In this document: positions 1-64,000 of the stretch, one piece after another
How positions within the stretch are numbered: position 1 is the first letter of the stretch
Layout: every line of letters starts with the position of its first letter
Assembly: GCF_002097715.1 (NCBI RefSeq)
Contig: NZ_CP020738.1
Location: 2,790,001 to 2,854,000, forward strand
Length of the DNA: 64,000 nucleotides
Direction: 5' to 3'
Origin: Burkholderia ubonensis subsp. mesacidophila
GTDB lineage: Bacteria > Pseudomonadota > Gammaproteobacteria > Burkholderiales > Burkholderiaceae
Translations under genes and position numbers: made by a program
The notes under the pieces: generated by a model
What the model saw: the letters and a program-made list of their open reading frames with translations, nothing else
Told to the model about the DNA's origin: nothing
Database searches by the model: none

Positions 1-1
1 C

Positions 2-586
2 GGCAGCACCACGCCGCTGCACACGTCCTCCACGACTTCCTCATCGAGCAGTGAGTCGCAGCCGACCACGCAGCCGCATACCCGACCGCCGGTCGGCGGG
101 CCGCTGGGCGCGCTGCAGAATCGCGGCGGTCAGTCGACGCCGCTCGACCGCCGCGAGGGCGTGACGAACGAGGCTGGCAGATACGCGGAGCAACAGGGCG
201 CGACGTACTATTCGGCGGCTGTGCAAGGGGTCAGCACGGTGCTGCAGAACAACCGGCTCGGCATCACGCAGCAGTCGCACGACAGCGTGCTGGGAAATCT
301 CGACGGCATCGCACAAGGCAAGCAGACGCACACCGGCGCGCACATGACCGAAAGTCTGTCGTTCGGCAAAGACGCGATCAAGCATTTTCAGAATGGAGAG
401 CTCCGGGACGGCGTGGTCACCGCGGCCGGTTCGGCGCTCAATGCCGCGGCTTCGCTGACCTTCGGGCCCGGGCGCGATCTCCAGACGGCCCTGCAGCATC
501 GGGATCCGAAGGTCCGCGTGGACGCAATGGCGAGCCTGCATCAGGACTTCGCCATGCTGTCCGATTTCACGAAGGAGCACGACTGA
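2..586 (+). CDS. Unrecognised protein, 5' end cut by window edge
   Basis: The reading frame is open from the window edge to a TGA at 584-586, so only the C-terminal ~194 residues are present. The first ~40 visible residues are rich in Ser, Thr, Pro and Gln (a run of Ser/Thr, then PTTQPHTRPP), which looks like a disordered linker. The remainder is a soluble Ala/Gln-rich domain without Cys, membrane segments or any motif I recognise. An internal ATG/GTG near 161 could be taken for a start, but the upstream frame shows no stop and reads as low-complexity protein, so I treat it as part of the gene. A secreted or effector-like protein is possible; this is a guess from composition only. Confidence 0.5.
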   Translation, partial: GSTTPLHTSSTTSSSSSESQPTTQPHTRPPVGGPLGALQNRGGQSTPLDRREGVTNEAGRYAEQQGATYYSAAVQGVSTVLQNNRLGITQQSHDSVLGNLDGIAQGKQTHTGAHMTESLSFGKDAIKHFQNGELRDGVVTAAGSALNAAASLTFGPGRDLQTALQHRDPKVRVDAMASLHQDFAMLSDFTKEHD

Positions 587-647
587 CGCATTCGATGCAG
601 CGCGTGGCGTGCCGGCCGCTTCCGTTCACGCGGGAGCGGCGGCGCGC

Positions 648-833
648 TCAACCGGACGTTTCGCGAACCAGCTTGGTCCGCCGCCTGGCGCCTTCATTCA
701 CGATCTGGTGGCGCCGATGGTCGGTCATCTTCTTCCACGTGCGTGCCTCTTCCCGCGTACGAAGGCAGGCCACGCAATAGCCGGTTTTGCCGTCGAACGA
801 GCAAACCTCGACGCAGGGCGACTTGACTGCCAT
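648..833 (-). CDS. DUF1289 family Cys-rich small protein
   Basis: A 61-residue protein with the DUF1289 signature: SPCVEVCSFD near the N terminus followed by GYCVACLRT, giving four closely spaced Cys residues (CxxxC...CxxC) typical of this family, followed by a basic Trp-containing tail. The family is small and uncharacterised; the Cys pattern suggests metal binding. The ATG lies 2 bp downstream of the dmeF stop, so it is probably cotranscribed with the metal-efflux genes. Whether it takes part in Co/Ni handling is not shown by the sequence. Confidence 0.75.
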   Translation of the reverse strand: MAVKSPCVEVCSFDGKTGYCVACLRTREEARTWKKMTDHRRHQIVNEGARRRTKLVRETSG

Positions 834-835
834 GT

Positions 836-2116
836 TCAGCGAACCCGCGCGGCCGGCACGACCTCGACGGTGACGTGCGAGAGATCCTTGAAGCGCTGGA
901 GCAGGCCGTGATAGAAGCGTGAATCCCGCGTGGCATCGTCAGTCGCGACGGACACGACCGCGCTCATGTGCCCCGGCCCGAGACGCCAGACGTGCAGATC
1001 GCTGACGCTGTCGCCGCCGCCTTCGATCGCGGTGCGCACGTTGTCCGCCAACCGGCGGTCCGAATTCATGTCGAGCAGAATGCCGCCGGTGTCGCGCATC
1101 AGGCCGTACGACCAGTTCGCGATCACCAGCGCGCCCACGATACCTGCGAGCGGGTCCATCCAGATCCAGCCGAAAGCGCGCGCAAGCAGCAAGCCGATGA
1201 TGGTCAGAACGGAAACCGCTGCATCCGCGATCACGTGGATATAGGTAGAGCGGATGTTGTGGTCCCTCGCCACGGACGCATGCGCTTCGTGGTCGTGCTC
1301 CTCGAATGCCAATGCGTGCGTGTTGTCGTTCAATTGAACGATTGCCTTGAACTGGTGAGGCTCGGGAATGTCCTCGGCCGATTCCAGGTAGCCGCCGCGG
1401 TCCTCCATCGCGAATGTCTGTCGGCTGCCGTCCGGACGGATCGTCGTGATCGACGCGGTCGCAATGTCGCCGAGCTTCGTGCCGTCTGTCGCAGGGCCAA
1501 TCCGGAATACAGGCGGGACCCCCTCCTCGAATACCGATACGAGGAACACGCCGTGCCGATCGAAGACCCGCTGCGCTTCCTCTTCGTGGCCGTGGTCGTC
1601 GTGAGCATGACCATGATGATGACCGTGGCTGTGACCATGACTGTGGCCATGGTGGTCGCCGCTCAACAGCCAGACGCTCGCGATGTTGACGAGCAGACCG
1701 ACCACCGCAATCGGAATCGCTTCGCCGAAATGGATCGGCACGGGTGACAGAAGGCGGCTGACTGCTTCATACCCGATCAGCAGCGCGATCATCGCAAGCA
1801 CGATGGCGCTGGTGAAACCCGCCAGGTCCCCGAGTTTCCCCGTGCCGAACACGAACCGCGGATCGCTCGCATGCTTGCGCGCATAGGTGTACGCAAGCGC
1901 GGCGATCAGCATCGCGCCGGCATGCGTCGACATGTGCAGCCCGTCCGCCACCAGCGCCAGCGAGCCGAAAATCGACCCGCCGACGATCTCGGCCACCATC
2001 ATTGCCGCGCAGAGTCCGATGACCATCCAGGTCCTGCGCTCGTTCTGCTCGTGCGCCGCGCCGAGAAAGATGTGGTCATGTCCCGCGCCGAAGGCGACAT
2101 CCCTGAATTCGCTCAT
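836..2116 (-). CDS. dmeF: CDF family Co2+/Ni2+ efflux transporter DmeF
   Basis: A 426-residue cation diffusion facilitator of the inner membrane, which exports divalent metal by proton antiport. Six membrane segments are visible, four before and two after a large cytoplasmic insertion. The metal-site motifs lie in TM2 (DGLHMSTH) and TM5 (HVIADA, HxxxD). The insertion starts with a His/Asp-rich stretch (HGHSHGHSHGHHHGH, about residues 174-200) and continues for ~90 residues with a beta-rich segment before TM5. This arrangement, plus the CsoR/RcnR-type regulator just upstream, identifies DmeF rather than a zinc CDF. The regulator gene ends 12 bp upstream and a DUF1289 gene starts 2 bp downstream, forming an operon. 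Confidence 0.85.
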   Translation of the reverse strand: MSEFRDVAFGAGHDHIFLGAAHEQNERRTWMVIGLCAAMMVAEIVGGSIFGSLALVADGLHMSTHAGAMLIAALAYTYARKHASDPRFVFGTGKLGDLAGFTSAIVLAMIALLIGYEAVSRLLSPVPIHFGEAIPIAVVGLLVNIASVWLLSGDHHGHSHGHSHGHHHGHAHDDHGHEEEAQRVFDRHGVFLVSVFEEGVPPVFRIGPATDGTKLGDIATASITTIRPDGSRQTFAMEDRGGYLESAEDIPEPHQFKAIVQLNDNTHALAFEEHDHEAHASVARDHNIRSTYIHVIADAAVSVLTIIGLLLARAFGWIWMDPLAGIVGALVIANWSYGLMRDTGGILLDMNSDRRLADNVRTAIEGGGDSVSDLHVWRLGPGHMSAVVSVATDDATRDSRFYHGLLQRFKDLSHVTVEVVPAARVR

Positions 2117-2128
2117 TTCCTTGTCCGA

Positions 2129-2404
2129 TTACTTGAAGTAGCTATGTACGACGTCGATCAGCTGTTCGGTGGCGCTGCCCTCATGCGCGTCGGGTTCGTC
2201 GGCGTCGACCAGATGGGTTCGAATGTGATCTTCGAGTACGACCGCGAGCAGGCCGTTCATTGCGCCGCGGCAGCTCGTGATGAGCTGCAGGACATCGTTG
2301 CAGCCGCGCTCTTCCTCGAGCGCCCGCTCGATGGCCTCGACCTGCCCCTTGATGCGGCGTACCCGATTCAGCAGCTTCTGTTTTTCCCTGACGGTGTGAC
2401 TCAT
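2129..2404 (-). CDS. dmeR: CsoR/RcnR family metal-sensing repressor (DmeR-like)
   Basis: A 91-residue all-helical protein starting MSHTVREKQKLL and containing RVRRIKGQVEAIERALEEE, the conserved first helix of CsoR/RcnR/FrmR repressors. The His at position 3, the CNDVLQ Cys and later His residues fit the H/C/H metal ligands of Ni/Co sensors (RcnR, DmeR). I chose the ATG at 2404 because it gives the family N terminus and is preceded by AGGATCG; the open frame runs further upstream but through the operators. It leads the dmeRF-DUF1289 operon, and two G-tract operators lie immediately upstream, so autorepression relieved by Ni/Co is expected from the family. Confidence 0.82.
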   Translation of the reverse strand: MSHTVREKQKLLNRVRRIKGQVEAIERALEEERGCNDVLQLITSCRGAMNGLLAVVLEDHIRTHLVDADEPDAHEGSATEQLIDVVHSYFK

Positions 2405-2418
2405 GGCGATCCTCGCAA

Positions 2419-2474
2419 ATACGGTGGGGGAGTATATATCCGAATGATTGCCCATATAGGGTAGAGGGGTATAT
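2419..2474. promoter_or_regulatory. Two DmeR/RcnR-type operator candidates
   Basis: Two sites lie just upstream of the DmeR start. Site 1 (2419-2435) reads ATACGGTGGGGGAGTAT, an AT-flanked G-tract ending in AGTAT. Site 2 (2454-2474) reads ATATA-GGGTAGAGGGG-TATAT with perfect 5-bp ends. RcnR- and DmeR-type operators are known as TAC-G tract-GTA palindromes with AT-rich flanks, so these match in form. They cover the expected promoter of the operon and should mediate metal-relieved autorepression. Confidence 0.6.
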
Positions 2475-2779
2475 GTCAGGCGAATGCAAGGTGGGCGCCC
2501 CGCGCGGGCCCGAGGTTTCGGGCGGCGGGGTCGAATCGGCGACACGGCTCGGTACGAGCGCGATCACCCATGACCGGGCGTGGGGAAACACCGACGTGAA
2601 ACGGCCGGGTCAGACGCGAAAGAACGGAAACCCTGATGATCGCCTGGACCAGAGCAGGAGTACGTTTCGAACTCGCGGCAACGGGGGGCGTTGCCGCTAC
2701 CTGACGATGACGAATGGGGCTGTCGGTCTGCCGGAGCGAGCAGACCGGTCGTCAAAGTCCTGCTGCCTCATGCTGTCAC
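2475..2779. other. Intergenic region, no gene seen
   Basis: About 300 bp between the metal-efflux operator region and the end of the OsmC gene. Open frames exist here, but their compositions are Arg/Ser-rich shadows without family features or a convincing ribosome binding site. Confidence 0.4.
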
Positions 2780-3265
2780 TCAAACTGCCCCGCGATGCTC
2801 CCACGTCCCTTCGATATCGATCACCGTGCGCACCGAGTTCGCGAGAAAGCATTCCTCATGCGCCGCATGATGCAGCGCCCTCACCTCGTCGTCCGTCGGC
2901 GTGCGTTCACCGCCGAACGTCACGGCCGGTTTCAGCACGACGCGCGTCACCACCTCCTTGCCCGCGTCGTTCTTCTCCATCGTGCCTTCCGCCGCGTCGC
3001 GATAGCGCGTGACGACGAAGCGCTGCTGCGCGGCGACCGACAGGAACCACAGCATGTGGCAGCTCGACAGCGCCGCGATGTACGCTTCCTCGGGATCGAC
3101 CGCGGCGGGGTCCGAGAACGGCACCCGCACCACGTGCGGCGAGCTCGACGCGGGCACCGTCACGCCGCCGTCGAAACGCCATTCGTGTCGGCGGCTGTAG
3201 CGGTTGTCGGTGAACTTCTCGTCCGGTCCTGCCTGCCATTCGACTTCTGCGAAATACGTGGACAT
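2780..3265 (-). CDS. OsmC family peroxiredoxin-like protein
   Basis: A 161-residue OsmC/Ohr-fold protein. The two redox Cys residues stand in the usual places: SSCHMLWFL (about residue 69, on the central helix) and EECFLANSV (about residue 137). The N-terminal part carries the family beta sheet and the DPEEAYIAALSSCH motif. OsmC-type proteins reduce organic hydroperoxides through the Cys pair, usually with lipoylated or thioredoxin-like partners, in the cytoplasm. The ATG is preceded by AAGGAACCACG. It stands alone, 43 bp downstream of the end of the 2-hydroxyacid dehydrogenase gene on the same strand. Confidence 0.85.
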   Translation of the reverse strand: MSTYFAEVEWQAGPDEKFTDNRYSRRHEWRFDGGVTVPASSSPHVVRVPFSDPAAVDPEEAYIAALSSCHMLWFLSVAAQQRFVVTRYRDAAEGTMEKNDAGKEVVTRVVLKPAVTFGGERTPTDDEVRALHHAAHEECFLANSVRTVIDIEGTWEHRGAV

Positions 3266-3308
3266 CGTGGTTCCTTCGTTGACGAAAAAATCGTGGCGCG
3301 CGCAGCGC

Positions 3309-4241
3309 TCAAACCGGCGTCAGCACCGGCTCGCCGGCGAAATGCCGCGCCGCGTTGTCGAGAAACTGCCGCACCGAGCGATCGAACGCGTCGGGCGACC
3401 AGCCGCCCAGGTGCGGCGTCAGCACGACGTTGTCGAGCTCGACCAGCGCGCGCGGCGGATCGGGCTCGCCTTCATACACGTCGAGCCCCGCGCCCGCGAG
3501 CCGGCCTTCGCGCAGCGCGTCCGCCAGAGCAGCGGTATCGACGACGCTGCCGCGCGACACGTTGACGAGAAAGCCGTCCGGGCCGAGCGCGTCGAGCACG
3601 TCGCGGCCGATCAGGTGCCGGGTGAGCGCGCCGCCCGGCGTCGCGACGATCAGGAAGTCCGCCCAGCGCGCCAGCGCATCGAGCCGGTCGAAATAGCGGT
3701 ACGGCGCGCCGTCCTTCGGCGTGCGATTGTGATAGCCGGTCTCGAGATCGAAGCCGGCCGCGCGGCGCGCGATCTTCTCGCCGATCCTGCCGAGCCCGAC
3801 GATGCCGAGCTTGCGGCCGGAAACGTTCGGCGGCATCGGCAACGCGTCGCGCCAGACGCCCGCGCGGGTCGCGGCATCGAGCCGCACGACGCCGCGCACG
3901 GCCGCCAGCAGCAGCGCGAACGCGTGATCGGCGACGCAGTCGTCGTTGGTGCCCGCGCCGGTCACCACCACCACGCCGCGCGTCTTCGCATGCGCGACGT
4001 CGATGTGCTCATGGCCCGCGCCGAGTGCGCTGATGAGGGTCAGCCTGGGCATCCGGTCGATCTCGGCGGCGGTGAGGCCCGTACTGCCGTTGGTCAGCAC
4101 CGCGCGGATCGCGCCGCCATGCTCCGCGATCGCGCATTCGCGCGCGTCGCCGGTCGGCGCATCGAGCACGTCGAACGACGCGGCGATCTCGCGATGCGCG
4201 CCGTCGCGCAACGGGATCAGGACCAGCAGTTGGGGCTTCAT
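3309..4241 (-). CDS. D-isomer-specific 2-hydroxyacid dehydrogenase
   Basis: A 310-residue NAD(P)H-dependent dehydrogenase of the glyoxylate/hydroxypyruvate reductase type. The Rossmann motif LGIVGLGRIG lies near residue 146. The catalytic Arg is in NVSRGSVVD, and the catalytic His is in LTPHLGGWSP near the C terminus. The start MKPQLLVLIPL at 4241 is preferred over upstream starts because it begins directly at the substrate-domain strand. It diverges from the osmoprotectant importer across 166 bp, and its physiological substrate cannot be told from sequence. Confidence 0.82.
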   Translation of the reverse strand: MKPQLLVLIPLRDGAHREIAASFDVLDAPTGDARECAIAEHGGAIRAVLTNGSTGLTAAEIDRMPRLTLISALGAGHEHIDVAHAKTRGVVVVTGAGTNDDCVADHAFALLLAAVRGVVRLDAATRAGVWRDALPMPPNVSGRKLGIVGLGRIGEKIARRAAGFDLETGYHNRTPKDGAPYRYFDRLDALARWADFLIVATPGGALTRHLIGRDVLDALGPDGFLVNVSRGSVVDTAALADALREGRLAGAGLDVYEGEPDPPRALVELDNVVLTPHLGGWSPDAFDRSVRQFLDNAARHFAGEPVLTPV

Positions 4242-4407
4242 GGCTGAATTCCGCATCGGCAGGGATGCGTGGCAGTGTATAGCAAGACGTCGGGCCACGC
4301 CCGGGATAACCCGCACGCGCAACGGGTCGCGCGGTTTGCCAAAGCAGGCCCGGTCAAGTAAGTTTCGGCGTACGTCCCTTTCTTTTCACTCGCAGGAGAT
4401 TGGCCCA

Positions 4408-5331
4408 ATGAAGCATGTCCTGCCCGCCCGGATGCTGGGCCTCGCCGTCGCCGCCGCGCTTGCGGCGCCCGCCGTGCACGCCGCCGACGCCGTCGTCGTG
4501 TCGTCGAAGATCGATACCGAAGGCAACCTGCTCGGCAACCTGATCGCCCAGGTGCTGAAAGCACACGGCATTCCCGTCACCGAAAAGATCGCGCTCGGCG
4601 CGACGCCGATCGTGCGCAAGGCGCTCGTCAGCGGCGAGATCGACATCTATCCCGAGTACACGGGCAACGCCGCGTTCTTCTTCAACAAGGCCGACGACCC
4701 GGTGTGGAAGAACGCGAGCCAAGGCTACGACACCGCGAAGAAGCTCGACTACGCGGCCAATCACCTGGTCTGGCTGACGCCGTCGCCCGCCAACAATACG
4801 TGGGGCGTCGCGGTGCTCGCGCCGGTCGCACACGCGCAGCGCCTGAAGACGTTCACCGATTTCGGCAAGTGGATTACCGGCGGCGGCAAGGTCAAGCTCG
4901 CGGCGTCGGCCGAGTTCGTGAACAGCGCGTCCGCGCTGCCGTCGTTCGAGAAGGCGTACGGCTTCAAGCTGAAGCCGGACCAGCTCGTCGTGCTGTCCGG
5001 CGGCGACACGGCGGCGACCATCAAGGCCGCCGCGAACCAGACCGACGGCGTGAACGCGGCGATGGTCTACGGCACCGACGGCGGGATCGCGGCGAGCGGC
5101 CTCGCGGTGCTCGACGACGACAAGCACGTGCAGCCCGTCTACGCGCCGGCGCCGGTGATTCGCGAAACGGTGCTGAAGGCGCATCCGCAGATCGCCGACT
5201 ACCTGAAGCCGGTGTTCGCGAGCCTCGACCTGAAGACGCTGCAGACGCTCAACAGCCGCATCCAGATCAACGGCGAGCCGGCCGCGGGCGTCGCCGCGCA
5301 ATACCTGAAAGCGAAGGGCTTCGTCAAATGA
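4408..5331 (+). CDS. Osmoprotectant (glycine betaine/choline type) ABC transporter, periplasmic binding protein
   Basis: A 307-residue exported binding protein. A clear signal peptide (MKHVLPARMLGLAVAAALAAP, cleavage after VHA) is followed by an OpuAC-like domain beginning VVVSSKIDTEGNLLGNLIAQVL and containing DIYPEYTGNA, a hallmark of the OpuCC/YehZ (OsmF) group. The ATG at 4408 has a good GCAGGAG site; the open frame runs upstream but would bury the signal peptide. It is the first gene of a four-gene transporter set (binding protein, permease, ATPase, permease), the same content as YehZYXW/OpuC systems. The exact ligand is not visible. Confidence 0.85.
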   Translation: MKHVLPARMLGLAVAAALAAPAVHAADAVVVSSKIDTEGNLLGNLIAQVLKAHGIPVTEKIALGATPIVRKALVSGEIDIYPEYTGNAAFFFNKADDPVWKNASQGYDTAKKLDYAANHLVWLTPSPANNTWGVAVLAPVAHAQRLKTFTDFGKWITGGGKVKLAASAEFVNSASALPSFEKAYGFKLKPDQLVVLSGGDTAATIKAAANQTDGVNAAMVYGTDGGIAASGLAVLDDDKHVQPVYAPAPVIRETVLKAHPQIADYLKPVFASLDLKTLQTLNSRIQINGEPAAGVAAQYLKAKGFVK

Positions 5332-6506
5332 CGGCACGCGCGGCGGCCCGCGCGCGACGCGTCGCGATCGACAAGGTCGGCGTCCTCGCCGGCGCGCTGA
5401 CGATCGGCGCGGTGCTGTTCGCGCCGTTCGTCGTGCTGCGGCCGAACCGGATCGCGGCGGGCGTCGGGTTGCCGGTGTTCGGCGCGCTGCCGGCCGCGCA
5501 GGCCGCTACGCTCGCCGCACTGTGGATCGCGGCCGCACTGTGGACGATGACGACGAGCCGGCCCGCATGGCGCCTCGCCGCCGGCTGCGGCCTGCTCGCG
5601 ACGCTCGGCTACGCCGCCGGCGCGGCCGCGACGCATCTCGTCGCGCCCGACGACGCGCTCGCACGCGTGTCGCCGACCGCCGGCATCTGGCTGCTGCTGT
5701 TCGCGTGGGCCGTGCTGGTCGCCGATGCGCTCGCGCGGCTCGCGTTCGGGCCGTGGCGGCGGCTCGCCGCGCTGGCCGTCGCCGCCGCGGCGCTCGCGCT
5801 GCCGCTGTCGAGCGGCTGGTGGGACGGCCTGTCCGTGATGCGCGAATACGCGGTGCGCGGCGACGATTTCTGGCGCGAGGCCGTGCGGCACGTCGCGCTC
5901 GCCGGCGGCTCGGTCGCGGCGGCCTTCGTCGCGGGGCTGCCGCTCGGCATCGCGTGCGCGCGCGTCGCGGCCGTGCGCGCGGCGCTGCTGCCGGTCCTCA
6001 ACGTCGTGCAGACGGTGCCGAGCATCGCGATGTACGGGCTGATGATGGCGCCGCTCGGCATGCTCGCCGCGCACGTGCCGCTCGCGGCCGCGCTCGGCGT
6101 GCGCGGGATCGGCGTCGCGCCGGCCGTGCTCGCGCTGTTCCTGTATTCGCTGCTGCCGATCGCGTCGAGCGTCGCGGTGGGGCTCGCGCAGGTGCCGGCG
6201 CATGTGACGGAAGCCGCGCGCGCGATGGGCATGACGGGCGCACAGCGCCTGCTGCAGGTCGACCTCGTGCTCGCGCTGCCGGTGATCCTGAGCGGCGTGC
6301 GCATCGTGCTGGTGCAGAACATCGGGCTGACCGCGGTCGCCGCGCTGATCGGCGGCGGCGGCTTCGGCACCTTCATCTTCCAGGGCATCGGGCAATCGGC
6401 CGCCGATCTCGTGCTGCTCGGCGCGATCCCGACGATCGCGCTCGCGCTGGTCGCCGCCGTCGTGTTCGAGGCCGCAACCGCGCTCGCGAGGGGACGCACC
6501 GCATGA
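5328..6506 (+). CDS. Osmoprotectant ABC transporter permease (YehY-like, with N-terminal membrane extension)
   Basis: A 392-residue inner-membrane permease. Its C-terminal half (about residues 180-390) has the BPD_transp_1 fold with the EAA-type loop (EAARAMGMTGAQRLLQVDLVLALPVI). The N-terminal ~170 residues add four to five further hydrophobic segments, as in YehY-type permeases, making it much longer than the partner permease. The ATG overlaps the binding-protein stop (ATGA) and the gene overlaps the ATPase start the same way, implying translational coupling. Confidence 0.83.
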   Translation: MTARAAARARRVAIDKVGVLAGALTIGAVLFAPFVVLRPNRIAAGVGLPVFGALPAAQAATLAALWIAAALWTMTTSRPAWRLAAGCGLLATLGYAAGAAATHLVAPDDALARVSPTAGIWLLLFAWAVLVADALARLAFGPWRRLAALAVAAAALALPLSSGWWDGLSVMREYAVRGDDFWREAVRHVALAGGSVAAAFVAGLPLGIACARVAAVRAALLPVLNVVQTVPSIAMYGLMMAPLGMLAAHVPLAAALGVRGIGVAPAVLALFLYSLLPIASSVAVGLAQVPAHVTEAARAMGMTGAQRLLQVDLVLALPVILSGVRIVLVQNIGLTAVAALIGGGGFGTFIFQGIGQSAADLVLLGAIPTIALALVAAVVFEAATALARGRTA

Positions 6507-7492
6507 TCGAGATCGAACGCCTCGGCAAGCGCTTCGGCGAGCTCGTCGCGGTCGACGACGTGTCGCTGACGATGCAGCGCGGCACGATCACCGCGCTCGT
6601 CGGCGCATCGGGTAGCGGCAAGTCGACGCTGCTGCGGATGATCAACCGGCTGATCGCGCCGGGCGCCGGCACGGTTCGCATCGACGGCGTGGATACGGCG
6701 AGCGTGCCGCCCGAGCAGCTGCGGCGGCGCATCGGCTACGTGATCCAGGGCCACGGGCTGTTTCCGCACTGGAGCGTCGCGCGCAACATCGCGACCGTGC
6801 CGCGCCTGCTCGGCTGGGACGCCGCGCGCATCGACGCGCGCGTGCGCGAACTGCTCGCGCTCTTCAATCTCGCGCCGGACGAATTCGCGGACAAGCTGCC
6901 GCACGAGCTGTCGGGCGGCCAGCAGCAGCGCGTCGGCGTCGCGCGCGCGCTCGCGGCCGAGCCGGCGATGCTGCTGATGGACGAGCCGTTCGGCGCGCTC
7001 GATCCGATCATCCGCGGCAAGGCGCAGGACGACCTGCTCGCGCTGCAGCGGCGGCTCGGCATCACGGTCGTGCTCGTCACGCACGACATCGAGGAAGCGC
7101 TGAAGCTCGGCGACACGATCGCGGTGATGGACGGCGGCCGGCTGCTGCAGGTCGCGCCGCCCGCGGAGATCCTCGGCCGGCCGGCGGCGGGCGTCGTCGA
7201 GCAGCTCGTCGCGGGCGTCGACCGGCCGCTGCGCCTGCTCGCGCTGACGCCGGTCGGCGACGTGGCCGAGCCCGGCGTCGCGGACGGTCCGCCGATCGCC
7301 GCGACACGCTCGCTGCGCGACGCGATCTCGGAACTGCTGTGGCGCGGCGTCGATGCGCTGCCGGTCGTGGACGACGACAACGGGAACCCGTCCCCGCACC
7401 AGGCCGGAACCGGTCGCGGGCCGCGGGATGGCAACGGCGCGCGCCGCATCACGCTCGACGCGATCCGCGCGCACGCGCGGCGGCCCGGATGA
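6503..7492 (+). CDS. Osmoprotectant ABC transporter ATP-binding protein
   Basis: A 329-residue ABC ATPase. Walker A is GASGSGKS (about residue 36), the signature is LSGGQQQR, Walker B is LLMDEPFGALD, and the H-loop is VTHDIEE. The QGHGLFPHWSVARNI Q-loop is typical of OpuA/OpuC/ProV ATPases. After residue ~245 the protein keeps only part of one CBS unit (AATRSLRDAISELLWRGVDALPVVDDD), interrupted by a ~19-residue Gly/Pro/Arg-rich insert before RRITLDAI. Ionic-strength sensing through a CBS pair, known for OpuA, may therefore be weakened. It overlaps both neighbouring permease genes by 4 bp. Confidence 0.87.
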   Translation: MIEIERLGKRFGELVAVDDVSLTMQRGTITALVGASGSGKSTLLRMINRLIAPGAGTVRIDGVDTASVPPEQLRRRIGYVIQGHGLFPHWSVARNIATVPRLLGWDAARIDARVRELLALFNLAPDEFADKLPHELSGGQQQRVGVARALAAEPAMLLMDEPFGALDPIIRGKAQDDLLALQRRLGITVVLVTHDIEEALKLGDTIAVMDGGRLLQVAPPAEILGRPAAGVVEQLVAGVDRPLRLLALTPVGDVAEPGVADGPPIAATRSLRDAISELLWRGVDALPVVDDDNGNPSPHQAGTGRGPRDGNGARRITLDAIRAHARRPG

Positions 7493-8250
7493 CGTTGCGG
7501 GCTGCGGCAACCGTCGCGCGGAAACTCGTGCCGGCCGCCGCACGCGCGGCCGCGCTCGCGCTGCTGCTCGTGCTGCTGTTGCGTCCGGCCTGGCTGCAGG
7601 GGCTGTTCGCGCCGTTCGCGGACCACGGCGCGCCCGTCATCTACGATCGCGCAAGCCTGCTCGACCTCACGCTCGCGCATCTCGGCACGGTCGCCGCGTC
7701 GAGCCTGATCGGCACGCTGATCGCGATCGCCGCCGGCATCGCGGTGACCCGGCCGTGGGGCGCGGATTTCCTGCCGGTCGCGCGCAGCGTCGTCAACATC
7801 GGCCAGACGTTTCCGCCGGTGGCCGTGCTCGCGCTCGCGGTGCCCGCGGTCGGCTTCGGTTTGAAGCCGGTGCTGATCGCGCTCGTACTGTACGGGCTCC
7901 TGCCGATTTTCGAGAGCACGATCGCGGGCATCGAGGACGTGCCGCGCGACGTCGTCGACGCCGCGCGCGGGATGGGGATGAGCGGCTGGCAGCAGCTGGC
8001 GTCGGTGGAGCTGCCGCTCGCGTTTCCGGTGATCGTCAACGGCATCCGCCTCGCGGTCGTCATCAACCTCGGCACCGCGACGATCGGCTCGACGGTCGCT
8101 GCGCGCGGGCTCGGCGACGTGATCATCGCCGGCCTGCAGACCGCGAATACCGCGTTCGTGCTGCAGGGCGGGATGATCGTCGGGCTGCTCGCGGTGCTGG
8201 TCAGCGACGCGATCGGCGCGATCGCCGGGATGGTGGGCCGGCGCGCGTAG
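7489..8250 (+). CDS. Osmoprotectant ABC transporter permease (YehW-like)
   Basis: A 253-residue inner-membrane permease with about six membrane segments and the EAA loop DAARGMGMSGWQQLASVELPLAFPVI. It is the second, shorter permease of the heterodimeric OpuC/Yeh-type channel. The ATG overlaps the TGA of the ATPase gene, so all four transporter genes are coupled by ATGA junctions. A short inverted repeat (TGAAGC-acgc-GCTTCA, 8264-8279) follows the stop but lacks a T-tract. Confidence 0.85.
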   Translation: MTLRAAATVARKLVPAAARAAALALLLVLLLRPAWLQGLFAPFADHGAPVIYDRASLLDLTLAHLGTVAASSLIGTLIAIAAGIAVTRPWGADFLPVARSVVNIGQTFPPVAVLALAVPAVGFGLKPVLIALVLYGLLPIFESTIAGIEDVPRDVVDAARGMGMSGWQQLASVELPLAFPVIVNGIRLAVVINLGTATIGSTVAARGLGDVIIAGLQTANTAFVLQGGMIVGLLAVLVSDAIGAIAGMVGRRA

Positions 8251-8400
8251 TGGCGGCACGCCGTGAAGCACGCGCTTCATGTGGACTCCGATACGTGTCC
8301 GGACAACAACCTACATCCGGCTTTCATCCTGGCGCGGTTTGCGGACGATCGCGCCGATTGGCCGATATACTGTGCCCCTCCCGTTTCCACCACCCTGACC

Positions 8401-9057
8401 ATGCGACGGTTTCCCTGGCTGATCGTATTCTTTCTCGGCAGTGCGCAATACGTGTCGGCGCAGCAGATGCCTGCGCAGCCGTTGCCCGCGCAACCGGCGT
8501 CCGCGCCTGCCGCTGCGGCTTCGGACGCTTCCGCGCCGCTGGCTGCCAATCAGCCGAACGAGGAAAACCGCCGCATCATCGGCTACCTGACGAAGAAGTT
8601 CGGCCTCGCCAGGGAAAAGGCCACGAAGCTCGCCGACATCGTGAACGCCACCGCGACGAAATACGCGCTGCCGCCGGCGCTCGTCTACGCGATCATCTCG
8701 ATCGAATCGCGCTTCCAGGAAAAGGCGCGCGGCGGAGGCGGCGCGACCGGGCTGATGCAGGTGGTGCCCAGCGCGCACCGCGGGCTGCTGCGCAACGTGA
8801 AGGACCTGACCGAGCCGAACGCCAACGTCAATGCGGGCTCGGCGATCCTGTCCGGCTACGTGAAGGCCGCCGGCGGCGACATCGGCGCCGCGCTGAAGAG
8901 CTACGGCGGCACGCACGCGTATGCGTCGAAAGTGCTGCAACGCGTCGAGTCGTTCCGGTTCGTGCTCGAGCCGCGCGACGATGCGAACGCGGGCATGATC
9001 CCGGTGAGCGCGCCGGCGTCGGACGTTCGGGCGGTGTCCGTGCGCGATTCCCGGTAA
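8401..9057 (+). CDS. Lytic transglycosylase (SLT domain), exported
   Basis: A 218-residue exported murein hydrolase. A signal peptide (MRRFPWLIVFFLGSAQYVSA) is followed by a Pro/Ala/Gln linker and an SLT domain from about residue 80. The catalytic Glu is in AIISIESRF, followed by ATGLMQVVPSA, which is the GLMQ motif of the family, and by a late SYGGTHAYASKVL motif. It cleaves glycan strands in the periplasm with 1,6-anhydro product formation. The frame opens further upstream, but the ATG at 8401 is the only start that gives a signal peptide. It converges with the next gene. Confidence 0.85.
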   Translation: MRRFPWLIVFFLGSAQYVSAQQMPAQPLPAQPASAPAAAASDASAPLAANQPNEENRRIIGYLTKKFGLAREKATKLADIVNATATKYALPPALVYAIISIESRFQEKARGGGGATGLMQVVPSAHRGLLRNVKDLTEPNANVNAGSAILSGYVKAAGGDIGAALKSYGGTHAYASKVLQRVESFRFVLEPRDDANAGMIPVSAPASDVRAVSVRDSR

Positions 9058-9082
9058 CGCGACACCGCCCTCGACCCCGCGC

Positions 9083-10233
9083 TCAGCTACCCGAGCCGCC
9101 CACCGTCCGGATGCTGTGCCACTGCCCCTGCTCGACGCGGAACAGCGTATACGGCGGCTTGATCAGGTCGCCTCGCTCGTCGAACGAGATCTTCCCCTTC
9201 ACGCCCGTGACCGACACGCTCGGCATGCTCTGCACGATCTTGCCGCGATCGAGCGAATCGGCCTTGCGGATCGCCGCGATCATCGCCAGCGCCGCGTCGT
9301 ACGCAAACGGCGCATACAGCTCGACGTCCTGGTTGAAGCGCGCCTTGTAGCGCTGCGCGAACGCCTGCGCCGACGGCAGCTTGTCGAGCGCCGGCCCCGG
9401 CTCCAGGTCCTGCGTGCCTTCGCCCGAGCTTCCGGCAATCTTCAGGAATGCGTTGCTTTTCAATGCGCCCGCGCCGAACAGCTGCGCACGAATGCCGAGC
9501 GAGCGCATCTGCTTGACGAGCATCGCGCCCTGCTCGTCGAGCCCGCCGAAGAACAGCAGGTCGATGTTGTCGCTCTTCAGCGTCGTCAGGATGCCGCGGA
9601 AATCGACCGCCTTGTCGTTCGTGTATTCACGGCTGACGACGGTGCCGTGCGCTTCCTTCACGCCTTTCTCGAACGCGTCGGCCAGCCCCTGTCCGAACGC
9701 GGTGCGGTCGTCGATGATGCCGATCCGCTTCGCCTTCAGCTGCTCGACCGCGAAGCGGCCCGCGACCACGCCGCCGATCCCGTCGTGTCCCATCGTGCGG
9801 AACACGTTCTTGAAGCCCTGCATCGTCAGCTGCGGATTCGTCGAGCCGGGCGTGATCATCACGACGTTCGCCTGCCGATACACGGCCGACGCCGGAATGC
9901 TGCAGCCCGAGTTGTAATGCCCGATCACGCCGGCCACGCCATCGTCGACGAGCTTCTGCCCGACCTGGATCGCGACGCGCGGATCGGCCTGGTCGTCCTG
10001 CACGTCGAGCACGTACTGCACCGGCTTGCCGCCGATCGTCGGGTGCTTCGCGTTTTCCTCGTCGAGCGCGAGCTGCGCACCGTATTGCAGATCCTTGCCG
10101 ACCCGCGCGACCGGGCCCGTCAGCGGGCCGGCGAAGCCGATCTTGACGGTCTGGACACCGCCCCATGCGCGGACGCGGCGGCCGTGCCGATCGAGCAGAC
10201 CGCCAGCCATATCAGCCAGTTACGACGATTCAT
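9083..10233 (-). pseudogene. Branched-chain amino acid ABC transporter binding protein (LivJ-like), signal peptide out of frame
   Basis: The mature domain (VQTVKIGFAGPLTGPVARVGKDLQYGAQLALDEEN onward, ~365 residues) is an intact Leu/Ile/Val-binding protein of the type I periplasmic fold. Its signal peptide is in another frame: an ATG at 10233 with a strong AAGGAGG site encodes MNRRNWLIWLAVCSIGTAAA followed by SAHG, then the frame is lost. Adding one G to the G4 run at 10161-10164 (minus strand) would join the two as ...SAHGGVQTVKIG. The in-frame start at 10210 would give a non-exported protein. Either a genuine one-base loss in a G-tract or a sequencing error explains this; the mature sequence shows no other damage. 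Confidence 0.65.
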
Positions 10234-10351
10234 GATGCCTCCTTGCGGTGATTGAAGTCGCGGGTCGTCATCCGTGCGACCGGCCGCTTCGATCGCGACG
10301 CCTCGAAGCTGTATCGGGAGCCGGGCGGCCGGCCCTCCCCGGCGGACCGCG

Positions 10352-11581
10352 TCAGAAACGCGCGGCCCGGTATGGCGTCAGGTCGAGCGGCGGCGCGCGC
10401 TGCGCGACCAGGTCCGCGACGATCCGTCCGCTGACGCCGGCCAGCGTCACGCCGAGGTGCTGATGGCCGAATGCATAGATCACGCGCTCGCTGCGCCGCG
10501 CCCGGCCCAGCACCGGCACGCCGTCCGGCAGCGTCGGGCGAAAGCCGAGCCAGCTGCGCGTCGGCGCGCCGAGCGTCGGCAACGCCTCGCGCGCGGAACG
10601 CGCGAGCAGGTCGACGAGCGCCGGGTTCTTGCCGGCGCGCAACCCGCCCAGCTCGACCGTGCCGGCCGCGCGCAGCCCCTCGTCGAGCGGCGTCATGTAG
10701 AAGCCGCGCTCGGCCCAGCCGACCGGCCGCGACACGACCTGCTCGCGATCCGCGAACTGCACGTGATAGCCGCGCTCGGTGTCGAGCGGCACGCGGTCGC
10801 CGCACGCCGCCGCGAACGGCGCGGAACGCGCGCCCGCCGCGATCACGACATGGTCGAACGTCCGCGTCGCGCCGCCGGCCAGCACCCGCACGCCGTCGCC
10901 CGCCGGCGCGACGTGCTCGACGTTCGCGCGTTCGAGCGTCACGCCGCCCTCCGCCAGATGCGCGAACAGCGCGCCAAGAAAGCCGTGCGGATCCGAGAAA
11001 TGCCAGCTGCCGCCGAACAGCACGCCGCGCGCGAAGATCGGCGCGAGCGCCGGCTCCAGCCGGCGAACCCCGGCCGCATCGAGCGTCTCGAACGCGACGC
11101 CGAACCGTCGCCGCAACTCGAGCGCCGGCTGCGCCGCGTCGAACGACGCCTGCCGCGCGTACAGGTACAGGCATTCGCGCGGCCGCACGAATGCGGCGAG
11201 CCGCGGCGCGTCGAGCAGCGGCGCATAGCCGTCGCGGGCGAGCGCGAGCAGCGCGGCCAGTGCGCCCGCGCTGCGCAGGTGGCGCGCCGGCAGCGACGCG
11301 ATCAGGAAGCGGATCAGCCACGGCGCGCCGCGCAGCAGGTACGGCCAGCGGATCCGCAGCGGGCTGTCGCGCCCGCACAGGTAGTGCGGGATCGCGCCGA
11401 ACACCGACGGACTGTTCGGCGGCACGCACGCATAGGGCGCAAAGGTCGCCGCATTGCCGAACGACGCGCCCTCGCCGATGCCGGCCGCGTCGAACAGCGT
11501 CACGCGATGCCCGTCGCGCTGCAGCCAGGCCGCCGCACCGAGGCCGATGAAGCCCGCTCCGACAATCGCGACGTTCGCCAT
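10352..11581 (-). CDS. FAD-dependent D-amino acid dehydrogenase-like oxidoreductase (DadA family)
   Basis: A 409-residue DAO-fold flavoprotein. The N-terminal dinucleotide motif VAIVGAGFIGLGAAAWLQ is followed by EGASFGNAATFAPYACVPP, resembling DadA (GTSYANGGQ-type loop). The C-terminal FAD motif includes VIYAFGHQHLGVTLAG. Such enzymes deaminate D-amino acids or secondary amines and pass electrons to the respiratory chain. The ATG at 11581 has a GGAAGGAGG site. It diverges from a MocR regulator, which by position probably controls it. The natural substrate is unknown. Confidence 0.8.
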   Translation of the reverse strand: MANVAIVGAGFIGLGAAAWLQRDGHRVTLFDAAGIGEGASFGNAATFAPYACVPPNSPSVFGAIPHYLCGRDSPLRIRWPYLLRGAPWLIRFLIASLPARHLRSAGALAALLALARDGYAPLLDAPRLAAFVRPRECLYLYARQASFDAAQPALELRRRFGVAFETLDAAGVRRLEPALAPIFARGVLFGGSWHFSDPHGFLGALFAHLAEGGVTLERANVEHVAPAGDGVRVLAGGATRTFDHVVIAAGARSAPFAAACGDRVPLDTERGYHVQFADREQVVSRPVGWAERGFYMTPLDEGLRAAGTVELGGLRAGKNPALVDLLARSAREALPTLGAPTRSWLGFRPTLPDGVPVLGRARRSERVIYAFGHQHLGVTLAGVSGRIVADLVAQRAPPLDLTPYRAARF

Positions 11582-11608
11582 GACCGCCCTCCTTCCGGAC
11601 CTAAAAAA

Positions 11609-11827
11609 CACACAAAGATGGAATCAAGAATCACACATTGGATTTTTGTGTGCAATCAAAATTGCATTGTGTGGGGCCGGTGTTTACCCGATCGGATTTT
11701 CTTCTAAATGTCTGATTTTTATGATGATGTTTGACGTAACCGGGGTGTCGGATACAATCGCTGCAGGCAAACGCATCAGACAAACGCTTTTTGTGTGGCA
11801 CAAGGCGACAGATGGCATCAGACAAAC
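11609..11827. promoter_or_regulatory. Divergent control region of DadA-like/MocR pair with repeated motifs
   Basis: This AT-rich stretch stands out from its surroundings. It holds the palindrome TGCAAT-caaa-ATTGCA (11651-11666), several GTGTG/CACAC copies around it, and three copies of ATCAGACA: two direct (in GCATCAGACAAAC at 11773-11785 and 11815-11827, spaced 42 bp, four helical turns) and one inverted (11709-11716). MocR/GabR regulators are known to bind direct repeats near their own promoters, so these are candidate operator elements for both divergent genes. The last copy overlaps the MocR start codon region. Confidence 0.5.
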
Positions 11828-13218
11828 ATTCCGACACGCGCGGCAACGGCACGCCGGCGAAGCGCCCGACCTACGTCGAGGTGTCGAGTTCGATCGAGGA
11901 AGAGATCCGCAGCGGCACGTACCCGCCGGGCAGCCGTCTTCCGCCGCAGCGTCAACTCGCGACCGAGCTAGGCATCAACGTATCAACCGTGTCCCGTGCG
12001 TACAAGGAACTGCAGTTGCGCGGCCTCGTGATCGGCAGCAAGCGCCGCGGGTCGCTCGTCACCGGCGGCGCGATGCCGAGCATCGAGCCTGCGCGCACGG
12101 CGCTCGCCGCCGGCAGCGGCCCGCTCGACCTGACCGTGAACCGGCCGGCCACCGGCGAATTCCTGGCGTGTCTCGCGCAGACCCTCGGCACACTGCCGGG
12201 CGACCCGCGCTTCGCGTCGCTGCAGGAGTACCAGCCGCCGCAAGGCCCCGACTGGGCGCGCGCGGCCGGCGCGCAATGGCTCGCCGCGCCGGGCTTTGCG
12301 CCGTCGCGCGACCGGATCGTCGTGACGAGCGGCGCGCAGCATGGCCTGTATGCGGTGTTGAACAGCCTGATCGGCACCGACGGCGTGATCGTCGCGGACC
12401 GGCTCACGTACTACGGGCTCAAGGCGCTCGCGCCGGTGTTCCAGTTCGAGATCGTCAGCGCGCCGGCCGACGACGACGGCCTGCTTCCCGACGAGATCGA
12501 GCGGATCTGCCAGCGCGTGCCGGTGAAGGCGATCTTTGTCGTGCCGAACCTGCAGAATCCGACCGTCACGACGATGAGTCTCGAGCGACGCATGGCGCTC
12601 GTCGACGTCGCTCGACGTTATCGGGTCACGATCATCGAGGACGACGTGTACGGCCCGCTCGTGCGCGACCGGCTGCCGACGATCGCGGGGCTTTGTCCGG
12701 AGCTGACGTTCCATATCGGCGCGACGTCGAAGATTCTCGCGCCCGGCCTGCGGCTCGGCTATCTGTGCTGCCCGCAGGACAGCGTCGCGCTGTGCGCGGA
12801 AGCGGTGCGCACGACCGCGTGGATGCCCGCGCCGATGTCGATGCTGATCGCGACCGCGTGGATCGAGAACGGCACTGCCGAGCGGATCATGAACGCGCAG
12901 TTGGCGGAGATCCGCGCGCGCGTGGACCTCGCTCGGGAGCTGTTGCCGGCCGGGCACCTGAAGTCCGATCCCGCCTGCATGTTCGTGTGGCTGCGGTTGC
13001 CGCCGCCGTGGCGCGCGGACGATTTCGCCGCGAACGCGAAGGCGCGCGGCGTGGTGGTGATGCCGTCGTCGGCGTTCGCGGTGGATCGGGCCGAGATCGA
13101 GCATGGGGTGCGGATCAACCTTGCCTGTGCGGCAACGCGTGATCAGCTCGTCAACGGGCTGCGGATTCTGGCGGGGACGTTGAAGGATCGGCCACGGGCG
13201 TTGTTCGGGTCGATTTGA
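11812..13218 (+). CDS. MocR/GabR family transcriptional regulator (GntR HTH plus aminotransferase domain)
   Basis: A 468-residue fusion regulator. Residues ~15-85 form a GntR-type winged HTH (SRLPPQRQLATELGINVSTVSRAYKELQLRG). The remainder is a fold-type I aminotransferase-like domain with the PLP Lys in HIGATSKILAPGLRLG and preceding LQNPT and DDVYGP motifs. Such proteins use PLP or its adducts to sense amine or amino-acid metabolites. I prefer the ATG at 11812 over a TTG at 11791. It diverges from the DadA-like gene and probably regulates it and itself. Confidence 0.85.
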   Translation: MASDKHSDTRGNGTPAKRPTYVEVSSSIEEEIRSGTYPPGSRLPPQRQLATELGINVSTVSRAYKELQLRGLVIGSKRRGSLVTGGAMPSIEPARTALAAGSGPLDLTVNRPATGEFLACLAQTLGTLPGDPRFASLQEYQPPQGPDWARAAGAQWLAAPGFAPSRDRIVVTSGAQHGLYAVLNSLIGTDGVIVADRLTYYGLKALAPVFQFEIVSAPADDDGLLPDEIERICQRVPVKAIFVVPNLQNPTVTTMSLERRMALVDVARRYRVTIIEDDVYGPLVRDRLPTIAGLCPELTFHIGATSKILAPGLRLGYLCCPQDSVALCAEAVRTTAWMPAPMSMLIATAWIENGTAERIMNAQLAEIRARVDLARELLPAGHLKSDPACMFVWLRLPPPWRADDFAANAKARGVVVMPSSAFAVDRAEIEHGVRINLACAATRDQLVNGLRILAGTLKDRPRALFGSI

Positions 13219-13256
13219 GGGGGTTGATTGTCGACGGCCGTTTCGGCGCGGCGTCG

Positions 13257-13289
13257 CGGGAGATCGATCCGCTGGAGATCAATCTCCCG
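13257..13289. terminator. Convergent hairpin, possible bidirectional terminator
   Basis: CGGGAGATCGAT (13257-13268) pairs with ATCAATCTCCCG (13278-13289), with one mismatch across a 9-nt loop. It lies between the MocR stop and the convergent small gene, whose stop codon it overlaps. No clear T-tract is present on either side, so termination is a positional guess. Confidence 0.35.
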
Positions 13290-13602
13290 GCTTCTCCCAG
13301 ACCTTGAGATCCTCGACTGCTCGCTCGATGTCATCCATATCATCCTCGCCCAGCGAGTGATCGAACTTCGCGGATAGCATTTCCCTCAGCTTTGCCAGTC
13401 TCCGGGTTACCCCGCTTTCATCAATGAATCGCGTCGTCTCCAGCGAGTACGTCAAATTCACGTCGCCGGACTCGTTCCGATCGGCATGGTAATACCGCCC
13501 AATATTTCTCAGGGAAATCAGCAAATATTCGATTTCAACGAGCGCGGATAGCGCCTCATCCCCGGAGAAAACAATCTCTTCATTATTTTTCTGCACCTTC
13601 AC
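13279..13602 (-). CDS. Hypothetical protein, 107 residues
   Basis: A mainly helical acidic protein (IEYLLISLRNIGRYYHADR; many Asp/Glu near the C terminus in EDDMDDIERAVEDLKVW) without signal peptide or membrane segment. The start is a GTG at 13602, because an in-frame stop lies just upstream and no ATG is available. Its base composition is lower in GC than the neighbours, suggesting a recent arrival. Size, acidity and isolation would fit an immunity-type protein, but no toxin gene is adjacent, so I assign no function. Confidence 0.6.
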   Translation of the reverse strand: MKVQKNNEEIVFSGDEALSALVEIEYLLISLRNIGRYYHADRNESGDVNLTYSLETTRFIDESGVTRRLAKLREMLSAKFDHSLGEDDMDDIERAVEDLKVWEKPGD

Positions 13603-13954
13603 CCCGCTTTGTCATGCCCGCATTCGCCAACCCGGCATCGCCCATTTGATCGAGCGGCTGCTTGCTGTTCCGGTTGGTAGAGTAGCGAACCCGAGTCGTT
13701 TTACCGGATCGTAGCGCCGATGCCGGTTATCGTGCAGCTTCGTCCCACCGGATAAACTGTCGGCCGATCACCCCCAGCGGTTGCGGCGCGCCTGTCGCCG
13801 CCGCACAAAATATACGCTGCAAGCGCGAGTCCGCGGCATTGAACCGCCTGTCAGGTGACGGAAACTACCACTCGTTACAACAACGGGCGATACGTCGCGG
13901 ACATTGCCCCGTGGTTGGCAGGTTTCCTTAACATCAACGCAGGGATCCAGCCCT
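13603..13954. other. Intergenic region, no gene seen
   Basis: About 350 bp of lower-GC DNA between two divergent small genes. It must hold both promoters, but I cannot point to a convincing -35/-10 pair or repeat. Confidence 0.4.
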
Positions 13955-14353
13955 ATGGAGAACACGACGGAATGGCGAGGCGCGTTCAAGAACGCTGAAA
14001 TCAACGCCCTTCACGCCGAATGTTTCGAGCATCAAATTTTAGACAATGACTGGTGGTCGCAAGTCAACCGTTTCAGCCTTGGCTGGGTGTGCGTCCGTCG
14101 ATCGGGGAAGCTGATTGGTTTCGTCAACGTGGCGTGGGATGGAGGGGCCCACGCCTTTATTTTGGACGCGATGGTATCGCCTGCTTTTCAGCGTCAGGGC
14201 ATAGCAAAGAACCTGATTGCGGAGGCGGTTGGTCGGGTGAAACAAACCGGCTGCGAATGGCTCCACGTAGATTTTGAGTCGCACCTTCGACCTTTCTACG
14301 TTGGTGCTTGCGGATTCAAACCTACCGATGCGGGGCTCATCCCAATAAAGTAG
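13955..14353 (+). CDS. GNAT family N-acetyltransferase
   Basis: A 132-residue GNAT-fold acetyltransferase. Strand 4 (AFILDAMVSPAFQRQGIAKNLIAEAV) carries the acetyl-CoA pyrophosphate loop Q/RxxGxG/A as QRQGIA, and the C-terminal VDFESHLRPFYVGACGFKPT is the usual Tyr-containing strand 6-7 region. The substrate is not predictable. The ATG at 13955 follows AGGGATCCAG; an upstream in-frame start adds a non-family leader. Its GC content is lower than in flanking core genes. Confidence 0.8.
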   Translation: MENTTEWRGAFKNAEINALHAECFEHQILDNDWWSQVNRFSLGWVCVRRSGKLIGFVNVAWDGGAHAFILDAMVSPAFQRQGIAKNLIAEAVGRVKQTGCEWLHVDFESHLRPFYVGACGFKPTDAGLIPIK

Positions 14354-14651
14354 CCGGCGACGCACGGCCGCCTTGATGCTCGCAAATCGAGGGCAAAACG
14401 GCTGGAAAGGGGCGTCGATTCCACGATGTTGCTCTCCGGGTCGAACACGAACGTCTCCACGCCAAGCGACGATTGCGCGCGTGTCGGCCCACGAATCGGC
14501 GCGCGCGCACAGTCAGTGCGGACGCTCGACATTCCGCCATCGCTGACATGATCCGCGGGTCCCGGGCGGATACACTGGCGGCTGATCATTTCCGGTGGTT
14601 GTGGCAACCCTGCTGCCGCCGTCGCATAGAACGACAATCGATGGAGAACGA
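14354..14651. other. Intergenic region, no gene seen
   Basis: About 300 bp. The reverse strand can be read as a 113-residue frame containing ETFVFDPESNIVEST, faintly like a glyoxalase-fold fragment, but it overlaps the GNAT gene and lacks family context. Confidence 0.35.
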
Positions 14652-15488
14652 ATGCTGAAACGCGCGATGTTTTCGCTCCTGCTGCTGACGATCTGCGTGA
14701 TCGGACGTCACGCGGCCGCCCAGTCCACGCTCGAACTCACGACGGAAGGCAAGACCCGCACGCTCACCTCGCAGGCGTTGCTGGCGCGCCCGGATGCGAC
14801 GGAGATCCACGTGCCGCGCGATGTCGCGTACGGCAGGCCGATGACCTTCCGCGCGGTGCCGCTGGCCAGCCTGCTCGACGGCGCGGCCCTGCCTTCGGAC
14901 AGCGTGCTCGAAACGCGCGCGGCCGACGGCTTCGCCGCGCAACTGCCGATGGACCTCGCGCGCAATCGCGACGCCGCGCGCGCCGTCGCATGGCTCGCGG
15001 TGGAGGACCCGGCGCACCCCTGGCCGAAGCTGCCGGGCAAGCCGGTCAGCGCCGGACCGTTCTACCTGATCTGGGTCGGCAAGCAAGCGTCATCCGTCCG
15101 CAACGAGCAATGGCCTTTCCAGATCGTGCATCTCGAGATGCAACAGTCGCCCGTCGCGCGCTGGCCGGCCCTTGCCGTCGATCCGGCGCTGCCGGCCACC
15201 GATCCGGCCCGCGCGGGCCAGAGCCTGTTCATCACGCAATGTTTCGCATGCCATCGGCTCGACGGCGCGGGCAGCGCGAACACCGGCCCCGACCTCGACG
15301 CGCCGATGAATCCGGTCGATTACTTCCAGCCCGCCGCGCTGCACCGCTACATTCGCAATCCGGCTTCGGTTCGGGACTGGCCCGGGCGGGCCATGCCGGC
15401 GTTCTCGCCGGATCAGCTGAGCGATCGCGAGATCGATCTGATCGTCGCGTATCTCGGGTACATGGCGCGGCGCAAGGCGGGGAAGTAG
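14652..15488 (+). CDS. Exported c-type cytochrome with N-terminal oxidoreductase-like domain
   Basis: A 278-residue exported protein. The signal peptide MLKRAMFSLLLLTICVIG ends near HAAA. Residues ~25-165 resemble a molybdopterin-sulfite-oxidase-like or YdhW-type beta domain (PMTFRAVPLASLLDGA, FYLIWVGKQAS) without cofactor residues I can assign. Residues ~180-278 form a mono-haem cytochrome c with CFACH at about 202-206 and a distal Met in GRAMPAFSPDQL. It should act as a periplasmic electron carrier. The ATG at 14652 follows GGAGAACGA. The gene stands alone, so its redox partner is unknown. Confidence 0.72.
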   Translation: MLKRAMFSLLLLTICVIGRHAAAQSTLELTTEGKTRTLTSQALLARPDATEIHVPRDVAYGRPMTFRAVPLASLLDGAALPSDSVLETRAADGFAAQLPMDLARNRDAARAVAWLAVEDPAHPWPKLPGKPVSAGPFYLIWVGKQASSVRNEQWPFQIVHLEMQQSPVARWPALAVDPALPATDPARAGQSLFITQCFACHRLDGAGSANTGPDLDAPMNPVDYFQPAALHRYIRNPASVRDWPGRAMPAFSPDQLSDREIDLIVAYLGYMARRKAGK

Positions 15489-15624
15489 GACGTCCCGGCG
15501 ACTGCGGCGCTTCGAATGTTCTTACGATCAGATAGAAGCCGTCGCGGCCCGGGTCGGCAATCTTGTAATCCAGGCGGTGCAACTTATACTTCGATCCAAG
15601 CGGCGAACATCGAAGGTGAGGATC

Positions 15625-16452
15625 ATGACGACCATTCCAGTCACGATTTTCGAGTTCGACGCCGTGTATCCCGAGCGGGCCGCGCAAGAGCAGGCAGACA
15701 AGAAGAAACTCAATGCCTTCGGGATGTTTGCAAAATTCAATCCGTTGAAACACCCCAAGGACGACACGGTGCTGGCAGGGCAAAGCGTGCTTCGCTACGA
15801 GCCCTTCTGGAAGGTCGAAGCCATCCGCAATGTCGACTATACCTGCCAGGTAAACTACCCGATTACCATACTCAATCCCTATGCCCGGCAAGTGTCCTTG
15901 AGCGACAGTGATTTCGACGTGATCGATAGCGCGGACAAAAGAAAAATAGAAATCCCCGCTGTCGAGCATTGCATCCGGTCATTGAAGGTCAGCGCCTTTC
16001 GGGATGCTTTGGAGCGGGATATTCCCGGGTCGACGCTGAGCGCATACCTTGCGAAATACGCGCATCACGAAGTCGTCGCGATGGACAATCCCGAAGCATT
16101 GCGGCCCAAATTGACCATCGTGTCCGTCGTTCAGGAAACCCTCGCTCAACTGCAGGGGCAAGCGATCAACGCCACGGAAATCGTCAATGACGAGACGGTG
16201 TTTTACGCACTTTGCCTTTACTACCGGCCGGTCTATGCGTTCGAATTCATCTGGTCGGCCGGGGACCGACGGGGCGTTATCGAGGTCAACGGCTTGACCG
16301 GCGAAACCGATGAAAACGGTCAATGGTTCCGCGAAAAACTGGATCGTGTATTGACCAGGGAAATGCTCATCGAGGCAGCCTCCGAACTTGCGGGCGCGTT
16401 GGTGCCTGGCGGCGGATTCGTGGTCAAGGCAATCAGCAAGATCGCATCCTGA
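15625..16452 (+). CDS. Hypothetical protein, 275 residues
   Basis: I do not recognise this protein. It has no signal peptide. The central part is soluble (EPFWKVEAIRNVDYTCQVNYPI; YYRPVYAFEFIWSAGDRRGVIEVNGLTGE), with the Tyr/Trp-rich FEFIW segment and a following NG turn. The C terminus ends in a Gly/Ala-rich amphipathic stretch (ASELAGALVPGGGFVVKAISKI). The ATG at 15625 follows AAGGTGAGG. Its GC content is somewhat lower than the window average. The lone position gives no functional clue. Confidence 0.6.
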   Translation: MTTIPVTIFEFDAVYPERAAQEQADKKKLNAFGMFAKFNPLKHPKDDTVLAGQSVLRYEPFWKVEAIRNVDYTCQVNYPITILNPYARQVSLSDSDFDVIDSADKRKIEIPAVEHCIRSLKVSAFRDALERDIPGSTLSAYLAKYAHHEVVAMDNPEALRPKLTIVSVVQETLAQLQGQAINATEIVNDETVFYALCLYYRPVYAFEFIWSAGDRRGVIEVNGLTGETDENGQWFREKLDRVLTREMLIEAASELAGALVPGGGFVVKAISKIAS

Positions 16453-16534
16453 CGGCCGGGCCACGACCCTAGATCGTCGCAGTGCGAACTGCCGTTGCCG
16501 TGCGAAACGCACCGACTTGCGATCCGCACGCCCG

Positions 16535-16975
16535 TCAAATCCGCCCGACCTCCCCCGTCCACCGCAGATAATCCCCCCGCGTCCAGTCGAGCGACACGCC
16601 GACGCGCTTCGTCCCCGGCCGGATCTTCGGCTTGTGCACCGACAGCGTCAGCGTCTCCAGCGCCGGCCATTCGCGAAACGACAGCACCGCGATCTCGGCG
16701 ACCAGCGTCTCGAGCAGCCGCGTATGCGGCTTGTGCGCGAGAAACGCCGCCACCCGCGCGCAATACCCGTCGTAGTCGATCCACGCCCCCGCCTCGCTCG
16801 GCTCGCAGCGATACCCGAGCTGCGCATCGATCACGATCGGCTGCGGCGCGTCATGCTCGTGCGCATGGATGCCGATCCGCGCCGGCACCTTCAGTTCGTC
16901 GACGAACACGCTCCAGCCGCGCCCTCGCAGGCGCGGCGCGTCGATCGACACGAACGGTTCGTCGACCGGCTTCAT
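16535..16975 (-). CDS. folB: Dihydroneopterin aldolase-like protein (FolB family)
   Basis: A 146-residue T-fold protein. The strand-helix pattern ARIGIHAHEHDAPQPIVIDAQLGY, then IDYDGYCARV, LLETLVAEIAVL and LSVHKPKI, matches FolB: the Glu in HEHDA, the Tyr in YDGY and the Lys in KPKI occupy the positions of the known catalytic residues. FolB cleaves 7,8-dihydroneopterin to 6-hydroxymethyldihydropterin on the folate pathway. Its ATG overlaps the soxG stop (ATGA), so it is coupled to sarcosine oxidase, a folate-dependent enzyme. It is probably an extra copy supporting folate supply (inference). Confidence 0.78.
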   Translation of the reverse strand: MKPVDEPFVSIDAPRLRGRGWSVFVDELKVPARIGIHAHEHDAPQPIVIDAQLGYRCEPSEAGAWIDYDGYCARVAAFLAHKPHTRLLETLVAEIAVLSFREWPALETLTLSVHKPKIRPGTKRVGVSLDWTRGDYLRWTGEVGRI

Positions 16976-17604
16976 GATGCGAGCGGCGCGGCCGCGTCGA
17001 GCATGATGCGGATGAAATAGTCGGCGAAGCTGCGGCGCACGACGATCTCGAACGTGTCGTCGCCGGTCGGCACCAGCACGACGCCCGCCTTGAAGTAATG
17101 CGACTGCGCGCACTGCCCCTGCTTGAACAGGCTCGGATGCAGGTCGAGCGGGCAACCGCGCGCCAGCACGTCACGCACGCGCTCGCCGCTGATCTCGACG
17201 ACCGTATAGCCGCTGCCGACATCGACCGCCGCCGCATACGCGCCCTGCACGGCGTCGGCGAGCGCCGCCTCGAGCACGCCCGCCTGCACGGGCCCGTTCG
17301 AGCGCACGAGCCATTCGTCGGGGCCGAGCCACAGCACGTCGTACTCGGCGCCGCGCGCGACCGTGTTCGGCGCGGCAGGCGGCCGGCAGCCGACCACGCG
17401 CTCGAACGCGGCGACGAACGCCGGGTCGCCCAGCTCGCCGCGCACGTTGACGAGGTCGAGGAACGGCCGCTCGCGCAGCGTGAACTTCTTCGATGCGCGC
17501 GCCTGCTGCGCCTTCAGCAGGTCGGCCGCGCCGACGAACGGCGATTCGAGCGGCACGCCGCCCGCGCCCGCCACCTGCGTCTGGTTTCTGGTTTCATTCC
17601 ACAT
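16972..17604 (-). CDS. soxG: Sarcosine oxidase gamma subunit
   Basis: A 210-residue subunit of heterotetrameric sarcosine oxidase, related to the GcvT fold. Recognisable stretches are LRERPFLDLVNVRGELGDPAF, WLGPDEWLV, VDVGSGYTVVEISG and GCPLDLHPSLF. It packs on the alpha and beta subunits in the cytoplasm. Its start lies inside the 3' end of soxA (11-bp overlap), and its stop overlaps the folB start. Confidence 0.88.
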   Translation of the reverse strand: MWNETRNQTQVAGAGGVPLESPFVGAADLLKAQQARASKKFTLRERPFLDLVNVRGELGDPAFVAAFERVVGCRPPAAPNTVARGAEYDVLWLGPDEWLVRSNGPVQAGVLEAALADAVQGAYAAAVDVGSGYTVVEISGERVRDVLARGCPLDLHPSLFKQGQCAQSHYFKAGVVLVPTGDDTFEIVVRRSFADYFIRIMLDAAAPLAS

Positions 17605-20600
17605 GCTGGCGCACCCCTTCGGTATCGTAGAAAACCGGGCTCGAGATCTTCGCGGTGATGCGCTTGCCGTTGGCCAGCGGAATCACGACGCTCTCGCCCA
17701 TCTTGTTCAGGCCGCCCTTCACCACCGCGAGCGCGATCGAGCGCTTCAGGATCGGGCTGTAGTAGCTCGACGTCACGTGGCCGATCATCGGCGTCGGCTC
17801 GGTCGTCGACACGTGCGTGTCCTTCGCGACGATCTGCGCGCCTTCCGGCAGCACGAACTGTTCGTCTTCGGTCAGCAGGCCGACGAACTGCTTGCGGCCT
17901 TCCTTCGCGGTGTCCGAACGCGTGAGCGAACGCTTGCCGAGGAAGTCCTTCGACTTCGCGACGAGCCCGCCCATCCCGAGGTCGTACGGCGTGATCGACC
18001 CGTCGGTATCCTGGCCGACGATGATGTAGCCCTTCTCCGCGCGCAGCACGTGCATCGTCTCGGTGCCGTACGGCGTGATGTCGAACTCGGCGCCCGCGGC
18101 CATCAGCGCTTCCCACACCGCGCGGCCCGCGTTCGCCGGCACGTTCACTTCGTAGGCCAGCTCGCCCGAGAAGCTGATCCGCATCACGCGCGCCTTCGCG
18201 CCCGCGACGGTGCCGTTCCGGTAGCTCATGAACGGGAACGCTTCGTTGCCGAAGTCGATGTCCTGGCAAACCTTCTGCACGACCTTGCGGCTCTTCGGGC
18301 CGACGACCGCGAAGGTCGCCCAGTGGTCCGTCACCGACGCGAGGCGCACCTTCATGTCAGGCCATTCCGTCTGCAGCCAGCGTTCGAGCCACGTGAGCAC
18401 GCGCGCCGCGCCGCCCGTCGTGGTCGTCATCATGAAGTGCTGGTCGGCGAGGCGCACCGTCACGCCGTCGTCGAACACCATCCCGTTCTCGTCGAGCATC
18501 AGCCCGTAGCGGCACTTGCCGACTTCGAGCTTGTTCCACGGGTTCGTGTACATCCAGTTCAGGAGCTTCACCGCGTCGGGGCCCTGGATGTCGATCTTGC
18601 CGAGCGTCGACGCATCGAGAATGCCGACGCTGTTGCGCACCGCGAGGCATTCGCGCTTGACGGCCGCGTGCAGGTCCTCGCCGTTCTTCGGGAAGTACCA
18701 CGGCCGCTTCCAGTTGCCGACGTCCTCGAACATCGCGCCGTGCTCGACGTGCCATTCGTGCACGCAGGTCTTGCGGATCGGGTCGAGGAAATCGCCGGTC
18801 TCGCGGCCCGCGAACGTGCCGAACGACACGGGCGTGTAGTTCGGGCGGAACGTCGTCGTGCCCGTCTCCGGAATCGACTTGCCGAGCGCCTGCGCGAGAA
18901 TCGCCATCCCGTTGATGTTGCCGAGCTTGCCCTGGTCGGTGCCGAAGCCCATCGCCGTGTAGCGCTTCACGTGCTCGACCGACTCGAAGCCTTCGCGCGC
19001 GGCGAGCAGGATGTCGGCGGCCGACACGTCGTTCTGGAAGTCGACGAACTGCTTCGGCCCGCGCGCGGCGGCCTCGCGGCTGCCGACGAGCCACAACGGC
19101 TGCAGCAGGCCTTCCGCGGCTTCGGCCACCTTCGGTGCGACCGGGCGCTGCGTGGCCGTCAGGCCGGCCGCCTTCGCCGCTTCCGCGCCCGCGTCCACCG
19201 CGAGCCGCAGCGCACGCGCGAGGCCGAATTCACCGGCGGCCGCGCCGATGCTCGCCTCGGGCTGGACGGCCTTGCCCGGCAGGAAGCAGGCTTTCTCGTC
19301 GCTCCAGCACGCCTTGCCGCCCGATTGCGCGAACAGGTGCAGCACCGGGCTGAAGCCGCCCGACATCGCGACGAGGTCGCACGACAACGTCTTCAGCTTG
19401 CCGCCGGCCTGGCCGTTCGTGTAGGACGCGACGTCGACCGACGAGACGCGCCACTTGCCCGACGCGGCCGTCACGACCGCGCCGCTCATCACCGTCACGC
19501 CCTGGCGCTTCGCCGCCGCCGGCAGCGCGCCGTTGCTCGATGCGCGCGAATCGACGACCGTCACCTTCGCGCCGCATGCCTTCAGGTCGAGCGCCGCCTG
19601 GTAGCCGCGATCGTTGTTCGTGAACACGACCGCGTCGCGGCCCGGCAGCACGCCGAAGCGATGGATGTACGCGGACACCGCGCCCGCGAGCATCACGCCA
19701 GGCAGGTCGTTGTTGCCGAACACGATCGGCCGCTCGTGCGCGCCGGTCGCGAGGATCACGCGCTTCGCGCGGACCTTCCACAGCAGCTCACGGGTGCCCT
19801 TGCGCATCGACACCGGCAGGTGATCGGTCAGGCGTTGCGTGACCGTCACGAGGTTGTGGTCCTGGTAGCCGAATGCGGTGCTGCGCGACAGGATCGTCAC
19901 GTCGGGCAGCTTGCGCAGCTCGCCCTCGATCTTCTCGACCCACTGCAGCGCGGGCTTGCCGTCGATCTCGGTGCGGCACGACAGCAGGCTGCCGCCGAGC
20001 TCGCGCTGGTCGTCGACGAGGATCACGCGCGCGCCGGCCGTCGCCGCCGCATGCGCGGCCGCGAGACCCGACGGGCCGCCGCCGACGACGAGCACGTCGC
20101 AATGCGCATAGCACTTGTCGTAGCGATCGGCGTCGAGCGTATCGGGCGCCTTGCCGAGGCCGGCCGCCTCGCGGATCTTCTCTTCATACTTCGGCCACAT
20201 GTTGCGCGGCCACATGAAGGTCTTGTAGTAGAACCCGGCGGGCAGGAAGCGCGACAGCTTCTGGTTGAACGCGTACTTGTCGTTCTCGAGCGACGGTTCC
20301 GCGTTCACGCTGGTCGCGACGAGGCCCTGGTACAGCTCGATCTCGGTCGCGCGCGCGTTCGGCACGCTGTACGGGCCCGATTCGAGCTGCACGACTGCGT
20401 TCGGCTCCTCGACGCCGGCCGTCACGATCCCGCGCGGACGGTGGTACTTGAAGCTGCGCGCGACGAAGTGCACGCCGTTCGCGAGCAGCGCGGACGCGAG
20501 CGTGTCGCCCTGGAAGCCCTGATAGGTGCGGCCGTTGAACGTGAAAGTCAGCGGAATTGCGCGATTGACGCGGCCACCGGTGCCGAGACGGTCTTTCTGG

Positions 20601-20605
20601 CTCAT
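17594..20605 (-). CDS. soxA: Sarcosine oxidase alpha subunit
   Basis: A 1003-residue subunit, the usual family length. The N-terminal ~100 residues form the 2Fe-2S-ferredoxin-like fold without cluster Cys residues. It is followed by a dinucleotide-binding domain (VLVVGGGPSGLAAAHAAATA, ~residue 170) that binds NAD+. The last ~400 residues form a GcvT-like folate-binding domain (LDASTLGKIDIQGPDAVKLL; FSGELAYEVNVPA). The complex oxidises sarcosine to glycine with O2 and transfers the methyl carbon to tetrahydrofolate as 5,10-methylene-THF. It overlaps soxD and soxG. Confidence 0.93.
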   Translation of the reverse strand: MSQKDRLGTGGRVNRAIPLTFTFNGRTYQGFQGDTLASALLANGVHFVARSFKYHRPRGIVTAGVEEPNAVVQLESGPYSVPNARATEIELYQGLVATSVNAEPSLENDKYAFNQKLSRFLPAGFYYKTFMWPRNMWPKYEEKIREAAGLGKAPDTLDADRYDKCYAHCDVLVVGGGPSGLAAAHAAATAGARVILVDDQRELGGSLLSCRTEIDGKPALQWVEKIEGELRKLPDVTILSRSTAFGYQDHNLVTVTQRLTDHLPVSMRKGTRELLWKVRAKRVILATGAHERPIVFGNNDLPGVMLAGAVSAYIHRFGVLPGRDAVVFTNNDRGYQAALDLKACGAKVTVVDSRASSNGALPAAAKRQGVTVMSGAVVTAASGKWRVSSVDVASYTNGQAGGKLKTLSCDLVAMSGGFSPVLHLFAQSGGKACWSDEKACFLPGKAVQPEASIGAAAGEFGLARALRLAVDAGAEAAKAAGLTATQRPVAPKVAEAAEGLLQPLWLVGSREAAARGPKQFVDFQNDVSAADILLAAREGFESVEHVKRYTAMGFGTDQGKLGNINGMAILAQALGKSIPETGTTTFRPNYTPVSFGTFAGRETGDFLDPIRKTCVHEWHVEHGAMFEDVGNWKRPWYFPKNGEDLHAAVKRECLAVRNSVGILDASTLGKIDIQGPDAVKLLNWMYTNPWNKLEVGKCRYGLMLDENGMVFDDGVTVRLADQHFMMTTTTGGAARVLTWLERWLQTEWPDMKVRLASVTDHWATFAVVGPKSRKVVQKVCQDIDFGNEAFPFMSYRNGTVAGAKARVMRISFSGELAYEVNVPANAGRAVWEALMAAGAEFDITPYGTETMHVLRAEKGYIIVGQDTDGSITPYDLGMGGLVAKSKDFLGKRSLTRSDTAKEGRKQFVGLLTEDEQFVLPEGAQIVAKDTHVSTTEPTPMIGHVTSSYYSPILKRSIALAVVKGGLNKMGESVVIPLANGKRITAKISSPVFYDTEGVRQHVE

Positions 20606-20901
20606 TTGCTGGTGCCCTCTTCCTGTGCGTGGGCGGCGGCGGTGCCGCCGAACTTTTCGTAGCCCTTGATTTCATACGTGACCGTGTCGCGCTCGACCTT
20701 GAACCAGCGGCGGCAGCCCTGCGTGTGCAGCCATTGCTCGCGGTGCAGCCCGCGCTTGTTCTCGCGCATGAACACGTATTCGCCCCATTCGCGGTCGGTC
20801 ATGTTCTCGTTGGCGACCGGGCGCACGATGTCGGCTTCCCCGCCGCACGAGAACTCGGATTCGGCGCGCGGCCCGCACCACGGACATTCGATCAGCAACA
20901 T
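20602..20901 (-). CDS. soxD: Sarcosine oxidase delta subunit (zinc-binding)
   Basis: A 99-residue subunit. The zinc ligands known for this family are all present: Cys6 and Cys9 (ECPWCG), His59 and Cys63 (WLHTQGC). The REWGEYVFMRENKRG segment is also typical. It stabilises the tetramer. The stop overlaps the soxA start (ATGA), and it begins 24 bp after soxB. Confidence 0.93.
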   Translation of the reverse strand: MLLIECPWCGPRAESEFSCGGEADIVRPVANENMTDREWGEYVFMRENKRGLHREQWLHTQGCRRWFKVERDTVTYEIKGYEKFGGTAAAHAQEEGTSK

Positions 20902-20925
20902 GTTTCGTTCTCCAATTGGTGGGGT

Positions 20926-22170
20926 TCAGTGCGCGACGGCGGCAGCGCCGTGCTCGTCGATCAGGTGGCCCGTGTAGAAGCGGTCGAGCGCGAACGGCGC
21001 GTTCAGCGGATGCGGCTGGTCCTGCGCGATCGTGTGCGCGAACACCCAGCCCGAGCCGGGCGTCGCCTTGAAGCCGCCCGTGCCCCAGCCGCAGTTGAAG
21101 TACAGGCCCTTCACGTCGGTCTTGCTGATGATCGGGCATGCGTCCGGCGACACGTCGACGATGCCGCCCCACTGGCGGTTCATCCGTACGCGCGAGAACA
21201 CCGGGAACATCTCGACGATCGCCTGCAGCGTGCCTTCGATGATCTGGAAGCTGCCGCGCTGGCCGAAGCCCGTGTACTGGTCGATGCCCGCGCCGATCAC
21301 GAGGTCGCCCTTGTCGGACTGGCTGATGTACGCGTGCACCGCGTTCGACATGATCACCGTGTTGACGACCGGCTTGATCGGCTCGGACACCAGCGCCTGC
21401 AGCGGGTGGCTTTCGATCGGCAGGCGAATGCCGGCCATGTCGGCGATCGTCGTCGTGTTGCCGGCCGCGACCACCGCGACCTTCTTCGCCTTGATGAAGC
21501 CCTTCACCGTCTCGACGCCGACCACCGCGCCGCCTTCACGGCGGATGCCCGTCACCTGGCAGTTCTGGATGATGTCGACGCCCGCACGGTCCGCACCGCG
21601 CGCGAAGCCCCAGGCCACCGCATCGTGACGCGCGACGCCCGCGCGCCGCTGGATCGACGCGCCGAGCACCGGGTACCGGCTGTTCAGGTTGATCGTCGGC
21701 TCGATTTCCTTGATCTGCGCGGGCGTCAGGAATTCGGCATCGACGCCGTTCAGCCGGTTCGCGTTCACGCGGCGCTCGGTGTCGCGCACGTCCTGCAGCG
21801 TGTGCGCGAGGTTCAGCACGCCACGCTGGCTGAACATCACGTTGTAGTTCAGGTCCTGCGACAGCCCTTCCCACAGCTTCATCGCCTTCTCGTACAGCGC
21901 GGCCGATTCGTCCCACAGATAGTTCGAGCGGACGATCGTCGTGTTGCGCGCGGTGTTGCCGCCGCCGATCCAGCCCTTCTCGAGCACCGCGACGTTGGTG
22001 ATGCCGTGCTCCTTCGCGAGGTAGTACGCGGTGGCGAGGCCATGCCCGCCGCCGCCGACGATCACGACGTCGTATTCCTTCTTCGGTTCCGGGCTCTTCC
22101 ACTGCTTTTCCCAGTTCTCGTGATACGAGAGGCCGTTGCGGAACAGGCTGAATATCGAGTAGCGGCTCAT
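20926..22170 (-). CDS. soxB: Sarcosine oxidase beta subunit
   Basis: A 414-residue flavoprotein of the DAO fold carrying the sarcosine-oxidising site. The FAD motif is [22 protein letters not shown] (~residue 33). The [16 protein letters not shown] segment contains the His that in this family carries covalent FMN. The start [13 protein letters not shown] at 22170 is the canonical N terminus; the frame stays open far upstream through sdaA, which is only a GC-rich shadow. It lies 14 bp downstream of sdaA. Confidence 0.93.
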
Positions 22171-22184
22171 GGTTTGGTCCTTCG

Positions 22185-23570
22185 TTAGCATTCGATGACG
22201 TTCACGGCCAGACCGCCGCGCGACGTTTCCTTGTATTTCGTCTTCATGTCGGCGCCCGTCTCGCGCATCGTCTTGATGACCGAGTCGAGCGACACGTAGT
22301 GTTGGCCGTTGCCCTTCAGCGCCATCCGCGAGGCGTTCAGCGCCTTGATCGCGCCCATCGCGTTGCGCTCGATGCACGGGATCTGCACGAGGCCGCCGAC
22401 CGGATCGCAGGTCATCCCGAGGTTGTGCTCCATGCCGATCTCGGCGGCGTTCTCGACCTGGTCCGGCGTGCCGCCCATCACCGCGGCGAGCGCGGCCGCG
22501 GCCATCGAGCACGCGACGCCGACCTCGCCCTGGCAGCCGACTTCCGCGCCGGAGATCGACGCGGTTTCCTTGTAGATGATCCCGATCGCGGCAGCAGTCA
22601 GCAGGAATTCGACGATGCCGGCCTCGTTCGAGCCCGGCACGAACTTCACGTAGTAGTGCAGGACCGCCGGGATCACGCCGGCCGCGCCGTTGGTCGGCGC
22701 GGTGACGACGCGCCCGCCCGCCGCGTTCTCCTCGTTGACGGCCATCGCGTACAGGTTGACCCAGTCGAGCATCGACAGCGGGTCGCGCAGCGACTCCTCC
22801 GAACGCGCGCGCAGCCGCCCGTACAGCTCGGCCGCGCGGCGCTTCACGCGCATCGGGCCCGGCAGCTCGCCCTCGACCTTGCAGCCGCGCTCGACGCACG
22901 CGGCCATCGTGCGCCAGATCGCGAGCAGGCCCCCGCGCACCTCGTCGGCGGGGCGCAGCGCGCATTCGTTGCGCAGCATCAGCTCGGCGATCGACAGGCC
23001 GTGCTCGCGGCACTGGCGCATCAGGTCGTCGCCGGTGCGGAACGGATACGGCACCTCGGCCGCCGCGCGCACGCCGTTCACGCGGTCGCCGTCGCGGTTC
23101 ACGACGAAGCCGCCGCCGACCGAGTAATACTCTTTCTCGACGAGCAGCTGGCCGTGCTCGTCGAACGCCTGGAAGCGCATCCCGTTCGGGTGCACGATGC
23201 TCGTGCCGCTCATCAGCTTGCGGTAGAAGCCGATGTGCTCCTTCTCGTCGAAACGGACCGCCTGCCTGCCGAGCAGCGAGAGCGTCTTGCCGGCGCGGAT
23301 TTCCGCGAGGCGCGGCTCGATCAGGTCCGGGTCGATCGAATCGGGCAGATGGCCTTCGAGGCCGAGCAGCACCGCCTTGTCGGTGCCGTGCCCCTTGCCG
23401 GTCGCGCCGAGCGAGCCGTACAGCTCGACCCGCACGCGCCGCACGAAGCCGAGCAGGTTGGCATCCTCGATATGCGACGCGAAGCGGCAAGCGGCGATCA
23501 TCGGGCCGACCGTATGCGAGCTGGACGGGCCGATGCCGATCTTGAACAGGTCGAAGACGCTGACGTTCAT
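22185..23570 (-). CDS. sdaA: L-serine ammonia-lyase (single chain, 4Fe-4S)
   Basis: A 461-residue iron-sulfur L-serine dehydratase converting serine to pyruvate and ammonia. The start [20 protein letters not shown] is the conserved beta-domain motif, and the alpha domain has the cluster region ([39 protein letters not shown]). It is the first gene of the sarcosine operon. Glycine plus methylene-THF from sarcosine can yield serine through GlyA, which SdaA then drains to pyruvate; glyA itself is not in the window. Confidence 0.92.
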
Positions 23571-23848
23571 CTGGCTTCCTCTGGGTGGGCACACGTGAAG
23601 TGACGTTGGACGCCAGTACACCAAAGCGTAAAATCGGCCGATAGAACAAAAACGGCATCGGCGTGGGACGCCGCCGCCAAGCGGTGCGCCGCGTGGCCCG
23701 AAAGTGCGTTTTGACGATGGTTCCCGACGGAAAAACGCAAGTCCGCGCGCCATCGATCGGCGACGCTGGGACATCCGCGCCGCCCGTGCCGACCCTGTAA
23801 GAGAGTGAGACCCGCCCGCCCCGGCGAGCCGTGACGAGATTTGCCGCG

Positions 23849-24901
23849 ATGACACCCGACGTACCCGCTTCCCCCCTCGCCGAACCTGCGCCGAAGCGCA
23901 TCCGCTTCGGCATCGTGCTGCTGCCGAACTTCACGCTGACCGCGTTCTCCGGTTTCGTCGACATGCTGCGGCTGTCCGCCGACGACGGCGACTACAGCAA
24001 GCCGGTGCGCTGCGCGTGGAGCGTGATCGGGGAAACCCTCGCGCCGGTGCGCGCAAGCTGCGGGATCCAGGTCACGCCGTGGGAGACCTTCGACGACGCC
24101 GAGCCGTTCGACTACGTGGTCGTCGTGGGCGGCCTGCTGCATTCGGGGCCGCAAGCGGGGCCGGAAACGCTCGACTTCATCCGCCGCGCGGCCGCCGGCG
24201 GCGCGACGATCGTCGGCATCTGCACCGGCGTGTTCACGCTGATGCGCGCGGGCGTGCTCGACGGGCACCGCACCTGCGTGAGCTGGTTCCACTACTGGGA
24301 TTTCATCGAGCGCTTCCCGGCCGCCGACCCCGACCTGCTGATCGCCGACCGGCTGTTCGTGATCGACCGGCGGCGCATCACCTGCTCGGGCGGGCGCGCG
24401 TCGATCGACGTGGCCGCCGCGATCCTGCTGCGCCACTTCGACCACGCGACCGTGCAAAAGGCGCTGCGCATCCTGCTGGTCGGCGAGATGCAGAAGGGCA
24501 ACGCGCCGCAGCCGCATCCGCCGGGGCTCGAACCCGCGACGCACCCGAAGGTCAAGCGCGCGATCCTGCTGATGGAACAGCACGTCGGGCGCGCGCTGCC
24601 GCTCGAGGAGCTCGCGTGCAAGCTCGACCTGTCGGCGCGCCAGCTCGAACGGCTGTTCAAGGCCGAGACCGGCAAGAGCCCGCAGGCGTTCGCGAAGCAG
24701 GTGCGGCTGCGCACGGCCGCGTGGCTGCTGACGAGTTCGGACCGGACGGTCGCCGATATCGCGTCGAGCTGCGGGTTCGCCGATGCGTCGCATCTCGGGC
24801 GGGAGTTCCGCAAGCAGTTCGGGATGCCGCCGGCGGCCTATCGGGAGCGCGGCGGCGAGGCGGCGGCGGTGCCGGACGTGGTCGAGGAAGAAGTGGACTG
24901 A
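23849..24901 (+). CDS. GlxA/AraC family transcriptional activator (GbdR/SouR-like)
   Basis: A 350-residue regulator. Its N-terminal half is a DJ-1/PfpI-like domain ([39 protein letters not shown]). Its C-terminal ~100 residues carry two AraC HTH motifs ([41 protein letters not shown]). This group includes GbdR and SouR, which activate glycine betaine and sarcosine catabolism in Pseudomonas. Divergence from the sdaA-sox operon across ~280 bp supports a sarcosine-type role. A GTG at 23831 in the same frame is an alternative start. Confidence 0.85.
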
Positions 24902-25031
24902 CCGGCGCCCGCCGTGCCCGGCTTTCCCCGGCGGCATGCCGGGCCGCCGATTAAGCGAGCGCTTACAGGGGAAGCCCCAAGTGCCGCACGACGTGTGTCC
25001 GCGTTACGCTTGGACGGCGAGGAGACACACC

Positions 25032-25283
25032 ATGATGAGAAGAACTTTGCATATCGCCGTTGTCGCGCTGCTGGCGTATCTCGTCGCCGATCGCGCGCTG
25101 CTGCATGCCCACGGGCTCGACGCCAGCCCGCTTGCGTGCAAACAGGGCGCGGAGCGGGTGAAGCATGACGCGCTCGGCCGGGGCTTCGACGATGCCGCGG
25201 CCAGCAGTCAGGGCGAGGCATTCATGTCGGGCTGCCTGGTGACCGGGAGGGGAAGCCAGGGCATGACGATGTCGAGCAACTGA
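25032..25283 (+). CDS. Small exported hypothetical protein, 83 residues
   Basis: It starts MMRRTLHIAVVALLAYLVAD behind a good GCGAGGAGACACACC site, with a hydrophobic N terminus that could be a signal peptide or membrane anchor. The rest is small and polar with two Cys residues (LACKQGAE; SGCLVTG), which might form a disulfide in the periplasm. A 14-bp palindrome (TAAGCG-AG-CGCTTA, 24952-24965) lies ~70 bp upstream. I recognise no family. It converges with the following gene. Confidence 0.55.
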   Translation: MMRRTLHIAVVALLAYLVADRALLHAHGLDASPLACKQGAERVKHDALGRGFDDAAASSQGEAFMSGCLVTGRGSQGMTMSSN

Positions 25284-25295
25284 CGCGAAAGCGCA

Positions 25296-25670
25296 TCATC
25301 CCGGGCGCGACGAATTGGCGTCCACATACACCCAGGCCGAGACGCCCGACGCGAGCACGACCCGATCGCGGCGATACGCGTCGACTTCATAGTCGTCCGC
25401 GTGCTGGAGTTCTTCGCGCGTGACCGCAAACACGGTGCCCGTCACCTGGTCGCCGGGATGGCCGGTATAGGCGACGACAGGATGATGGGTCTTCCCGCTC
25501 GTCGCGACCACTTCGGGGTCGTCGATCTTCACCATCGTCATCGCGTATCCCGGCATGACGTCCGCACGACCGTCGAGCTTGCGGCCGAAGGTCGCCAGCT
25601 GCACCTGTTCGAGTTGCAGCGTGCCGTAAGAAAAAAGCTGCTCGGAGAAAGTCTGGTTGGTAATGGACAT
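25296..25670 (-). CDS. Gamma-glutamylcyclotransferase-like (AIG2/GGCT fold) protein
   Basis: A 124-residue protein with the BtrG/GGCT-fold signature. The YGTLQLEQVQLATFGRKLDG motif binds the gamma-glutamyl group, and the Glu in ADDYEVDAYRRDRV is at the position of the catalytic acid. The DQVTGTVFAVTREEL segment is also typical. It probably cyclises a gamma-glutamylamine or peptide in the cytoplasm; the substrate is unknown. The ATG at 25670 gives the family N terminus; upstream starts add an unrelated leader. Confidence 0.8.
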   Translation of the reverse strand: MSITNQTFSEQLFSYGTLQLEQVQLATFGRKLDGRADVMPGYAMTMVKIDDPEVVATSGKTHHPVVAYTGHPGDQVTGTVFAVTREELQHADDYEVDAYRRDRVVLASGVSAWVYVDANSSRPG

Positions 25671-25749
25671 GATGACCTCGTTAAAAGGGGTATGGGGAGC
25701 GAGTCGGGATTCCTGACCGGGAAACATTGTGCCGCAGGTCTCCAGCACG

Positions 25750-26394
25750 CTACGCCACGCTCCCGATCCCCCCGACGAAACCGGCGAGCGCGATCACGAG
25801 CAGCACACCCGCCGACGATGCCGTGATCCAGCGCTGCTTTCGATGAATCAGCGGATGATTCACCGCGGCCATGTAGCCGGTGAGGATCGTGAAATCGACG
25901 GCGATCCACAGCGCAGCCAGGATTGCCAGACTCGCACGTGAATCCGGGGTGATGCCCACGAATTGCGGGAAGAAGGCGACAAAAAACAGCAGGTCCTTCG
26001 GATTCGCGATGCCGACGAGAAAGCCGTGCACCACGCCCGGCAAACGCCGCGCCCTTGGCGCCGGTTCGCTTTCGCCATGGCTGCCGCGCGTGCGGCCGGC
26101 GCGCCATTCGCCATGCAGCGTCCGGATTGCCAGGACCGCAATGAACACGCAACCCAGCACATGCAGCCACTTGATCAGGCGATCACTGACGAGCACCACG
26201 CCGAACACCATCAGCATCGCCAGCGCGATCAGGACGAGGCTTGCGGCATTCGCGCCCATCGCGGTCAGGATGCCCTGACGGAAGCCGCGCCGGGCGACCG
26301 TGCCGACCACGAGCATGACGACGGGTCCGGGCGTCGCGATGAGCAGCACGATCGCGGCGAGATAGGCCAACAGCAGCGGATAATGGAGCGCCAT
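25750..26394 (-). CDS. LysE/RhtB family amino acid exporter
   Basis: A 214-residue inner-membrane protein with about six hydrophobic segments. It contains the family motif ATPGPVVMLVVGTVARRGFRQG near residue 20 and GFLVGIANPKDLLFFVAFFPQF in the middle. LysE-type carriers export basic or neutral amino acids. It diverges from a LysR regulator 164 bp away, the classic argP-lysE arrangement, so regulation by that protein is likely. Confidence 0.85.
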   Translation of the reverse strand: MALHYPLLLAYLAAIVLLIATPGPVVMLVVGTVARRGFRQGILTAMGANAASLVLIALAMLMVFGVVLVSDRLIKWLHVLGCVFIAVLAIRTLHGEWRAGRTRGSHGESEPAPRARRLPGVVHGFLVGIANPKDLLFFVAFFPQFVGITPDSRASLAILAALWIAVDFTILTGYMAAVNHPLIHRKQRWITASSAGVLLVIALAGFVGGIGSVA

Positions 26395-26557
26395 GAATAA
26401 AAGTTGTTTAATGGTCAGGCTCGCACGCCGCCCGGGTCGGCATCATGCCGGCCCAGCGCCCATGGTTGCGAGATGCGTGTAGTATTGCGCGTCAGGACCG
26501 CCGCTGAAAAACGGAAAATCCTACCTGAAACCATGAGTTTTATTCATCTCTGATTCC

Positions 26558-27481
26558 GTGAAGGCAAAGCCGCTTCCCCCTGTTTACGCATTGCGCGCGT
26601 TCGAGAGCGCGGCGCGCACCGGCTCGTTTACGCTGGCCGCCGAGGAACTGAGCCTCACGCAAAGCGCAGTGAGCAAGCACGTCCGGACGCTCGAGGAGTA
26701 CTTCGGCCGGAAGCTGTTCGTCCGGCGGGGCCCAAAAATGAGCGTGACGGCGGAAGGACGCATCTTCGCGTCGGGCCTCAGGCGCGGTTTCCGGCAAATC
26801 GAGGAAGCGTGCACGCTCTTCCAGACGCAACGCGACGTGCTGCGGCTCAAGGCGCCTTCCACGCTCACCATGCGCTGGCTGCTCGATGCGCTCGCCGCGT
26901 TTCGCAAGACTCAACCGAGCTTCGAGGTGCAGATCACGAGCGTATGGATGGATGTCGATACCGTCGACTTTTTCAGCGAACCCTACGATTGCGCGATCCT
27001 GCTCGGCGCCGGCAAGTTCGGCGAAGACACGCACTGCGTGAAGCTGTTCGACGAATGGTTGATCCCGATCTGCTCGCGCGCGCTCGCGCCGGCGGCCCGT
27101 GAGAATCTTGCGGCGTGCGATCTGATCCATCCGTCGCCCGACCGTCGCGACTGGCGCCGCTGGCTCAACGGAAACGGCCGCGAGTTCAACGTGGACATCA
27201 CGCGCGGCGGACAGGTCTTCGACATGCTCGAACAGGGCATCGCGGCGGCGGTCGCCGGCCACGGCGTATCGATCGGCGATCTGGCGCTGTGCGCCGGCGC
27301 CATCGACGAGGGGCAGCTCGCGCTGCCGTTCAAGACAGCGGTCAACGCCGGCGACGCGTATTACCTCATCTCGCCGGAAGACTCCGGCAAGGCGGCGCAG
27401 GTTCGCGAACTTCATGCGTTCCTGGAAAGCCGGATGCCGCGGCTGGCCTATCCGGACATTCGCTTCGCGGGCGTGCGCTGA
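26558..27481 (+). CDS. LysR family transcriptional regulator (GcvA-like)
   Basis: A 307-residue regulator. The N-terminal HTH (SFTLAAEELSLTQSAVSKHVRTLEEYFGRKLF) is followed by a substrate-binding domain with the GcvA-type pattern (LTMRWLLDALAAF; DYDCAILLGAG-like YDCAILLGAG). The start is GTG at 26558, giving the usual PPVYALRAFESAARTGSF N terminus. It is divergent from the LysE-type exporter and likely controls it. Confidence 0.85.
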   Translation: MKAKPLPPVYALRAFESAARTGSFTLAAEELSLTQSAVSKHVRTLEEYFGRKLFVRRGPKMSVTAEGRIFASGLRRGFRQIEEACTLFQTQRDVLRLKAPSTLTMRWLLDALAAFRKTQPSFEVQITSVWMDVDTVDFFSEPYDCAILLGAGKFGEDTHCVKLFDEWLIPICSRALAPAARENLAACDLIHPSPDRRDWRRWLNGNGREFNVDITRGGQVFDMLEQGIAAAVAGHGVSIGDLALCAGAIDEGQLALPFKTAVNAGDAYYLISPEDSGKAAQVRELHAFLESRMPRLAYPDIRFAGVR

Positions 27482-27584
27482 AGCTCCGCGCCGATGAATG
27501 GGCCGGCATCTTGCCCACGCCCTTTGTTCCGTCGTCGCCGAAGCAGCCCCACGCCGCATGGGTCGCGCCCGGCGCGCCGGCAGC

Positions 27585-28700
27585 CTACCGCGCGTCGAGA
27601 ATGAGATTCAGCGCACGCCGCAGCGGCTCGGCCGCACCCCATAGAAGTTGATCGCCGGTGGTCAACACGCTGTATAACTGCGGCCCGACGTTGAGGCGGC
27701 GCAGTCGGCCGACACCGATCTTCAGCGACCCGCTGACGGCGGCTGGCGAAAGTCGGTAGATCGTCTCCTGCTTGTTGTTCGGCACGAAGTCGACCCACTC
27801 GTGCGCGTCGCGGATCAGCGCTTCAAGACGGTCGAGCTCGCAGTTCTCCTTCAGCTTCAGCGTGATCGCCGCCGAGTGGCTTTGCAGCGCGGCGACGCGC
27901 ACACAGAGTCCGTCAACACGGATCGTGCCCGGCGGCAGCCCGAGGATCTTGTTCGTCTCGACCTCGCCCTTCCATTCCTCACGGCTCACGCCGTTGCCGA
28001 GGTCGCTGTCGATCCATGGAACGATGCTGCCTGCGAGGGGCACGCCAAACGCGTCGATCGGGTAATCGCTCGCGCGCGCGGCCGCGTGCGCCTTCGTCAG
28101 CACATCGAGCACCGGCGTATTCGGATCAGCGAGGCTATCGTCGACACGCTTCGCGACGGCCGACATCTGGCCGAGCAATTCCTTCACGTGCTGTGCGCCG
28201 GCGCCCGACGCCGCCTGGTAGGTCATCATGCTCATCCATTCGACCAGCCCGGCGCGAAACAGCCCCGCCAGACCGATCAGCGTGAGCGTGATCGAACAGT
28301 TGCCTCCGATGTAGTTGCGCACGCCTGAAGCGATGCCGGCCTCGATCTGCGCGCGGTTGACCGGATCGAGCACGATGATCGAATCGTCGTCCATCCGTTT
28401 TGCGGACGCAGCATCGATCCAGAAGCCGGTCCAGCCCGAAGCGCGCAGCGCCGGATAGACGGCCCTCGTGTAGTCGCCGCCCTGGCAGGTGATGACGATG
28501 TCCATCTCGCCGAGTTGCTCGACCGAGTTCGCATCGAGCAGACGGTGCTCGACGCCGAGCGGATCGCGATACGAGCGCCCCGCCGCCGACGTGCTGAAAT
28601 ACGTCGGCGAGATTCGCGAAAAATCGCCCTCGTCGCGCATCCGCTTCAGCAGCATGGAGCCCACCATGCCACGCCAACCTACCAGTCCGACCCTTGTCAT
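27585..28700 (-). CDS. asd: Aspartate-semialdehyde dehydrogenase
   Basis: A 371-residue NADPH-dependent enzyme reducing aspartyl-phosphate to aspartate semialdehyde, feeding Lys, diaminopimelate, Met and Thr synthesis. The N-terminal nucleotide motif VGLVGWRGMVGSMLLKRM, the active-site Cys in GGNCSITLTL, and TYQAASGAGAQHVKELL match the Gram-negative class. It stands as a single gene next to regulator and exporter genes rather than in a biosynthetic operon, so it may be a second copy; that needs the rest of the genome. Confidence 0.92.
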   Translation of the reverse strand: MTRVGLVGWRGMVGSMLLKRMRDEGDFSRISPTYFSTSAAGRSYRDPLGVEHRLLDANSVEQLGEMDIVITCQGGDYTRAVYPALRASGWTGFWIDAASAKRMDDDSIIVLDPVNRAQIEAGIASGVRNYIGGNCSITLTLIGLAGLFRAGLVEWMSMMTYQAASGAGAQHVKELLGQMSAVAKRVDDSLADPNTPVLDVLTKAHAAARASDYPIDAFGVPLAGSIVPWIDSDLGNGVSREEWKGEVETNKILGLPPGTIRVDGLCVRVAALQSHSAAITLKLKENCELDRLEALIRDAHEWVDFVPNNKQETIYRLSPAAVSGSLKIGVGRLRRLNVGPQLYSVLTTGDQLLWGAAEPLRRALNLILDAR

Positions 28701-28812
28701 GATCCCTTTACCTTGTTGAAAAGTCGTCGCGAGCCCTTTGAGCCACGCTCATCGTCGCGTGATCGTCGACGACTGGTGTGAGTCGAGATGCATCGCGCGT
28801 TTCGAGCCGGCC

Positions 28813-29712
28813 TTACGAGCGCCCACGCAATGCCACGACCACCACGCCGACAATCGCCGTCAGGCCGCCGCACAACGTCGCGATGCCGGGACGCTCGCCG
28901 GTCAGCACCGTCGACAACGCTGTCGCCACCGCCGGCGTCAGATACAGAAAGTTCGCCGCGCGCGCCGCGCCGAAGTAACCGAGCGCGAAGGTCCACGTCG
29001 CGTAACCGAGGGCAGCGGGAAACACACCGAGCACCACTACCGCCGGCCACGTCCCGCTCGGCGCGCTGCCGAGCGATTCCAGCGCGCCGGGGAGCCATGG
29101 GCTGAGCCATAGCGCGCCCGCCAGCAGCGTGTACGCGGTACAGGTCAGCGCGCCGTACACCGGAATCAGCCGCCGCTGCAACACGAAGAAGCTCGCCGCA
29201 CACCACGCCGCGCCGAGAATCAGCGTGCTGCCGGCTCCGAGCGCCAAGCCGCCCGGCTGGTCATGCGCAATCACGGCAATGCCGGCCAGACTGACCAGCG
29301 ACCCGAGCCATCCCCAGCGGTTGAATCGCTCGCCGAGAAACACGGATGCCAGCAGCGCCGTAAAAATCGGCAACGTATTGACGATGAAACTGGCCGCGCC
29401 CGGCGCCACGGTTTGCTCGCCGGCGTTGAGCAGCGCGTTGTAAAGCGCGATGCCGACAAAACCGCACAGCAGGAAACGCCATGCATCGCGCCATGCCGGC
29501 ACGCGCGGGCGGCGCCAGGCGAGCCACGCGATCACCAGCACGGCAGCGGTGGCGAAACGTGCCGCTGCGAGCTGGACCGGCGGCAAACCCTGCAGGCCGA
29601 TCCGGATGAACGGGAAAGCGGACGCCCACGAGAGAATCGTGAAGGCAACCGCGCCTGCGGCGACGAGCGGCCGCCGTGCGTCGCGTGACGGAGTAGATGA
29701 CAGTGTGTTCAT
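28813..29712 (-). CDS. EamA/DMT family transporter
   Basis: A 299-residue inner-membrane protein with about ten hydrophobic segments in two EamA repeats. The first starts LSWASAFPFIRIGLQGLPPVQLAAARF, and the second contains LTCTAYTLLAGALWL and YLTPAVATALSTVLTGE. Such proteins export amino acids or other small metabolites. It is divergent from a LysR regulator with a gap of 63 bp, which probably regulates it. Confidence 0.85.
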   Translation of the reverse strand: MNTLSSTPSRDARRPLVAAGAVAFTILSWASAFPFIRIGLQGLPPVQLAAARFATAAVLVIAWLAWRRPRVPAWRDAWRFLLCGFVGIALYNALLNAGEQTVAPGAASFIVNTLPIFTALLASVFLGERFNRWGWLGSLVSLAGIAVIAHDQPGGLALGAGSTLILGAAWCAASFFVLQRRLIPVYGALTCTAYTLLAGALWLSPWLPGALESLGSAPSGTWPAVVVLGVFPAALGYATWTFALGYFGAARAANFLYLTPAVATALSTVLTGERPGIATLCGGLTAIVGVVVVALRGRS

Positions 29713-29775
29713 GCAGCGATGGTGCCGTGTCGCGAGATGCTAAGCTAGCGCACAGATAAACGTCGTGATGTGAAA

Positions 29776-30687
29776 ATGACTCACAGCTCTTCCAACCGGC
29801 CGCCGCTCGCCAGCCTCGAAACGGTTTGCACGGTCGCACGCGCCGGCTCCTTTCTGGCGGCCGCGGAAGTCGCCGGACTCACGCACGGCGCGATCAGCCG
29901 GCGCGTCGCGGCGGTGGAGAACTGGCTCGGCATGAGCTTGTTCGAACGCCATGCGCGAGGCGTGCGGCTGACGCCCGACGGGCAGCGCTTCGTCGGCCGG
30001 ATCGAGCAGGCGTTCGGCATCATCGACGGTGCGGCGGATCAGTGGCGCTCGCCGCGCAGCCCGCAACTGGTCAAGCTGAGCGTGGTGCCCGGATTCGCCA
30101 AGCTGTGGCTCTTCGAGCATCAGGCCGCTTTCGAGAGCGAAGCGCCGCCCCTGCGCATCGAGCTGGATATCGAGCATCGCAACGCGGAAATCGCCCGCGG
30201 CGACGCAGATCTGGGGATTCGCTACGGGCGCGGCAACTGGCGCGAACTCGAGGTCAAACCGTTCATGCCGGAGACGCTGTATCCGGTCGCCAATCGCGCG
30301 CTCGCCGCGCAATTGGCGAAGCAGCGCCATCGACGCGGCGACGCCGCGCTCCTCGACGTGCCGCTGCTGCACGACGGCGACGCGACCGGCTGGCGTGCGT
30401 GGTTCGATGCGCTGGACATTCCGCTCAAGCCGCGCGCCCAGGATCGCCGTTTCGAGGACTACACGCTGGTGCTGGCCGCCGCGGAGGCCGGGCTCGGCGT
30501 AGCGCTGGCGCGCACGCCGCTCGCCGCGGCCTATCTCGAGCGCAGCGGCCTCGTACGCGTGAGCCGCCACGAGATCGTCTCGCCGCTCCGGTACTACTTC
30601 GTCCATGCGAAAGGGGAGAGTCGACCGCAAGTGCTGACGCTGATCGAGCGGATGCAGCGGGCGCTGGCGGCGGCGTCGTTGAAGTAA
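29776..30687 (+). CDS. LysR family transcriptional regulator (GcvA-like)
   Basis: A 303-residue regulator. The HTH is SFLAAAEVAGLTHGAISRRVAAVENWLGMSLFERHARG, and the effector domain contains IARGDADLGIRYGRGNW. The ATG at 29776 is preferred; a GTG two codons upstream is equally in frame. It shares a short divergent promoter region with the EamA transporter and is the likely regulator of that gene. Confidence 0.83.
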   Translation: MTHSSSNRPPLASLETVCTVARAGSFLAAAEVAGLTHGAISRRVAAVENWLGMSLFERHARGVRLTPDGQRFVGRIEQAFGIIDGAADQWRSPRSPQLVKLSVVPGFAKLWLFEHQAAFESEAPPLRIELDIEHRNAEIARGDADLGIRYGRGNWRELEVKPFMPETLYPVANRALAAQLAKQRHRRGDAALLDVPLLHDGDATGWRAWFDALDIPLKPRAQDRRFEDYTLVLAAAEAGLGVALARTPLAAAYLERSGLVRVSRHEIVSPLRYYFVHAKGESRPQVLTLIERMQRALAAASLK

Positions 30688-30894
30688 CCGTTGCCGACGA
30701 CAGGCATCCTTTCGGATACCTGATCGGGGACGTGAACAGAAGACCAACCGGGGTCATATCCGCGTGCCCGAAGCGGACAAAAAGGTGTGAGGTTTTTCTT
30801 CCCGACGTGTTAATTTTGGTGGCCTCTCTCCGTCGTCTCTATGGCGGCACGCAGCTTGCCCGGGCATTTGGCCCACACTGACAGGAGATGTGCC

Positions 30895-31365
30895 ATGACG
30901 ATTCAGAAAATCACGCCTTTTCTCTGGTACGCCACGCAAGCCGAGGAGGCCGCCGCTTTCTATGCGGGAGTCTTTCCGGACTCGCGCGTGCTTCGGGTCA
31001 CGTCGGTGCCGGGCGCCGGTTCCACCAAGGTCGTCGAGTTCGTGCTGTTCGGGCAGCCGTTCATCGCGATGAGCCATGAACGCACCGAGTCGTTCAACCA
31101 CGCGATTTCGCTCATGGTCAACTGTCGCGACCAGGCAGAGCTCGACCGCTACTGGAGCGCGCTGCTCGAGGGAGGCACGGCCGACGGCTGCGGCTGGCTG
31201 AGAGACCGCTTCGGCGTCTCGTGGCAGATCGTTCCGGACGATCTCATCGCGATGATGGCCGACCCCGACGCGGTCAAGGCCACGCGCGTTGCCGGCGCGA
31301 TGATGCAAATGACGAAGTTCGACGTCGCCGCGCTGCAAGCCGCCTATGCGGGAACGACGGATTGA
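30895..31365 (+). CDS. VOC family protein (PhnB/3-demethylubiquinone methyltransferase-like fold)
   Basis: A 156-residue glyoxalase-superfamily protein starting MTIQKITPFLWYATQAEEAA, the signature of the so-called 3-demethylubiquinone-9 3-methyltransferase domain (COG3865 type). Other family blocks are FVLFGQPFIAMSHE, FNHAISLMVNCRDQAELDRYW and CGWLRDRFGVSWQIVP. The name of the family does not imply methyltransferase activity; function is unknown. The ATG has a clear CAGGAGATG site. Confidence 0.83.
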   Translation: MTIQKITPFLWYATQAEEAAAFYAGVFPDSRVLRVTSVPGAGSTKVVEFVLFGQPFIAMSHERTESFNHAISLMVNCRDQAELDRYWSALLEGGTADGCGWLRDRFGVSWQIVPDDLIAMMADPDAVKATRVAGAMMQMTKFDVAALQAAYAGTTD

Positions 31366-31495
31366 CGGCGATTGCCACGCCATCGACGTCGGCGCGTTGC
31401 CGAAACACCCGAACGTAGCCGACGGCATGGCGACGCATCCGCGTCAACGCGATGCCGCCCCGCGAACGAACTGCCGCTACACGTCGTGACGCCCG

Positions 31496-31735
31496 TTACT
31501 TCGCCTGAGCGTCGGTCACGACGAACTCCTCGGCCGCCTTGCGCTGGATCGCGGCCATCATCGCCAGTTCGCGCTTGCTGCCCGGCTCGCTGGAGACGAC
31601 GCCGGTTGCCTGTTTCGCCTTCGCACCCGGCGGGTAGAAGACGAACGACGTGCCGGCCGGCGCGTCCGGCAGCGCGCGCAGGCGCTTGTTGAGGATCTTC
31701 AGGTACTTTTTCTTCGACACTTGTTTTGCAGCCAT
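31496..31735 (-). CDS. Small conserved-type hypothetical protein, 79 residues
   Basis: A basic soluble protein starting MAAKQVSKKKYLKILNKRLR, with FVFYPPGAKAKQATGVVSSEPGSKRE in the middle and a helical C terminus. It has no signal peptide or Cys. I do not recognise a characterised family. The ATG at 31735 is chosen over a start five codons upstream because of the typical MAAK beginning. Confidence 0.55.
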   Translation of the reverse strand: MAAKQVSKKKYLKILNKRLRALPDAPAGTSFVFYPPGAKAKQATGVVSSEPGSKRELAMMAAIQRKAAEEFVVTDAQAK

Positions 31736-31822
31736 GACGCCCTCCTCCATGGATATGATCAGGGCAGCATACCAGCTTTGATCGCCCGTCCGGCGCGCCC
31801 GACGGCGGCTGCAACGCTCGCG

Positions 31823-32968
31823 TCAAACGCGCGCTTCGCCAGTCGCGGTTTCGTCAGGACTGTAGACGCTCAATCCCTCGAACGGGTCCATCGGCGCCTC
31901 CCACGGGCGCGCCGCAATGGCGCGCATCGCGGCGTCGTAGCCGGCTTGCCGGCGGGCGGCGATGCCGGCCGGCGTGAAATCGATGTCCTTGAACTGGTTG
32001 TCCCCGCTGAGCCGCGGCGCGGCGAGCTTGATCACGCGCATCGTGGTCTGGCATCCCCACGCGGCGAGCGCGCGGACTTCGGGCGTCGCGCGCTCGGCTT
32101 CCGGCACGTAGCGGGCCAGTTCGCGAATCACGTGGCGCAGACGGTGGAGCTGCCGCTGACGCTCGATCTGGCTGTCGGTGCGGCTCGCGTACTGGATGTC
32201 CTTCTGCCGTTCCGATACCTGCCAGATGCTTTCCGGCTCGGGCCCCGCCGGATTCCACATCTGCACCGAGAAGATGATCGAACTGCGGCGCGGCATGTCG
32301 TCCAGCACCACCTCGACCGGGGTATTCGAATAGATGCCGCCGTCCCAGTACGGCTGGCCGTCGATCCGCACCGCGGGAAACGCCGGCGGCAGCGCGCCCG
32401 AGCTCATGATGTGCTCGACGGTCAGCGGGTCGTGATGGTCGCGCGAGTCGAAGTAGCGCATCTCGCCCGTGCACGCGTTCACGGCGCCGACGGTCAGGCG
32501 CGGCCGGCCCGCGTTCAGCAACTCGGGTTCGATCAGCGAGACGAGCGTGTCGCGCAGCGGCGCGATCAGGTAATACGACGCGCGATCGACGCCCAGGCGG
32601 GCCATCGGCCCGAGCCAGGACGCAGGATTCGGCTCGAAGAACCCCGTAATGCCGCCGCCGATGATCATCATCTCGGCAAACAGCTTGTCCCAGCCCGGCA
32701 GGCCGGGCGGCCCCGCCAGGTCGGTTCGCTCGGTCACGCGGCGCCAGAACTCCGCCAGCCGCTGAAAACGATGCTCGGGCGGATTCCCGACGATCAACGC
32801 CGCATTGATCGCGCCGATCGAGGTGCCGATGACCCAGTCCGGCTCGATGCCGGATTCGTTCATCGCCTGGAACACGCCGAGCTGGTACGCGCCCAACGCG
32901 CCGCCGCCCTGCAGGACGAGCACGACTTGCCCCGGCAATTTCATTCGTTCTGGCTGGCTCACAAACAT
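31823..32968 (-). CDS. Patatin-like phospholipase with DUF3734 C terminus
   Basis: A 381-residue patatin-family hydrolase. The oxyanion loop is LQGGGALGAYQ (~residue 20), the nucleophile Ser is in GTSIGA, and the catalytic Asp is in the DGG of YWDGGIYSNTP. The C-terminal ~150 residues (IIFSVQMWNPAGPEPESIWQ onward) match DUF3734, usual in bacterial RssA-like patatins. It should act as an acyl-lipid hydrolase. The ATG at 32968 has GCGAGGC upstream; a longer frame adds an Arg/Pro-rich leader that I consider untranslated. Confidence 0.85.
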   Translation of the reverse strand: MFVSQPERMKLPGQVVLVLQGGGALGAYQLGVFQAMNESGIEPDWVIGTSIGAINAALIVGNPPEHRFQRLAEFWRRVTERTDLAGPPGLPGWDKLFAEMMIIGGGITGFFEPNPASWLGPMARLGVDRASYYLIAPLRDTLVSLIEPELLNAGRPRLTVGAVNACTGEMRYFDSRDHHDPLTVEHIMSSGALPPAFPAVRIDGQPYWDGGIYSNTPVEVVLDDMPRRSSIIFSVQMWNPAGPEPESIWQVSERQKDIQYASRTDSQIERQRQLHRLRHVIRELARYVPEAERATPEVRALAAWGCQTTMRVIKLAAPRLSGDNQFKDIDFTPAGIAARRQAGYDAAMRAIAARPWEAPMDPFEGLSVYSPDETATGEARV

Positions 32969-33135
32969 GGCTTGCCTCGCTGGTGGTAGCAATGGCCGGA
33001 CCCGCCCCGGTTGATCCAGTGTAGTAGGCGATCGGCGCGGCGTCACGGCGGCCTGCCGGGGTGCGGCGGGTCAAATCTCGCCCAGGTTGCGCCGCGTCGA
33101 TAGAGGGTTATTCCGGATGCTGCCGCCCACTCAAA

Positions 33136-33164
33136 TTTGTATGATGACCACATCACCTTACAAA
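33136..33164. promoter_or_regulatory. Palindromic operator candidate at the FadR-type regulator start
   Basis: Nested inverted repeats: outer TTTGTA (33136-33141) with TACAAA (33159-33164), and inner TGATG-ACCA-CATCA (33142-33155). The site ends 1 bp before the first ATG of the regulator gene, so binding there would block its expression. The sequence is AT-richer than its surroundings. Autoregulation by the encoded GntR/FadR protein is the natural reading. Confidence 0.5.
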
Positions 33165-33165
33165 C

Positions 33166-33909
33166 ATGAGCACCATGTTCGAGAAAATTCCCGCCCGCGC
33201 GATGAGCGATCACGTCGCGCAACAGCTTCTGAAGCAGATCGAGGTCGGCAGTTTCGCGGCCACCGGCAAGCTGCCGACCGAGGCCGTGCTCGCGCAGGAA
33301 TTCGGCGTGAGCCGCACCGTGATCCGCGAGGCGATCTCGCGCCTGAAGAACGAAGGCGTCGTCGAGCCGCGCCAGGGCAGCGGCGTATACGTGAACCAGC
33401 ACGGCGCGATCCGGCCGCTGCGCATCGACTACGCGGAAGCGGTCGAGGCGACCTCGCTGCCGCACCTGCTCGCGGTGCGTCGCGCAATCGAGGCGGAAGT
33501 CGCCGCCGAAGCCGCGCTGCATCACACCGAAGACGACATGGCCGACATCGACGACGCGCTGCGCAAGATCGACGACGCGGTGGCCGAAGGCCGCGACGGC
33601 GTCGCCGAGGACGTCGCGTTCCACCGCACGATCGCGGCCGTCACCGGCAATCCGTATTTCCTGAAGACGCTGCAGTTCCTGAACCAGTACCTCGAAGCGG
33701 GCGTGAAGGTCACGCGCGGCAACGAGGCGACGCGCGAGGATTTCTCGCGGCAGGTTCGCGACGAACACGCGGCAATCGCCGACGCGATCCGCGCGCGCGA
33801 CCCGATGGCGGCGCGCAACGCCGCCCGCACGCACATGTACAACGCCGCCCGCCGCTTAGGGCCTGTTCCCGCTAATAACGGGCTTGCGAACGTGCGTTGC
33901 CGGTCGTAG
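33166..33909 (+). CDS. FadR subfamily GntR transcriptional regulator, C terminus altered by insertion
   Basis: A 247-residue regulator. The winged HTH (GKLPTEAVLAQEFGVSRTVIREAISRLKNEGVVEPRQGSGVYV) is followed by an FCD domain with the metal-site residues Asp/His pattern (EDVAFHRTIAAVTGNPYF; DEHAAIADAIRARDP; ARTHMYNAARR). It precedes the tetronate pathway genes and probably controls them. The last 16 residues (GPVPANNGLANVRCRS) are encoded by the palindromic element that begins at 33857. Without the element the frame would end in TEAGIC after RRL. The FCD domain itself is complete, so the protein is likely functional. Confidence 0.82.
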   Translation: MSTMFEKIPARAMSDHVAQQLLKQIEVGSFAATGKLPTEAVLAQEFGVSRTVIREAISRLKNEGVVEPRQGSGVYVNQHGAIRPLRIDYAEAVEATSLPHLLAVRRAIEAEVAAEAALHHTEDDMADIDDALRKIDDAVAEGRDGVAEDVAFHRTIAAVTGNPYFLKTLQFLNQYLEAGVKVTRGNEATREDFSRQVRDEHAAIADAIRARDPMAARNAARTHMYNAARRLGPVPANNGLANVRCRS

Positions 33910-34146
33910 TGCAAGGAGGAGGAGCGCCGTTTGGCCGAGCCAAACAAGCGACGACCGACGCCGCAATACGGCCGGCAACGCACGTTCCCCTGTTTGGAAA
34001 AATTCATTCGTGGGGCTGGCCGCCAGAAGGGCCGATCGCCGCGTCATGCTCCTTGCGAATACGTCCAGTATTCGCTGCGTCGCAATCCTCGCGCTCGGCC
34101 CTTCTGGCGGCCAGCGCAAGCCCGTTATTAGCGGGAACAGGCCCTA
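33857..34146. mobile_element. 290-bp nested-palindrome MITE-like element
   Basis: Perfect 32-bp terminal inverted repeats lie at 33857-33888 (beginning TAGGGCCTGTTCCCGC) and 34115-34146 (ending GCGGGAACAGGCCCTA). Inside are two further perfect inverted repeats, 33889-33903 with 33972-33986 (15 bp) and 34015-34034 with 34096-34115 (20 bp), each enclosing a smaller hairpin: GTTTGGC-cga-GCCAAAC (33929-33945) and GCGAATAC-gtcca-GTATTCGC (34055-34075). No transposase is encoded. Removing the element with one TA restores an uninterrupted end of the upstream gene, consistent with insertion at a TA target as made by IS630/Tc1-type transposases (inference). Confidence 0.8.
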
Positions 34147-34214
34147 ACGGAAGCCGGCATCTGCTGAACGCGGCGGCCCGCCGCCCTCCTCTCACGAACC
34201 GATCGGGGTTGACC

Positions 34215-35105
34215 ATGTCACGAAATGTTGGAGTCATCGGCCTCGGCGCGATGGGCCTGGGCGTCGCCCGCTCGCTGCTGCGCGCCGGGTTTCGCGTGCA
34301 CGCGTGCGACGTGCGCGAGCCGGTGCTGAACGCGTTCGCGGCCGAAGGCGGCATCGCATGCGCGACGCCCGCCGAACTCGGCGCGCAGTGCGACGCCGTC
34401 GTTACGCTCGTCGTCAATGCAGAGCAGTCCGAAACGGTGCTGTTCGGCGAGCACGGCGCGGTCGCGCGGATGAAGCCGGGCGGCGTCGTGATCGCGAGCG
34501 CCACCGTCGCGCCCGAGTTCGCGGTCGCGCTCGGCCGGCGCATCGAGGCGGCCGGGCTGCAGATGCTCGACGCGCCGGTGTCCGGCGGCGCCGCGCGCGC
34601 GGCGTCCGGCGAGATGACGATGATGACGTCCGGCCCGGCCGCCGCCTACGCCGCATGCGAGGACGTGCTGGCCGCGATCGCCGGCAAGGTCTACCGCCTC
34701 GGCAGCGCGCACGGCGTCGGCTCGAAAGTGAAGATCATCAACCAGCTGCTCGCGGGCGTGCACATCGCGGCGGCCGCCGAAGCGATGGCGCTCGGCCTGC
34801 GCGAAGGCGTCGACCCCGACGCGCTGTACGACGTGATCACGCACAGCGCGGGCAACTCGTGGATGTTCGAGAACCGCGTGCCGCACATCCTGAACGGCGA
34901 CTACACGCCGCTGTCCGCGGTCGACATCTTCGTGAAGGATCTCGGCCTCGTGCTCGACACCGCGCGCCGCAGCAAATTCCCGCTGCCGCTGTCGGCCGCC
35001 GCGCACCAGATGTTCATGAGCGCGTCGAGCGCCGGCCACGGCGGCGAGGACGATTCCGCCGTGATCAAGACCTTCCCCGGCATCACGCTGCCGCCGTCCC
35101 GTTGA
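34215..35105 (+). CDS. ltnD: L-threonate dehydrogenase
   Basis: A 296-residue member of the beta-hydroxyacid dehydrogenase family. The Rossmann motif is VGVIGLGAMGLGVARSLL, substrate binding is DAPVSGGAARA, and the catalytic Lys is in GSKVKIINQLLAG. LtnD oxidises L-threonate to 2-oxo-tetronate, the first step of a known pathway. Identification rests on the adjoining otnK, otnC, otnI and denD. The ATG at 34215 gives the canonical N terminus; the frame stays open upstream through the palindromic element by chance. Confidence 0.85.
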   Translation: MSRNVGVIGLGAMGLGVARSLLRAGFRVHACDVREPVLNAFAAEGGIACATPAELGAQCDAVVTLVVNAEQSETVLFGEHGAVARMKPGGVVIASATVAPEFAVALGRRIEAAGLQMLDAPVSGGAARAASGEMTMMTSGPAAAYAACEDVLAAIAGKVYRLGSAHGVGSKVKIINQLLAGVHIAAAAEAMALGLREGVDPDALYDVITHSAGNSWMFENRVPHILNGDYTPLSAVDIFVKDLGLVLDTARRSKFPLPLSAAAHQMFMSASSAGHGGEDDSAVIKTFPGITLPPSR

Positions 35106-35124
35106 TCCAGCCGAGGCCCCGACC

Positions 35125-36426
35125 ATGAACGCACCCGTTTCCCGCCCCCTGCTCGGCTGCATCGCCGACGATTTCACCGGCGCGACCGATCTCGCGAACA
35201 TGCTCGTCAAGAGCGGCATGCGCACCGTGCAGACGATCGGCGTGCCCGCCGGCGATGCCACGCGCGAAGCGGCGCTCGACGCCGACGCGATCGTCGTCGC
35301 GCTGAAGTCGCGCACGATTGCCGCCGCCGACGCCGTCGCGCAATCGCTCGCCGCGTATGAATGGCTGCGCGCGCAGAGCTGCCGGCAATTCTTCTTCAAG
35401 TACTGCTCGACGTTCGACTCGACCGACGCGGGCAACATCGGCCCGGTCGCCGACGCGCTGCTCGACGCGGCGGGCGGCGGCTTCGCGATCGCCTGCCCGG
35501 CGTTCCCGGAGAACGGCCGCACGATCTTCCGCGGCCATCTGTTCGTCGGCGACGTGCTGCTGAACGAGTCGGGCATGGAGCACCATCCACTCACGCCGAT
35601 GCGGGACGCGAACCTCGTGCGCGTGCTGCAGCGGCAGACGCCGTCGAAAGTCGGCCTGATCCGCTACGACGCGATCGGCCTCGGCGCCGCCGCGGTGCGC
35701 GCGACGATCGAGCAGCTGCGCGCGGAAGGCGCGCGCTTCGCGATCGCCGACGCGCTGTCCGATCACGACCTGTACGTGCTCGGCGAAGCGTGCGCGGACC
35801 TGCCGCTCGTCACCGGCGGCTCGGGCGTCGCGCTCGGCCTGCCGGCCAATTTCCGCACCGCGGGCCTGCTGCCCGAGCGCGACAACGCCGCCTCGCTGCC
35901 GCGCATCGACGGGGGCTCGACCGTGCTCGCCGGCAGCGCGTCGAAGGCCACCAATGCGCAGGTCGCCGAATGGCGCGCGCACCGCCCGAGCTTCCGCATC
36001 GATCCAATGGCGGCGGCGCGCGGCGAGCCGGTAGTCGAGCAGGCGCTCGCGTTCGCGCGTTCGCACCTGCCAGAACCGGTGCTGATCTATGCGACCGCGA
36101 CGCCCGACGCAGTGAAGGCCGTCCAGCAGGCGCTCGGCGTCGAAGCGGCCGGCCATCTCGTCGAAAGCACGCTCGCCGCGATCGCGCGGGGCCTGCGCGC
36201 GCTCGGCGTGCGCAAGTTCGTCGTCGCGGGCGGCGAGACCTCCGGCGCGGTCGTGCAGGCGCTCGACGTGAAGTCGCTGCAGATCGGCGCGCAGATCGAT
36301 CCGGGCGTGCCCGCGACCGCGACGATCGACGCGGCGCCGCTCGGCCTCGCGCTGAAGTCGGGCAATTTCGGCGCGGTCGACTTCTTCGACAAGGCGCTGC
36401 GCCAACTGGACGGAGCCGGCCGATGA
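35125..36426 (+). CDS. otnK: 3-oxo-tetronate kinase
   Basis: A 433-residue DUF1537/four-carbon acid sugar kinase. The N-terminal sugar-binding domain begins LLGCIADDFTGATDLANMLVKSGM and contains KYCSTFDSTDAGNIGPVADAL. The C-terminal nucleotide-binding domain contains LRALGVRKFVVAGGETSGAVVQAL. OtnK phosphorylates 3-oxo-tetronate at C4 with ATP in the cytoplasm. It follows ltnD by 19 bp and overlaps otnC by 4 bp. Confidence 0.9.
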   Translation: MNAPVSRPLLGCIADDFTGATDLANMLVKSGMRTVQTIGVPAGDATREAALDADAIVVALKSRTIAAADAVAQSLAAYEWLRAQSCRQFFFKYCSTFDSTDAGNIGPVADALLDAAGGGFAIACPAFPENGRTIFRGHLFVGDVLLNESGMEHHPLTPMRDANLVRVLQRQTPSKVGLIRYDAIGLGAAAVRATIEQLRAEGARFAIADALSDHDLYVLGEACADLPLVTGGSGVALGLPANFRTAGLLPERDNAASLPRIDGGSTVLAGSASKATNAQVAEWRAHRPSFRIDPMAAARGEPVVEQALAFARSHLPEPVLIYATATPDAVKAVQQALGVEAAGHLVESTLAAIARGLRALGVRKFVVAGGETSGAVVQALDVKSLQIGAQIDPGVPATATIDAAPLGLALKSGNFGAVDFFDKALRQLDGAGR

Positions 36427-37061
36427 GCATCGAAGCGAAACTGCGCGAGGAAATCTGCACGGTCGGCGCGAGCCTGTATGCGCGCGGCCACGCGGTCGGC
36501 AGTGCGGGCAACATCAGCGCGCGGCTCGACGACGGCTGGCTGATCACGCCGACCGACGCGTGCCTCGGCCGGCTCGACCCGAACGACATCGCGAAGGTCG
36601 GCCTCGACGGGCAACCGCTGTCGGGCGGCAGGCCGTCGAAGACGCTGACGCTGCATCGCGGCATCTATGCGCGCAACGCTGAAGCGAACGGCATCGTCCA
36701 TACGCATTCGACGCACCTGGTCGCGCTGACGCTCGCGGGCGTGTGGCGCGACACCGACGTGCTGCCGCCGATCACGCCGTATTACGTGATGAAGGTCGGC
36801 CACATCCCGCTGATCCGCTATCGCCGCCCCGGCGACCCGGAGGTCGCGGCCGAGGTCGCCGCGCTTGCCGACCGCGTACGCGGCGTGCTGCTCGACCGGC
36901 TCGGGCCGGTGATGTGGGGCGCATCGGTGTCGCAGGCGTCGTACGCGCTCGAGGAGCTCGAGGAAACGGCGCGCCTGTGGCTGATGAGCGATCCGAAACC
37001 CGAACCGCTGTCCGAAGCGGCGCTCGACGAGCTCAGGCAAGCATTCGGCGCACGCTGGTAA
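36423..37061 (+). CDS. otnC: 3-oxo-tetronate 4-phosphate decarboxylase
   Basis: A 212-residue class II aldolase-family enzyme. The GSAGNISARL motif lies near residue 25, the Zn-binding His residues are in VHTHSTHLVAL, and the third His equivalent follows later in the domain. The KTLTLHRGIYARN segment is typical of OtnC/YgbL. It decarboxylates 3-oxo-tetronate 4-phosphate to dihydroxyacetone phosphate and CO2. The ATG overlaps the otnK stop (ATGA). Confidence 0.88.
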   Translation: MSIEAKLREEICTVGASLYARGHAVGSAGNISARLDDGWLITPTDACLGRLDPNDIAKVGLDGQPLSGGRPSKTLTLHRGIYARNAEANGIVHTHSTHLVALTLAGVWRDTDVLPPITPYYVMKVGHIPLIRYRRPGDPEVAAEVAALADRVRGVLLDRLGPVMWGASVSQASYALEELEETARLWLMSDPKPEPLSEAALDELRQAFGARW

Positions 37062-37073
37062 CCCGCCATTTCC

Positions 37074-37098
37074 GCCCGCCGTGTGCGCGGGCCTTTTT
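37074..37098 (+). terminator. Intrinsic terminator-like hairpin within the tetronate gene cluster
   Basis: GCCCGC (37074-37079) pairs with GCGGGC (37087-37092) over a 7-nt loop and is followed by CTTTTT. It lies 13 bp after otnC and 71 bp before the MFS gene, so it could lower expression of the transporter and downstream genes relative to ltnD-otnKC. Confidence 0.5.
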
Positions 37099-37168
37099 CG
37101 TCAGCACACACCAACGACCGGCGCCGTACGCGTCGCCGGCACCCCCCATCATTGGATTGGAGACGACG

Positions 37169-38494
37169 ATGACAGCTCTCGACGCGGCCGCAGGCCGTTC
37201 GCCCACCGTGGCCGCCCGTTCGGCCGAATTGGACCTGACCTACAAGAAAGTTTTCTGGCGCATCGTGCCGTTCCTGATGCTGTGTTACGTGGTCGCGTAT
37301 CTCGACCGCGTGAACGTCGGCTTCGCGAAGCTGCAGATGTCGCAGGATCTCGCGTTCAGCGAAACCGTGTTCGGGCTCGGCGCCGGGATCTTCTTCGTCG
37401 GCTACTTCCTGTTCGAACTGCCGAGCAACCTGCTGATGCACCGGCTCGGCGCGCGCATCTGGATCGCGCGGATCATGATCACGTGGGGCATCCTGTCGGC
37501 GCTGTTCGCGCTCGTGAAGACGCCCACGCAGTTCTACGTGCTGCGCTTCCTGCTCGGCCTCGCGGAAGCGGGCTTCTACCCGGGCGTGATCCTGTACCTC
37601 ACGTACTGGTTCCCGTCGCACCGCCGCGCGAAGATCATCGCGGTGTTCATGTCCGCGATTCCGGTGTCCGGCATCTTCGGCAATCCGCTGTCGGGCTGGA
37701 TCATGGAGCGCTTCCACGGCGGCTCCGGCTTCCACGGCTGGCAGTGGATGTTCATGATCGAGGCCGTGCCGGCGCTCCTGATCGGCATCGCGACCGTGCT
37801 CTATCTCGACAACAACATCCGCGGCGCGAAGTGGCTGAGCGACGGCGAAAAACAGCTGCTCGAGGACGAGATCGCCGCGCAGCCGCAGGAACGGCAGCAG
37901 CACAGCCACTCGCTGAAGGCCGTGTTCGCGGACCCGCGCATGTGGTGGATGTCGCTGATCTACTTCGCGTTCGTCACCGGCCAGTACGGGCTGACGTTCT
38001 GGATGCCGACGCTCGTCAAGTCGACCGGCATCACCGACACGCTGCAGATCGGCCTGCTGTCCGCGATCCCGTTCCTGTTCGCGATCGTCGCGATGAACCT
38101 GTTCGGCCACAGCGCGGACAAGCGCCGCGAGCGCCGCTGGCACCTGATCGTGCCGGCGCTGATGGGCGCGGCCGGCTTTGCGGTCGCCGCGTCGTACTCG
38201 CACAATACGGCCGTGTCGATCGTGTTCCTGTCGATCGCGGCGGGCGGCGTGCTGACCTGCGCGCCCCTCTTCTGGTCGCTGCCGACCGCGTTCCTCGCGG
38301 GCAGCGCGGCCGCGGCCGGCATCGCGATCATCAACTCGGTCGGCAACCTCGCCGGCTTCGCGAGCCCGTACGTGATCGGCTACCTGAAGGACGCCACGCA
38401 CAGCACGTCGTCCGGCATGTACGTGCTGGCGGCGATGCTCGTGATCGGCGCGATCGCCGTGTGGCTCACGCCGACCAGGCTGGTCAACCGTTAA
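37169..38494 (+). CDS. MFS transporter (anion:cation symporter family), probably for tetronate sugar acids
   Basis: A 441-residue permease with 12 hydrophobic segments. It has the ACS-family N terminus ([29 protein letters not shown]), where the YLDRVNVG motif is typical of hexuronate, tartrate and galactarate symporters. The central loop is charged ([18 protein letters not shown]). Position between otnC and otnI implies uptake of threonate or erythronate. The ATG at 37169 follows GGAGACGACG. Confidence 0.85.
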
Positions 38495-38543
38495 CCGACG
38501 CGGGGGCGCTGCCCCCGCCCCTTCACTGACAGGATCTGCCGCC

Positions 38544-39320
38544 ATGCCACGCTTCGCCGCCAATCTCTCGATGATGTACAACGAACACGCGTTCCTCGAG
38601 CGCTTCGCCGCCGCCGCGTACGACGGCTTCAAGGCGGTCGAGTACCTGTTCCCGTACGACTTCGCCGCCGAAGACATCCGCGAACGCCTCGACCAGCACG
38701 GCCTCACGCAGGCGCTGTTCAACGCGCCGCCCGGCGACTGGGCCGCCGGCGAGCGCGGGATCGCGTCGCTGCCGGGCCGCGAGGACGAGTTCCGGCGCGG
38801 CATCGACACCGCGCTCGACTACGCGCGCGTGCTCGGCAACACGAAGCTGCACGTGATGGCCGGGCTGATCGCGCCGGGCCAGGACCGCGCGCGCCATCGC
38901 GCGACCTATGTCGCGAACCTCGCGCATGCCGCGCAGGCGGCCTTCGCGCATGGCATCACGATTCTCGTCGAGCCGATCAACCAGCGCGACATGCCGGGCT
39001 ACTTCGTGAGCCGCCAGGACGATGCGCATGAGATTTGCGCGGAAGTCCGCGCGCCGAACCTGAAGGTGCAGTTCGACTGCTACCACTGCCAGATCGTCGA
39101 AGGCGACCTCGCGATGAAGCTCAAGCGCGACTTCGCGGGGATCGGCCACATCCAGATCGCCGGCGTGCCGGAGCGTCACGAGCCCGATATCGGCGAGCTG
39201 AACTATCCGTACCTGTTCGACCTGATCGATGCGCTCGGCTACGACGGCTGGATCGGCTGCGAATACCGCCCGAAAGCCGGCACGTCCGCTGGCCTCGGCT
39301 GGCTGACGCCTTACCTGTAA
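38544..39320 (+). CDS. otnI: 2-oxo-tetronate isomerase
   Basis: A 258-residue TIM-barrel enzyme of the hydroxypyruvate isomerase (Hyi/YgbM) family. Blocks include [39 protein letters not shown] (metal-binding Glu), [16 protein letters not shown] (Asp and His ligands) and a final [18 protein letters not shown] (Glu ligand). It isomerises 2-oxo-tetronate to 3-oxo-tetronate, linking LtnD and DenD products to OtnK. The ATG is preceded by CAGGATCTGCC. Confidence 0.88.
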
Positions 39321-39347
39321 TTCACGCATTTCCACGAGGCAACGCAT

Positions 39348-40319
39348 ATGAAAGTACTGATCACCGGCGGCGCCGGGTTTCTCGGCCAGCGTCTCGCGCG
39401 CAAGCTGCTCGAACGCGGCGCGCTGACCGGCGCGGACGGCCGGACGCAACCCATCTCCGAGCTCGTTCTGCTCGACGTCGTCAAGGGCGGCGATTTCGGC
39501 GATCCGCGCGTGACGTCGATCGTCGGCGACATCGCCGAGCGCGCGGTGCTCGAAAGCGCGATCGACACGCAGACGAGCGCGATCTTCCACCTCGCGGCGA
39601 TCGTCAGCGGCCAGGCCGAAGCCGACTTCGACCTCGGGATGCGGATCAACCTCGACGCGTCGCGCACGCTGCTCGAAGTGTGCCGCGCGCGCGGCCATCG
39701 CCCGCGCGTCGTGTTCACGAGCTCGGTGGCCGTCTATGGCGGCGCGCTGCCGGACGTCGTGCAGGACGACACCGCGCTGAACCCGCAATCGTCGTATGGC
39801 GCGCAGAAGGCGATCGCCGAGCTGCTGCTGGGCGACTACGCGCGGCGCGGCTTCGTCGACGGCCGCGTGCTGCGCCTGCCGACGATCAGCGTGCGGCCGG
39901 GCCGGCCGAACGCGGCCGCGTCGTCGTTCGCGAGCGGCATCATCCGCGAGCCGCTGAACGGCGAGGAAAGCGTGTGCCCGGTGCCCGGTTCGACGCGCCT
40001 GTGGCTGCTGTCGCCGCGCGGCGCGATCGACGCGCTCGTCGCGGGCTGCGAGCTCGACTGTGCGCAGCTCGGCAACAGGCGCGTGATCAACCTGCCGGGG
40101 ATCTCGGTGACGGTCGACGAGATGATCGCCGCGCTGCGCGAGGTCGCGGGGGACGAGGCGGTGAAGCTGATTCGTCGCGAGCCGGACGAGCGCGTCGAGA
40201 AGATCGTCGGCAGCTGGCCGGGGCGGTGGGATACGTCGCGTGCGGAAGCGCTCGGGTTGAAGGGGGATACGTCGTTTGTCGACGTGATCCGCGCGTATCT
40301 CGAGGATGAGCGGCGCTGA
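39348..40319 (+). CDS. denD: D-erythronate dehydrogenase
   Basis: A 323-residue extended SDR/NAD-dependent epimerase-fold protein. The nucleotide motif is ITGGAGFLGQRLARKLLERG and the catalytic Tyr-Lys pair is in SSYGAQKAIAELLL. The IRRE-type segment VKLIRREPDERVEKIVGSWPGRWDTSRAEALGL is characteristic of DenD. It oxidises D-erythronate to 2-oxo-tetronate. It is the last gene of the cluster and is followed by a strong terminator. Its last ~300 bp exist a second time, decayed, at 57181. Confidence 0.88.
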   Translation: MKVLITGGAGFLGQRLARKLLERGALTGADGRTQPISELVLLDVVKGGDFGDPRVTSIVGDIAERAVLESAIDTQTSAIFHLAAIVSGQAEADFDLGMRINLDASRTLLEVCRARGHRPRVVFTSSVAVYGGALPDVVQDDTALNPQSSYGAQKAIAELLLGDYARRGFVDGRVLRLPTISVRPGRPNAAASSFASGIIREPLNGEESVCPVPGSTRLWLLSPRGAIDALVAGCELDCAQLGNRRVINLPGISVTVDEMIAALREVAGDEAVKLIRREPDERVEKIVGSWPGRWDTSRAEALGLKGDTSFVDVIRAYLEDERR

Positions 40320-40341
40320 TTCAGCGTTCGCGTTGTGCGAT

Positions 40342-40378
40342 AAAACCCTCGCATGCCGAACGGTTGCGAGGGTTTTTT
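40342..40378. terminator. Bidirectional intrinsic terminator between denD and pqiC
   Basis: AAAACCCTCGC (40342-40352) pairs with GCGAGGGTTTT, the loop is ATGCCGAACGGTT, and T6 follows on the plus strand; the minus strand ends in TTTTA. It serves the convergent ends of the tetronate cluster and the RND-pqi run. The same hairpin, base for base, occurs at 57502-57538. Confidence 0.85.
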
Positions 40379-40437
40379 AATGGTTCATCGCACATTCGCG
40401 GGGAGCGCAAGCGCGTTGATCGCGTCGAATCGCTTGG

Positions 40438-41025
40438 CTACGGCAAGCTCGTTCGGATAGCCGACGCGATATCGCGGCTCACCGAGCCAAGAGCGCGATC
40501 GTGCGCGGCGACGAGCGCGTCGTAGCCCGGCCCCTGCACGGGCTCGCGTGCGACGGAACGGCCCGTGAGCGCCGCAGCCTTTCCCGGCGGCCGCACCGCC
40601 CACAGTGCTTCGATCGTGACCGAATCGCCCGGCGTCGACTCGAAGCGCATGACGTCCACGCGGACGCGCCATGCCGGCGCCGCATCCGTTCCCGTATCGA
40701 ACACGTTCACGCGCGCCGAACCCAGCAACCGCCCAACATCGGCTGCAATGACGCGGGCAATGTCCGTCTTCAACGGTTCGGCCCAGCGCGCGAACTCGTC
40801 GAGCGCCACCTGACTGCCGGCGACCCGCGTGACGATCTGCGGACGGTCGACGAGTTCCGGCACCGTCACGGGATTGACCACGACATGAACCGGCGTGGCG
40901 GCGCCGTCGCCGGTGAGCGTCGCGTCGGGGCTCAACGTGTAGAAGCGAGCCGTCGGCGAGCTGCCGCAGCCGCCAAGCAGTGCAGCGAGCAGCGCGACGG
41001 CGACGAGCAAATGGATGCGTTTCAC
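40438..41025 (-). CDS. pqiC: PqiC/YmbA-type membrane integrity lipoprotein
   Basis: A 195-residue lipoprotein with lipobox LAALLGGC (Cys ~20), followed by the ABC-type auxiliary lipoprotein (DUF330) domain: RFYTLSP, PVTVPELVDRPQIVTR and RWAEPLKTDIARVIAADVGRLL. PqiC forms the outer-membrane end of the PqiABC intermembrane lipid conduit. The start overlaps the pqiB stop (ATGA). It ends the operon. Confidence 0.87.
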   Translation of the reverse strand: MKRIHLLVAVALLAALLGGCGSSPTARFYTLSPDATLTGDGAATPVHVVVNPVTVPELVDRPQIVTRVAGSQVALDEFARWAEPLKTDIARVIAADVGRLLGSARVNVFDTGTDAAPAWRVRVDVMRFESTPGDSVTIEALWAVRPPGKAAALTGRSVAREPVQGPGYDALVAAHDRALGSVSRDIASAIRTSLP

Positions 41026-42638
41026 GGCCGGCCCTCCGACTTGCCCCTCACCAGCGCTTCCGGATGCCGCTCGAGGTAGTCGGCCAGCGTCCGGAACGCC
41101 GCGGCCGTGCGGGCGATCTCGCGCATCGCGTCGCCGGTGTTCTGCTGCAGCTCCGAGCCCGGCTGCAGCGCACTGTTCGCCGAATCGAGCGCGGAATGCG
41201 CCGACGCCAGCGTATCGCGCGCCTGCGGCACCACGGTGTCGAGCTGCTTGAGCAGGAGGTTGGCACTTGCCAGCGTCTGTTGCGCGTTGTTGCCGATCTT
41301 GTCGAGCGGAACGCCGTTGAGTTTCGCCATCAGGCGTGTCACCGAATCCTGCAGCGATTGCAGCGACCCCGCAATCGCCGGTATTTCAGGCGGGCTGGCG
41401 GCCCAGTCGATCGTCGCCTTCGCCGCATCCGGAAAGAAATCGAGCGCGACGTAGAGTTGCCCGGTCAACAGGTTGCCGGTCCTCAACTGGGCGCGCAGCC
41501 CGTGCTCCACGAGCACGTTCGCCAGTTGTTCGGGATGCTGGGAAAGGCGCCCGCCTTTTACGCCCGTCCGGTAGCGCGACGTGAAACGCTCCGGATAAAG
41601 ATTGAATTCGACGGGAATACTGAACTTGCGGGTTTCGCGATCGAAGCGCGTATAGATGCCCGTCACCTCGCCGACCGTCACGCCGCGGAAATCGACGGGC
41701 GCCCCGACCGCCAGGCCGCGCACCGATTCGGTGAAGTTCACCAGGTACTTCTCGACGATCCGGTCGTGTCGCTTCATCGCCTCCGCCCGGTCGTGGAACA
41801 GCGTGAACGGCGCGCCAGTTGCCGCGACCGGCTGATCGAGCGAATCGACCGGCGTCTCGAACGCGATGCCTCCGATCATGATCGACACCAGCGATTGCGT
41901 TTCGACCCGCAAGCCGTCGGGGCTCAGCGCGACGTCGATGCCGCTCGCGTGCCAGAAGCGCGAATCGGCAGTCACGAACCGGTCATACGGCGCATTGACG
42001 AACACGCGCAGCGTCACGCCCTTGCCGTCCGGATCGAGCGCGTAGGTCACGACCTGTCCGACCTGGAGCCGCCGAAAATAGACGGGCGCGCCGACGTCGA
42101 CCGACCCCATGTCCGCGCTCTTCAGCACGAACTCGCGACCGGGCTCGTCGCTCGTGAAAACCGGCGGGGCTTCGAGGCCGGTGAACGCGCGGCGCGCGCC
42201 CTTCGCATCGCCGACGTCGGCGCCGATGAACGAACCGGACAGCAGCGTGCCGAGGCCCGACACCGTGCCGCCGGCAATGCGCGGGCGCACGACCCAGAAG
42301 CGCGTGTTGTCGACCAGCAGCGTCGTCGCGTCCTTGGAGATGTCGGCGGTCGCGACCACGCGTTTGTGATCGGTGGACAGCACCACCGACCTGACGACGC
42401 CGATATCGACGTCCTTGAACTTGATCTTCGTCTTCCCGGCTTCGAGCCCTTCTCCGGTCCTGAAGGTGATCGTGATCGTCGGACCTTGTTCGATGACGGC
42501 CTTCACCGCCAGCCATCCGCCGATCAGCACCGCGACGATCGGCACGAGCCAGACGAGTTGCATGCGCCAGCGCGAGCGCGTCGTGGCGACGGCTTCCGGA
42601 ATGTCCGGCATGTCAGGCGTTTTCTCGGGGCCACCCAT
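41022..42638 (-). CDS. pqiB: PqiB-type MCE (MlaD) domain intermembrane transport protein
   Basis: A 538-residue protein with one N-terminal membrane anchor (LVWLVPIVAVLIGGWLAV, ~residue 30) and three MCE repeats, each opening with a pattern such as ITITFRTGEGLEAGKTKIKFKDVDIG. A helical C-terminal region (NNAQQTLASANLLLKQLD) forms the needle in known PqiB. It builds a periplasmic tunnel for lipids between the membranes. Its start lies 26 bp inside pqiA. Confidence 0.9.
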   Translation of the reverse strand: MGGPEKTPDMPDIPEAVATTRSRWRMQLVWLVPIVAVLIGGWLAVKAVIEQGPTITITFRTGEGLEAGKTKIKFKDVDIGVVRSVVLSTDHKRVVATADISKDATTLLVDNTRFWVVRPRIAGGTVSGLGTLLSGSFIGADVGDAKGARRAFTGLEAPPVFTSDEPGREFVLKSADMGSVDVGAPVYFRRLQVGQVVTYALDPDGKGVTLRVFVNAPYDRFVTADSRFWHASGIDVALSPDGLRVETQSLVSIMIGGIAFETPVDSLDQPVAATGAPFTLFHDRAEAMKRHDRIVEKYLVNFTESVRGLAVGAPVDFRGVTVGEVTGIYTRFDRETRKFSIPVEFNLYPERFTSRYRTGVKGGRLSQHPEQLANVLVEHGLRAQLRTGNLLTGQLYVALDFFPDAAKATIDWAASPPEIPAIAGSLQSLQDSVTRLMAKLNGVPLDKIGNNAQQTLASANLLLKQLDTVVPQARDTLASAHSALDSANSALQPGSELQQNTGDAMREIARTAAAFRTLADYLERHPEALVRGKSEGRP

Positions 42639-43899
42639 GATGCTGCTCCCCAGTGTCCCAGATCAGGCGGGGGTCGAATGTCGTCGCCGCGAACATCGTC
42701 AGCACGACCACCGCTCCGAACGCGATCGCCGCAGGACCGGCCTTGATCGTCGCCAGCGCCTGGAACTGCACGAGGGCAACGAGCATCGTGATCACGTAGA
42801 TGTCGAGCATCGACCAGCGCCCGACGAATTCGACCATTCGATAGATGCGGGCGCGCTGTTCAGGCAGCCATCGTGAATGCAGCTGGACCGAAGACGCGAG
42901 ATACGCGAGCGCGAGGATCTTGAGCAGCGGCACCGCGATGCTGGCGATGAACACCACGACCGCGAGCGGCCACGATCCGGACACCCACAGATAGACGACG
43001 CCGCTCAGGATGGTGTCCTTCTGCGCACCGAACAGCGAACTCGTGTACATCACCGGCAACACGTTCGCGGGGATGTAAAGGACCATCGCGGCGATCAGGA
43101 GCGCCCACGTGCGCGACACGCTCGCGGGCTTGCGCACGTGCAGCGCCGCGCCGCAGCGCGGACAGGCCAGATCGTGCGCATCCGCCGGCGTGCGCGCGAG
43201 TTGCCCACAGTCGTGGCACAGCGCGAGGCCGCAATCGGCGGCGGTAACGACGCCGCGCGGCACGGACACGCCGCTGCCGTCCCTCCCACCGCCCCGCGCC
43301 GCGTCGATCCGTGACCACAGTTCATGCGCATCGAACGCAGCGCCGGCGGCAGCGAGCACCAGCATCAGCGCGCCGAACGAATAGAGCGCGACGCCCGTCA
43401 CGACGCTCGCGATATGGGCCAGCTTGACCAGCGCCACCAGCAGGCCGAGGATCAGCACTTCCGTCATCCCCCACGGCGCCGCGAGATGGCAGATGCGAAA
43501 CACGCGCGCCGCGCCCGCCGGCACGCGATTCATCCGCAGCGGCACCAGCAGCCAGAGCATGCCGGCGATCTGCGTGAGCGGCATCAGGATCGTGGTCGCG
43601 AACACGAGTCCGGCCAGCGGCCATATGCCGTCCGCATACAGCACCCGCACGGCGCCGGCGAGCGTCGTCTCCACCAGCGTCCCGCCGACCGACAGGCCGA
43701 CGATCGGATACAGGTTGGAGATGACGAACAGCACGCCCGAGGCCGCGGCAAACGCCAGCGCGCGCTCCAGGCTGTCCAGGCGGTTGCGGTAAAGCTCGGC
43801 GCGGCAGCGCCGGCAGCGCAGCGCGCAGCCGGGCGCCACCGGCGCGTCCCGCTGGAGCAGGTCGCATTCGTGGCAGACAAGCAGGCCGGCGCGGTTCAC
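42613..43899 (-). CDS. pqiA: PqiA-type inner membrane protein
   Basis: A 428-residue protein with two homologous halves, each starting with a zinc-ribbon pair (VCHECDLLQ...CRRCRAELYRN; LCHDCGQLA...CPRCGAALHVR) followed by four hydrophobic segments. The second half contains IPANVLPVMYTSSLFG, a PqiA hallmark. The start is GTG at 43899, overlapping the efflux outer-membrane gene stop as GTGA; the frame continues open upstream only as an antisense-type shadow. PqiA is the inner-membrane partner of PqiB. Confidence 0.88.
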   Translation of the reverse strand: MNRAGLLVCHECDLLQRDAPVAPGCALRCRRCRAELYRNRLDSLERALAFAAASGVLFVISNLYPIVGLSVGGTLVETTLAGAVRVLYADGIWPLAGLVFATTILMPLTQIAGMLWLLVPLRMNRVPAGAARVFRICHLAAPWGMTEVLILGLLVALVKLAHIASVVTGVALYSFGALMLVLAAAGAAFDAHELWSRIDAARGGGRDGSGVSVPRGVVTAADCGLALCHDCGQLARTPADAHDLACPRCGAALHVRKPASVSRTWALLIAAMVLYIPANVLPVMYTSSLFGAQKDTILSGVVYLWVSGSWPLAVVVFIASIAVPLLKILALAYLASSVQLHSRWLPEQRARIYRMVEFVGRWSMLDIYVITMLVALVQFQALATIKAGPAAIAFGAVVVLTMFAATTFDPRLIWDTGEQHHGWPRENA

Positions 43900-45362
43900 T
43901 TCGCCTCCTCGTCGGCCACGGGCCGATCGGCGGCGGCATGCGGCACGGTCATCCGTTCGGCCGTGACGACCCAGCCCCCGCCCATGGCCATGTAGAGATT
44001 GACGAGCGACGTGAGCGTCGCGCTGCGTGTCTGCGTATATGACAACTCCGCATTGAACAGCGTGCGCTCGGCGTCGAGCACTTCGATGTAGCTCGTGTAG
44101 CCGCCCTCGTAGCGCAGCCGGGCAAGCCGCTCGTACGTGCGCAACGCGTCGATCTGCCGGGCCTGAGTGGCAAGCTGCTCGCGCGACTTCTGCAATCCGA
44201 TCAGCGCGTCCTCGACCTGCTGGAACGCGACCTCGATCGCCTTCTGGTACGCGTAAAGCGCTTCCTGCTGACGCGCCTCGGCCTGGTGGACCTGCCCGGT
44301 GATGTTGCCGCCCGTGAAGATCGGCAGCGTCGCCGATCCGGCAAACGACCACGCGCGCGCGGGCCCGGTAAAGAGATTCGAGAATTGCGCACTGACCGAA
44401 CCGAACAGCCCGGTCAGCGAAATCGACGGGAAGTACAGCGCGCGGGCCGCGCCGATCAGCGCGTTCTGCGCGATCAGGTTCTGTTCCGCCTGCCGCAGGT
44501 CGGGCCGGCGTTCGAGCAGGTCCGACGGCAGCCCGGCGGGCACCGCCGGCGTCTCGAGCTCGGCGAGCGGGCGGCCGCGCATGATCGGGCCGGGATTGCG
44601 GCCGAGCAGCACGGACAGCGCGTGCTCCTGCTGAGCGATCTGCGTGTCGAGCTGCGAAATCGTCGCGAGCGTCGCCTCGTATTCGGACTGGCTTTGCGCC
44701 AGCTCCATCTGCGACACTTCGCCGCCGTTGAAGCGCGCGGTGAACACCTTGACGGAGTCCGCGCGGCTCGCGGTCGTCGCTTTCGCGATCTCCAGCTGGC
44801 GGTCGAGGCTGCGCAGCGTGATGTAGGACGATGCGACCGACGCCACCAGCGTCAGGATCGTCGCGCGACGCGCTTCCTCGCTCGCGCGCAGGTTGGCGCG
44901 CGCGGCTTCGGTCTCGCGCCTGACCTTGCCGAACAGGTCGAGGTCCCACGATGCCGACAGGGTCGCCTGAAACTGGTTCGAGACCGACGGCACCGTCGGC
45001 GGCAGCGGAATCGCACCGCTTCGCGACGACCGCTGCCGCTCGGCGTCGAACCCGGCGGCGAGCTGCGGAAACAACGCCGAGCGCGTGCTGACGAACTGCC
45101 CGAGGAATTCGTCGACGCGCGCCGACGCCGCCTTGACGTCGCGGTTTTCCGCCAGCGCGGTCGCGATCAACGCATTCAATGTCGGGTCCTGGAACTGCTC
45201 CCACCACGCGCTGTTGGCGACGTCCGCGGCCTCGTCGGGCGCGAACCGGAACGACACCGGCACGTCGACCTTGGGCCGCACGTAGTCCGGGCCGAGCAGG
45301 CAGCCGCCCAAGCCCATCAGCAAGACCGGCGCGCAGAGGCGCCAGAGCGCGGCGCGTCGCAT
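43896..45362 (-). CDS. RND efflux outer membrane lipoprotein (NodT/OprM family)
   Basis: A 488-residue TolC-type channel. The lipobox LLMGLGGC is followed by LLGPDYVRP, the standard NodT family opening, then the repeated OEP helical domains (NPGPIMRGRPLAELETPAVPAGLPSDLLERRPDLRQAEQNLI; FPSISLTGLFG). It completes the pump with the upstream RND and adaptor genes. The start lies 1 bp after the RND stop, and the end overlaps pqiA. Confidence 0.9.
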   Translation of the reverse strand: MRRAALWRLCAPVLLMGLGGCLLGPDYVRPKVDVPVSFRFAPDEAADVANSAWWEQFQDPTLNALIATALAENRDVKAASARVDEFLGQFVSTRSALFPQLAAGFDAERQRSSRSGAIPLPPTVPSVSNQFQATLSASWDLDLFGKVRRETEAARANLRASEEARRATILTLVASVASSYITLRSLDRQLEIAKATTASRADSVKVFTARFNGGEVSQMELAQSQSEYEATLATISQLDTQIAQQEHALSVLLGRNPGPIMRGRPLAELETPAVPAGLPSDLLERRPDLRQAEQNLIAQNALIGAARALYFPSISLTGLFGSVSAQFSNLFTGPARAWSFAGSATLPIFTGGNITGQVHQAEARQQEALYAYQKAIEVAFQQVEDALIGLQKSREQLATQARQIDALRTYERLARLRYEGGYTSYIEVLDAERTLFNAELSYTQTRSATLTSLVNLYMAMGGGWVVTAERMTVPHAAADRPVADEEAK

Positions 45363-45363
45363 G

Positions 45364-48300
45364 TCAGTCGTCCTTGCAAGGCGCGGACGGCGCGGTGTGC
45401 GGCGAGCCGGGCCCTGCCGCCGACGAAGGCGGCAGGGCCTGGCCGCGCGAGCGTGACGACAGCGCCTCGAGCAGGTAATAGAACATCGGGATGAAGAACA
45501 CGGCGATCGCCGTGGCCCCGAGCATCCCGCCGATGACGCCCGTGCCGATCGAGTGACGGCTGTTCGCCGACGCGCCGAGCGCGATCGCCAGCGGCACGAC
45601 GCCGAGGATGAACGCCAGCGAGGTCATGATGATCGGCCGCAAGCGCTCTTCCGACGCCGTCAGCGCCGCGTCGTACGGCGACGCGCCCGCCTCGCGGTTG
45701 ATCACCGCGAACTCGAAGATCAGGATCGCGTTCTTCGCGGCCAGCGCGACCAGCATGGTCAGCCCGATCTGGAAGTAGACGTCGTTATTCAGCCCGCGCA
45801 GCAGGATCGCGACCAGCGCGCCGAACATCGCGAACGGCACCGCCATCAGCACGCCGAACGGCAGCGACCACTTCTCGTACTGCGCGGCGAGGATCAGGAA
45901 CACCATCACGAGGCCGAAGACGAACACCAAGCCGGACGTGCCGCCCGACTTGCGCGCCTCGTAGGCCTCGCCGCTCCACGCGACGTCGTAGCCGGGCGGC
46001 ATCTGCGCGGCCACCGCCTCCAGTGCCGCGATGACCTGGCCCGAGCTGTAGCCGGGCGCCGCATTGGCCGTGATCTTGACCGCGGGGAAATTGTTGAACC
46101 GCGTGATCAGGTCGGGGCCGGTCACGTACCGGTAGGTCACCACGGACCTGAGCGGCACCATGCTGCCGTTCGTGCTGCGCACGTAGATCTGGTCGAGGTC
46201 CTGCGGCTTGAGGCGGTAGGACGGCTCCGCCTGCAGGATGACCTGCCAGAGCCGGCTCGCCCGGTTGAATTGCGACACGTAGAGCGAGCCGAACATCGTC
46301 TGCATCGCGCTGTACACGTCCTGGATCGGCACGCCGAGCGTCTCGGATTTATCGCGATCCACATCGACCAGAAGCTGCTGCGACGATGCGTTGAAGGTCG
46401 ACGTCACGCCCGACAGCTCCGGCCGCGCTTTCACCTTGTTCACGAATTCCTCCACGACACCGGCCAGCTGCGCGATCGATGCGTCGCCCTTGCTCTGCAC
46501 CCACACCTCGGTTCCGCCGGTCGTACCGAGCCCCGGAATCGACGGCGGATTGACGGGAACGACGATCCCCTGCTTGATCCCGGACAGGTTCAAATACGCA
46601 TCGATCAGCACGGCGCGGGCATTCTGCGTCCGGATGTTCGCGAACTTGTAGCGCTCGTCGAAGCCCTTCAGGCCGACGAAGAACGTGCCGGCGTTGTTCT
46701 TGTTCTGGCTGTCGAGCAGGCTGAAGCCGTCGACCGTCGTCACACTGTCCACCGCCGCCTGCTTCATGAAGTAGTCGGCGACCCGCTGCGACACGTCGCC
46801 TGTGCGGTCGAGGCTCGCCGCGTCCGGCATGATGACCGCGCCGAGCAGGTAGCCTTGATCCTCCGGCGGCAGAAACGCGCCCGGGATCGTCCGGAACAAC
46901 ACGACCGTCAGCGCGATCATGCCGCCGAACAGGACGAGTGCGAACACGAAACGCTTGATGACGAACCTGACCGCGCGCGTGTAGCCGGCCGTCAGCCGCG
47001 CGAACACGTTTTCGAACCACCGGAAGAAGCCCTTCTTCTCGTGGTGCGCGCTCGTGAGCAGCAGCGCGGCCAGCGCCGGCGACAACGTCAGCGCGACGAC
47101 GCCCGAGATCACCACCGAAATCGCGATCGTGATCGCAAACTGCTTGTAGAGCTGCCCCGTGATGCCGCCGAGAAACGCGACCGGCACGAACACCGCGCAC
47201 AGCACCAGCACGATCGCCACCACCGGCCCGGCCACCTCGTCCATCGCCCGCTTGGCGGCCGCCTTCGGGTCGAGCTTGTGCACCGTCATGTTGCGCTCGA
47301 CGTTCTCGATCACGACGATCGCGTCGTCGACCACGATGCCGATCGCGAGCACCATGCCGAACAGCGTCAGCATGTTGATCGAGAAGCCTAGCAACGCCAT
47401 GCCCATCGCCGTGCCGAGAATCGACACCGGCACGGCCAGCACCGGAATGATGGTGGCGCGCAGGCTTTGCAGGAACACGAACACGACGATCACGACCAAT
47501 ACGAGCGCCTCGAAGAAGGTATGCACGACGTCGTTGATCGACGCGCGCGTGAAATCCGTCGTATCCATCGCGATCCGGTAATCGAGCCCTTCGGGAAACG
47601 ACTTCTTCATGTCCGCGAGCGTCGCGCGAACCTGCTTGGACACATCGAGCGCATTGGCGCCCGGCTGCTGATAGACGGCGATGATCGTGGCCGGCTTGCC
47701 CTGGAAGCGGCTGCGAATCGAATAGTCCTTCTGCCCCAGTTCGGCGCGCCCGATGTCCTTGAGGCGGACGATCGCCGTGCCCTGGCTCGCGGCCCGGACG
47801 ATGATGTTGTCGAAGTCGGCCGGCTCGGCGAGGCGGCCCGGGGTCGTCACCGCGAACGACTGCTCGACCGCGCCGCCGGTCGGCGCCTGGCCGAGCCGCC
47901 CGACCGCGAACTGCTGGTTCTGGTTGGCGACCGCGCGCTGGACGTCGGCTGCGGTGATGCCCAGTTGCGCCATGCGGTCCGGCTTCAGCCAGATGCGCAT
48001 CGCATAGTCGGGCGTGCCGAAGATGGCGGACTGATTGGCCCCGCCGATGCGCTTGATCGCATCGAGCACGTAGATGTTCGTGTAGTTGGCGATATAGGTC
48101 GCGTCGTAGCGCTCCTGCGGGGAATAGATCGCGATGACCATCATGAACGCGGACGACTTCTTCTGGATCTGCACGCCCTGCGCCTGCACCGATTGCGGCA
48201 GTTGCGGCAGCGCCAGGTTCACGCGGTTCTGCACGTCCACCTGCGCGAGTTCCGGGTTGGTGCCGATCTCGAAGAACGCGTTGATCGTCAGGTTGCCGGT

Positions 48301-48558
48301 CGACGAGCTGGACGATTCCATGTAGATCATGTTGTCCGCGCCGTTGACCTGCTGCTCGATCGGCGCGGCCACGTTGTTGGCGACGACGTCCGCGCTCGCG
48401 CCCGGATATGACGCAGCAATGGTGATCTGCGGCGGCGTGACGTCCGGGTACTGGGCCACCGGCAGCGAAAGCATCGTCAATGTGCCGCCCAGCGTGATGA
48501 CGATCGAGATGACGGACGCGAAGATCGGCCGGTCGATGCAGAAGTGGGAGATGTTCAT
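45364..48558 (-). CDS. RND efflux transporter, HAE-1 family inner membrane pump
   Basis: A 1064-residue proton-driven multidrug pump. N terminus MNISHFCIDRPIFASVISI and GGTLTMLSLPVAQYPDVTPPQI are typical. The proton-relay Asp pair is in GIVVDDAIVVIENVERN (TM4), and the Lys region is in the C-terminal half (MLVALAAKNAILIFEFA). It belongs to the AcrB/MexB group. The adaptor gene ends 12 bp upstream. Substrates cannot be predicted. Confidence 0.92.
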   Translation of the reverse strand: MNISHFCIDRPIFASVISIVITLGGTLTMLSLPVAQYPDVTPPQITIAASYPGASADVVANNVAAPIEQQVNGADNMIYMESSSSSTGNLTINAFFEIGTNPELAQVDVQNRVNLALPQLPQSVQAQGVQIQKKSSAFMMVIAIYSPQERYDATYIANYTNIYVLDAIKRIGGANQSAIFGTPDYAMRIWLKPDRMAQLGITAADVQRAVANQNQQFAVGRLGQAPTGGAVEQSFAVTTPGRLAEPADFDNIIVRAASQGTAIVRLKDIGRAELGQKDYSIRSRFQGKPATIIAVYQQPGANALDVSKQVRATLADMKKSFPEGLDYRIAMDTTDFTRASINDVVHTFFEALVLVVIVVFVFLQSLRATIIPVLAVPVSILGTAMGMALLGFSINMLTLFGMVLAIGIVVDDAIVVIENVERNMTVHKLDPKAAAKRAMDEVAGPVVAIVLVLCAVFVPVAFLGGITGQLYKQFAITIAISVVISGVVALTLSPALAALLLTSAHHEKKGFFRWFENVFARLTAGYTRAVRFVIKRFVFALVLFGGMIALTVVLFRTIPGAFLPPEDQGYLLGAVIMPDAASLDRTGDVSQRVADYFMKQAAVDSVTTVDGFSLLDSQNKNNAGTFFVGLKGFDERYKFANIRTQNARAVLIDAYLNLSGIKQGIVVPVNPPSIPGLGTTGGTEVWVQSKGDASIAQLAGVVEEFVNKVKARPELSGVTSTFNASSQQLLVDVDRDKSETLGVPIQDVYSAMQTMFGSLYVSQFNRASRLWQVILQAEPSYRLKPQDLDQIYVRSTNGSMVPLRSVVTYRYVTGPDLITRFNNFPAVKITANAAPGYSSGQVIAALEAVAAQMPPGYDVAWSGEAYEARKSGGTSGLVFVFGLVMVFLILAAQYEKWSLPFGVLMAVPFAMFGALVAILLRGLNNDVYFQIGLTMLVALAAKNAILIFEFAVINREAGASPYDAALTASEERLRPIIMTSLAFILGVVPLAIALGASANSRHSIGTGVIGGMLGATAIAVFFIPMFYYLLEALSSRSRGQALPPSSAAGPGSPHTAPSAPCKDD

Positions 48559-48570
48559 GACACCGCCCCG

Positions 48571-49740
48571 TCATTGGGCTGCGGCGACGCCGGATCCGCT
48601 CGCGGCCGATGGCGCCGCCGCCGGGACGATCTTCAGCGGCGTATCCGGTGCGACACGTATCGCGCCGTCGACCACCACGCGCTCGCCGGCCTTCAGCCCG
48701 TCGGTGATGAACCAGTCGTCGCCGTGCCATTCCCCGACTTCCACGACGCGCTCATGCGCCTTCGACGCGTTGTCGACAACCCATACGTAGTGACTCTTGG
48801 CCCCCTGCAGGACGGCGCGCTGCGGCACCAGCACCGCGCTGGGCCGCAGCGCGCCGGACACGCGCGCGCGCACGAACTGCCCGGGCCGCAACGTGCCGTT
48901 CGGGTTGTCGAACACGGCGCGCACCAGAAACGTTCCGGTGTCGGTGCTGAATGCCGGGTTCGCGAAGTTGATCCGCCCGCGCTGCGGAAATTCGGTGCCG
49001 TCGGCCAGCACGAGCGTCACGACAAATTCGTCGTTCGGCGGAAAGCGCAGCTTCCCTCTCGTAATTTCGTCGCGGCGCTTGAGCATCTCGTTTTCGGAAA
49101 TGCTGAAATTCACCCACATCGGGTCGAGCTGGTACACGTACGTGAGCAACCCCGCGGCGGTGGCTGTGACATAGCTGCCGTCCTGCTGCCGAGCGAAGCT
49201 CGACAGGCCGGTGATCGGCGACTTGATCGTCGTATAGCCGAGGTTGAGCTGCGCCGTCTGCACCTGCCCCTGCGCGGCGATCACCGCAGCCTCGGCCTGC
49301 TGCACGTTGCCGACCGCGTCGTCCAGGTCCTTCTTGCTCAGCGCGTTCTGCGCGGCGAGCGGCCTGACCCGCGCGAGATTTTCCTTCGCGACGTTGAGCC
49401 TCGCCTGCTGCTGCGCCAACTGGCCCTTCGCAGTCTGCAGCGCGGCATCGAACGGCTTGTGGTCCATCAGGAACAGCGTCTGGCCGAACTTCACCATCTG
49501 CCCTTCGACATAGGTGCGCTTGTCCAGGAAGCCGTCCACCCGTGCACGAATCTCGACCTCGTGCGAACTCTGCGTCTGCGCGGTGAATTCGAAGTCCACC
49601 GGCGTATCGCGCGGCGCGACCGTCACGACCGTCACTTCAGGCTCGCCGAGCTTCGGGATTGCCGCCGGCTTCTTGCATCCGGCGCAGACGGCGAGGGCCG
49701 CGAGCAGCGGCAGCGAACAAATGAGGGATGCGGGCTTCAT
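48571..49740 (-). CDS. RND efflux periplasmic adaptor lipoprotein (MFP)
   Basis: A 389-residue adaptor with lipobox AVCAGC (Cys ~22). The lipoyl half-motifs flank a coiled hairpin (LFLMDHKPFDAALQTAKGQLAQQQARL... LGYTTIKSPITGLSS), and the beta-barrel domain includes RINFANPAFSTDTGTFLVRAVFDNPNGTLRPGQFV. It bridges the RND pump and the outer-membrane channel. It lies 16 bp downstream of a small secreted protein gene. Confidence 0.9.
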   Translation of the reverse strand: MKPASLICSLPLLAALAVCAGCKKPAAIPKLGEPEVTVVTVAPRDTPVDFEFTAQTQSSHEVEIRARVDGFLDKRTYVEGQMVKFGQTLFLMDHKPFDAALQTAKGQLAQQQARLNVAKENLARVRPLAAQNALSKKDLDDAVGNVQQAEAAVIAAQGQVQTAQLNLGYTTIKSPITGLSSFARQQDGSYVTATAAGLLTYVYQLDPMWVNFSISENEMLKRRDEITRGKLRFPPNDEFVVTLVLADGTEFPQRGRINFANPAFSTDTGTFLVRAVFDNPNGTLRPGQFVRARVSGALRPSAVLVPQRAVLQGAKSHYVWVVDNASKAHERVVEVGEWHGDDWFITDGLKAGERVVVDGAIRVAPDTPLKIVPAAAPSAASGSGVAAAQ

Positions 49741-49756
49741 GGGACGGTTCCCGACG

Positions 49757-50152
49757 CTACATCGCCGTGCAGTCTCCGAACACCACCACGGCGTCTTCGC
49801 GATTGACGAGGGTCGCCGTCATCGTCCCGTCGCGCGTGTCGAGCACGAGTGTCCACGCGAAGCCGAGTTCGGTGCCCTGCATGGCGATCTGGTTCTGGCC
49901 TTTCTCGATGAATTGAATCGGTGAGCGCCGCGCGGGCCCGGCAATCGTCTTCTTGATGAAGTCGATGGACAGGAACCTTGGCGCACCGAGGTCCGCAGGC
50001 AGCGCACGCGCGCAGGAAAGGCCCGGATCGCATGCGTGAGCCTCGATCGTCGCGCACAGCAACGGCTTGCTTCCATCGAAATCGCCCGCGCATGCGCCTG
50101 CACAATCCAGCAGGAAGGTCGCCGCCAGTGCCGTACGTACGAGATTGTTCAT
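49757..50152 (-). CDS. Small exported hypothetical protein, 131 residues
   Basis: The signal peptide MNNLVRTALAATFLLDCAGAC ends near ACAG. The mature part has several Cys residues (LLCATIEAHACDPGLSC; FGDCTAM), suggesting disulfides, and a central RFLSIDFIKKTIAG strand. ATG 50152 is preferred to an in-frame GTG at 50164. I recognise no named domain. It sits 16 bp before the RND adaptor in the same direction, so a periplasmic role linked to the pump is possible. Confidence 0.65.
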   Translation of the reverse strand: MNNLVRTALAATFLLDCAGACAGDFDGSKPLLCATIEAHACDPGLSCARALPADLGAPRFLSIDFIKKTIAGPARRSPIQFIEKGQNQIAMQGTELGFAWTLVLDTRDGTMTATLVNREDAVVVFGDCTAM

Positions 50153-50179
50153 GGCCGCATCCACCGCTCGCCTCCGATG

Positions 50180-50716
50180 CTATTGGCTCGTGTAGCCCCG
50201 CCCGTTCATGCATGCGGTCACGGCGCGCGTAAACGTCGACAGCTGGCTCGCGGTGCTGCTCTGCATGGCTTGCTCCTGTTGGGCAGCGGCCTGCTCCCGG
50301 CGAAGCCGGCGCATGCCGCCGCCGGCCGTGCCGGTGATTGCGCCGATCGCCGCGCCCTTGCCGGCATCGCCGGCGATCGCCCCAATTGCGGCCCCCATGG
50401 CTGCGCCGCCCGCAGCGCCTCGCAGCACGCCACCCTGCGACGGCGGCTGTGCGGACGGAGCAGCGGCGCGCTGCGCGAGGGCAACCGGATCGACGCCCGT
50501 GGTCTGTTTTGCCCACACCTGGCATTCCGCCGTGTCGGTCTGTTGCTTTTGCGCACTCTGCCCCTTCGCGGGATAGAAGATCGGCTGCTGCGCGCACGCG
50601 AAGCCGGCAATCGTCAATGCGACGAGACCCATCGCGAACGGTGCGAGCCGCCGCTTGCGGGCCGCTCCACGTTTGCGTGGCCGTGGAGGCTTCGATCGCC
50701 GCAACGCGAATTCCAT
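50180..50716 (-). CDS. Glycine-zipper exported protein
   Basis: A 178-residue protein. A basic N-terminal region (RRSKPPRPRKRGAARKRR) precedes a signal-like segment (FAMGLVALTIAGFACAQ). The centre is a glycine zipper (GGAAMGAAIGAIAGDAGKGAAIGAITGTAGGG), and the C terminus is Gln/Ala-rich, ending ACMNGRGYTS. Such proteins associate with the outer membrane or peptidoglycan. The ATG at 50716 has GCGAGG upstream. The long basic head before the hydrophobic stretch is unusual for a signal peptide. Confidence 0.72.
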   Translation of the reverse strand: MEFALRRSKPPRPRKRGAARKRRLAPFAMGLVALTIAGFACAQQPIFYPAKGQSAQKQQTDTAECQVWAKQTTGVDPVALAQRAAAPSAQPPSQGGVLRGAAGGAAMGAAIGAIAGDAGKGAAIGAITGTAGGGMRRLRREQAAAQQEQAMQSSTASQLSTFTRAVTACMNGRGYTSQ

Positions 50717-50798
50717 GAGTGGCCTCGCTTCCATCCAATCTTCCGATCGCAATCCGGGCCGCCGTTCGCCAGCATGCGGCAGGCGACGGACGCCTGCT

Positions 50799-51368
50799 TC
50801 ATCGATTGAGGCGGGTAATCTTCGACCCTCTCAAGCCGATCCCGGCCATCAAGCCCTTCTGATCGAAGATGAACGCGTAGATATCGGACTGCAGCGTGGT
50901 CGTCGTCAGATTCCTGGCAGCGCCCGCATCGCCGATCACGACGGTCGGCGCCATGCCGACTTCGAACCCGGAACTCGTCTTGAGGTTGTCGAGCGCCTTG
51001 TCCGACATGAACATCATCACGTAGCCGTATGTCTGGACACCCGCCTGAAGGCCGTAAGTCACCGATGTCGTCGCGTAGTATCCGGTGACCTTGCCAGCCT
51101 CGATCAATTCGCCCGTGCCGTGCGAGGCGCCGGCAATGAACCCGGCTCTCACCACGCTCGGAAACACGAGAATGCCCTTGGCCTTGGCCGCCACGTCCTT
51201 CGCCTGGGGCGTGGCGACGTACAGGTTCGCCAGCGCCGCCTGCGCATCCTGGTCGAGAACGGGATCCGCCCCTCCGCTACCGGATGCGGACGGCGATTGA
51301 CCGGTCGAGCAGGCAGCCGTCACGGCCAGCAGCGAGATCCCGGCCAGCTTGCGAATGCATTCGATCAT
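50799..51368 (-). CDS. SYLF/YSC84-domain lipoprotein
   Basis: A 189-residue lipoprotein with lipobox AVTAAC (Cys ~20). The SYLF domain covers most of the rest: AKGILVFPSVVRAGFIAGASHGTG, TGYYATTSVTYGLQAGVQTYGYVMMFMSDKALDNL and SDIYAFIFDQKGLMAGIGLRGSKITRLN. SYLF domains bind phosphoinositides or other lipids in eukaryotes; bacterial roles are unclear. It heads the long minus-strand gene run, and a perfect palindrome lies 110 bp upstream. Start MIECIRK at 51368 follows GGGAG. Confidence 0.85.
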   Translation of the reverse strand: MIECIRKLAGISLLAVTAACSTGQSPSASGSGGADPVLDQDAQAALANLYVATPQAKDVAAKAKGILVFPSVVRAGFIAGASHGTGELIEAGKVTGYYATTSVTYGLQAGVQTYGYVMMFMSDKALDNLKTSSGFEVGMAPTVVIGDAGAARNLTTTTLQSDIYAFIFDQKGLMAGIGLRGSKITRLNR

Positions 51369-51477
51369 GATGCGTACTCCCGTTGATTTCCCGCAATCGT
51401 GCAAGCCCGCGCCATTTACCATGGCATCTGCCGCACGGTGTCGGATTCAAGTGTGGTTGCCGCATACATCAAGAACA

Positions 51478-51495
51478 ATGGGACTTTGGTCCCAT
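51478..51495. promoter_or_regulatory. DosR-box-like palindrome upstream of the SYLF-RND-pqi run
   Basis: ATGGGAC-tttg-GTCCCAT is a perfect 7-bp inverted repeat with a 4-nt spacer, 110 bp upstream of the SYLF start. The core GGGACTTTGGTCCC differs by one base from the GGGACTWWAGTCCC core known for DosR/DevR, a NarL/FixJ-type response regulator. The FixJ-like regulator at 52046-52681 is a candidate to bind it (inference). Confidence 0.5.
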
Positions 51496-51529
51496 ATGGC
51501 AACGGCGGCACCGGCGCGCGGATACGCCT

Positions 51530-51916
51530 TCACGGCGGCGACGCGATGCCCAGCGCGGTGCACACGGTCTTGATCAGCAGCGCATCGTTGAACGGCTTGC
51601 GCACATAGGCGATCGCCCCGGCCGCGAGCGCCTGTTCGCGCACGGCGACGTCGTCGTAGGCGGTGATCACGATGACGGGCACCCCCGTGCCGTCGAGGCG
51701 CCGCTGCACCTCGAGTCCGTTGAGCCCGGGCATCTGGATGTCGAGAATCACGCATGCGGGGCGGTATGAGGGCATCGACGCTAGCGTGTCCAGAAAATCG
51801 TCGCCGCTCGAAAACGTGTCCGCGCCGATGCCGACAGATCGCAACAGACGCTTGATCGCCCGGCCCACCGATTCATCGTCGTCGACAACCGCAACGAATG
51901 GCTTGACGTTACCCAT
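51530..51916 (-). CDS. Single-domain response regulator (lone receiver)
   Basis: A 128-residue CheY-like receiver without output domain. The acidic cluster is VVDDDES, the phospho-acceptor Asp is in VILDIQMPG (~residue 58), and the conserved Thr/Ala and Lys are in ITAYD and YVRKPF. It resembles the receivers of FixJ-type proteins. Start MGNVKPFV at 51916 is chosen by family length. It lies between the two-component pair and the SYLF-RND run, all in the same direction, and could relay or buffer phosphate from the nearby kinase. Confidence 0.82.
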   Translation of the reverse strand: MGNVKPFVAVVDDDESVGRAIKRLLRSVGIGADTFSSGDDFLDTLASMPSYRPACVILDIQMPGLNGLEVQRRLDGTGVPVIVITAYDDVAVREQALAAGAIAYVRKPFNDALLIKTVCTALGIASPP

Positions 51917-52000
51917 TGTGAGAATTCCGGATTCGGCCGTTGTCCGCGTCACAGCGATCCCGCAGATTGAGGCTATCAGGCGAGGAGCGAAACCGGTATA

Positions 52001-52013
52001 AGACTTTGGTCCA
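52001..52013. promoter_or_regulatory. DosR-box-like half-conserved palindrome upstream of the lone receiver
   Basis: AGACTTTGGTCCA shares GACTTTGGTCC with the perfect palindrome at 51478-51495 and stands in the same orientation, 85 bp upstream of the lone receiver start. The outer pair is degenerate. Confidence 0.4.
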
Positions 52014-52045
52014 CCGTTGTGACGGACGATGCGCCGCGCGGGCCC

Positions 52046-52681
52046 TCAGCGAACCGGGCGCACGGATGTCGAAGCGCCGATGCCGAGCTTGTCGGCGAGA
52101 CGCACGAGGTCCGCCAGCGACGCCGCTTCCATTTTTTCCATCACGCGTGCGCGGTGAATCTTGATGGTTTTTTCGGTGATGCCGAGATCGTCGGCGACCT
52201 GTTTGTTCAAGCGGCCCGTCACGACGAGCGCCATGACTTCCCGCTCTCGCGGCGTCAGGCGGCCGGCGCGCGCCTGAAGGCTCGCTAGCTCCCGGCGGCG
52301 TTCGCCCATCTGCATCGAACGCTCGAGCGCGCGCCGGATCGCGTCGAGCAGGACCGTATCGCTAACCGGCTTCGGCAGGAAGTCGGCCGCGCCGGCCTTC
52401 ATCGCGTCCACGGTCGTGCCGATGTCGCCGTGCCCGGTAATGAAAATGATCGGCAGCGCCGCATTCAGTTCGCGCTGGATGTCGAGTCCGTTCACGTCCG
52501 GCAGCTGGAGATCCAGCAGCAGGCATGCGGGGCAGTTCGTCGGATCGGCCGCGGCGAGAAATGCGCGCCCCGATTCGAACGACTCGGCCCGGTAGCCTGC
52601 CGAGCGGACGAGCCGTGACAGCGCGCGCCGGACCGCAAGGTCGTCGTCCACGATGAAGACAATCGAAGCGGGATCGTTCAT
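52046..52681 (-). CDS. FixJ/NarL family response regulator
   Basis: A 211-residue regulator. The receiver has VDDD at residues ~9-12, Asp in LLLDLQLPD (~56), and Lys in FLPKPV. The C-terminal LuxR-type HTH runs LTPREREVMALVVTGRLNKQVADDLGITEKTIKIHRARVM. It binds DNA when phosphorylated. The ATG overlaps the kinase stop (ATGA), so both are coupled. Palindromes near two neighbouring operons are candidate targets. Confidence 0.88.
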   Translation of the reverse strand: MNDPASIVFIVDDDLAVRRALSRLVRSAGYRAESFESGRAFLAAADPTNCPACLLLDLQLPDVNGLDIQRELNAALPIIFITGHGDIGTTVDAMKAGAADFLPKPVSDTVLLDAIRRALERSMQMGERRRELASLQARAGRLTPREREVMALVVTGRLNKQVADDLGITEKTIKIHRARVMEKMEAASLADLVRLADKLGIGASTSVRPVR

Positions 52682-54102
52682 GGTTGCCGGCGCACGTGGT
52701 TCGATTCCGCCGGGCCCCCTGCCGGCAACGCGACATGGAACGAAGCGCCGCGGTCCGCGTTGTTTTCCGCCCAGAGACGGCCGCCGTGCGCGGCGACGAT
52801 CGTCCGGCTGATCGACAGGCCCAATCCCAGCCCGTGCGGCTTCGACGTGAAGAACGGCTTGAAGATCCTGTCGAACTGGTCGACCGTCAGTCCGCGCCCG
52901 CGATCGCACACGCAGATGCGCACCGCGCCTTCGGGCTCGGCCCATACCCGCACGGTGACGACACGATCCGCGGCGGGCCCGTCATGCACTGCATCGAATC
53001 CGTTGAGCAGGAGATTGAGCACGACCTGCTGCAGTTGCACCCGGTCGCCACGCACGGAAGGTAGCGCGTCTTCGATGTCGAACGTCGTCCGGATGCGGCG
53101 CAGGATCGCGTCGCTATGCACGAGCAGCACGACGTCCCGGACGACGCCGCCGACGTCGAGCGGCTGCAGATCCACGTCGCCCTTGCGGACGAGCGCGCGC
53201 ATTTTTCGGATGATTTCACCCGCGCGGCAATTGTCGGCCACGATGTCCTTCAGGGTCTCCCGCACCTCGGCCAGGTTGATCGGATCCGCGTCCAGGAAGT
53301 GCTGCGCGGCCTGCGCGTTGCTCAGGATCGCGGTCAGCGGCTGGTTCAATTCGTGCGCGAGCGAACCCGCCAGTTCGCCGAGCGCGGAGATGCGGGTCAG
53401 ATGCGCGAGCTCCTGCCGGTTCCGCTGCAATTCGACCCGGTCGCTGCGATCGACGACGACCGCGAGCCGGATCGGCGCGCCGTCGACGCAGCACTCGCTC
53501 GTCGTCACTTCCGCCGGGAATTCCGCTCCGTCGCTGCGTCTCGCCACCACCGATTGCATCGACTGCACCGGCGGCGGCACGTTGCACTCGACGCTCGCGT
53601 GACAGTCGGGAAACAGCATCCGACCGGACGCGCCGGTCAACGCATCGCCGTGGTAACCGAACAGCGCCCTCGCCTTTTCATTGGCAAAGACGATTTCATC
53701 ACGCTCGTTGAAACCGACGATTGCCACCGGTACGCGCTCCAACGCATCGCGCATCGGCGTTGCCGTTTGGCGATGATCCGGATCGGATTTCAAACGCTTG
53801 CCGAACCACGGGATACGGGCTGCCGCGTCCGACGCGCGACGCAGCGCCGGCGGAATGTGCAGACCCGCATGCTCCAGGAATCCTTCGCCGCGGGGTTCCC
53901 GCCGTGGTGCCGCGCATTGCGGCGCCGCCATGCTGAACGGCGCACTGCGCTCGCGCGCGTGACGCGGCGAATGCCGGCCTGCCGGGCCGCTGCTCGTGCC
54001 GACCGGCGATTGCCGTTGCGTGTGCATGTTATGTAACCACCACACGAACGATGCCATGGCCGCCGCCAGCACAACCTCGATACCCAGCGTAGGGAGAGAC
54101 AT
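52678..54102 (-). CDS. PAS-domain sensor histidine kinase (FixL/DctB-like)
   Basis: A 474-residue kinase. One N-terminal hydrophobic segment (IEVVLAAAMASFVWWLH) is followed by a disordered Pro/Arg-rich stretch and a PAS domain (~residues 120-235: VPVAIVGFNERDEIVFANEKARALFGY). The phospho-accepting His is in SLAHELNQPLTAILSNAQAA, and the ATPase boxes are LNLLLNGFDA, CDRGRGL and GLGLGLSISRTI. The PAS lacks an obvious haem-binding His context, so the signal is unknown. The gene is coupled to the FixJ-like regulator downstream. Confidence 0.88.
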   Translation of the reverse strand: MSLPTLGIEVVLAAAMASFVWWLHNMHTQRQSPVGTSSGPAGRHSPRHARERSAPFSMAAPQCAAPRREPRGEGFLEHAGLHIPPALRRASDAAARIPWFGKRLKSDPDHRQTATPMRDALERVPVAIVGFNERDEIVFANEKARALFGYHGDALTGASGRMLFPDCHASVECNVPPPVQSMQSVVARRSDGAEFPAEVTTSECCVDGAPIRLAVVVDRSDRVELQRNRQELAHLTRISALGELAGSLAHELNQPLTAILSNAQAAQHFLDADPINLAEVRETLKDIVADNCRAGEIIRKMRALVRKGDVDLQPLDVGGVVRDVVLLVHSDAILRRIRTTFDIEDALPSVRGDRVQLQQVVLNLLLNGFDAVHDGPAADRVVTVRVWAEPEGAVRICVCDRGRGLTVDQFDRIFKPFFTSKPHGLGLGLSISRTIVAAHGGRLWAENNADRGASFHVALPAGGPAESNHVRRQP

Positions 54103-54432
54103 GACTGCTTTTCTCCGTGGCGACGCGCGGCCCCCGCACTGTCACGCCTGCCGCGGCGCGCGGTCGCTCCGGCAGTCCGCCCGCGGAGCGGACCGCGGAA
54201 CGAACCGCGATAAGCGCGATGCTCCACCGCGTTCCGGCGCTCCATGCGTGGTGCTGCGTTGCGCTACCCGCCGTCTGAAAATCGGCGACGTGAGCCGCGA
54301 TTACTCGCGTACTCGCAAGAAATTCTAGGTATACCGACTGATTCGATTCCAGTTCCGATGGCATTCTTCGCCGTCATGACGCGATTATTTTCGACAGGCT
54401 TGATCGAAGTCATTGATATGTCGGAACGCCGT
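54103..54432. other. Intergenic region between permease and kinase genes
   Basis: About 330 bp, falling in GC towards 54330-54420. It should hold the kinase promoter (minus strand). I see no conserved repeat, terminator or small gene that I can support. Confidence 0.4.
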
Positions 54433-55773
54433 TCATCTCATCAATCGCGACAGCACGATCACGTACAGCGCCGACGCGGCGAGCTGGCACAGCGTCACCG
54501 GCAGCCCGATCCGCAGGAATCGCATGAACGTGACCGGCGCGCCCTGGCGCGCGCAGATGCCCGCCGACACGATATTGGCCGATGCACCGATCAGTGTCGC
54601 GTTGCCGCCGAGCGTCGCGCCGAACATCATCGCGACGAATACCGGAATCGCGACGGCCGGCCAATGCGTGAAGTGCGTCGACAGCGCCGTCTCGGGCACG
54701 ACCTCGGCAGCCACCAGATAGCCCTTGACCATCACGATCGATGCCGCTGCGACGGGAACGTTCGCGAGCAGACTCGACAGGATGCCGATCACCGCGATCA
54801 AGGTCAGTGCGACTAGCGTGAGCTGGACGCCGAACAGGTCATGGAGCCGCAACGCCATGAGCTGGAGCATGCCCGTCTTCACGATCGCCTGAACGAGACA
54901 GAAGATGCTGGCCAGAAACACGAGCGTCTTCCAGTCCACGTCGCGCAACACGCTGTCGGTCGGCTCGACGCGCGCCGCATAGCCGACGAGCAAGGCGAGC
55001 GCGCTCGCGATGAGCGCGGCGGCGGGCGGCACGATCGGCGCGGGCAGATCCTCGCCGAATACGAAGAGGCCCACCATCGCCGCCAGCACCGCGACCGTGA
55101 GACTCGCATAGACCGGCCGCTCGATGCGCGTCGACGTCCCGGCCGGCGGCAACGTGCGTCGCAGACTCCACACGCCCGGCATCAACCGCGGCAATAGTGG
55201 CACGACGATCGCAATCGCGACGAAACCGCCAACGCTCACATGGCGCAGATAAAACTCGAACGTCATGCCGACCGAACTGCCGACGAGATAGGTCGCCGGA
55301 TCGCCGACGATCGTCAGCAAGCCGGCGGAATTGCTGACGATCGCGGCCAGGATCATCGGTTGCGCAATGTCCACGTCGAGCGCCCGTGCGACACGAATGA
55401 TGACGGGTGCGAGCAGAACGACCGTCGTCGCGTTCGGCAGCACCGCGCACAGCGGCGCGACGATCAGGATCAGCAGGAGCAGGAACCTCCGGCCGCTGCC
55501 ACCGGTCGCACGCAGATAGTAGTCGCCGACCAGATCGAATACGCCGGTGGTGCCGAGAATGCGCGCGACGACCATTCCCCCGAACAACAGACTCATCGGT
55601 CCGCTCGAACCGCGGAACGCGTCGGCGATGTCCTGGGCGGTCAGAATGCCGAGCGCGACCAGCAGGCAAGTGCCGACCAGCGCGGCAACCGCCATGTCGA
55701 CGAGATCGAACGCAATGACGAGAATGACCGCCGAAAAGACGGCGAGCACGACGACGATCTGGAGTTCGCTCAT
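54433..55773 (-). CDS. ArsB/NhaD-type (SLC13-like) ion permease
   Basis: A 446-residue inner-membrane protein with about 11 hydrophobic segments in two repeats. The first repeat contains LPNATTVVLLAPVIIRVARALDVD and SNSAGLLTIVGDPATYLVGS, and the second contains MMFGATLGGNATLIGASANIV. These paired N-T and GDP/GAS re-entrant motifs define the ion transporter superfamily (ArsB, NhaD, DASS). The transported ion cannot be told. It lies 12 bp downstream of the AapJ-like gene. Confidence 0.85.
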   Translation of the reverse strand: MSELQIVVVLAVFSAVILVIAFDLVDMAVAALVGTCLLVALGILTAQDIADAFRGSSGPMSLLFGGMVVARILGTTGVFDLVGDYYLRATGGSGRRFLLLLILIVAPLCAVLPNATTVVLLAPVIIRVARALDVDIAQPMILAAIVSNSAGLLTIVGDPATYLVGSSVGMTFEFYLRHVSVGGFVAIAIVVPLLPRLMPGVWSLRRTLPPAGTSTRIERPVYASLTVAVLAAMVGLFVFGEDLPAPIVPPAAALIASALALLVGYAARVEPTDSVLRDVDWKTLVFLASIFCLVQAIVKTGMLQLMALRLHDLFGVQLTLVALTLIAVIGILSSLLANVPVAAASIVMVKGYLVAAEVVPETALSTHFTHWPAVAIPVFVAMMFGATLGGNATLIGASANIVSAGICARQGAPVTFMRFLRIGLPVTLCQLAASALYVIVLSRLMR

Positions 55774-55785
55774 GTGCCGGGTCTC

Positions 55786-56820
55786 CTAGCGCAGGGGCGG
55801 CGCGTACATCAGTCCGCCCTGCGTCCAGAGACGGTTCGCCCCGCGTTCGAGACCGAGCGGGCTGCGCGCCCCGAGATTGCGATCGAACATTTCGCCGTAG
55901 CTGCCGGCCGCCCGCACGGCGCGCAGCATCCAGCCCGGCGCTACGTCGAGGCTACGGTCGACATCATCGTCGGTAACCAGCGACGCCCGCACAGCGGCTT
56001 CGTGCGACCGGAACGCGACGTTTTCCCGCGTGAGCCCGAGCTGTTCGGCACGCACGAGCGCAATCAGGACCCAGCGTACGAGAACGAGCCATTTCGGGTC
56101 ATCGTCGCGGACGACCGGGCCCAGTGGCTCCTGGGAAATGCGCTCCGGCATGATGATCCAGGACGACGGGCCGCCAGGGGCAATCGAACGCGCCGCGGCG
56201 AGTTGCGACGCGTCACTCGTCCACGCGCGGCACCGTCCGGAGAACAATGCGGCACTTGCTTCGGTCGTCGAGGCAACCACGACCGGCCGCAGGTTCAGGC
56301 TGTGCGCTGTGGAATACGCAAGAAGATGGTCCTGGCTCGTCGTATCCTTCTTGACGCACACGGTTGCGTCCTTGAGGCCAGCGAGCGTCTGCGGCGCGCC
56401 CTGCGCCTTCACCAAGAACGTCTGGCCGTCATGGAAGAGAATGCCCGCGAACTGCACGCCGAGCGCACCCTCGCGGAGCAAGGTCCAGGTCGTGTTGCGG
56501 GCAAGCAGATCGATCGCGCCCTCGCGCAGCGCCGGGAAGCGTTCCGATGCGCGAAGCGGAACGTATTCGACCTTGTCCGGGCCGTCCAGTACGGCGGCCG
56601 CGACGGCCCGGCAGAAATCGACGTCGATGCCCGTCCAGGCGCCGGACGCGTTGCGCGACGAAAAACCCGCGATGCCTTCGCTGACGCCGCAGCGCAGCAC
56701 GCCGCGCGCCCTCGCCTGGGCCAGCGTTGCGCCATCTGCCGCTCGCACGCCGGGAGTCGCGACGATCAGCAGCACGCCGATCAGGACGATACGTCCGAGA
56801 ATTCGACTCAAGCGCATCAT
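55786..56820 (-). CDS. General amino acid ABC transporter binding protein (AapJ/BztA-like)
   Basis: A 344-residue exported binding protein. Signal peptide MMRLSRILGRIVLIGVLLIV ends near VRA. The domain begins LAQARARGVLRCGVSEGIAGFSSRNASGAWTGIDVDFCRAVAAAV, matching AapJ, with CVKKDTTSQDHLLAY and YGEMFDRNLG typical of the group. No permease or ATPase genes are adjacent; instead an ArsB/NhaD-type permease follows, an unusual pairing. A palindrome lies ~70 bp upstream. Confidence 0.85.
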   Translation of the reverse strand: MMRLSRILGRIVLIGVLLIVATPGVRAADGATLAQARARGVLRCGVSEGIAGFSSRNASGAWTGIDVDFCRAVAAAVLDGPDKVEYVPLRASERFPALREGAIDLLARNTTWTLLREGALGVQFAGILFHDGQTFLVKAQGAPQTLAGLKDATVCVKKDTTSQDHLLAYSTAHSLNLRPVVVASTTEASAALFSGRCRAWTSDASQLAAARSIAPGGPSSWIIMPERISQEPLGPVVRDDDPKWLVLVRWVLIALVRAEQLGLTRENVAFRSHEAAVRASLVTDDDVDRSLDVAPGWMLRAVRAAGSYGEMFDRNLGARSPLGLERGANRLWTQGGLMYAPPLR

Positions 56821-56889
56821 GGCTCTCCCAATTCTTCGGCGTTCACTGGCGGGCAACCATGTGCATTATGTGCGTCGCCCCGGGGGAAC

Positions 56890-56906
56890 GGGAACTTTTG
56901 TTTCCC
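56890..56906. promoter_or_regulatory. Palindrome related to the DosR-like boxes
   Basis: GGGAAC-ttttg-TTTCCC is an imperfect inverted repeat 70 bp upstream of the AapJ-like gene. It resembles the GGGACTTTGGTCCC palindrome but is 3 bp longer and less exact. It shares orientation and distance to the start with the other two sites. Confidence 0.35.
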
Positions 56907-57158
56907 CATTTCCGGACGTCGGCCCGAAGCCGTAGAGCCGCAATGATGTTTATCGGACGAATCGCCACTTGCGAACCTGTGGCGCCGTCACGCGATGCCA
57001 AGCGCGTCGCATTCGACGAAAGCGGTCGCGCGCAACGAACAGGTCGCGCAACGTCGCCGCCGTCGCGACCTGCGTCAATGACTGGATAGCGGACCCTTGC
57101 ACGTGCGAGACGCATGACGCAGGAGGGCCGGCAAGCGACCTCCGCGGAAGTCTCCAAA

Positions 57159-57182
57159 ACGCCCCGCACGAGCGCCGGCGGC
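57159..57182 (+). repeat. 24-bp direct repeat, copy 1 (hcr 3' end sequence)
   Basis: ACGCCCCGCACGAGCGCCGGCGGC occurs here and, identical and in the same orientation, at 57884-57907 inside hcr. This copy directly joins the denD remnant, so it marks a recombination junction. Confidence 0.75.
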
Positions 57183-57479
57183 GCGATCGACGCGCTCGTC
57201 GCGGGCTGCTAGTTCCACGGTGCGCGGCTCGGCAACAAGCGCGTGATCAACCTGCCGGGGATTTCGGTGACGGTCGACGAGATGATCGCCGCGCTGCGCG
57301 AGGTCGCGGGCGACAAGGTCGTGAAGCCGATCCGTCGCGCGCCGGACGAGCGCGTCGAGAAGATCGCCGGAAGCTGGCCGGGACGGTGGGATACGTCGCG
57401 TGCGGAAGCGCTCGGGTTGAAGGGGGATACGTCGTTTGTCGACGTGGTCCGCGCATATCTCGAGGATGATCGGCGCTGA
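57181..57479 (+). pseudogene. denD: Truncated, decayed second copy of the denD 3' end
   Basis: About 300 bp match denD 40021-40319 with a constant offset of 17160 and no indels; I count 20 differences (about 93% identity). It lacks the first ~225 codons, including the nucleotide-binding motif and the Tyr-Lys pair. It carries an in-frame TAG at 57210-57212 where denD has GAG (Glu). A 78-codon frame from a GTG at 57243 remains open but encodes only the C-terminal fold. It is followed by the same terminator as denD. Confidence 0.85.
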
Positions 57480-57501
57480 TTCAGCATTTGTACTGCGCGA
57501 T

Positions 57502-57538
57502 AAAACCCTCGCATGCCGAACGGTTGCGAGGGTTTTTT
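57502..57538 (+). terminator. Intrinsic terminator duplicated with the denD remnant
   Basis: The hairpin AAAACCCTCGC...GCGAGGGTTTTTT is identical to the one after denD at 40342-40378, and the match runs on to GGTTCATCG at 57541-57549. Confidence 0.8.
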
Positions 57539-57569
57539 ATCGGTTCATCGACAGCACGTCCCGCGGCAT

Positions 57570-57680
57570 TCATTTGATTACCTTACGCCAAAACACCAGA
57601 TAGGCGGCCAACGAGGATGCGCCAAGCAAAATTGCCCACATCGGAGCGAGACTGATCAAAACGGAGGTGACGTTCAGCAT
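57570..57680 (-). CDS. Small single-span membrane protein, 36 residues
   Basis: This short frame starts MLNVTSVLISLAPMW, continues through a hydrophobic stretch (AILLGASSLAAYLVFW) and ends in the basic RKVIK. An AAGGA site stands 7 nt before the ATG, and an AT-rich stretch (TTGAAAATCATTG) lies ~30-40 nt further upstream. One transmembrane helix with a positively charged C terminus is predicted by eye. Small proteins of this kind often accompany larger membrane complexes, but no partner is evident. It sits in the 3'-flank of hcr. Confidence 0.55.
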   Translation of the reverse strand: MLNVTSVLISLAPMWAILLGASSLAAYLVFWRKVIK

Positions 57681-57816
57681 TTGGATTCCTTACTAATGTG
57701 ACAATGATTTTCAACACACATCCATAAACAGCCGCGTACCTGTGGCGTCCTGTCGCACGGCCAATGTCTCAAACGGGAGCGCACACAGCGCACGCGCCCG
57801 TCACCACCCACACGCT

Positions 57817-58839
57817 TCACGCCGTGAAGCGCTCGCTCACGAACTGCGCGTCGGGCACGCCGGCCGCTGCGGCAGCAGCCTGCACGCCCCGCACGAGCGC
57901 CGGCGGCCCGCACACGTAGATATCCGGCCGCACCCCGGCCCCCGCCAACGCCGCGCTCAACGCATCCACCGGCGTGCCACGAAAACCCGCCCAGTCATCG
58001 CGCGGATGCCACACGCAGAGATCCACCCGCAACTGCGGCAAGTCTTCCTGCAACTGCTGCAGCGCGTCGAGCATGAACAGATCGCTCTGCTGGTTCACGC
58101 CGAAGAACAGCCGTGCGTCAACCATCTCCTGATACTCGGCCATCCGGCGCAGCATCGACAGGATCGGCGCGAGCCCCGTGCCGCCCGCGACGAACCAGCG
58201 CGGCCGCAGGCTTTCCGCGAACAGCCCGAAGCCGCCCATCGGCGCGCGCACGGTCAGCGGATCGCCCGGCTGCGCGCGATCCCGCAGGTACGTCGAGAAC
58301 CATCCGTCCGGCCGCAGGCGGATCAGGAACTCGAGGCGGCCCTCCCAGTTGCTCGTGTTGGCGAGCGAAAAGGGCCGGCGCACGCCGCTGCCCGGCACCT
58401 CCAGCTCCGCGAACTGGCCGGCCTCGAACTCCACGGCCGAGCCGTTCGCGTCGTCGGGCTCGACCTGCAGCTCGACGCGCATCGTCTGGTCCGCGATCAT
58501 GTCGAGCGTCGCGATCCGCGCGATGCGCACCGGCACCGGCTGCAGCAGCACCTTCGCGTGGTCGTACGGCGCGACGACGCGCAAGTCGCTGCGCGGCGTC
58601 GTCCGGCACAACAGGATCGCGCCCGGCTGGCCCACCGGCAACGCGTCGGCGCTGTGCGCCTGCAGGTCGTAGTCGCCTTCGGCGACCGTGGCATGACACG
58701 CGCCGCAGCTGCCGCGCCGGCATTGCGACGGCAGCGTGATGCCGGCCTCCGCAGCCGCGGTGAGCAGGTCCTGTCCATCCTCGCAAGCGAAGCCGAACGG
58801 CTGCCCGTCGCGCGTCGTGATCTCGATCTGATAGGTCAT
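57817..58839 (-). CDS. hcr: NADH oxidoreductase for the hybrid cluster protein (Hcr)
   Basis: A 340-residue reductase with N-terminal [2Fe-2S] ferredoxin domain (CRRGSCGACH plus a later Cys in ILLCRTTP), an FAD domain (RRPFSLAN) and an NAD domain (FVAGGTGLAPILSMLRRM; DIYVCGPPALVRGVQ). E. coli Hcr has the ferredoxin domain at the C terminus, so this is the inverted order seen in phenol-hydroxylase-type reductases; the Hcr role is taken from its position 25 bp after hcp. Its final codons contain the 24-bp sequence repeated at 57159. Start 58839 has AAGGAATCC upstream. Confidence 0.8.
   Translation of the reverse strand: MTYQIEITTRDGQPFGFACEDGQDLLTAAAEAGITLPSQCRRGSCGACHATVAEGDYDLQAHSADALPVGQPGAILLCRTTPRSDLRVVAPYDHAKVLLQPVPVRIARIATLDMIADQTMRVELQVEPDDANGSAVEFEAGQFAELEVPGSGVRRPFSLANTSNWEGRLEFLIRLRPDGWFSTYLRDRAQPGDPLTVRAPMGGFGLFAESLRPRWFVAGGTGLAPILSMLRRMAEYQEMVDARLFFGVNQQSDLFMLDALQQLQEDLPQLRVDLCVWHPRDDWAGFRGTPVDALSAALAGAGVRPDIYVCGPPALVRGVQAAAAAAGVPDAQFVSERFTA
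57884..57907 (+). repeat. 24-bp direct repeat, copy 2 (within hcr)
   Basis: This is the in-gene copy of the repeat at 57159-57182; on the minus strand it encodes part of the reductase C terminus. The two copies enclose 701 bp containing the denD remnant, its terminator and the 36-residue gene. Confidence 0.75.
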
Positions 58840-58864
58840 CCGAAGGATTCCTTTACGACGCGCG

Positions 58865-60532
58865 TCAGGCGGCCTGGCGCGACAGCGACGCGGCGAGATC
58901 GGCGCCGGCCTCCCCGATCGGCTGGATGCCGAACTGCTCCACCAGCACGTTGAGCACGCCCGGCGTGAGGAATGCCGGCAACGTCGGCCCGAGACGGATG
59001 TTGCGGATGCCGAGCGCAAGCAGCGTCAGCAGCACCGCCGCCGCCTTCTGCTCGAACCACGAGATCACCAGCGACAGAGGCAGGTCGTTCACGCCGCACT
59101 CGAACGCATCGGCAAGCGCGGTCGCAATGCGGATCGCCGAATAGCTGTCGTTGCACTGCCCGATGTCGAGCAGGCGCGGAATGCCGCCGATGTCGCCGAA
59201 TGCGTGCCGGTTGAAGCGGTACTTGTTGCAGCCGAGCGTCATCACGACCGTGTCGTCGGGCGCCTGCTCCGCGAATTCCGTGTAGTAGTTGCGGCCCGGC
59301 GCCGCGCCGTCGCAGCCGCCGATCAGGAAGAAATGGCGGATCTGGCCGGCCTTGACCGCGTCGATCACCTTGTCCGCGACGCCGAGCACCGCGTGCCGGC
59401 CGAAGCCGACCGTGATGGTCTCTTCCGGCGCCGTCGCCGGGAAGCCGGGCAACGCCCGCGCCGCCTGGATCAGCATCGAGAAATCGTGGTGCTCGAGATG
59501 GCGCACGCCCGGCCAGCCCACCGGCCCCGTCGTGAAGATGCGCTGCCGGTACTGCGGCAACGGCTCGATGATGCAGTTGGACGTCATCAGGATCGGGCCG
59601 GGGAAATGCGCGAAGTCGCTCTGCTGGTCCTGCCACGCGCCGCCATAGTTGCCGGCGAGATGCGGGAATGCCTTGAGCGTCGGGTACGCATGGGCCGGCA
59701 GCATTTCGCCGTGCGTGTAGACCTGGATGCCGGTGCCCGCGGTCTGTTCGAGCAATGCATGCAGGTCGCCGAGGTCGTGGCCGGACACCAGGATCGCCTT
59801 GCCCGCCACCGGCGTCACGCGCACCGCGGTGGGTTGCTGCGCGCCGAAGCGGCCGGTGTTCGCGCTGTCGAGCAGCTCCATCACCTTCAGGTTCAGCTGG
59901 CCCAGTTCGAGCGCCTTCGCCAGCAGCGCGTTGACGTCGTCCGGATCGCTCGCAAGAAATTCGAGCGCCGCCTCGACGCCCGCATACACTTCGTCGCTCT
60001 CGTAGCCGAGCACCTGCGCATGGTGCGCATACGCACACACGCCTTTCAGGCCATAGACCACCAGCGCACGCAGGCCGATGATGTCCGGGCCGACCTTGTC
60101 CGCGCCTGCCTCGATGCCGACCTTCGCCGCCTGCTCCAGCATGCCGGCCAGCTCCGCCGCCGGCTGCCACGTTGCCGGCCCCGACAGCGTCGGCAACGCG
60201 GTGCCCGTGTCCCGTGCGACCGCCTCGCATACGCCCTTCACCCGATCGCGGATCTGCGCGGCCTCGCGCAGCAGCGTGACGAAGCGCGCCGCATGAAAGT
60301 TCACGTTGGTCAGCGTCGTGAACATCGCGTACAGCACGAACCGGTCGGCCTCGCGGTCGGGCTCACCCATGCCGCGCGCCAGCGCGCCGTACTGCGCGAT
60401 GCCCTTCACCGCATGAACCAGCAGGTCCTGCAGGTCGGCCGTCGTCGCGTCCTTGCCGCAGTTCCCCTTCGCCGACGCACAGCCGGGCCGCGCACCGGTC
60501 CGGTCAGTCTGTTCGCATTGGTAGCAAAACAC
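58865..60532 (-). CDS. hcp: Hybrid cluster protein / hydroxylamine reductase
   Basis: A 555-residue class II Hcp. The N-terminal Cys motif is C3-x2-C6-x11-C18-x6-C25 (FCYQCEQTD...[10 protein letters not shown]), typical of facultative anaerobes. Hybrid-cluster ligands include the Cys in [11 protein letters not shown] and [13 protein letters not shown] and the Glu in [16 protein letters not shown] [14 protein letters not shown]. It reduces NO or hydroxylamine, protecting against nitrosative stress. The start is GTG at 60532 with AAAAAGGAGAAAACC; the frame extends upstream past the NsrR box but without family sequence. Confidence 0.9.
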
Positions 60533-60620
60533 GGTTTTCTCCTTTTTGATCGTGGGGCGCGGGTCGGCGAAGACGGCGGTGGAACGTGCGTTCCACTCGG
60601 CCAGGCATCTCGCCCGCTTC

Positions 60621-60643
60621 AAGATGCTTATTTCGTGCATCTT
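60621..60643. promoter_or_regulatory. NsrR-binding-site-like palindrome upstream of hcp-hcr
   Basis: AAGATGC-N9-GCATCTT is a perfect 7-bp inverted repeat of 23 bp total, 89 bp upstream of the hcp start. It matches the published NsrR consensus half-sites (AAGATGC...GCATCTT), and hcp is a conserved NsrR target in many proteobacteria. NO-relieved repression of hcp-hcr is expected. Confidence 0.75.
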
Positions 60644-60705
60644 TTTTATGATGTTCCGTCCGCCGTTTGAATACCCTGATGCCGATCAAGAAAAGAGAGC
60701 CTGCG

Positions 60706-60906
60706 TCAACCTGTCTCGGCCGGCGCGTCCGGACATTCGATGCCCCAGTCGCCGTACTGATACCAGTCGTCGCCAAGCAGCTCGGCGGGATGCTGGGTAC
60801 GGCTGGAGCCGTTACCGCAACGCATCGACTGGGTCGGGCAGTAGTTGTCGCAGCCCCAGCAAATTCTTTCCGGGTGAACGGGATGCAACGGAAATTTCTT
60901 GGCCAT
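60706..60906 (-). CDS. DUF3079 family Cys-rich small protein
   Basis: A 66-residue protein starting MAKKFPLHPVHPERICWGCDNYC, with CPTQSMRCGNGSSRTQHPAELLGDDW after it; this is the DUF3079 signature. The closely spaced Cys residues (CWGC, YC, RC) suggest metal or redox function. Function is unknown. It precedes hcp in the same direction with the NsrR-like box between them. Confidence 0.8.
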   Translation of the reverse strand: MAKKFPLHPVHPERICWGCDNYCPTQSMRCGNGSSRTQHPAELLGDDWYQYGDWGIECPDAPAETG

Positions 60907-61116
60907 GATTCGACGTCGCCTCTGCGGGTACGACATCGACTCTAGTGCACGCTCGACGGCAGGCGATGCGACATTCTTGCGCACTGCCGCCGATGCGAAG
61001 TTGATTGAACAGGCATTCCACGACCGATCGGCTGCTTCTTGATTCCCGTCAGGAAAGTGCCATGGCCCGCGGCGATACGATGAATCGTTGCGCAAAACAA
61101 TAAATTTCCACACGCC

Positions 61117-63183
61117 ATGAAATCATCGACAAGCAGTTTGATTCGGACCTTCCTCACAGCGGCCGCATCGATCGCCGCACTGTTCCACCTCATCCCGGCC
61201 ACGGCGTCGGCCGCCCCGCAGGCCGGCGATGCCGAGCTGCTGAACAAAGGCGCATACGTCGCGCGCATCGCCGACTGCGTCGCGTGCCATACCGCGCCGA
61301 ACGGCCGGCCCCTCGCGGGCGGCCTGTCGATGAGCACGCCGTTCGGCGCCGTCCATTCGACCAACATCACGCCCGACGACGCGACCGGCATCGGCCGGTA
61401 CACGTTCGAGCAATTCGACCGGGCGATGCGCAAGGGCGTCGCGGCCGACGGCCATCACCTGTATCCGGCGATGCCCTACCCGTCCTTCGCGAAGTTCAGC
61501 GACGACGACATGCGCGCCCTCTTCGCGTACCTGAAACAGGGCGTCGCACCGGTCAGGCAGGCGAACAAGCCGCTCGGCATCAAATGGCCGTTCAACCAGC
61601 GCTGGGGGCTGGCGCTGTGGAACGTGCTGTTCCTCGACGACACGCCCTATCGGCCCGATCCGGCCAAGGACGCGACGTGGAACCGCGGCGCCTACCTGAC
61701 CCAGGGCCCGGGGCATTGCGGCGCCTGTCATACGCCGCGCGGCCTCGCGTTCCAGGAAAAGGCCATGTCCGAGTCCGGCGGCAACGGGCCGCTCTACCTG
61801 TCCGGCGCGACGGTCGAGTCGTGGCGGGCCGTCAACCTGCGCGCGCTGTGGCCCGTCGAGGATTTCGTCACGTTCCTCAAGACCGGCAGGAATCGCTATG
61901 CGATCGCCAGCGGCGGCATGACGGACGTCGTGCACCACAGTACGCAGTACATCAGCGACGCCGATCTCACCGCCGTGGGCGTCTATCTGCAATCGCTGCC
62001 GAACCTGACGGCGGACCGGCAGGCCGCCGCGGCACCGATGCGCGGCGAACCGGCGAGCAGCGTGCCCGACGCGTTGTACGCGTCGAAGGGCGGGCTCGGC
62101 TATGCGCAGTTCTGCATCGGCTGCCATCAGGCCGACGGCGGCGGGTTCTCGCCGGTGTTTCCGCCGTTGTCCCGCAATCCCGCGGTGCTGTCGAAGGATC
62201 CGGCCTCGCTGATTCACGTCGTGCTGACTGGATGGACATCGCCACGGACCGGCGCCCATCCGCGCGTCTATACGATGCCGGCGTTCAACCCGCTCTCGAA
62301 CCAGGAGCTGGCCGAGATCCTGACGTTCGTGCGTTCCGCATGGGGCGGCCGCGAGGATCCGATCCTCGCGTCGGACGTCGCCAAGATGCGCCGGACGCTG
62401 GCCATCGGCAACGGCGATGCGTCCTCGTTCCCTACCCCGCGTTTCGCGACGCTGCCCGACCAGCCGAATGCCGCGCAACTGATCCGGGGGATGCGCCTGA
62501 ATCTCGACACGAAAGCGCTGCTGCCGAACCACGTCGGCGCGTCGCTCAACTGCGCGAGCTGCCACCTGAACAGCGGCACCGTCGCGCTCGCGTCGCCGTA
62601 CCTCGGCCTGTCCGCCCAGTTCCCGAGCTATGCGCCGCGCGCCGGCAAGGTGCTGTCGCTGGCGGATCGCATCAACGGCTGTTTCCGGCGCTCGATGAAC
62701 GGCACGCCGCTGCCGGTCGATTCGGACGACATGAAGGCGATGGTCGCGTACTTCGACTGGATGCAGGCCGGCGCGCACCCGAAGGACAAGCTTCCGGGGC
62801 GCGGGGTCGGCAAGATCGACACCGCGCTGAAACCCGACCTGACGCACGGCAAGGCGCTGTACGCCGCGCAATGCGCGTCCTGCCACGGCGCGGACGGCGC
62901 CGGGACGCGGCGCGCCGACGGCACGCCGATCTATCCGCCGCTGTGGGGCGACCAGTCGTTCAACATCGGGGCCGGCATGGCGCGCCTTTACACCGCCGCG
63001 GCGTTCGTGAAGAACAACATGTCGATCGGGTCGCACAATCGCTTCCCGCTCGGACAAGGCGGGCTGAGCGACCAGGACGCGGTCGACGTCGCCGCGTGGT
63101 TCACGACGCGGCCGCGCCCGGATTTCCCGGACAAGATCCACGACTGGCCGAAAGGCGGCAAACCCAAGGATGCGCGGTATTGA
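61117..63183 (+). CDS. Five-haem cytochrome c: AdhB-like tri-haem domain fused to TsdA-like di-haem domain
   Basis: A 688-residue exported protein (signal MKSSTSSLIRTFLTAAASIA..., cleavage near ASA). Haem motifs: CVACH (54-58), CGACH (201-205), CIGCH (333-337), CASCH (479-483) and CASCH (586-590). Residues ~40-430 read like the tri-haem subunit of alcohol/aldehyde dehydrogenases (GGLSMSTPFGAVHSTNITPD). Residues ~450-688 read like thiosulfate dehydrogenase TsdA: LNCASCHLNSGT, then Cys522 in NGCFRRSMNG, the Cys that in TsdA is an axial haem ligand. It could oxidise or reduce sulfur compounds and hand electrons through the N-terminal haems (inference). Typical TsdA is about 270 residues. Confidence 0.78.
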   Translation: MKSSTSSLIRTFLTAAASIAALFHLIPATASAAPQAGDAELLNKGAYVARIADCVACHTAPNGRPLAGGLSMSTPFGAVHSTNITPDDATGIGRYTFEQFDRAMRKGVAADGHHLYPAMPYPSFAKFSDDDMRALFAYLKQGVAPVRQANKPLGIKWPFNQRWGLALWNVLFLDDTPYRPDPAKDATWNRGAYLTQGPGHCGACHTPRGLAFQEKAMSESGGNGPLYLSGATVESWRAVNLRALWPVEDFVTFLKTGRNRYAIASGGMTDVVHHSTQYISDADLTAVGVYLQSLPNLTADRQAAAAPMRGEPASSVPDALYASKGGLGYAQFCIGCHQADGGGFSPVFPPLSRNPAVLSKDPASLIHVVLTGWTSPRTGAHPRVYTMPAFNPLSNQELAEILTFVRSAWGGREDPILASDVAKMRRTLAIGNGDASSFPTPRFATLPDQPNAAQLIRGMRLNLDTKALLPNHVGASLNCASCHLNSGTVALASPYLGLSAQFPSYAPRAGKVLSLADRINGCFRRSMNGTPLPVDSDDMKAMVAYFDWMQAGAHPKDKLPGRGVGKIDTALKPDLTHGKALYAAQCASCHGADGAGTRRADGTPIYPPLWGDQSFNIGAGMARLYTAAAFVKNNMSIGSHNRFPLGQGGLSDQDAVDVAAWFTTRPRPDFPDKIHDWPKGGKPKDARY

Positions 63184-63342
63184 CCGGTTTCGACGGCGCG
63201 GTGTCGACGGCGGCGGGCCGGCGGGCGCTTGATCGCTTCCGTCACCTTTTCGTCAGCGGGTGTAACCTGACGTAACCTAACCCAGCGGAGGCTTCAGGCA
63301 GACTGTCCGCAGTCCATCGCCCCGTCTGCCGCCCGACCGACC

Positions 63343-64000
63343 ATGTCCGCCGCCTACGAGTACGCTGCCGGCCTGCTCCGTACGCTCTACGACCGCCACA
63401 TCGACGGCGGAGCGGTGCTCGACGCCGCCGCCTTTCCGGACGCCGAGCGCTTCGTTCGCGCGTGGCCGGCCATCCGCGCGGAAGCGCTCGCGGTCGCGCG
63501 CGACCTGCCGCGCATCCCGCGCTTTCACGAGATCATGCGCGAGCAGCGCGACATCTCCGCGAACGACGCGCGCGACTGGCGGATGTTCATCATGCAGGCC
63601 TACGGGCAGCCGTTTCCGCGCAACCTGTCGCGCTGCCCGACGGTCGCGTCGCTGGTCGCCACGTCGCCGGACGTGCTGTCCGCGTCGCTGTCGTTCCTCG
63701 CGCCCGGCAAGCACATCCCGCCGCACCGCGGCCCGTTTCGCGGCATCCTGCGCGGTTATCTCGTGCTGAAGATGCCCAGGCGCGCGGACGGCTCGCCCGC
63801 CGCGGTGCTGAAGGTCGATGGCCGCGAATACCGTCTCGACGAAGGCCGATTCCTGCTGTGGGACGACACGTTCGAGCACGAGGTGTGGAACGACAGCGGC
63901 GAGGTGCGGATCGTGCTGCTGCTCGACATCCGCCGGCGCGGGATGCCGCGCGGGCTGACGTGGCTGTCGAATGCGGTGATCGGGGTCGTGCGGCTCGGGA
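63343..64000 (+). CDS. Aspartyl/asparaginyl beta-hydroxylase family dioxygenase (AspH/LpxO-like), 3' end cut by window edge
   Basis: The frame from ATG 63343 runs to the window edge (219 codons). The Fe(II)/2-oxoglutarate signature is clear: SFLAPGKHIPPHRGPFRGILRGYLVLK with the first metal His, and LLWDDTFEHEVWNDSGEVRIVLLLDI, the D-D-T/S-F-x-H-E-V-W-N motif with the second. Bacterial members hydroxylate lipid A acyl chains (LpxO) or peptides; which applies here is not visible. A short hydrophobic stretch (WLSNAVIGVV) begins near the cut end, as in membrane-anchored members. Confidence 0.82.
   Translation, partial: MSAAYEYAAGLLRTLYDRHIDGGAVLDAAAFPDAERFVRAWPAIRAEALAVARDLPRIPRFHEIMREQRDISANDARDWRMFIMQAYGQPFPRNLSRCPTVASLVATSPDVLSASLSFLAPGKHIPPHRGPFRGILRGYLVLKMPRRADGSPAAVLKVDGREYRLDEGRFLLWDDTFEHEVWNDSGEVRIVLLLDIRRRGMPRGLTWLSNAVIGVVRLG

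Follow-up and report, generated by a model that had tools for sequence, protein, structure and literature searches.

Bacterial MITEs are usually viewed as deletion derivatives of one IS, confined to one or a few genera. The Correia, ERIC, RUP and BOX repeats are defined by their sequence within one or a few genera. REPINs consist of two hairpins in inverted orientation, in which mismatches are conserved, and AAV-type terminal repeats fold into an outer stem with two capped arms.

The element described here occupies 33857..34146 of the window, the whole 64,000-nt stretch of Burkholderia ubonensis subsp. mesacidophila DNA that was analysed. Like the MITEs of the IS5 family (IS427 group), it is short and non-coding, has many copies with T/A flanks, and its ends are common to IS5-family IS of ~815–830 bp. 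Unlike them, it has an interior unrelated to the IS, conserved in its fold and found in many genera with different ends. The intergenic position, the repetition and the strong folding are shared with the Correia, ERIC, RUP and BOX repeats, structured MITE-like elements of a kind mentioned in a 2024 review (PMC10969869). Here, in contrast, the stems are unrelated in sequence, and it is the architecture and the loops that persist over many genera. The REPIN/RAYT system also has an inverted hairpin pair, but it does not have the long IS5-matching terminal repeats or the length of ~270–290 bp. The likeness to AAV-type terminal repeats is one of shape only; no relation is claimed, and the element is not a replicon end.

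We regard the element as probably non-autonomous (MITE-like), with IS5/IS427-type ends on a separately inherited module whose fold is selected, most likely as RNA. What would be new here is a MITE in which selection acts on a fold. The interior is an independent lineage, recognisable by structure over two proteobacterial classes and borne by transposon ends that change. Should the fold act as RNA or as single-stranded DNA (ssDNA), the element would be a selfish element selected for nucleic-acid structure.

In the window copy, the element proper (AGGG...CCCT) spans 33858–34145 between a flanking T and A; the limits rest on the sequence, an inverted-repeat search, the copies and the empty sites. 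The left terminal repeat (33858..33888, 31 nt, plus strand) resembles IS5-type ends at 33858–33873, and past 33873 it belongs to the outer stem and shows no similarity to an IS. Its perfect reverse complement is the right terminal repeat (34115..34145, 31 nt, minus strand), in which 34130–34145 resemble IS5-type ends. The perfect inverted repeat enclosing both arms extends to 33 nt (33856–33888 / 34115–34147, 100% complementary); the sequence-only reading had recognised it as perfect, at a length of 32 bp. Arm A (33888..33987, sense strand plus) has a 25-nt stem of 92% complementarity (33888–33912 / 33963–33987), G.A-rich internal loops and a hairpin at 33929–33945. Arm B (34015..34115, sense strand minus) is an inverted, diverged homologue of arm A, with a 25-nt stem of 96% complementarity (34015–34039 / 34091–34115) and a hairpin at 34055–34075. 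The internal perfect repeats of 15 and 20 bp reported earlier are real stretches but form parts of these longer, imperfect stems, and the further short hairpin noted within each arm was found again on reading the sequence. Between the arms lies a joint of the form CCC...GGG (33988..34014, neither strand assigned), read by eye; its middle is A/T-rich in the window copy, and by eye it takes the form CCC-nnn-GGG in many other genera.

Folding of the transcript, proposed as a check with the initial reading, gave −207.4 kcal/mol for the single-stranded RNA (z = −16.4), and the single-stranded DNA gave −124.7 (z = −16.0); for each, 0 of 200 shuffles were equally stable. The frames within the element overlap the palindromes and are either partial or of 87 aa. 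Judged by eye, none is a transposase of its own, as the sequence-only reading had stated. Rfam returned no family matching at the gathering score in the window, only chance-level matches to eukaryotic families (E 0.45 and above) in a further search, and no match inside the element copies of L064, L066, L071 and L019. No recognisable description of the family was found in open-access full text, with subscription literature and ISfinder outside the scope of that search.

The element is mobile, as its multiple copies and its occupied and empty sites show. Its own genome holds at least 16 near-full copies of the window subfamily (282–318 bp, window copy counted) and at least 4 copies of a second subfamily with other ends and stems (AGGGTCTGTTTACATA...), both counts being lower bounds since the best 40 of 90 candidates were scored. 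Deletion derivatives of the element are also present. The further copies expected in Burkholderia were found, with at least one match in 54 of 61 genomes of the genus, a few of these matches being short and weak. At the window site, the joined flanks used as query are contiguous in 55 of 65 same-genus genomes, and the full orthologous stretch is absent in 8. The site is split by the element only in its own genome and in G019, so the element is not at the same place in all relatives, and the mobility suggested from the sequence is upheld.

The window copy sits in the last codons of a GntR/FCD-type regulator gene (33166..33909, plus strand), the frame of which now enters the element and stops at 33909. 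Downstream lies a 3-hydroxyisobutyrate-dehydrogenase-like gene (34215..35105, plus strand). In relatives without the element, the regulator gene runs on to a shared 3′ end. Clean restoration of the host gene, as claimed earlier, thus holds for this common 3′ end but not for the junction itself, where four bases read TT..AA in the window copy versus CTCG, CTTG or CTGT in the empty sites (30 of 55 aligned). Contact with gene ends is frequent among the insertions: a neighbouring likely-coding frame ends exactly at the element edge in 5 of the 16 own copies (L002, L003, L006, L010 and L014), the frames being judged by codon-position G+C and not by annotation.

The terminal ends point to the likely mover. 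The pattern AGGGNCTGTTNAC, representing the element ends, had 34 matches in the own genome vs 0 in the control. A search of the own genome for the transposase of a matching IS5-type IS gave no match. Seven loci with unassigned ends were considered there as possible IS carrying the element ends, and were set aside as shortened remnants or lone ends; within the 3-kb loci L129, L130, L138, L144, L145, L146 and L149 no partner end was present at IS distance. Outside the genus, the end AGGGCCTGTTAACACT is used in many other genera and occurs in at least 119 stretches in genome contigs. Among the matches listed, 2 of 80 loci have an IS of ~820 bp between AGGGCCTGTTAACACT ends, namely L279 (Pelomonas sp. 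Root1237) and L295 (an Acidobacteria MAG). The L295 IS has two frames, pieces of which match PF13340, PF01609 and NF033580 (IS5 family), the second piece lying above the NF033580 cut-off and the first just below it. Relatives of the IS (70% identity, ~813–819 bp) were found in 5 of the 65 genus genomes (G019, G051, G040, G006 and G048) with ends TAGGGC(C/G)TGTTCACACTA or near variants; the IS of G052 is more distant (39% identity, ~830 bp), with TAGGGTCTGTTTACATT. An IS with the same ends, which the sequence-only reading had proposed to look for, therefore exists in both settings. A study of Paracoccus (PMC3281130) describes captured IS427-group IS of 832–865 bp with short repeats, a gene in two frames with a frameshift motif, and a 2-bp duplication in nearly all of them.

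Subfamily by subfamily, the outer 16 bases of the elements follow the IS5-family (IS427-like) ends of the genus. Family I elements share 15 of their 16 outermost bases with IS L373, CGTG variant elements share 15 of 16 with both L372 and L374, and family II elements share 15 of 16 with IS L378. Past base 16, the element–IS pairs match at 1–4 of 14 positions, which is the chance level. As these ends are common to the element and to IS5-family IS, enzymes of the IS5/IS427 type are the likely movers, and judging from the sequences such a transposase probably moves the element in trans. The covariance model of the arms gave 0 matches in 10 IS loci, which indicates that the arms are not IS remnants. 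With no similarity past base 16 and no arms in these 10 loci, an origin of the interior as a deletion product of the IS was rejected. Outside the genus, the transposase query had no match in 15 of the 18 genomes that carry elements. The IS5 of G637 has ends unlike those of the G637 elements (3 of 5 loci checked). Ends lying far apart or without a partner were inspected at 12 loci of Thiodiazotropha (G709) and G377, the latter contributing one; their ORFs were not transposase-like by eye.

The interior (inner ~255 bases) is a separately inherited structured module and not an IS remnant. Many Beta- and Gammaproteobacteria have it, joined to differing terminal sequences. The arm covariance model was built from 15 sequences and applied at E ≤ 0.001 with 12–14 candidates scored per genome. 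In the order it matches at least 98 of 300 genomes, from 54 of 134 genera; in the class it matches at least 62 of 369 genomes, from 54 of 272 genera. The model is usable for mapping the module in any genome. An enclosing inverted repeat of at least 15 bp was present in 25 of 26 order loci (4 of 30 dropped, short contigs). Of 19 loci from the class search, 3 were dropped, and 15 of the other 16 had such a repeat. Lengths are near constant across genera (outer stem ~31, arm A stem ~25, whole element ~270), and the stems are unrelated in sequence despite this constant architecture. In 25 of 26 elements, 12–15 of the 15 innermost bases of the outer stem were paired, the exception (L003) being an anchoring error. 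Candidatus Thiodiazotropha endolucinida (G709) has 168 end matches. The arm model also matched MAG contigs labelled Zetaproteobacteria (L258) and Acidobacteriaceae (L291, L323), which are possibly mis-binned.

Covariation within the arms, which the sequence-only reading had suggested comparing, agrees with its view that the structure looks selected. The comparison drew on 75 matches from 69 chosen loci, a few of them second arms, which gave 74 distinct arm sequences. Standard pairs filled 91.6% of the pair cells vs 64.5% in shuffled alignments, with 0 of 500 shuffles as high; slid controls gave 32–36%, and 26 of 28 pairs had changes on both sides. As this alignment was fitted to the covariance model, the pairing figures are flattered. 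A smaller MAFFT alignment showed 92.9% paired vs 79.2% shuffled, with 11 pairs doubly changed. Several unpaired positions are near-fixed (A18 in 71, G31 in 74, A55 in 74 and A68 in 73 of 74). A tandem G.A mismatch and C-G pairs occur as alternatives, and mismatched positions stay mismatched. The architecture is kept while the paired letters vary freely, so the fold itself is probably under selection.

The two arms differ in the strand on which they make sense. In 17 aligned elements, arm B corresponds to arm A in reverse complement, with divergence between the two (z 1.8 to 10.7 vs shuffles, several of them weak). In 42 cases the same arm model detects arm B next to arm A, on the other strand. 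Each arm, read on its own sense strand, carries far more G.T than A.C (73 vs 13 in arm A, 57 vs 9 in arm B) and more G.A than C.T (117 vs 6 and 80 vs 3), where the counts are cells of related sequences and not independent events, the covariance model itself favours G.U, and two lineage-shared positions contribute many of the G.T cells. In the analysis of the 74 arm sequences, G.T vs A.C stood at 31 vs 10 with five pairs removed. A model-free control, with stems defined by Watson–Crick pairing only, gave on the plus strand 51 G.T vs 6 A.C for arm A and 5 vs 15 for arm B. Outside Burkholderia, the same control gave 15 vs 4 for arm A and 4 vs 12 for arm B.

Inward polarity from each end is well supported. 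The G.T excess on the inward strand suggests selection on a folded single strand, RNA or ssDNA, and such polarity is not expected from recognition as double-stranded DNA. The sequence-only reading had named DNA hairpins and structured RNA side by side, and the polarity suggests that some single-stranded form is what acts. An RNA made from one strand was considered and dropped, since whole-element mismatches outside Burkholderia had no plus-strand bias (G.T 52, A.C 48, both inflated by L100, L104, L113 and L116, which were paired as one long hairpin). The bias emerges with each arm on its own sense strand.

The strongest competitor to RNA is a fold of single-stranded DNA, formed as lagging-strand hairpins or in a transposition intermediate, that serves the copying of the element with no part played by RNA. 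The inward polarity is equally compatible with folded ssDNA and with RNA, the fold is no less extreme for DNA than for RNA, and the arms stand as inverted equivalents beside both ends. Its weakness lies in the likely mover, a DDE-type IS5 enzyme, together with the IS of the same ends, which have no such arms; no ssDNA step is known for the IS5 family. We consider this explanation unlikely, though a serious contender, and the RNA role of the hairpin is favoured over it by a modest margin of belief.

In the preferred RNA reading, the outer ~16 bases are IS5/IS427-type ends, for which a resident or visiting IS would supply the transposase. The module comprises two inverted homologous arms closed by the outer stem, and in each arm a long stem is interrupted by conserved G.A-rich internal loops and capped by a hairpin. 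What selection seems to preserve is the fold of the inward-running strand at either end; the element is symmetric, so a transcript from either side would meet the sense hairpin first. The fold would then act as RNA in read-through transcripts, and binding or processing of this RNA may allow insertion near gene ends to be tolerated. A fuller version holds that a structured-RNA module, its fold kept over Beta- and Gammaproteobacteria, has repeatedly taken different IS5-type ends, is symmetric with the same hairpin first from either side, and works as RNA with a host partner. We put this version forward tentatively, as somewhat doubtful in its entirety.

Perfect stems could also arise merely through palindrome repair from the other arm by template switching, giving structure without function. 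In the terminal repeats of 45 Burkholderia copies, only 12 of 1395 cells were unmatched, and 47 variant cells were matched at the other end of the same copy (a single common polymorphic position accounting for 18), which fits such repair. The same repair would remove the mismatches that persist in the arms, and it predicts neither the near-invariant loop letters over many genera nor the strand polarity. We think it unlikely as the explanation of the fold, behind the ssDNA alternative.

The junctions were compared with empty sites, which were obtained from relatives for 12 of the 15 further own copies (38 loci); L002, L007 and L009, with half-site matches only, were excluded. Excising exactly AGGG...CCCT usually restores the empty-site length, a result equally compatible with TA duplication or with none. 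Twelve insertion sites were informative, with the window copy included and L010 excluded as a relative keeps a small remnant there. The alignment for a TA duplication, suggested by the sequence-only reading, gave a divided answer. TA was seen at the empty junction in at least one relative at 4 of the 12 sites, namely L003 (1 of 5, with poor alignment there), L004 (1 of 2), L005 (2 of 5) and L006 (3 of 4). At the 8 remaining sites, the window copy among them, TA was in none of the relatives examined; the relatives are other species, in which later change is possible. At L004, L005, L011 and L015, ~2–9 bp are lost vs some or all relatives, and the bases adjoining the element are often altered vs empty sites. 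The missing TA, small deletions and base changes indicate that a plain 2-bp TA duplication is insufficient. TA at both ends, as reported earlier, is correct for the window copy, and T/A flanks occur in most copies (33 and 34 of 45 in Burkholderia).

Such untidy junctions would fit a REPIN/RAYT-like system, in which a tyrosine (HUH) transposase from another locus moves an inverted hairpin pair, as would the inverted hairpins with conserved mismatches and the lack of a detected IS partner in 15 of 18 element-bearing genomes. The 31-bp terminal repeats, with outer 16 bases that track IS5 ends subfamily by subfamily, make this system improbable. A MITE of an IS630/Tc1-type element, the mover proposed by the sequence-only reading, agrees with the TA on either side of the window copy and with the common T/A flanks, but is very improbable now that the IS found with these ends are IS5-family (IS427-like) and TA is absent from the relatives examined at 8 of 12 informative sites, at odds with a strict TA target, with between-species divergence as a caveat.

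Several further observations were made on these sequences. The search of the phage collection for the element gave no match. The plasmid collection contributed 8 records, each 0.87 Mb or larger; two of them carry 3 and 4 annotated features in total, and gene absence in these two is uninformative. AGGGCCTGTTAACACT ends paired 159–283 bp apart occur in L294 (Maribacter MAG) and in L280 and L289 (Acidobacteria MAGs), all labelled non-Proteobacteria. Remnants of roughly only two joined terminal repeats were seen at L138/L139 (own genome, C2:823855-823888), L298, L267 and L326, and also at the G019 site of copy L010 (L191); they apparently arose by interior loss. A longer element lineage in G095 (L064, L070 and L092) has ends GGAATCTCTGATTAAGTCC and additional sequence on the arm B side. 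Finally, a near-identical hairpin module of ~27 nt, CCCCAAGGGnACTTCCTTCGGGGCGC, lies at varying positions inside the arms of Burkholderia and gammaproteobacterium elements, at L010, L012, L013, L014, L021 and L024 in the own genome and at L239, L241 and L242 in Thiodiazotropha (G709); it looks like a second, smaller inserting unit.
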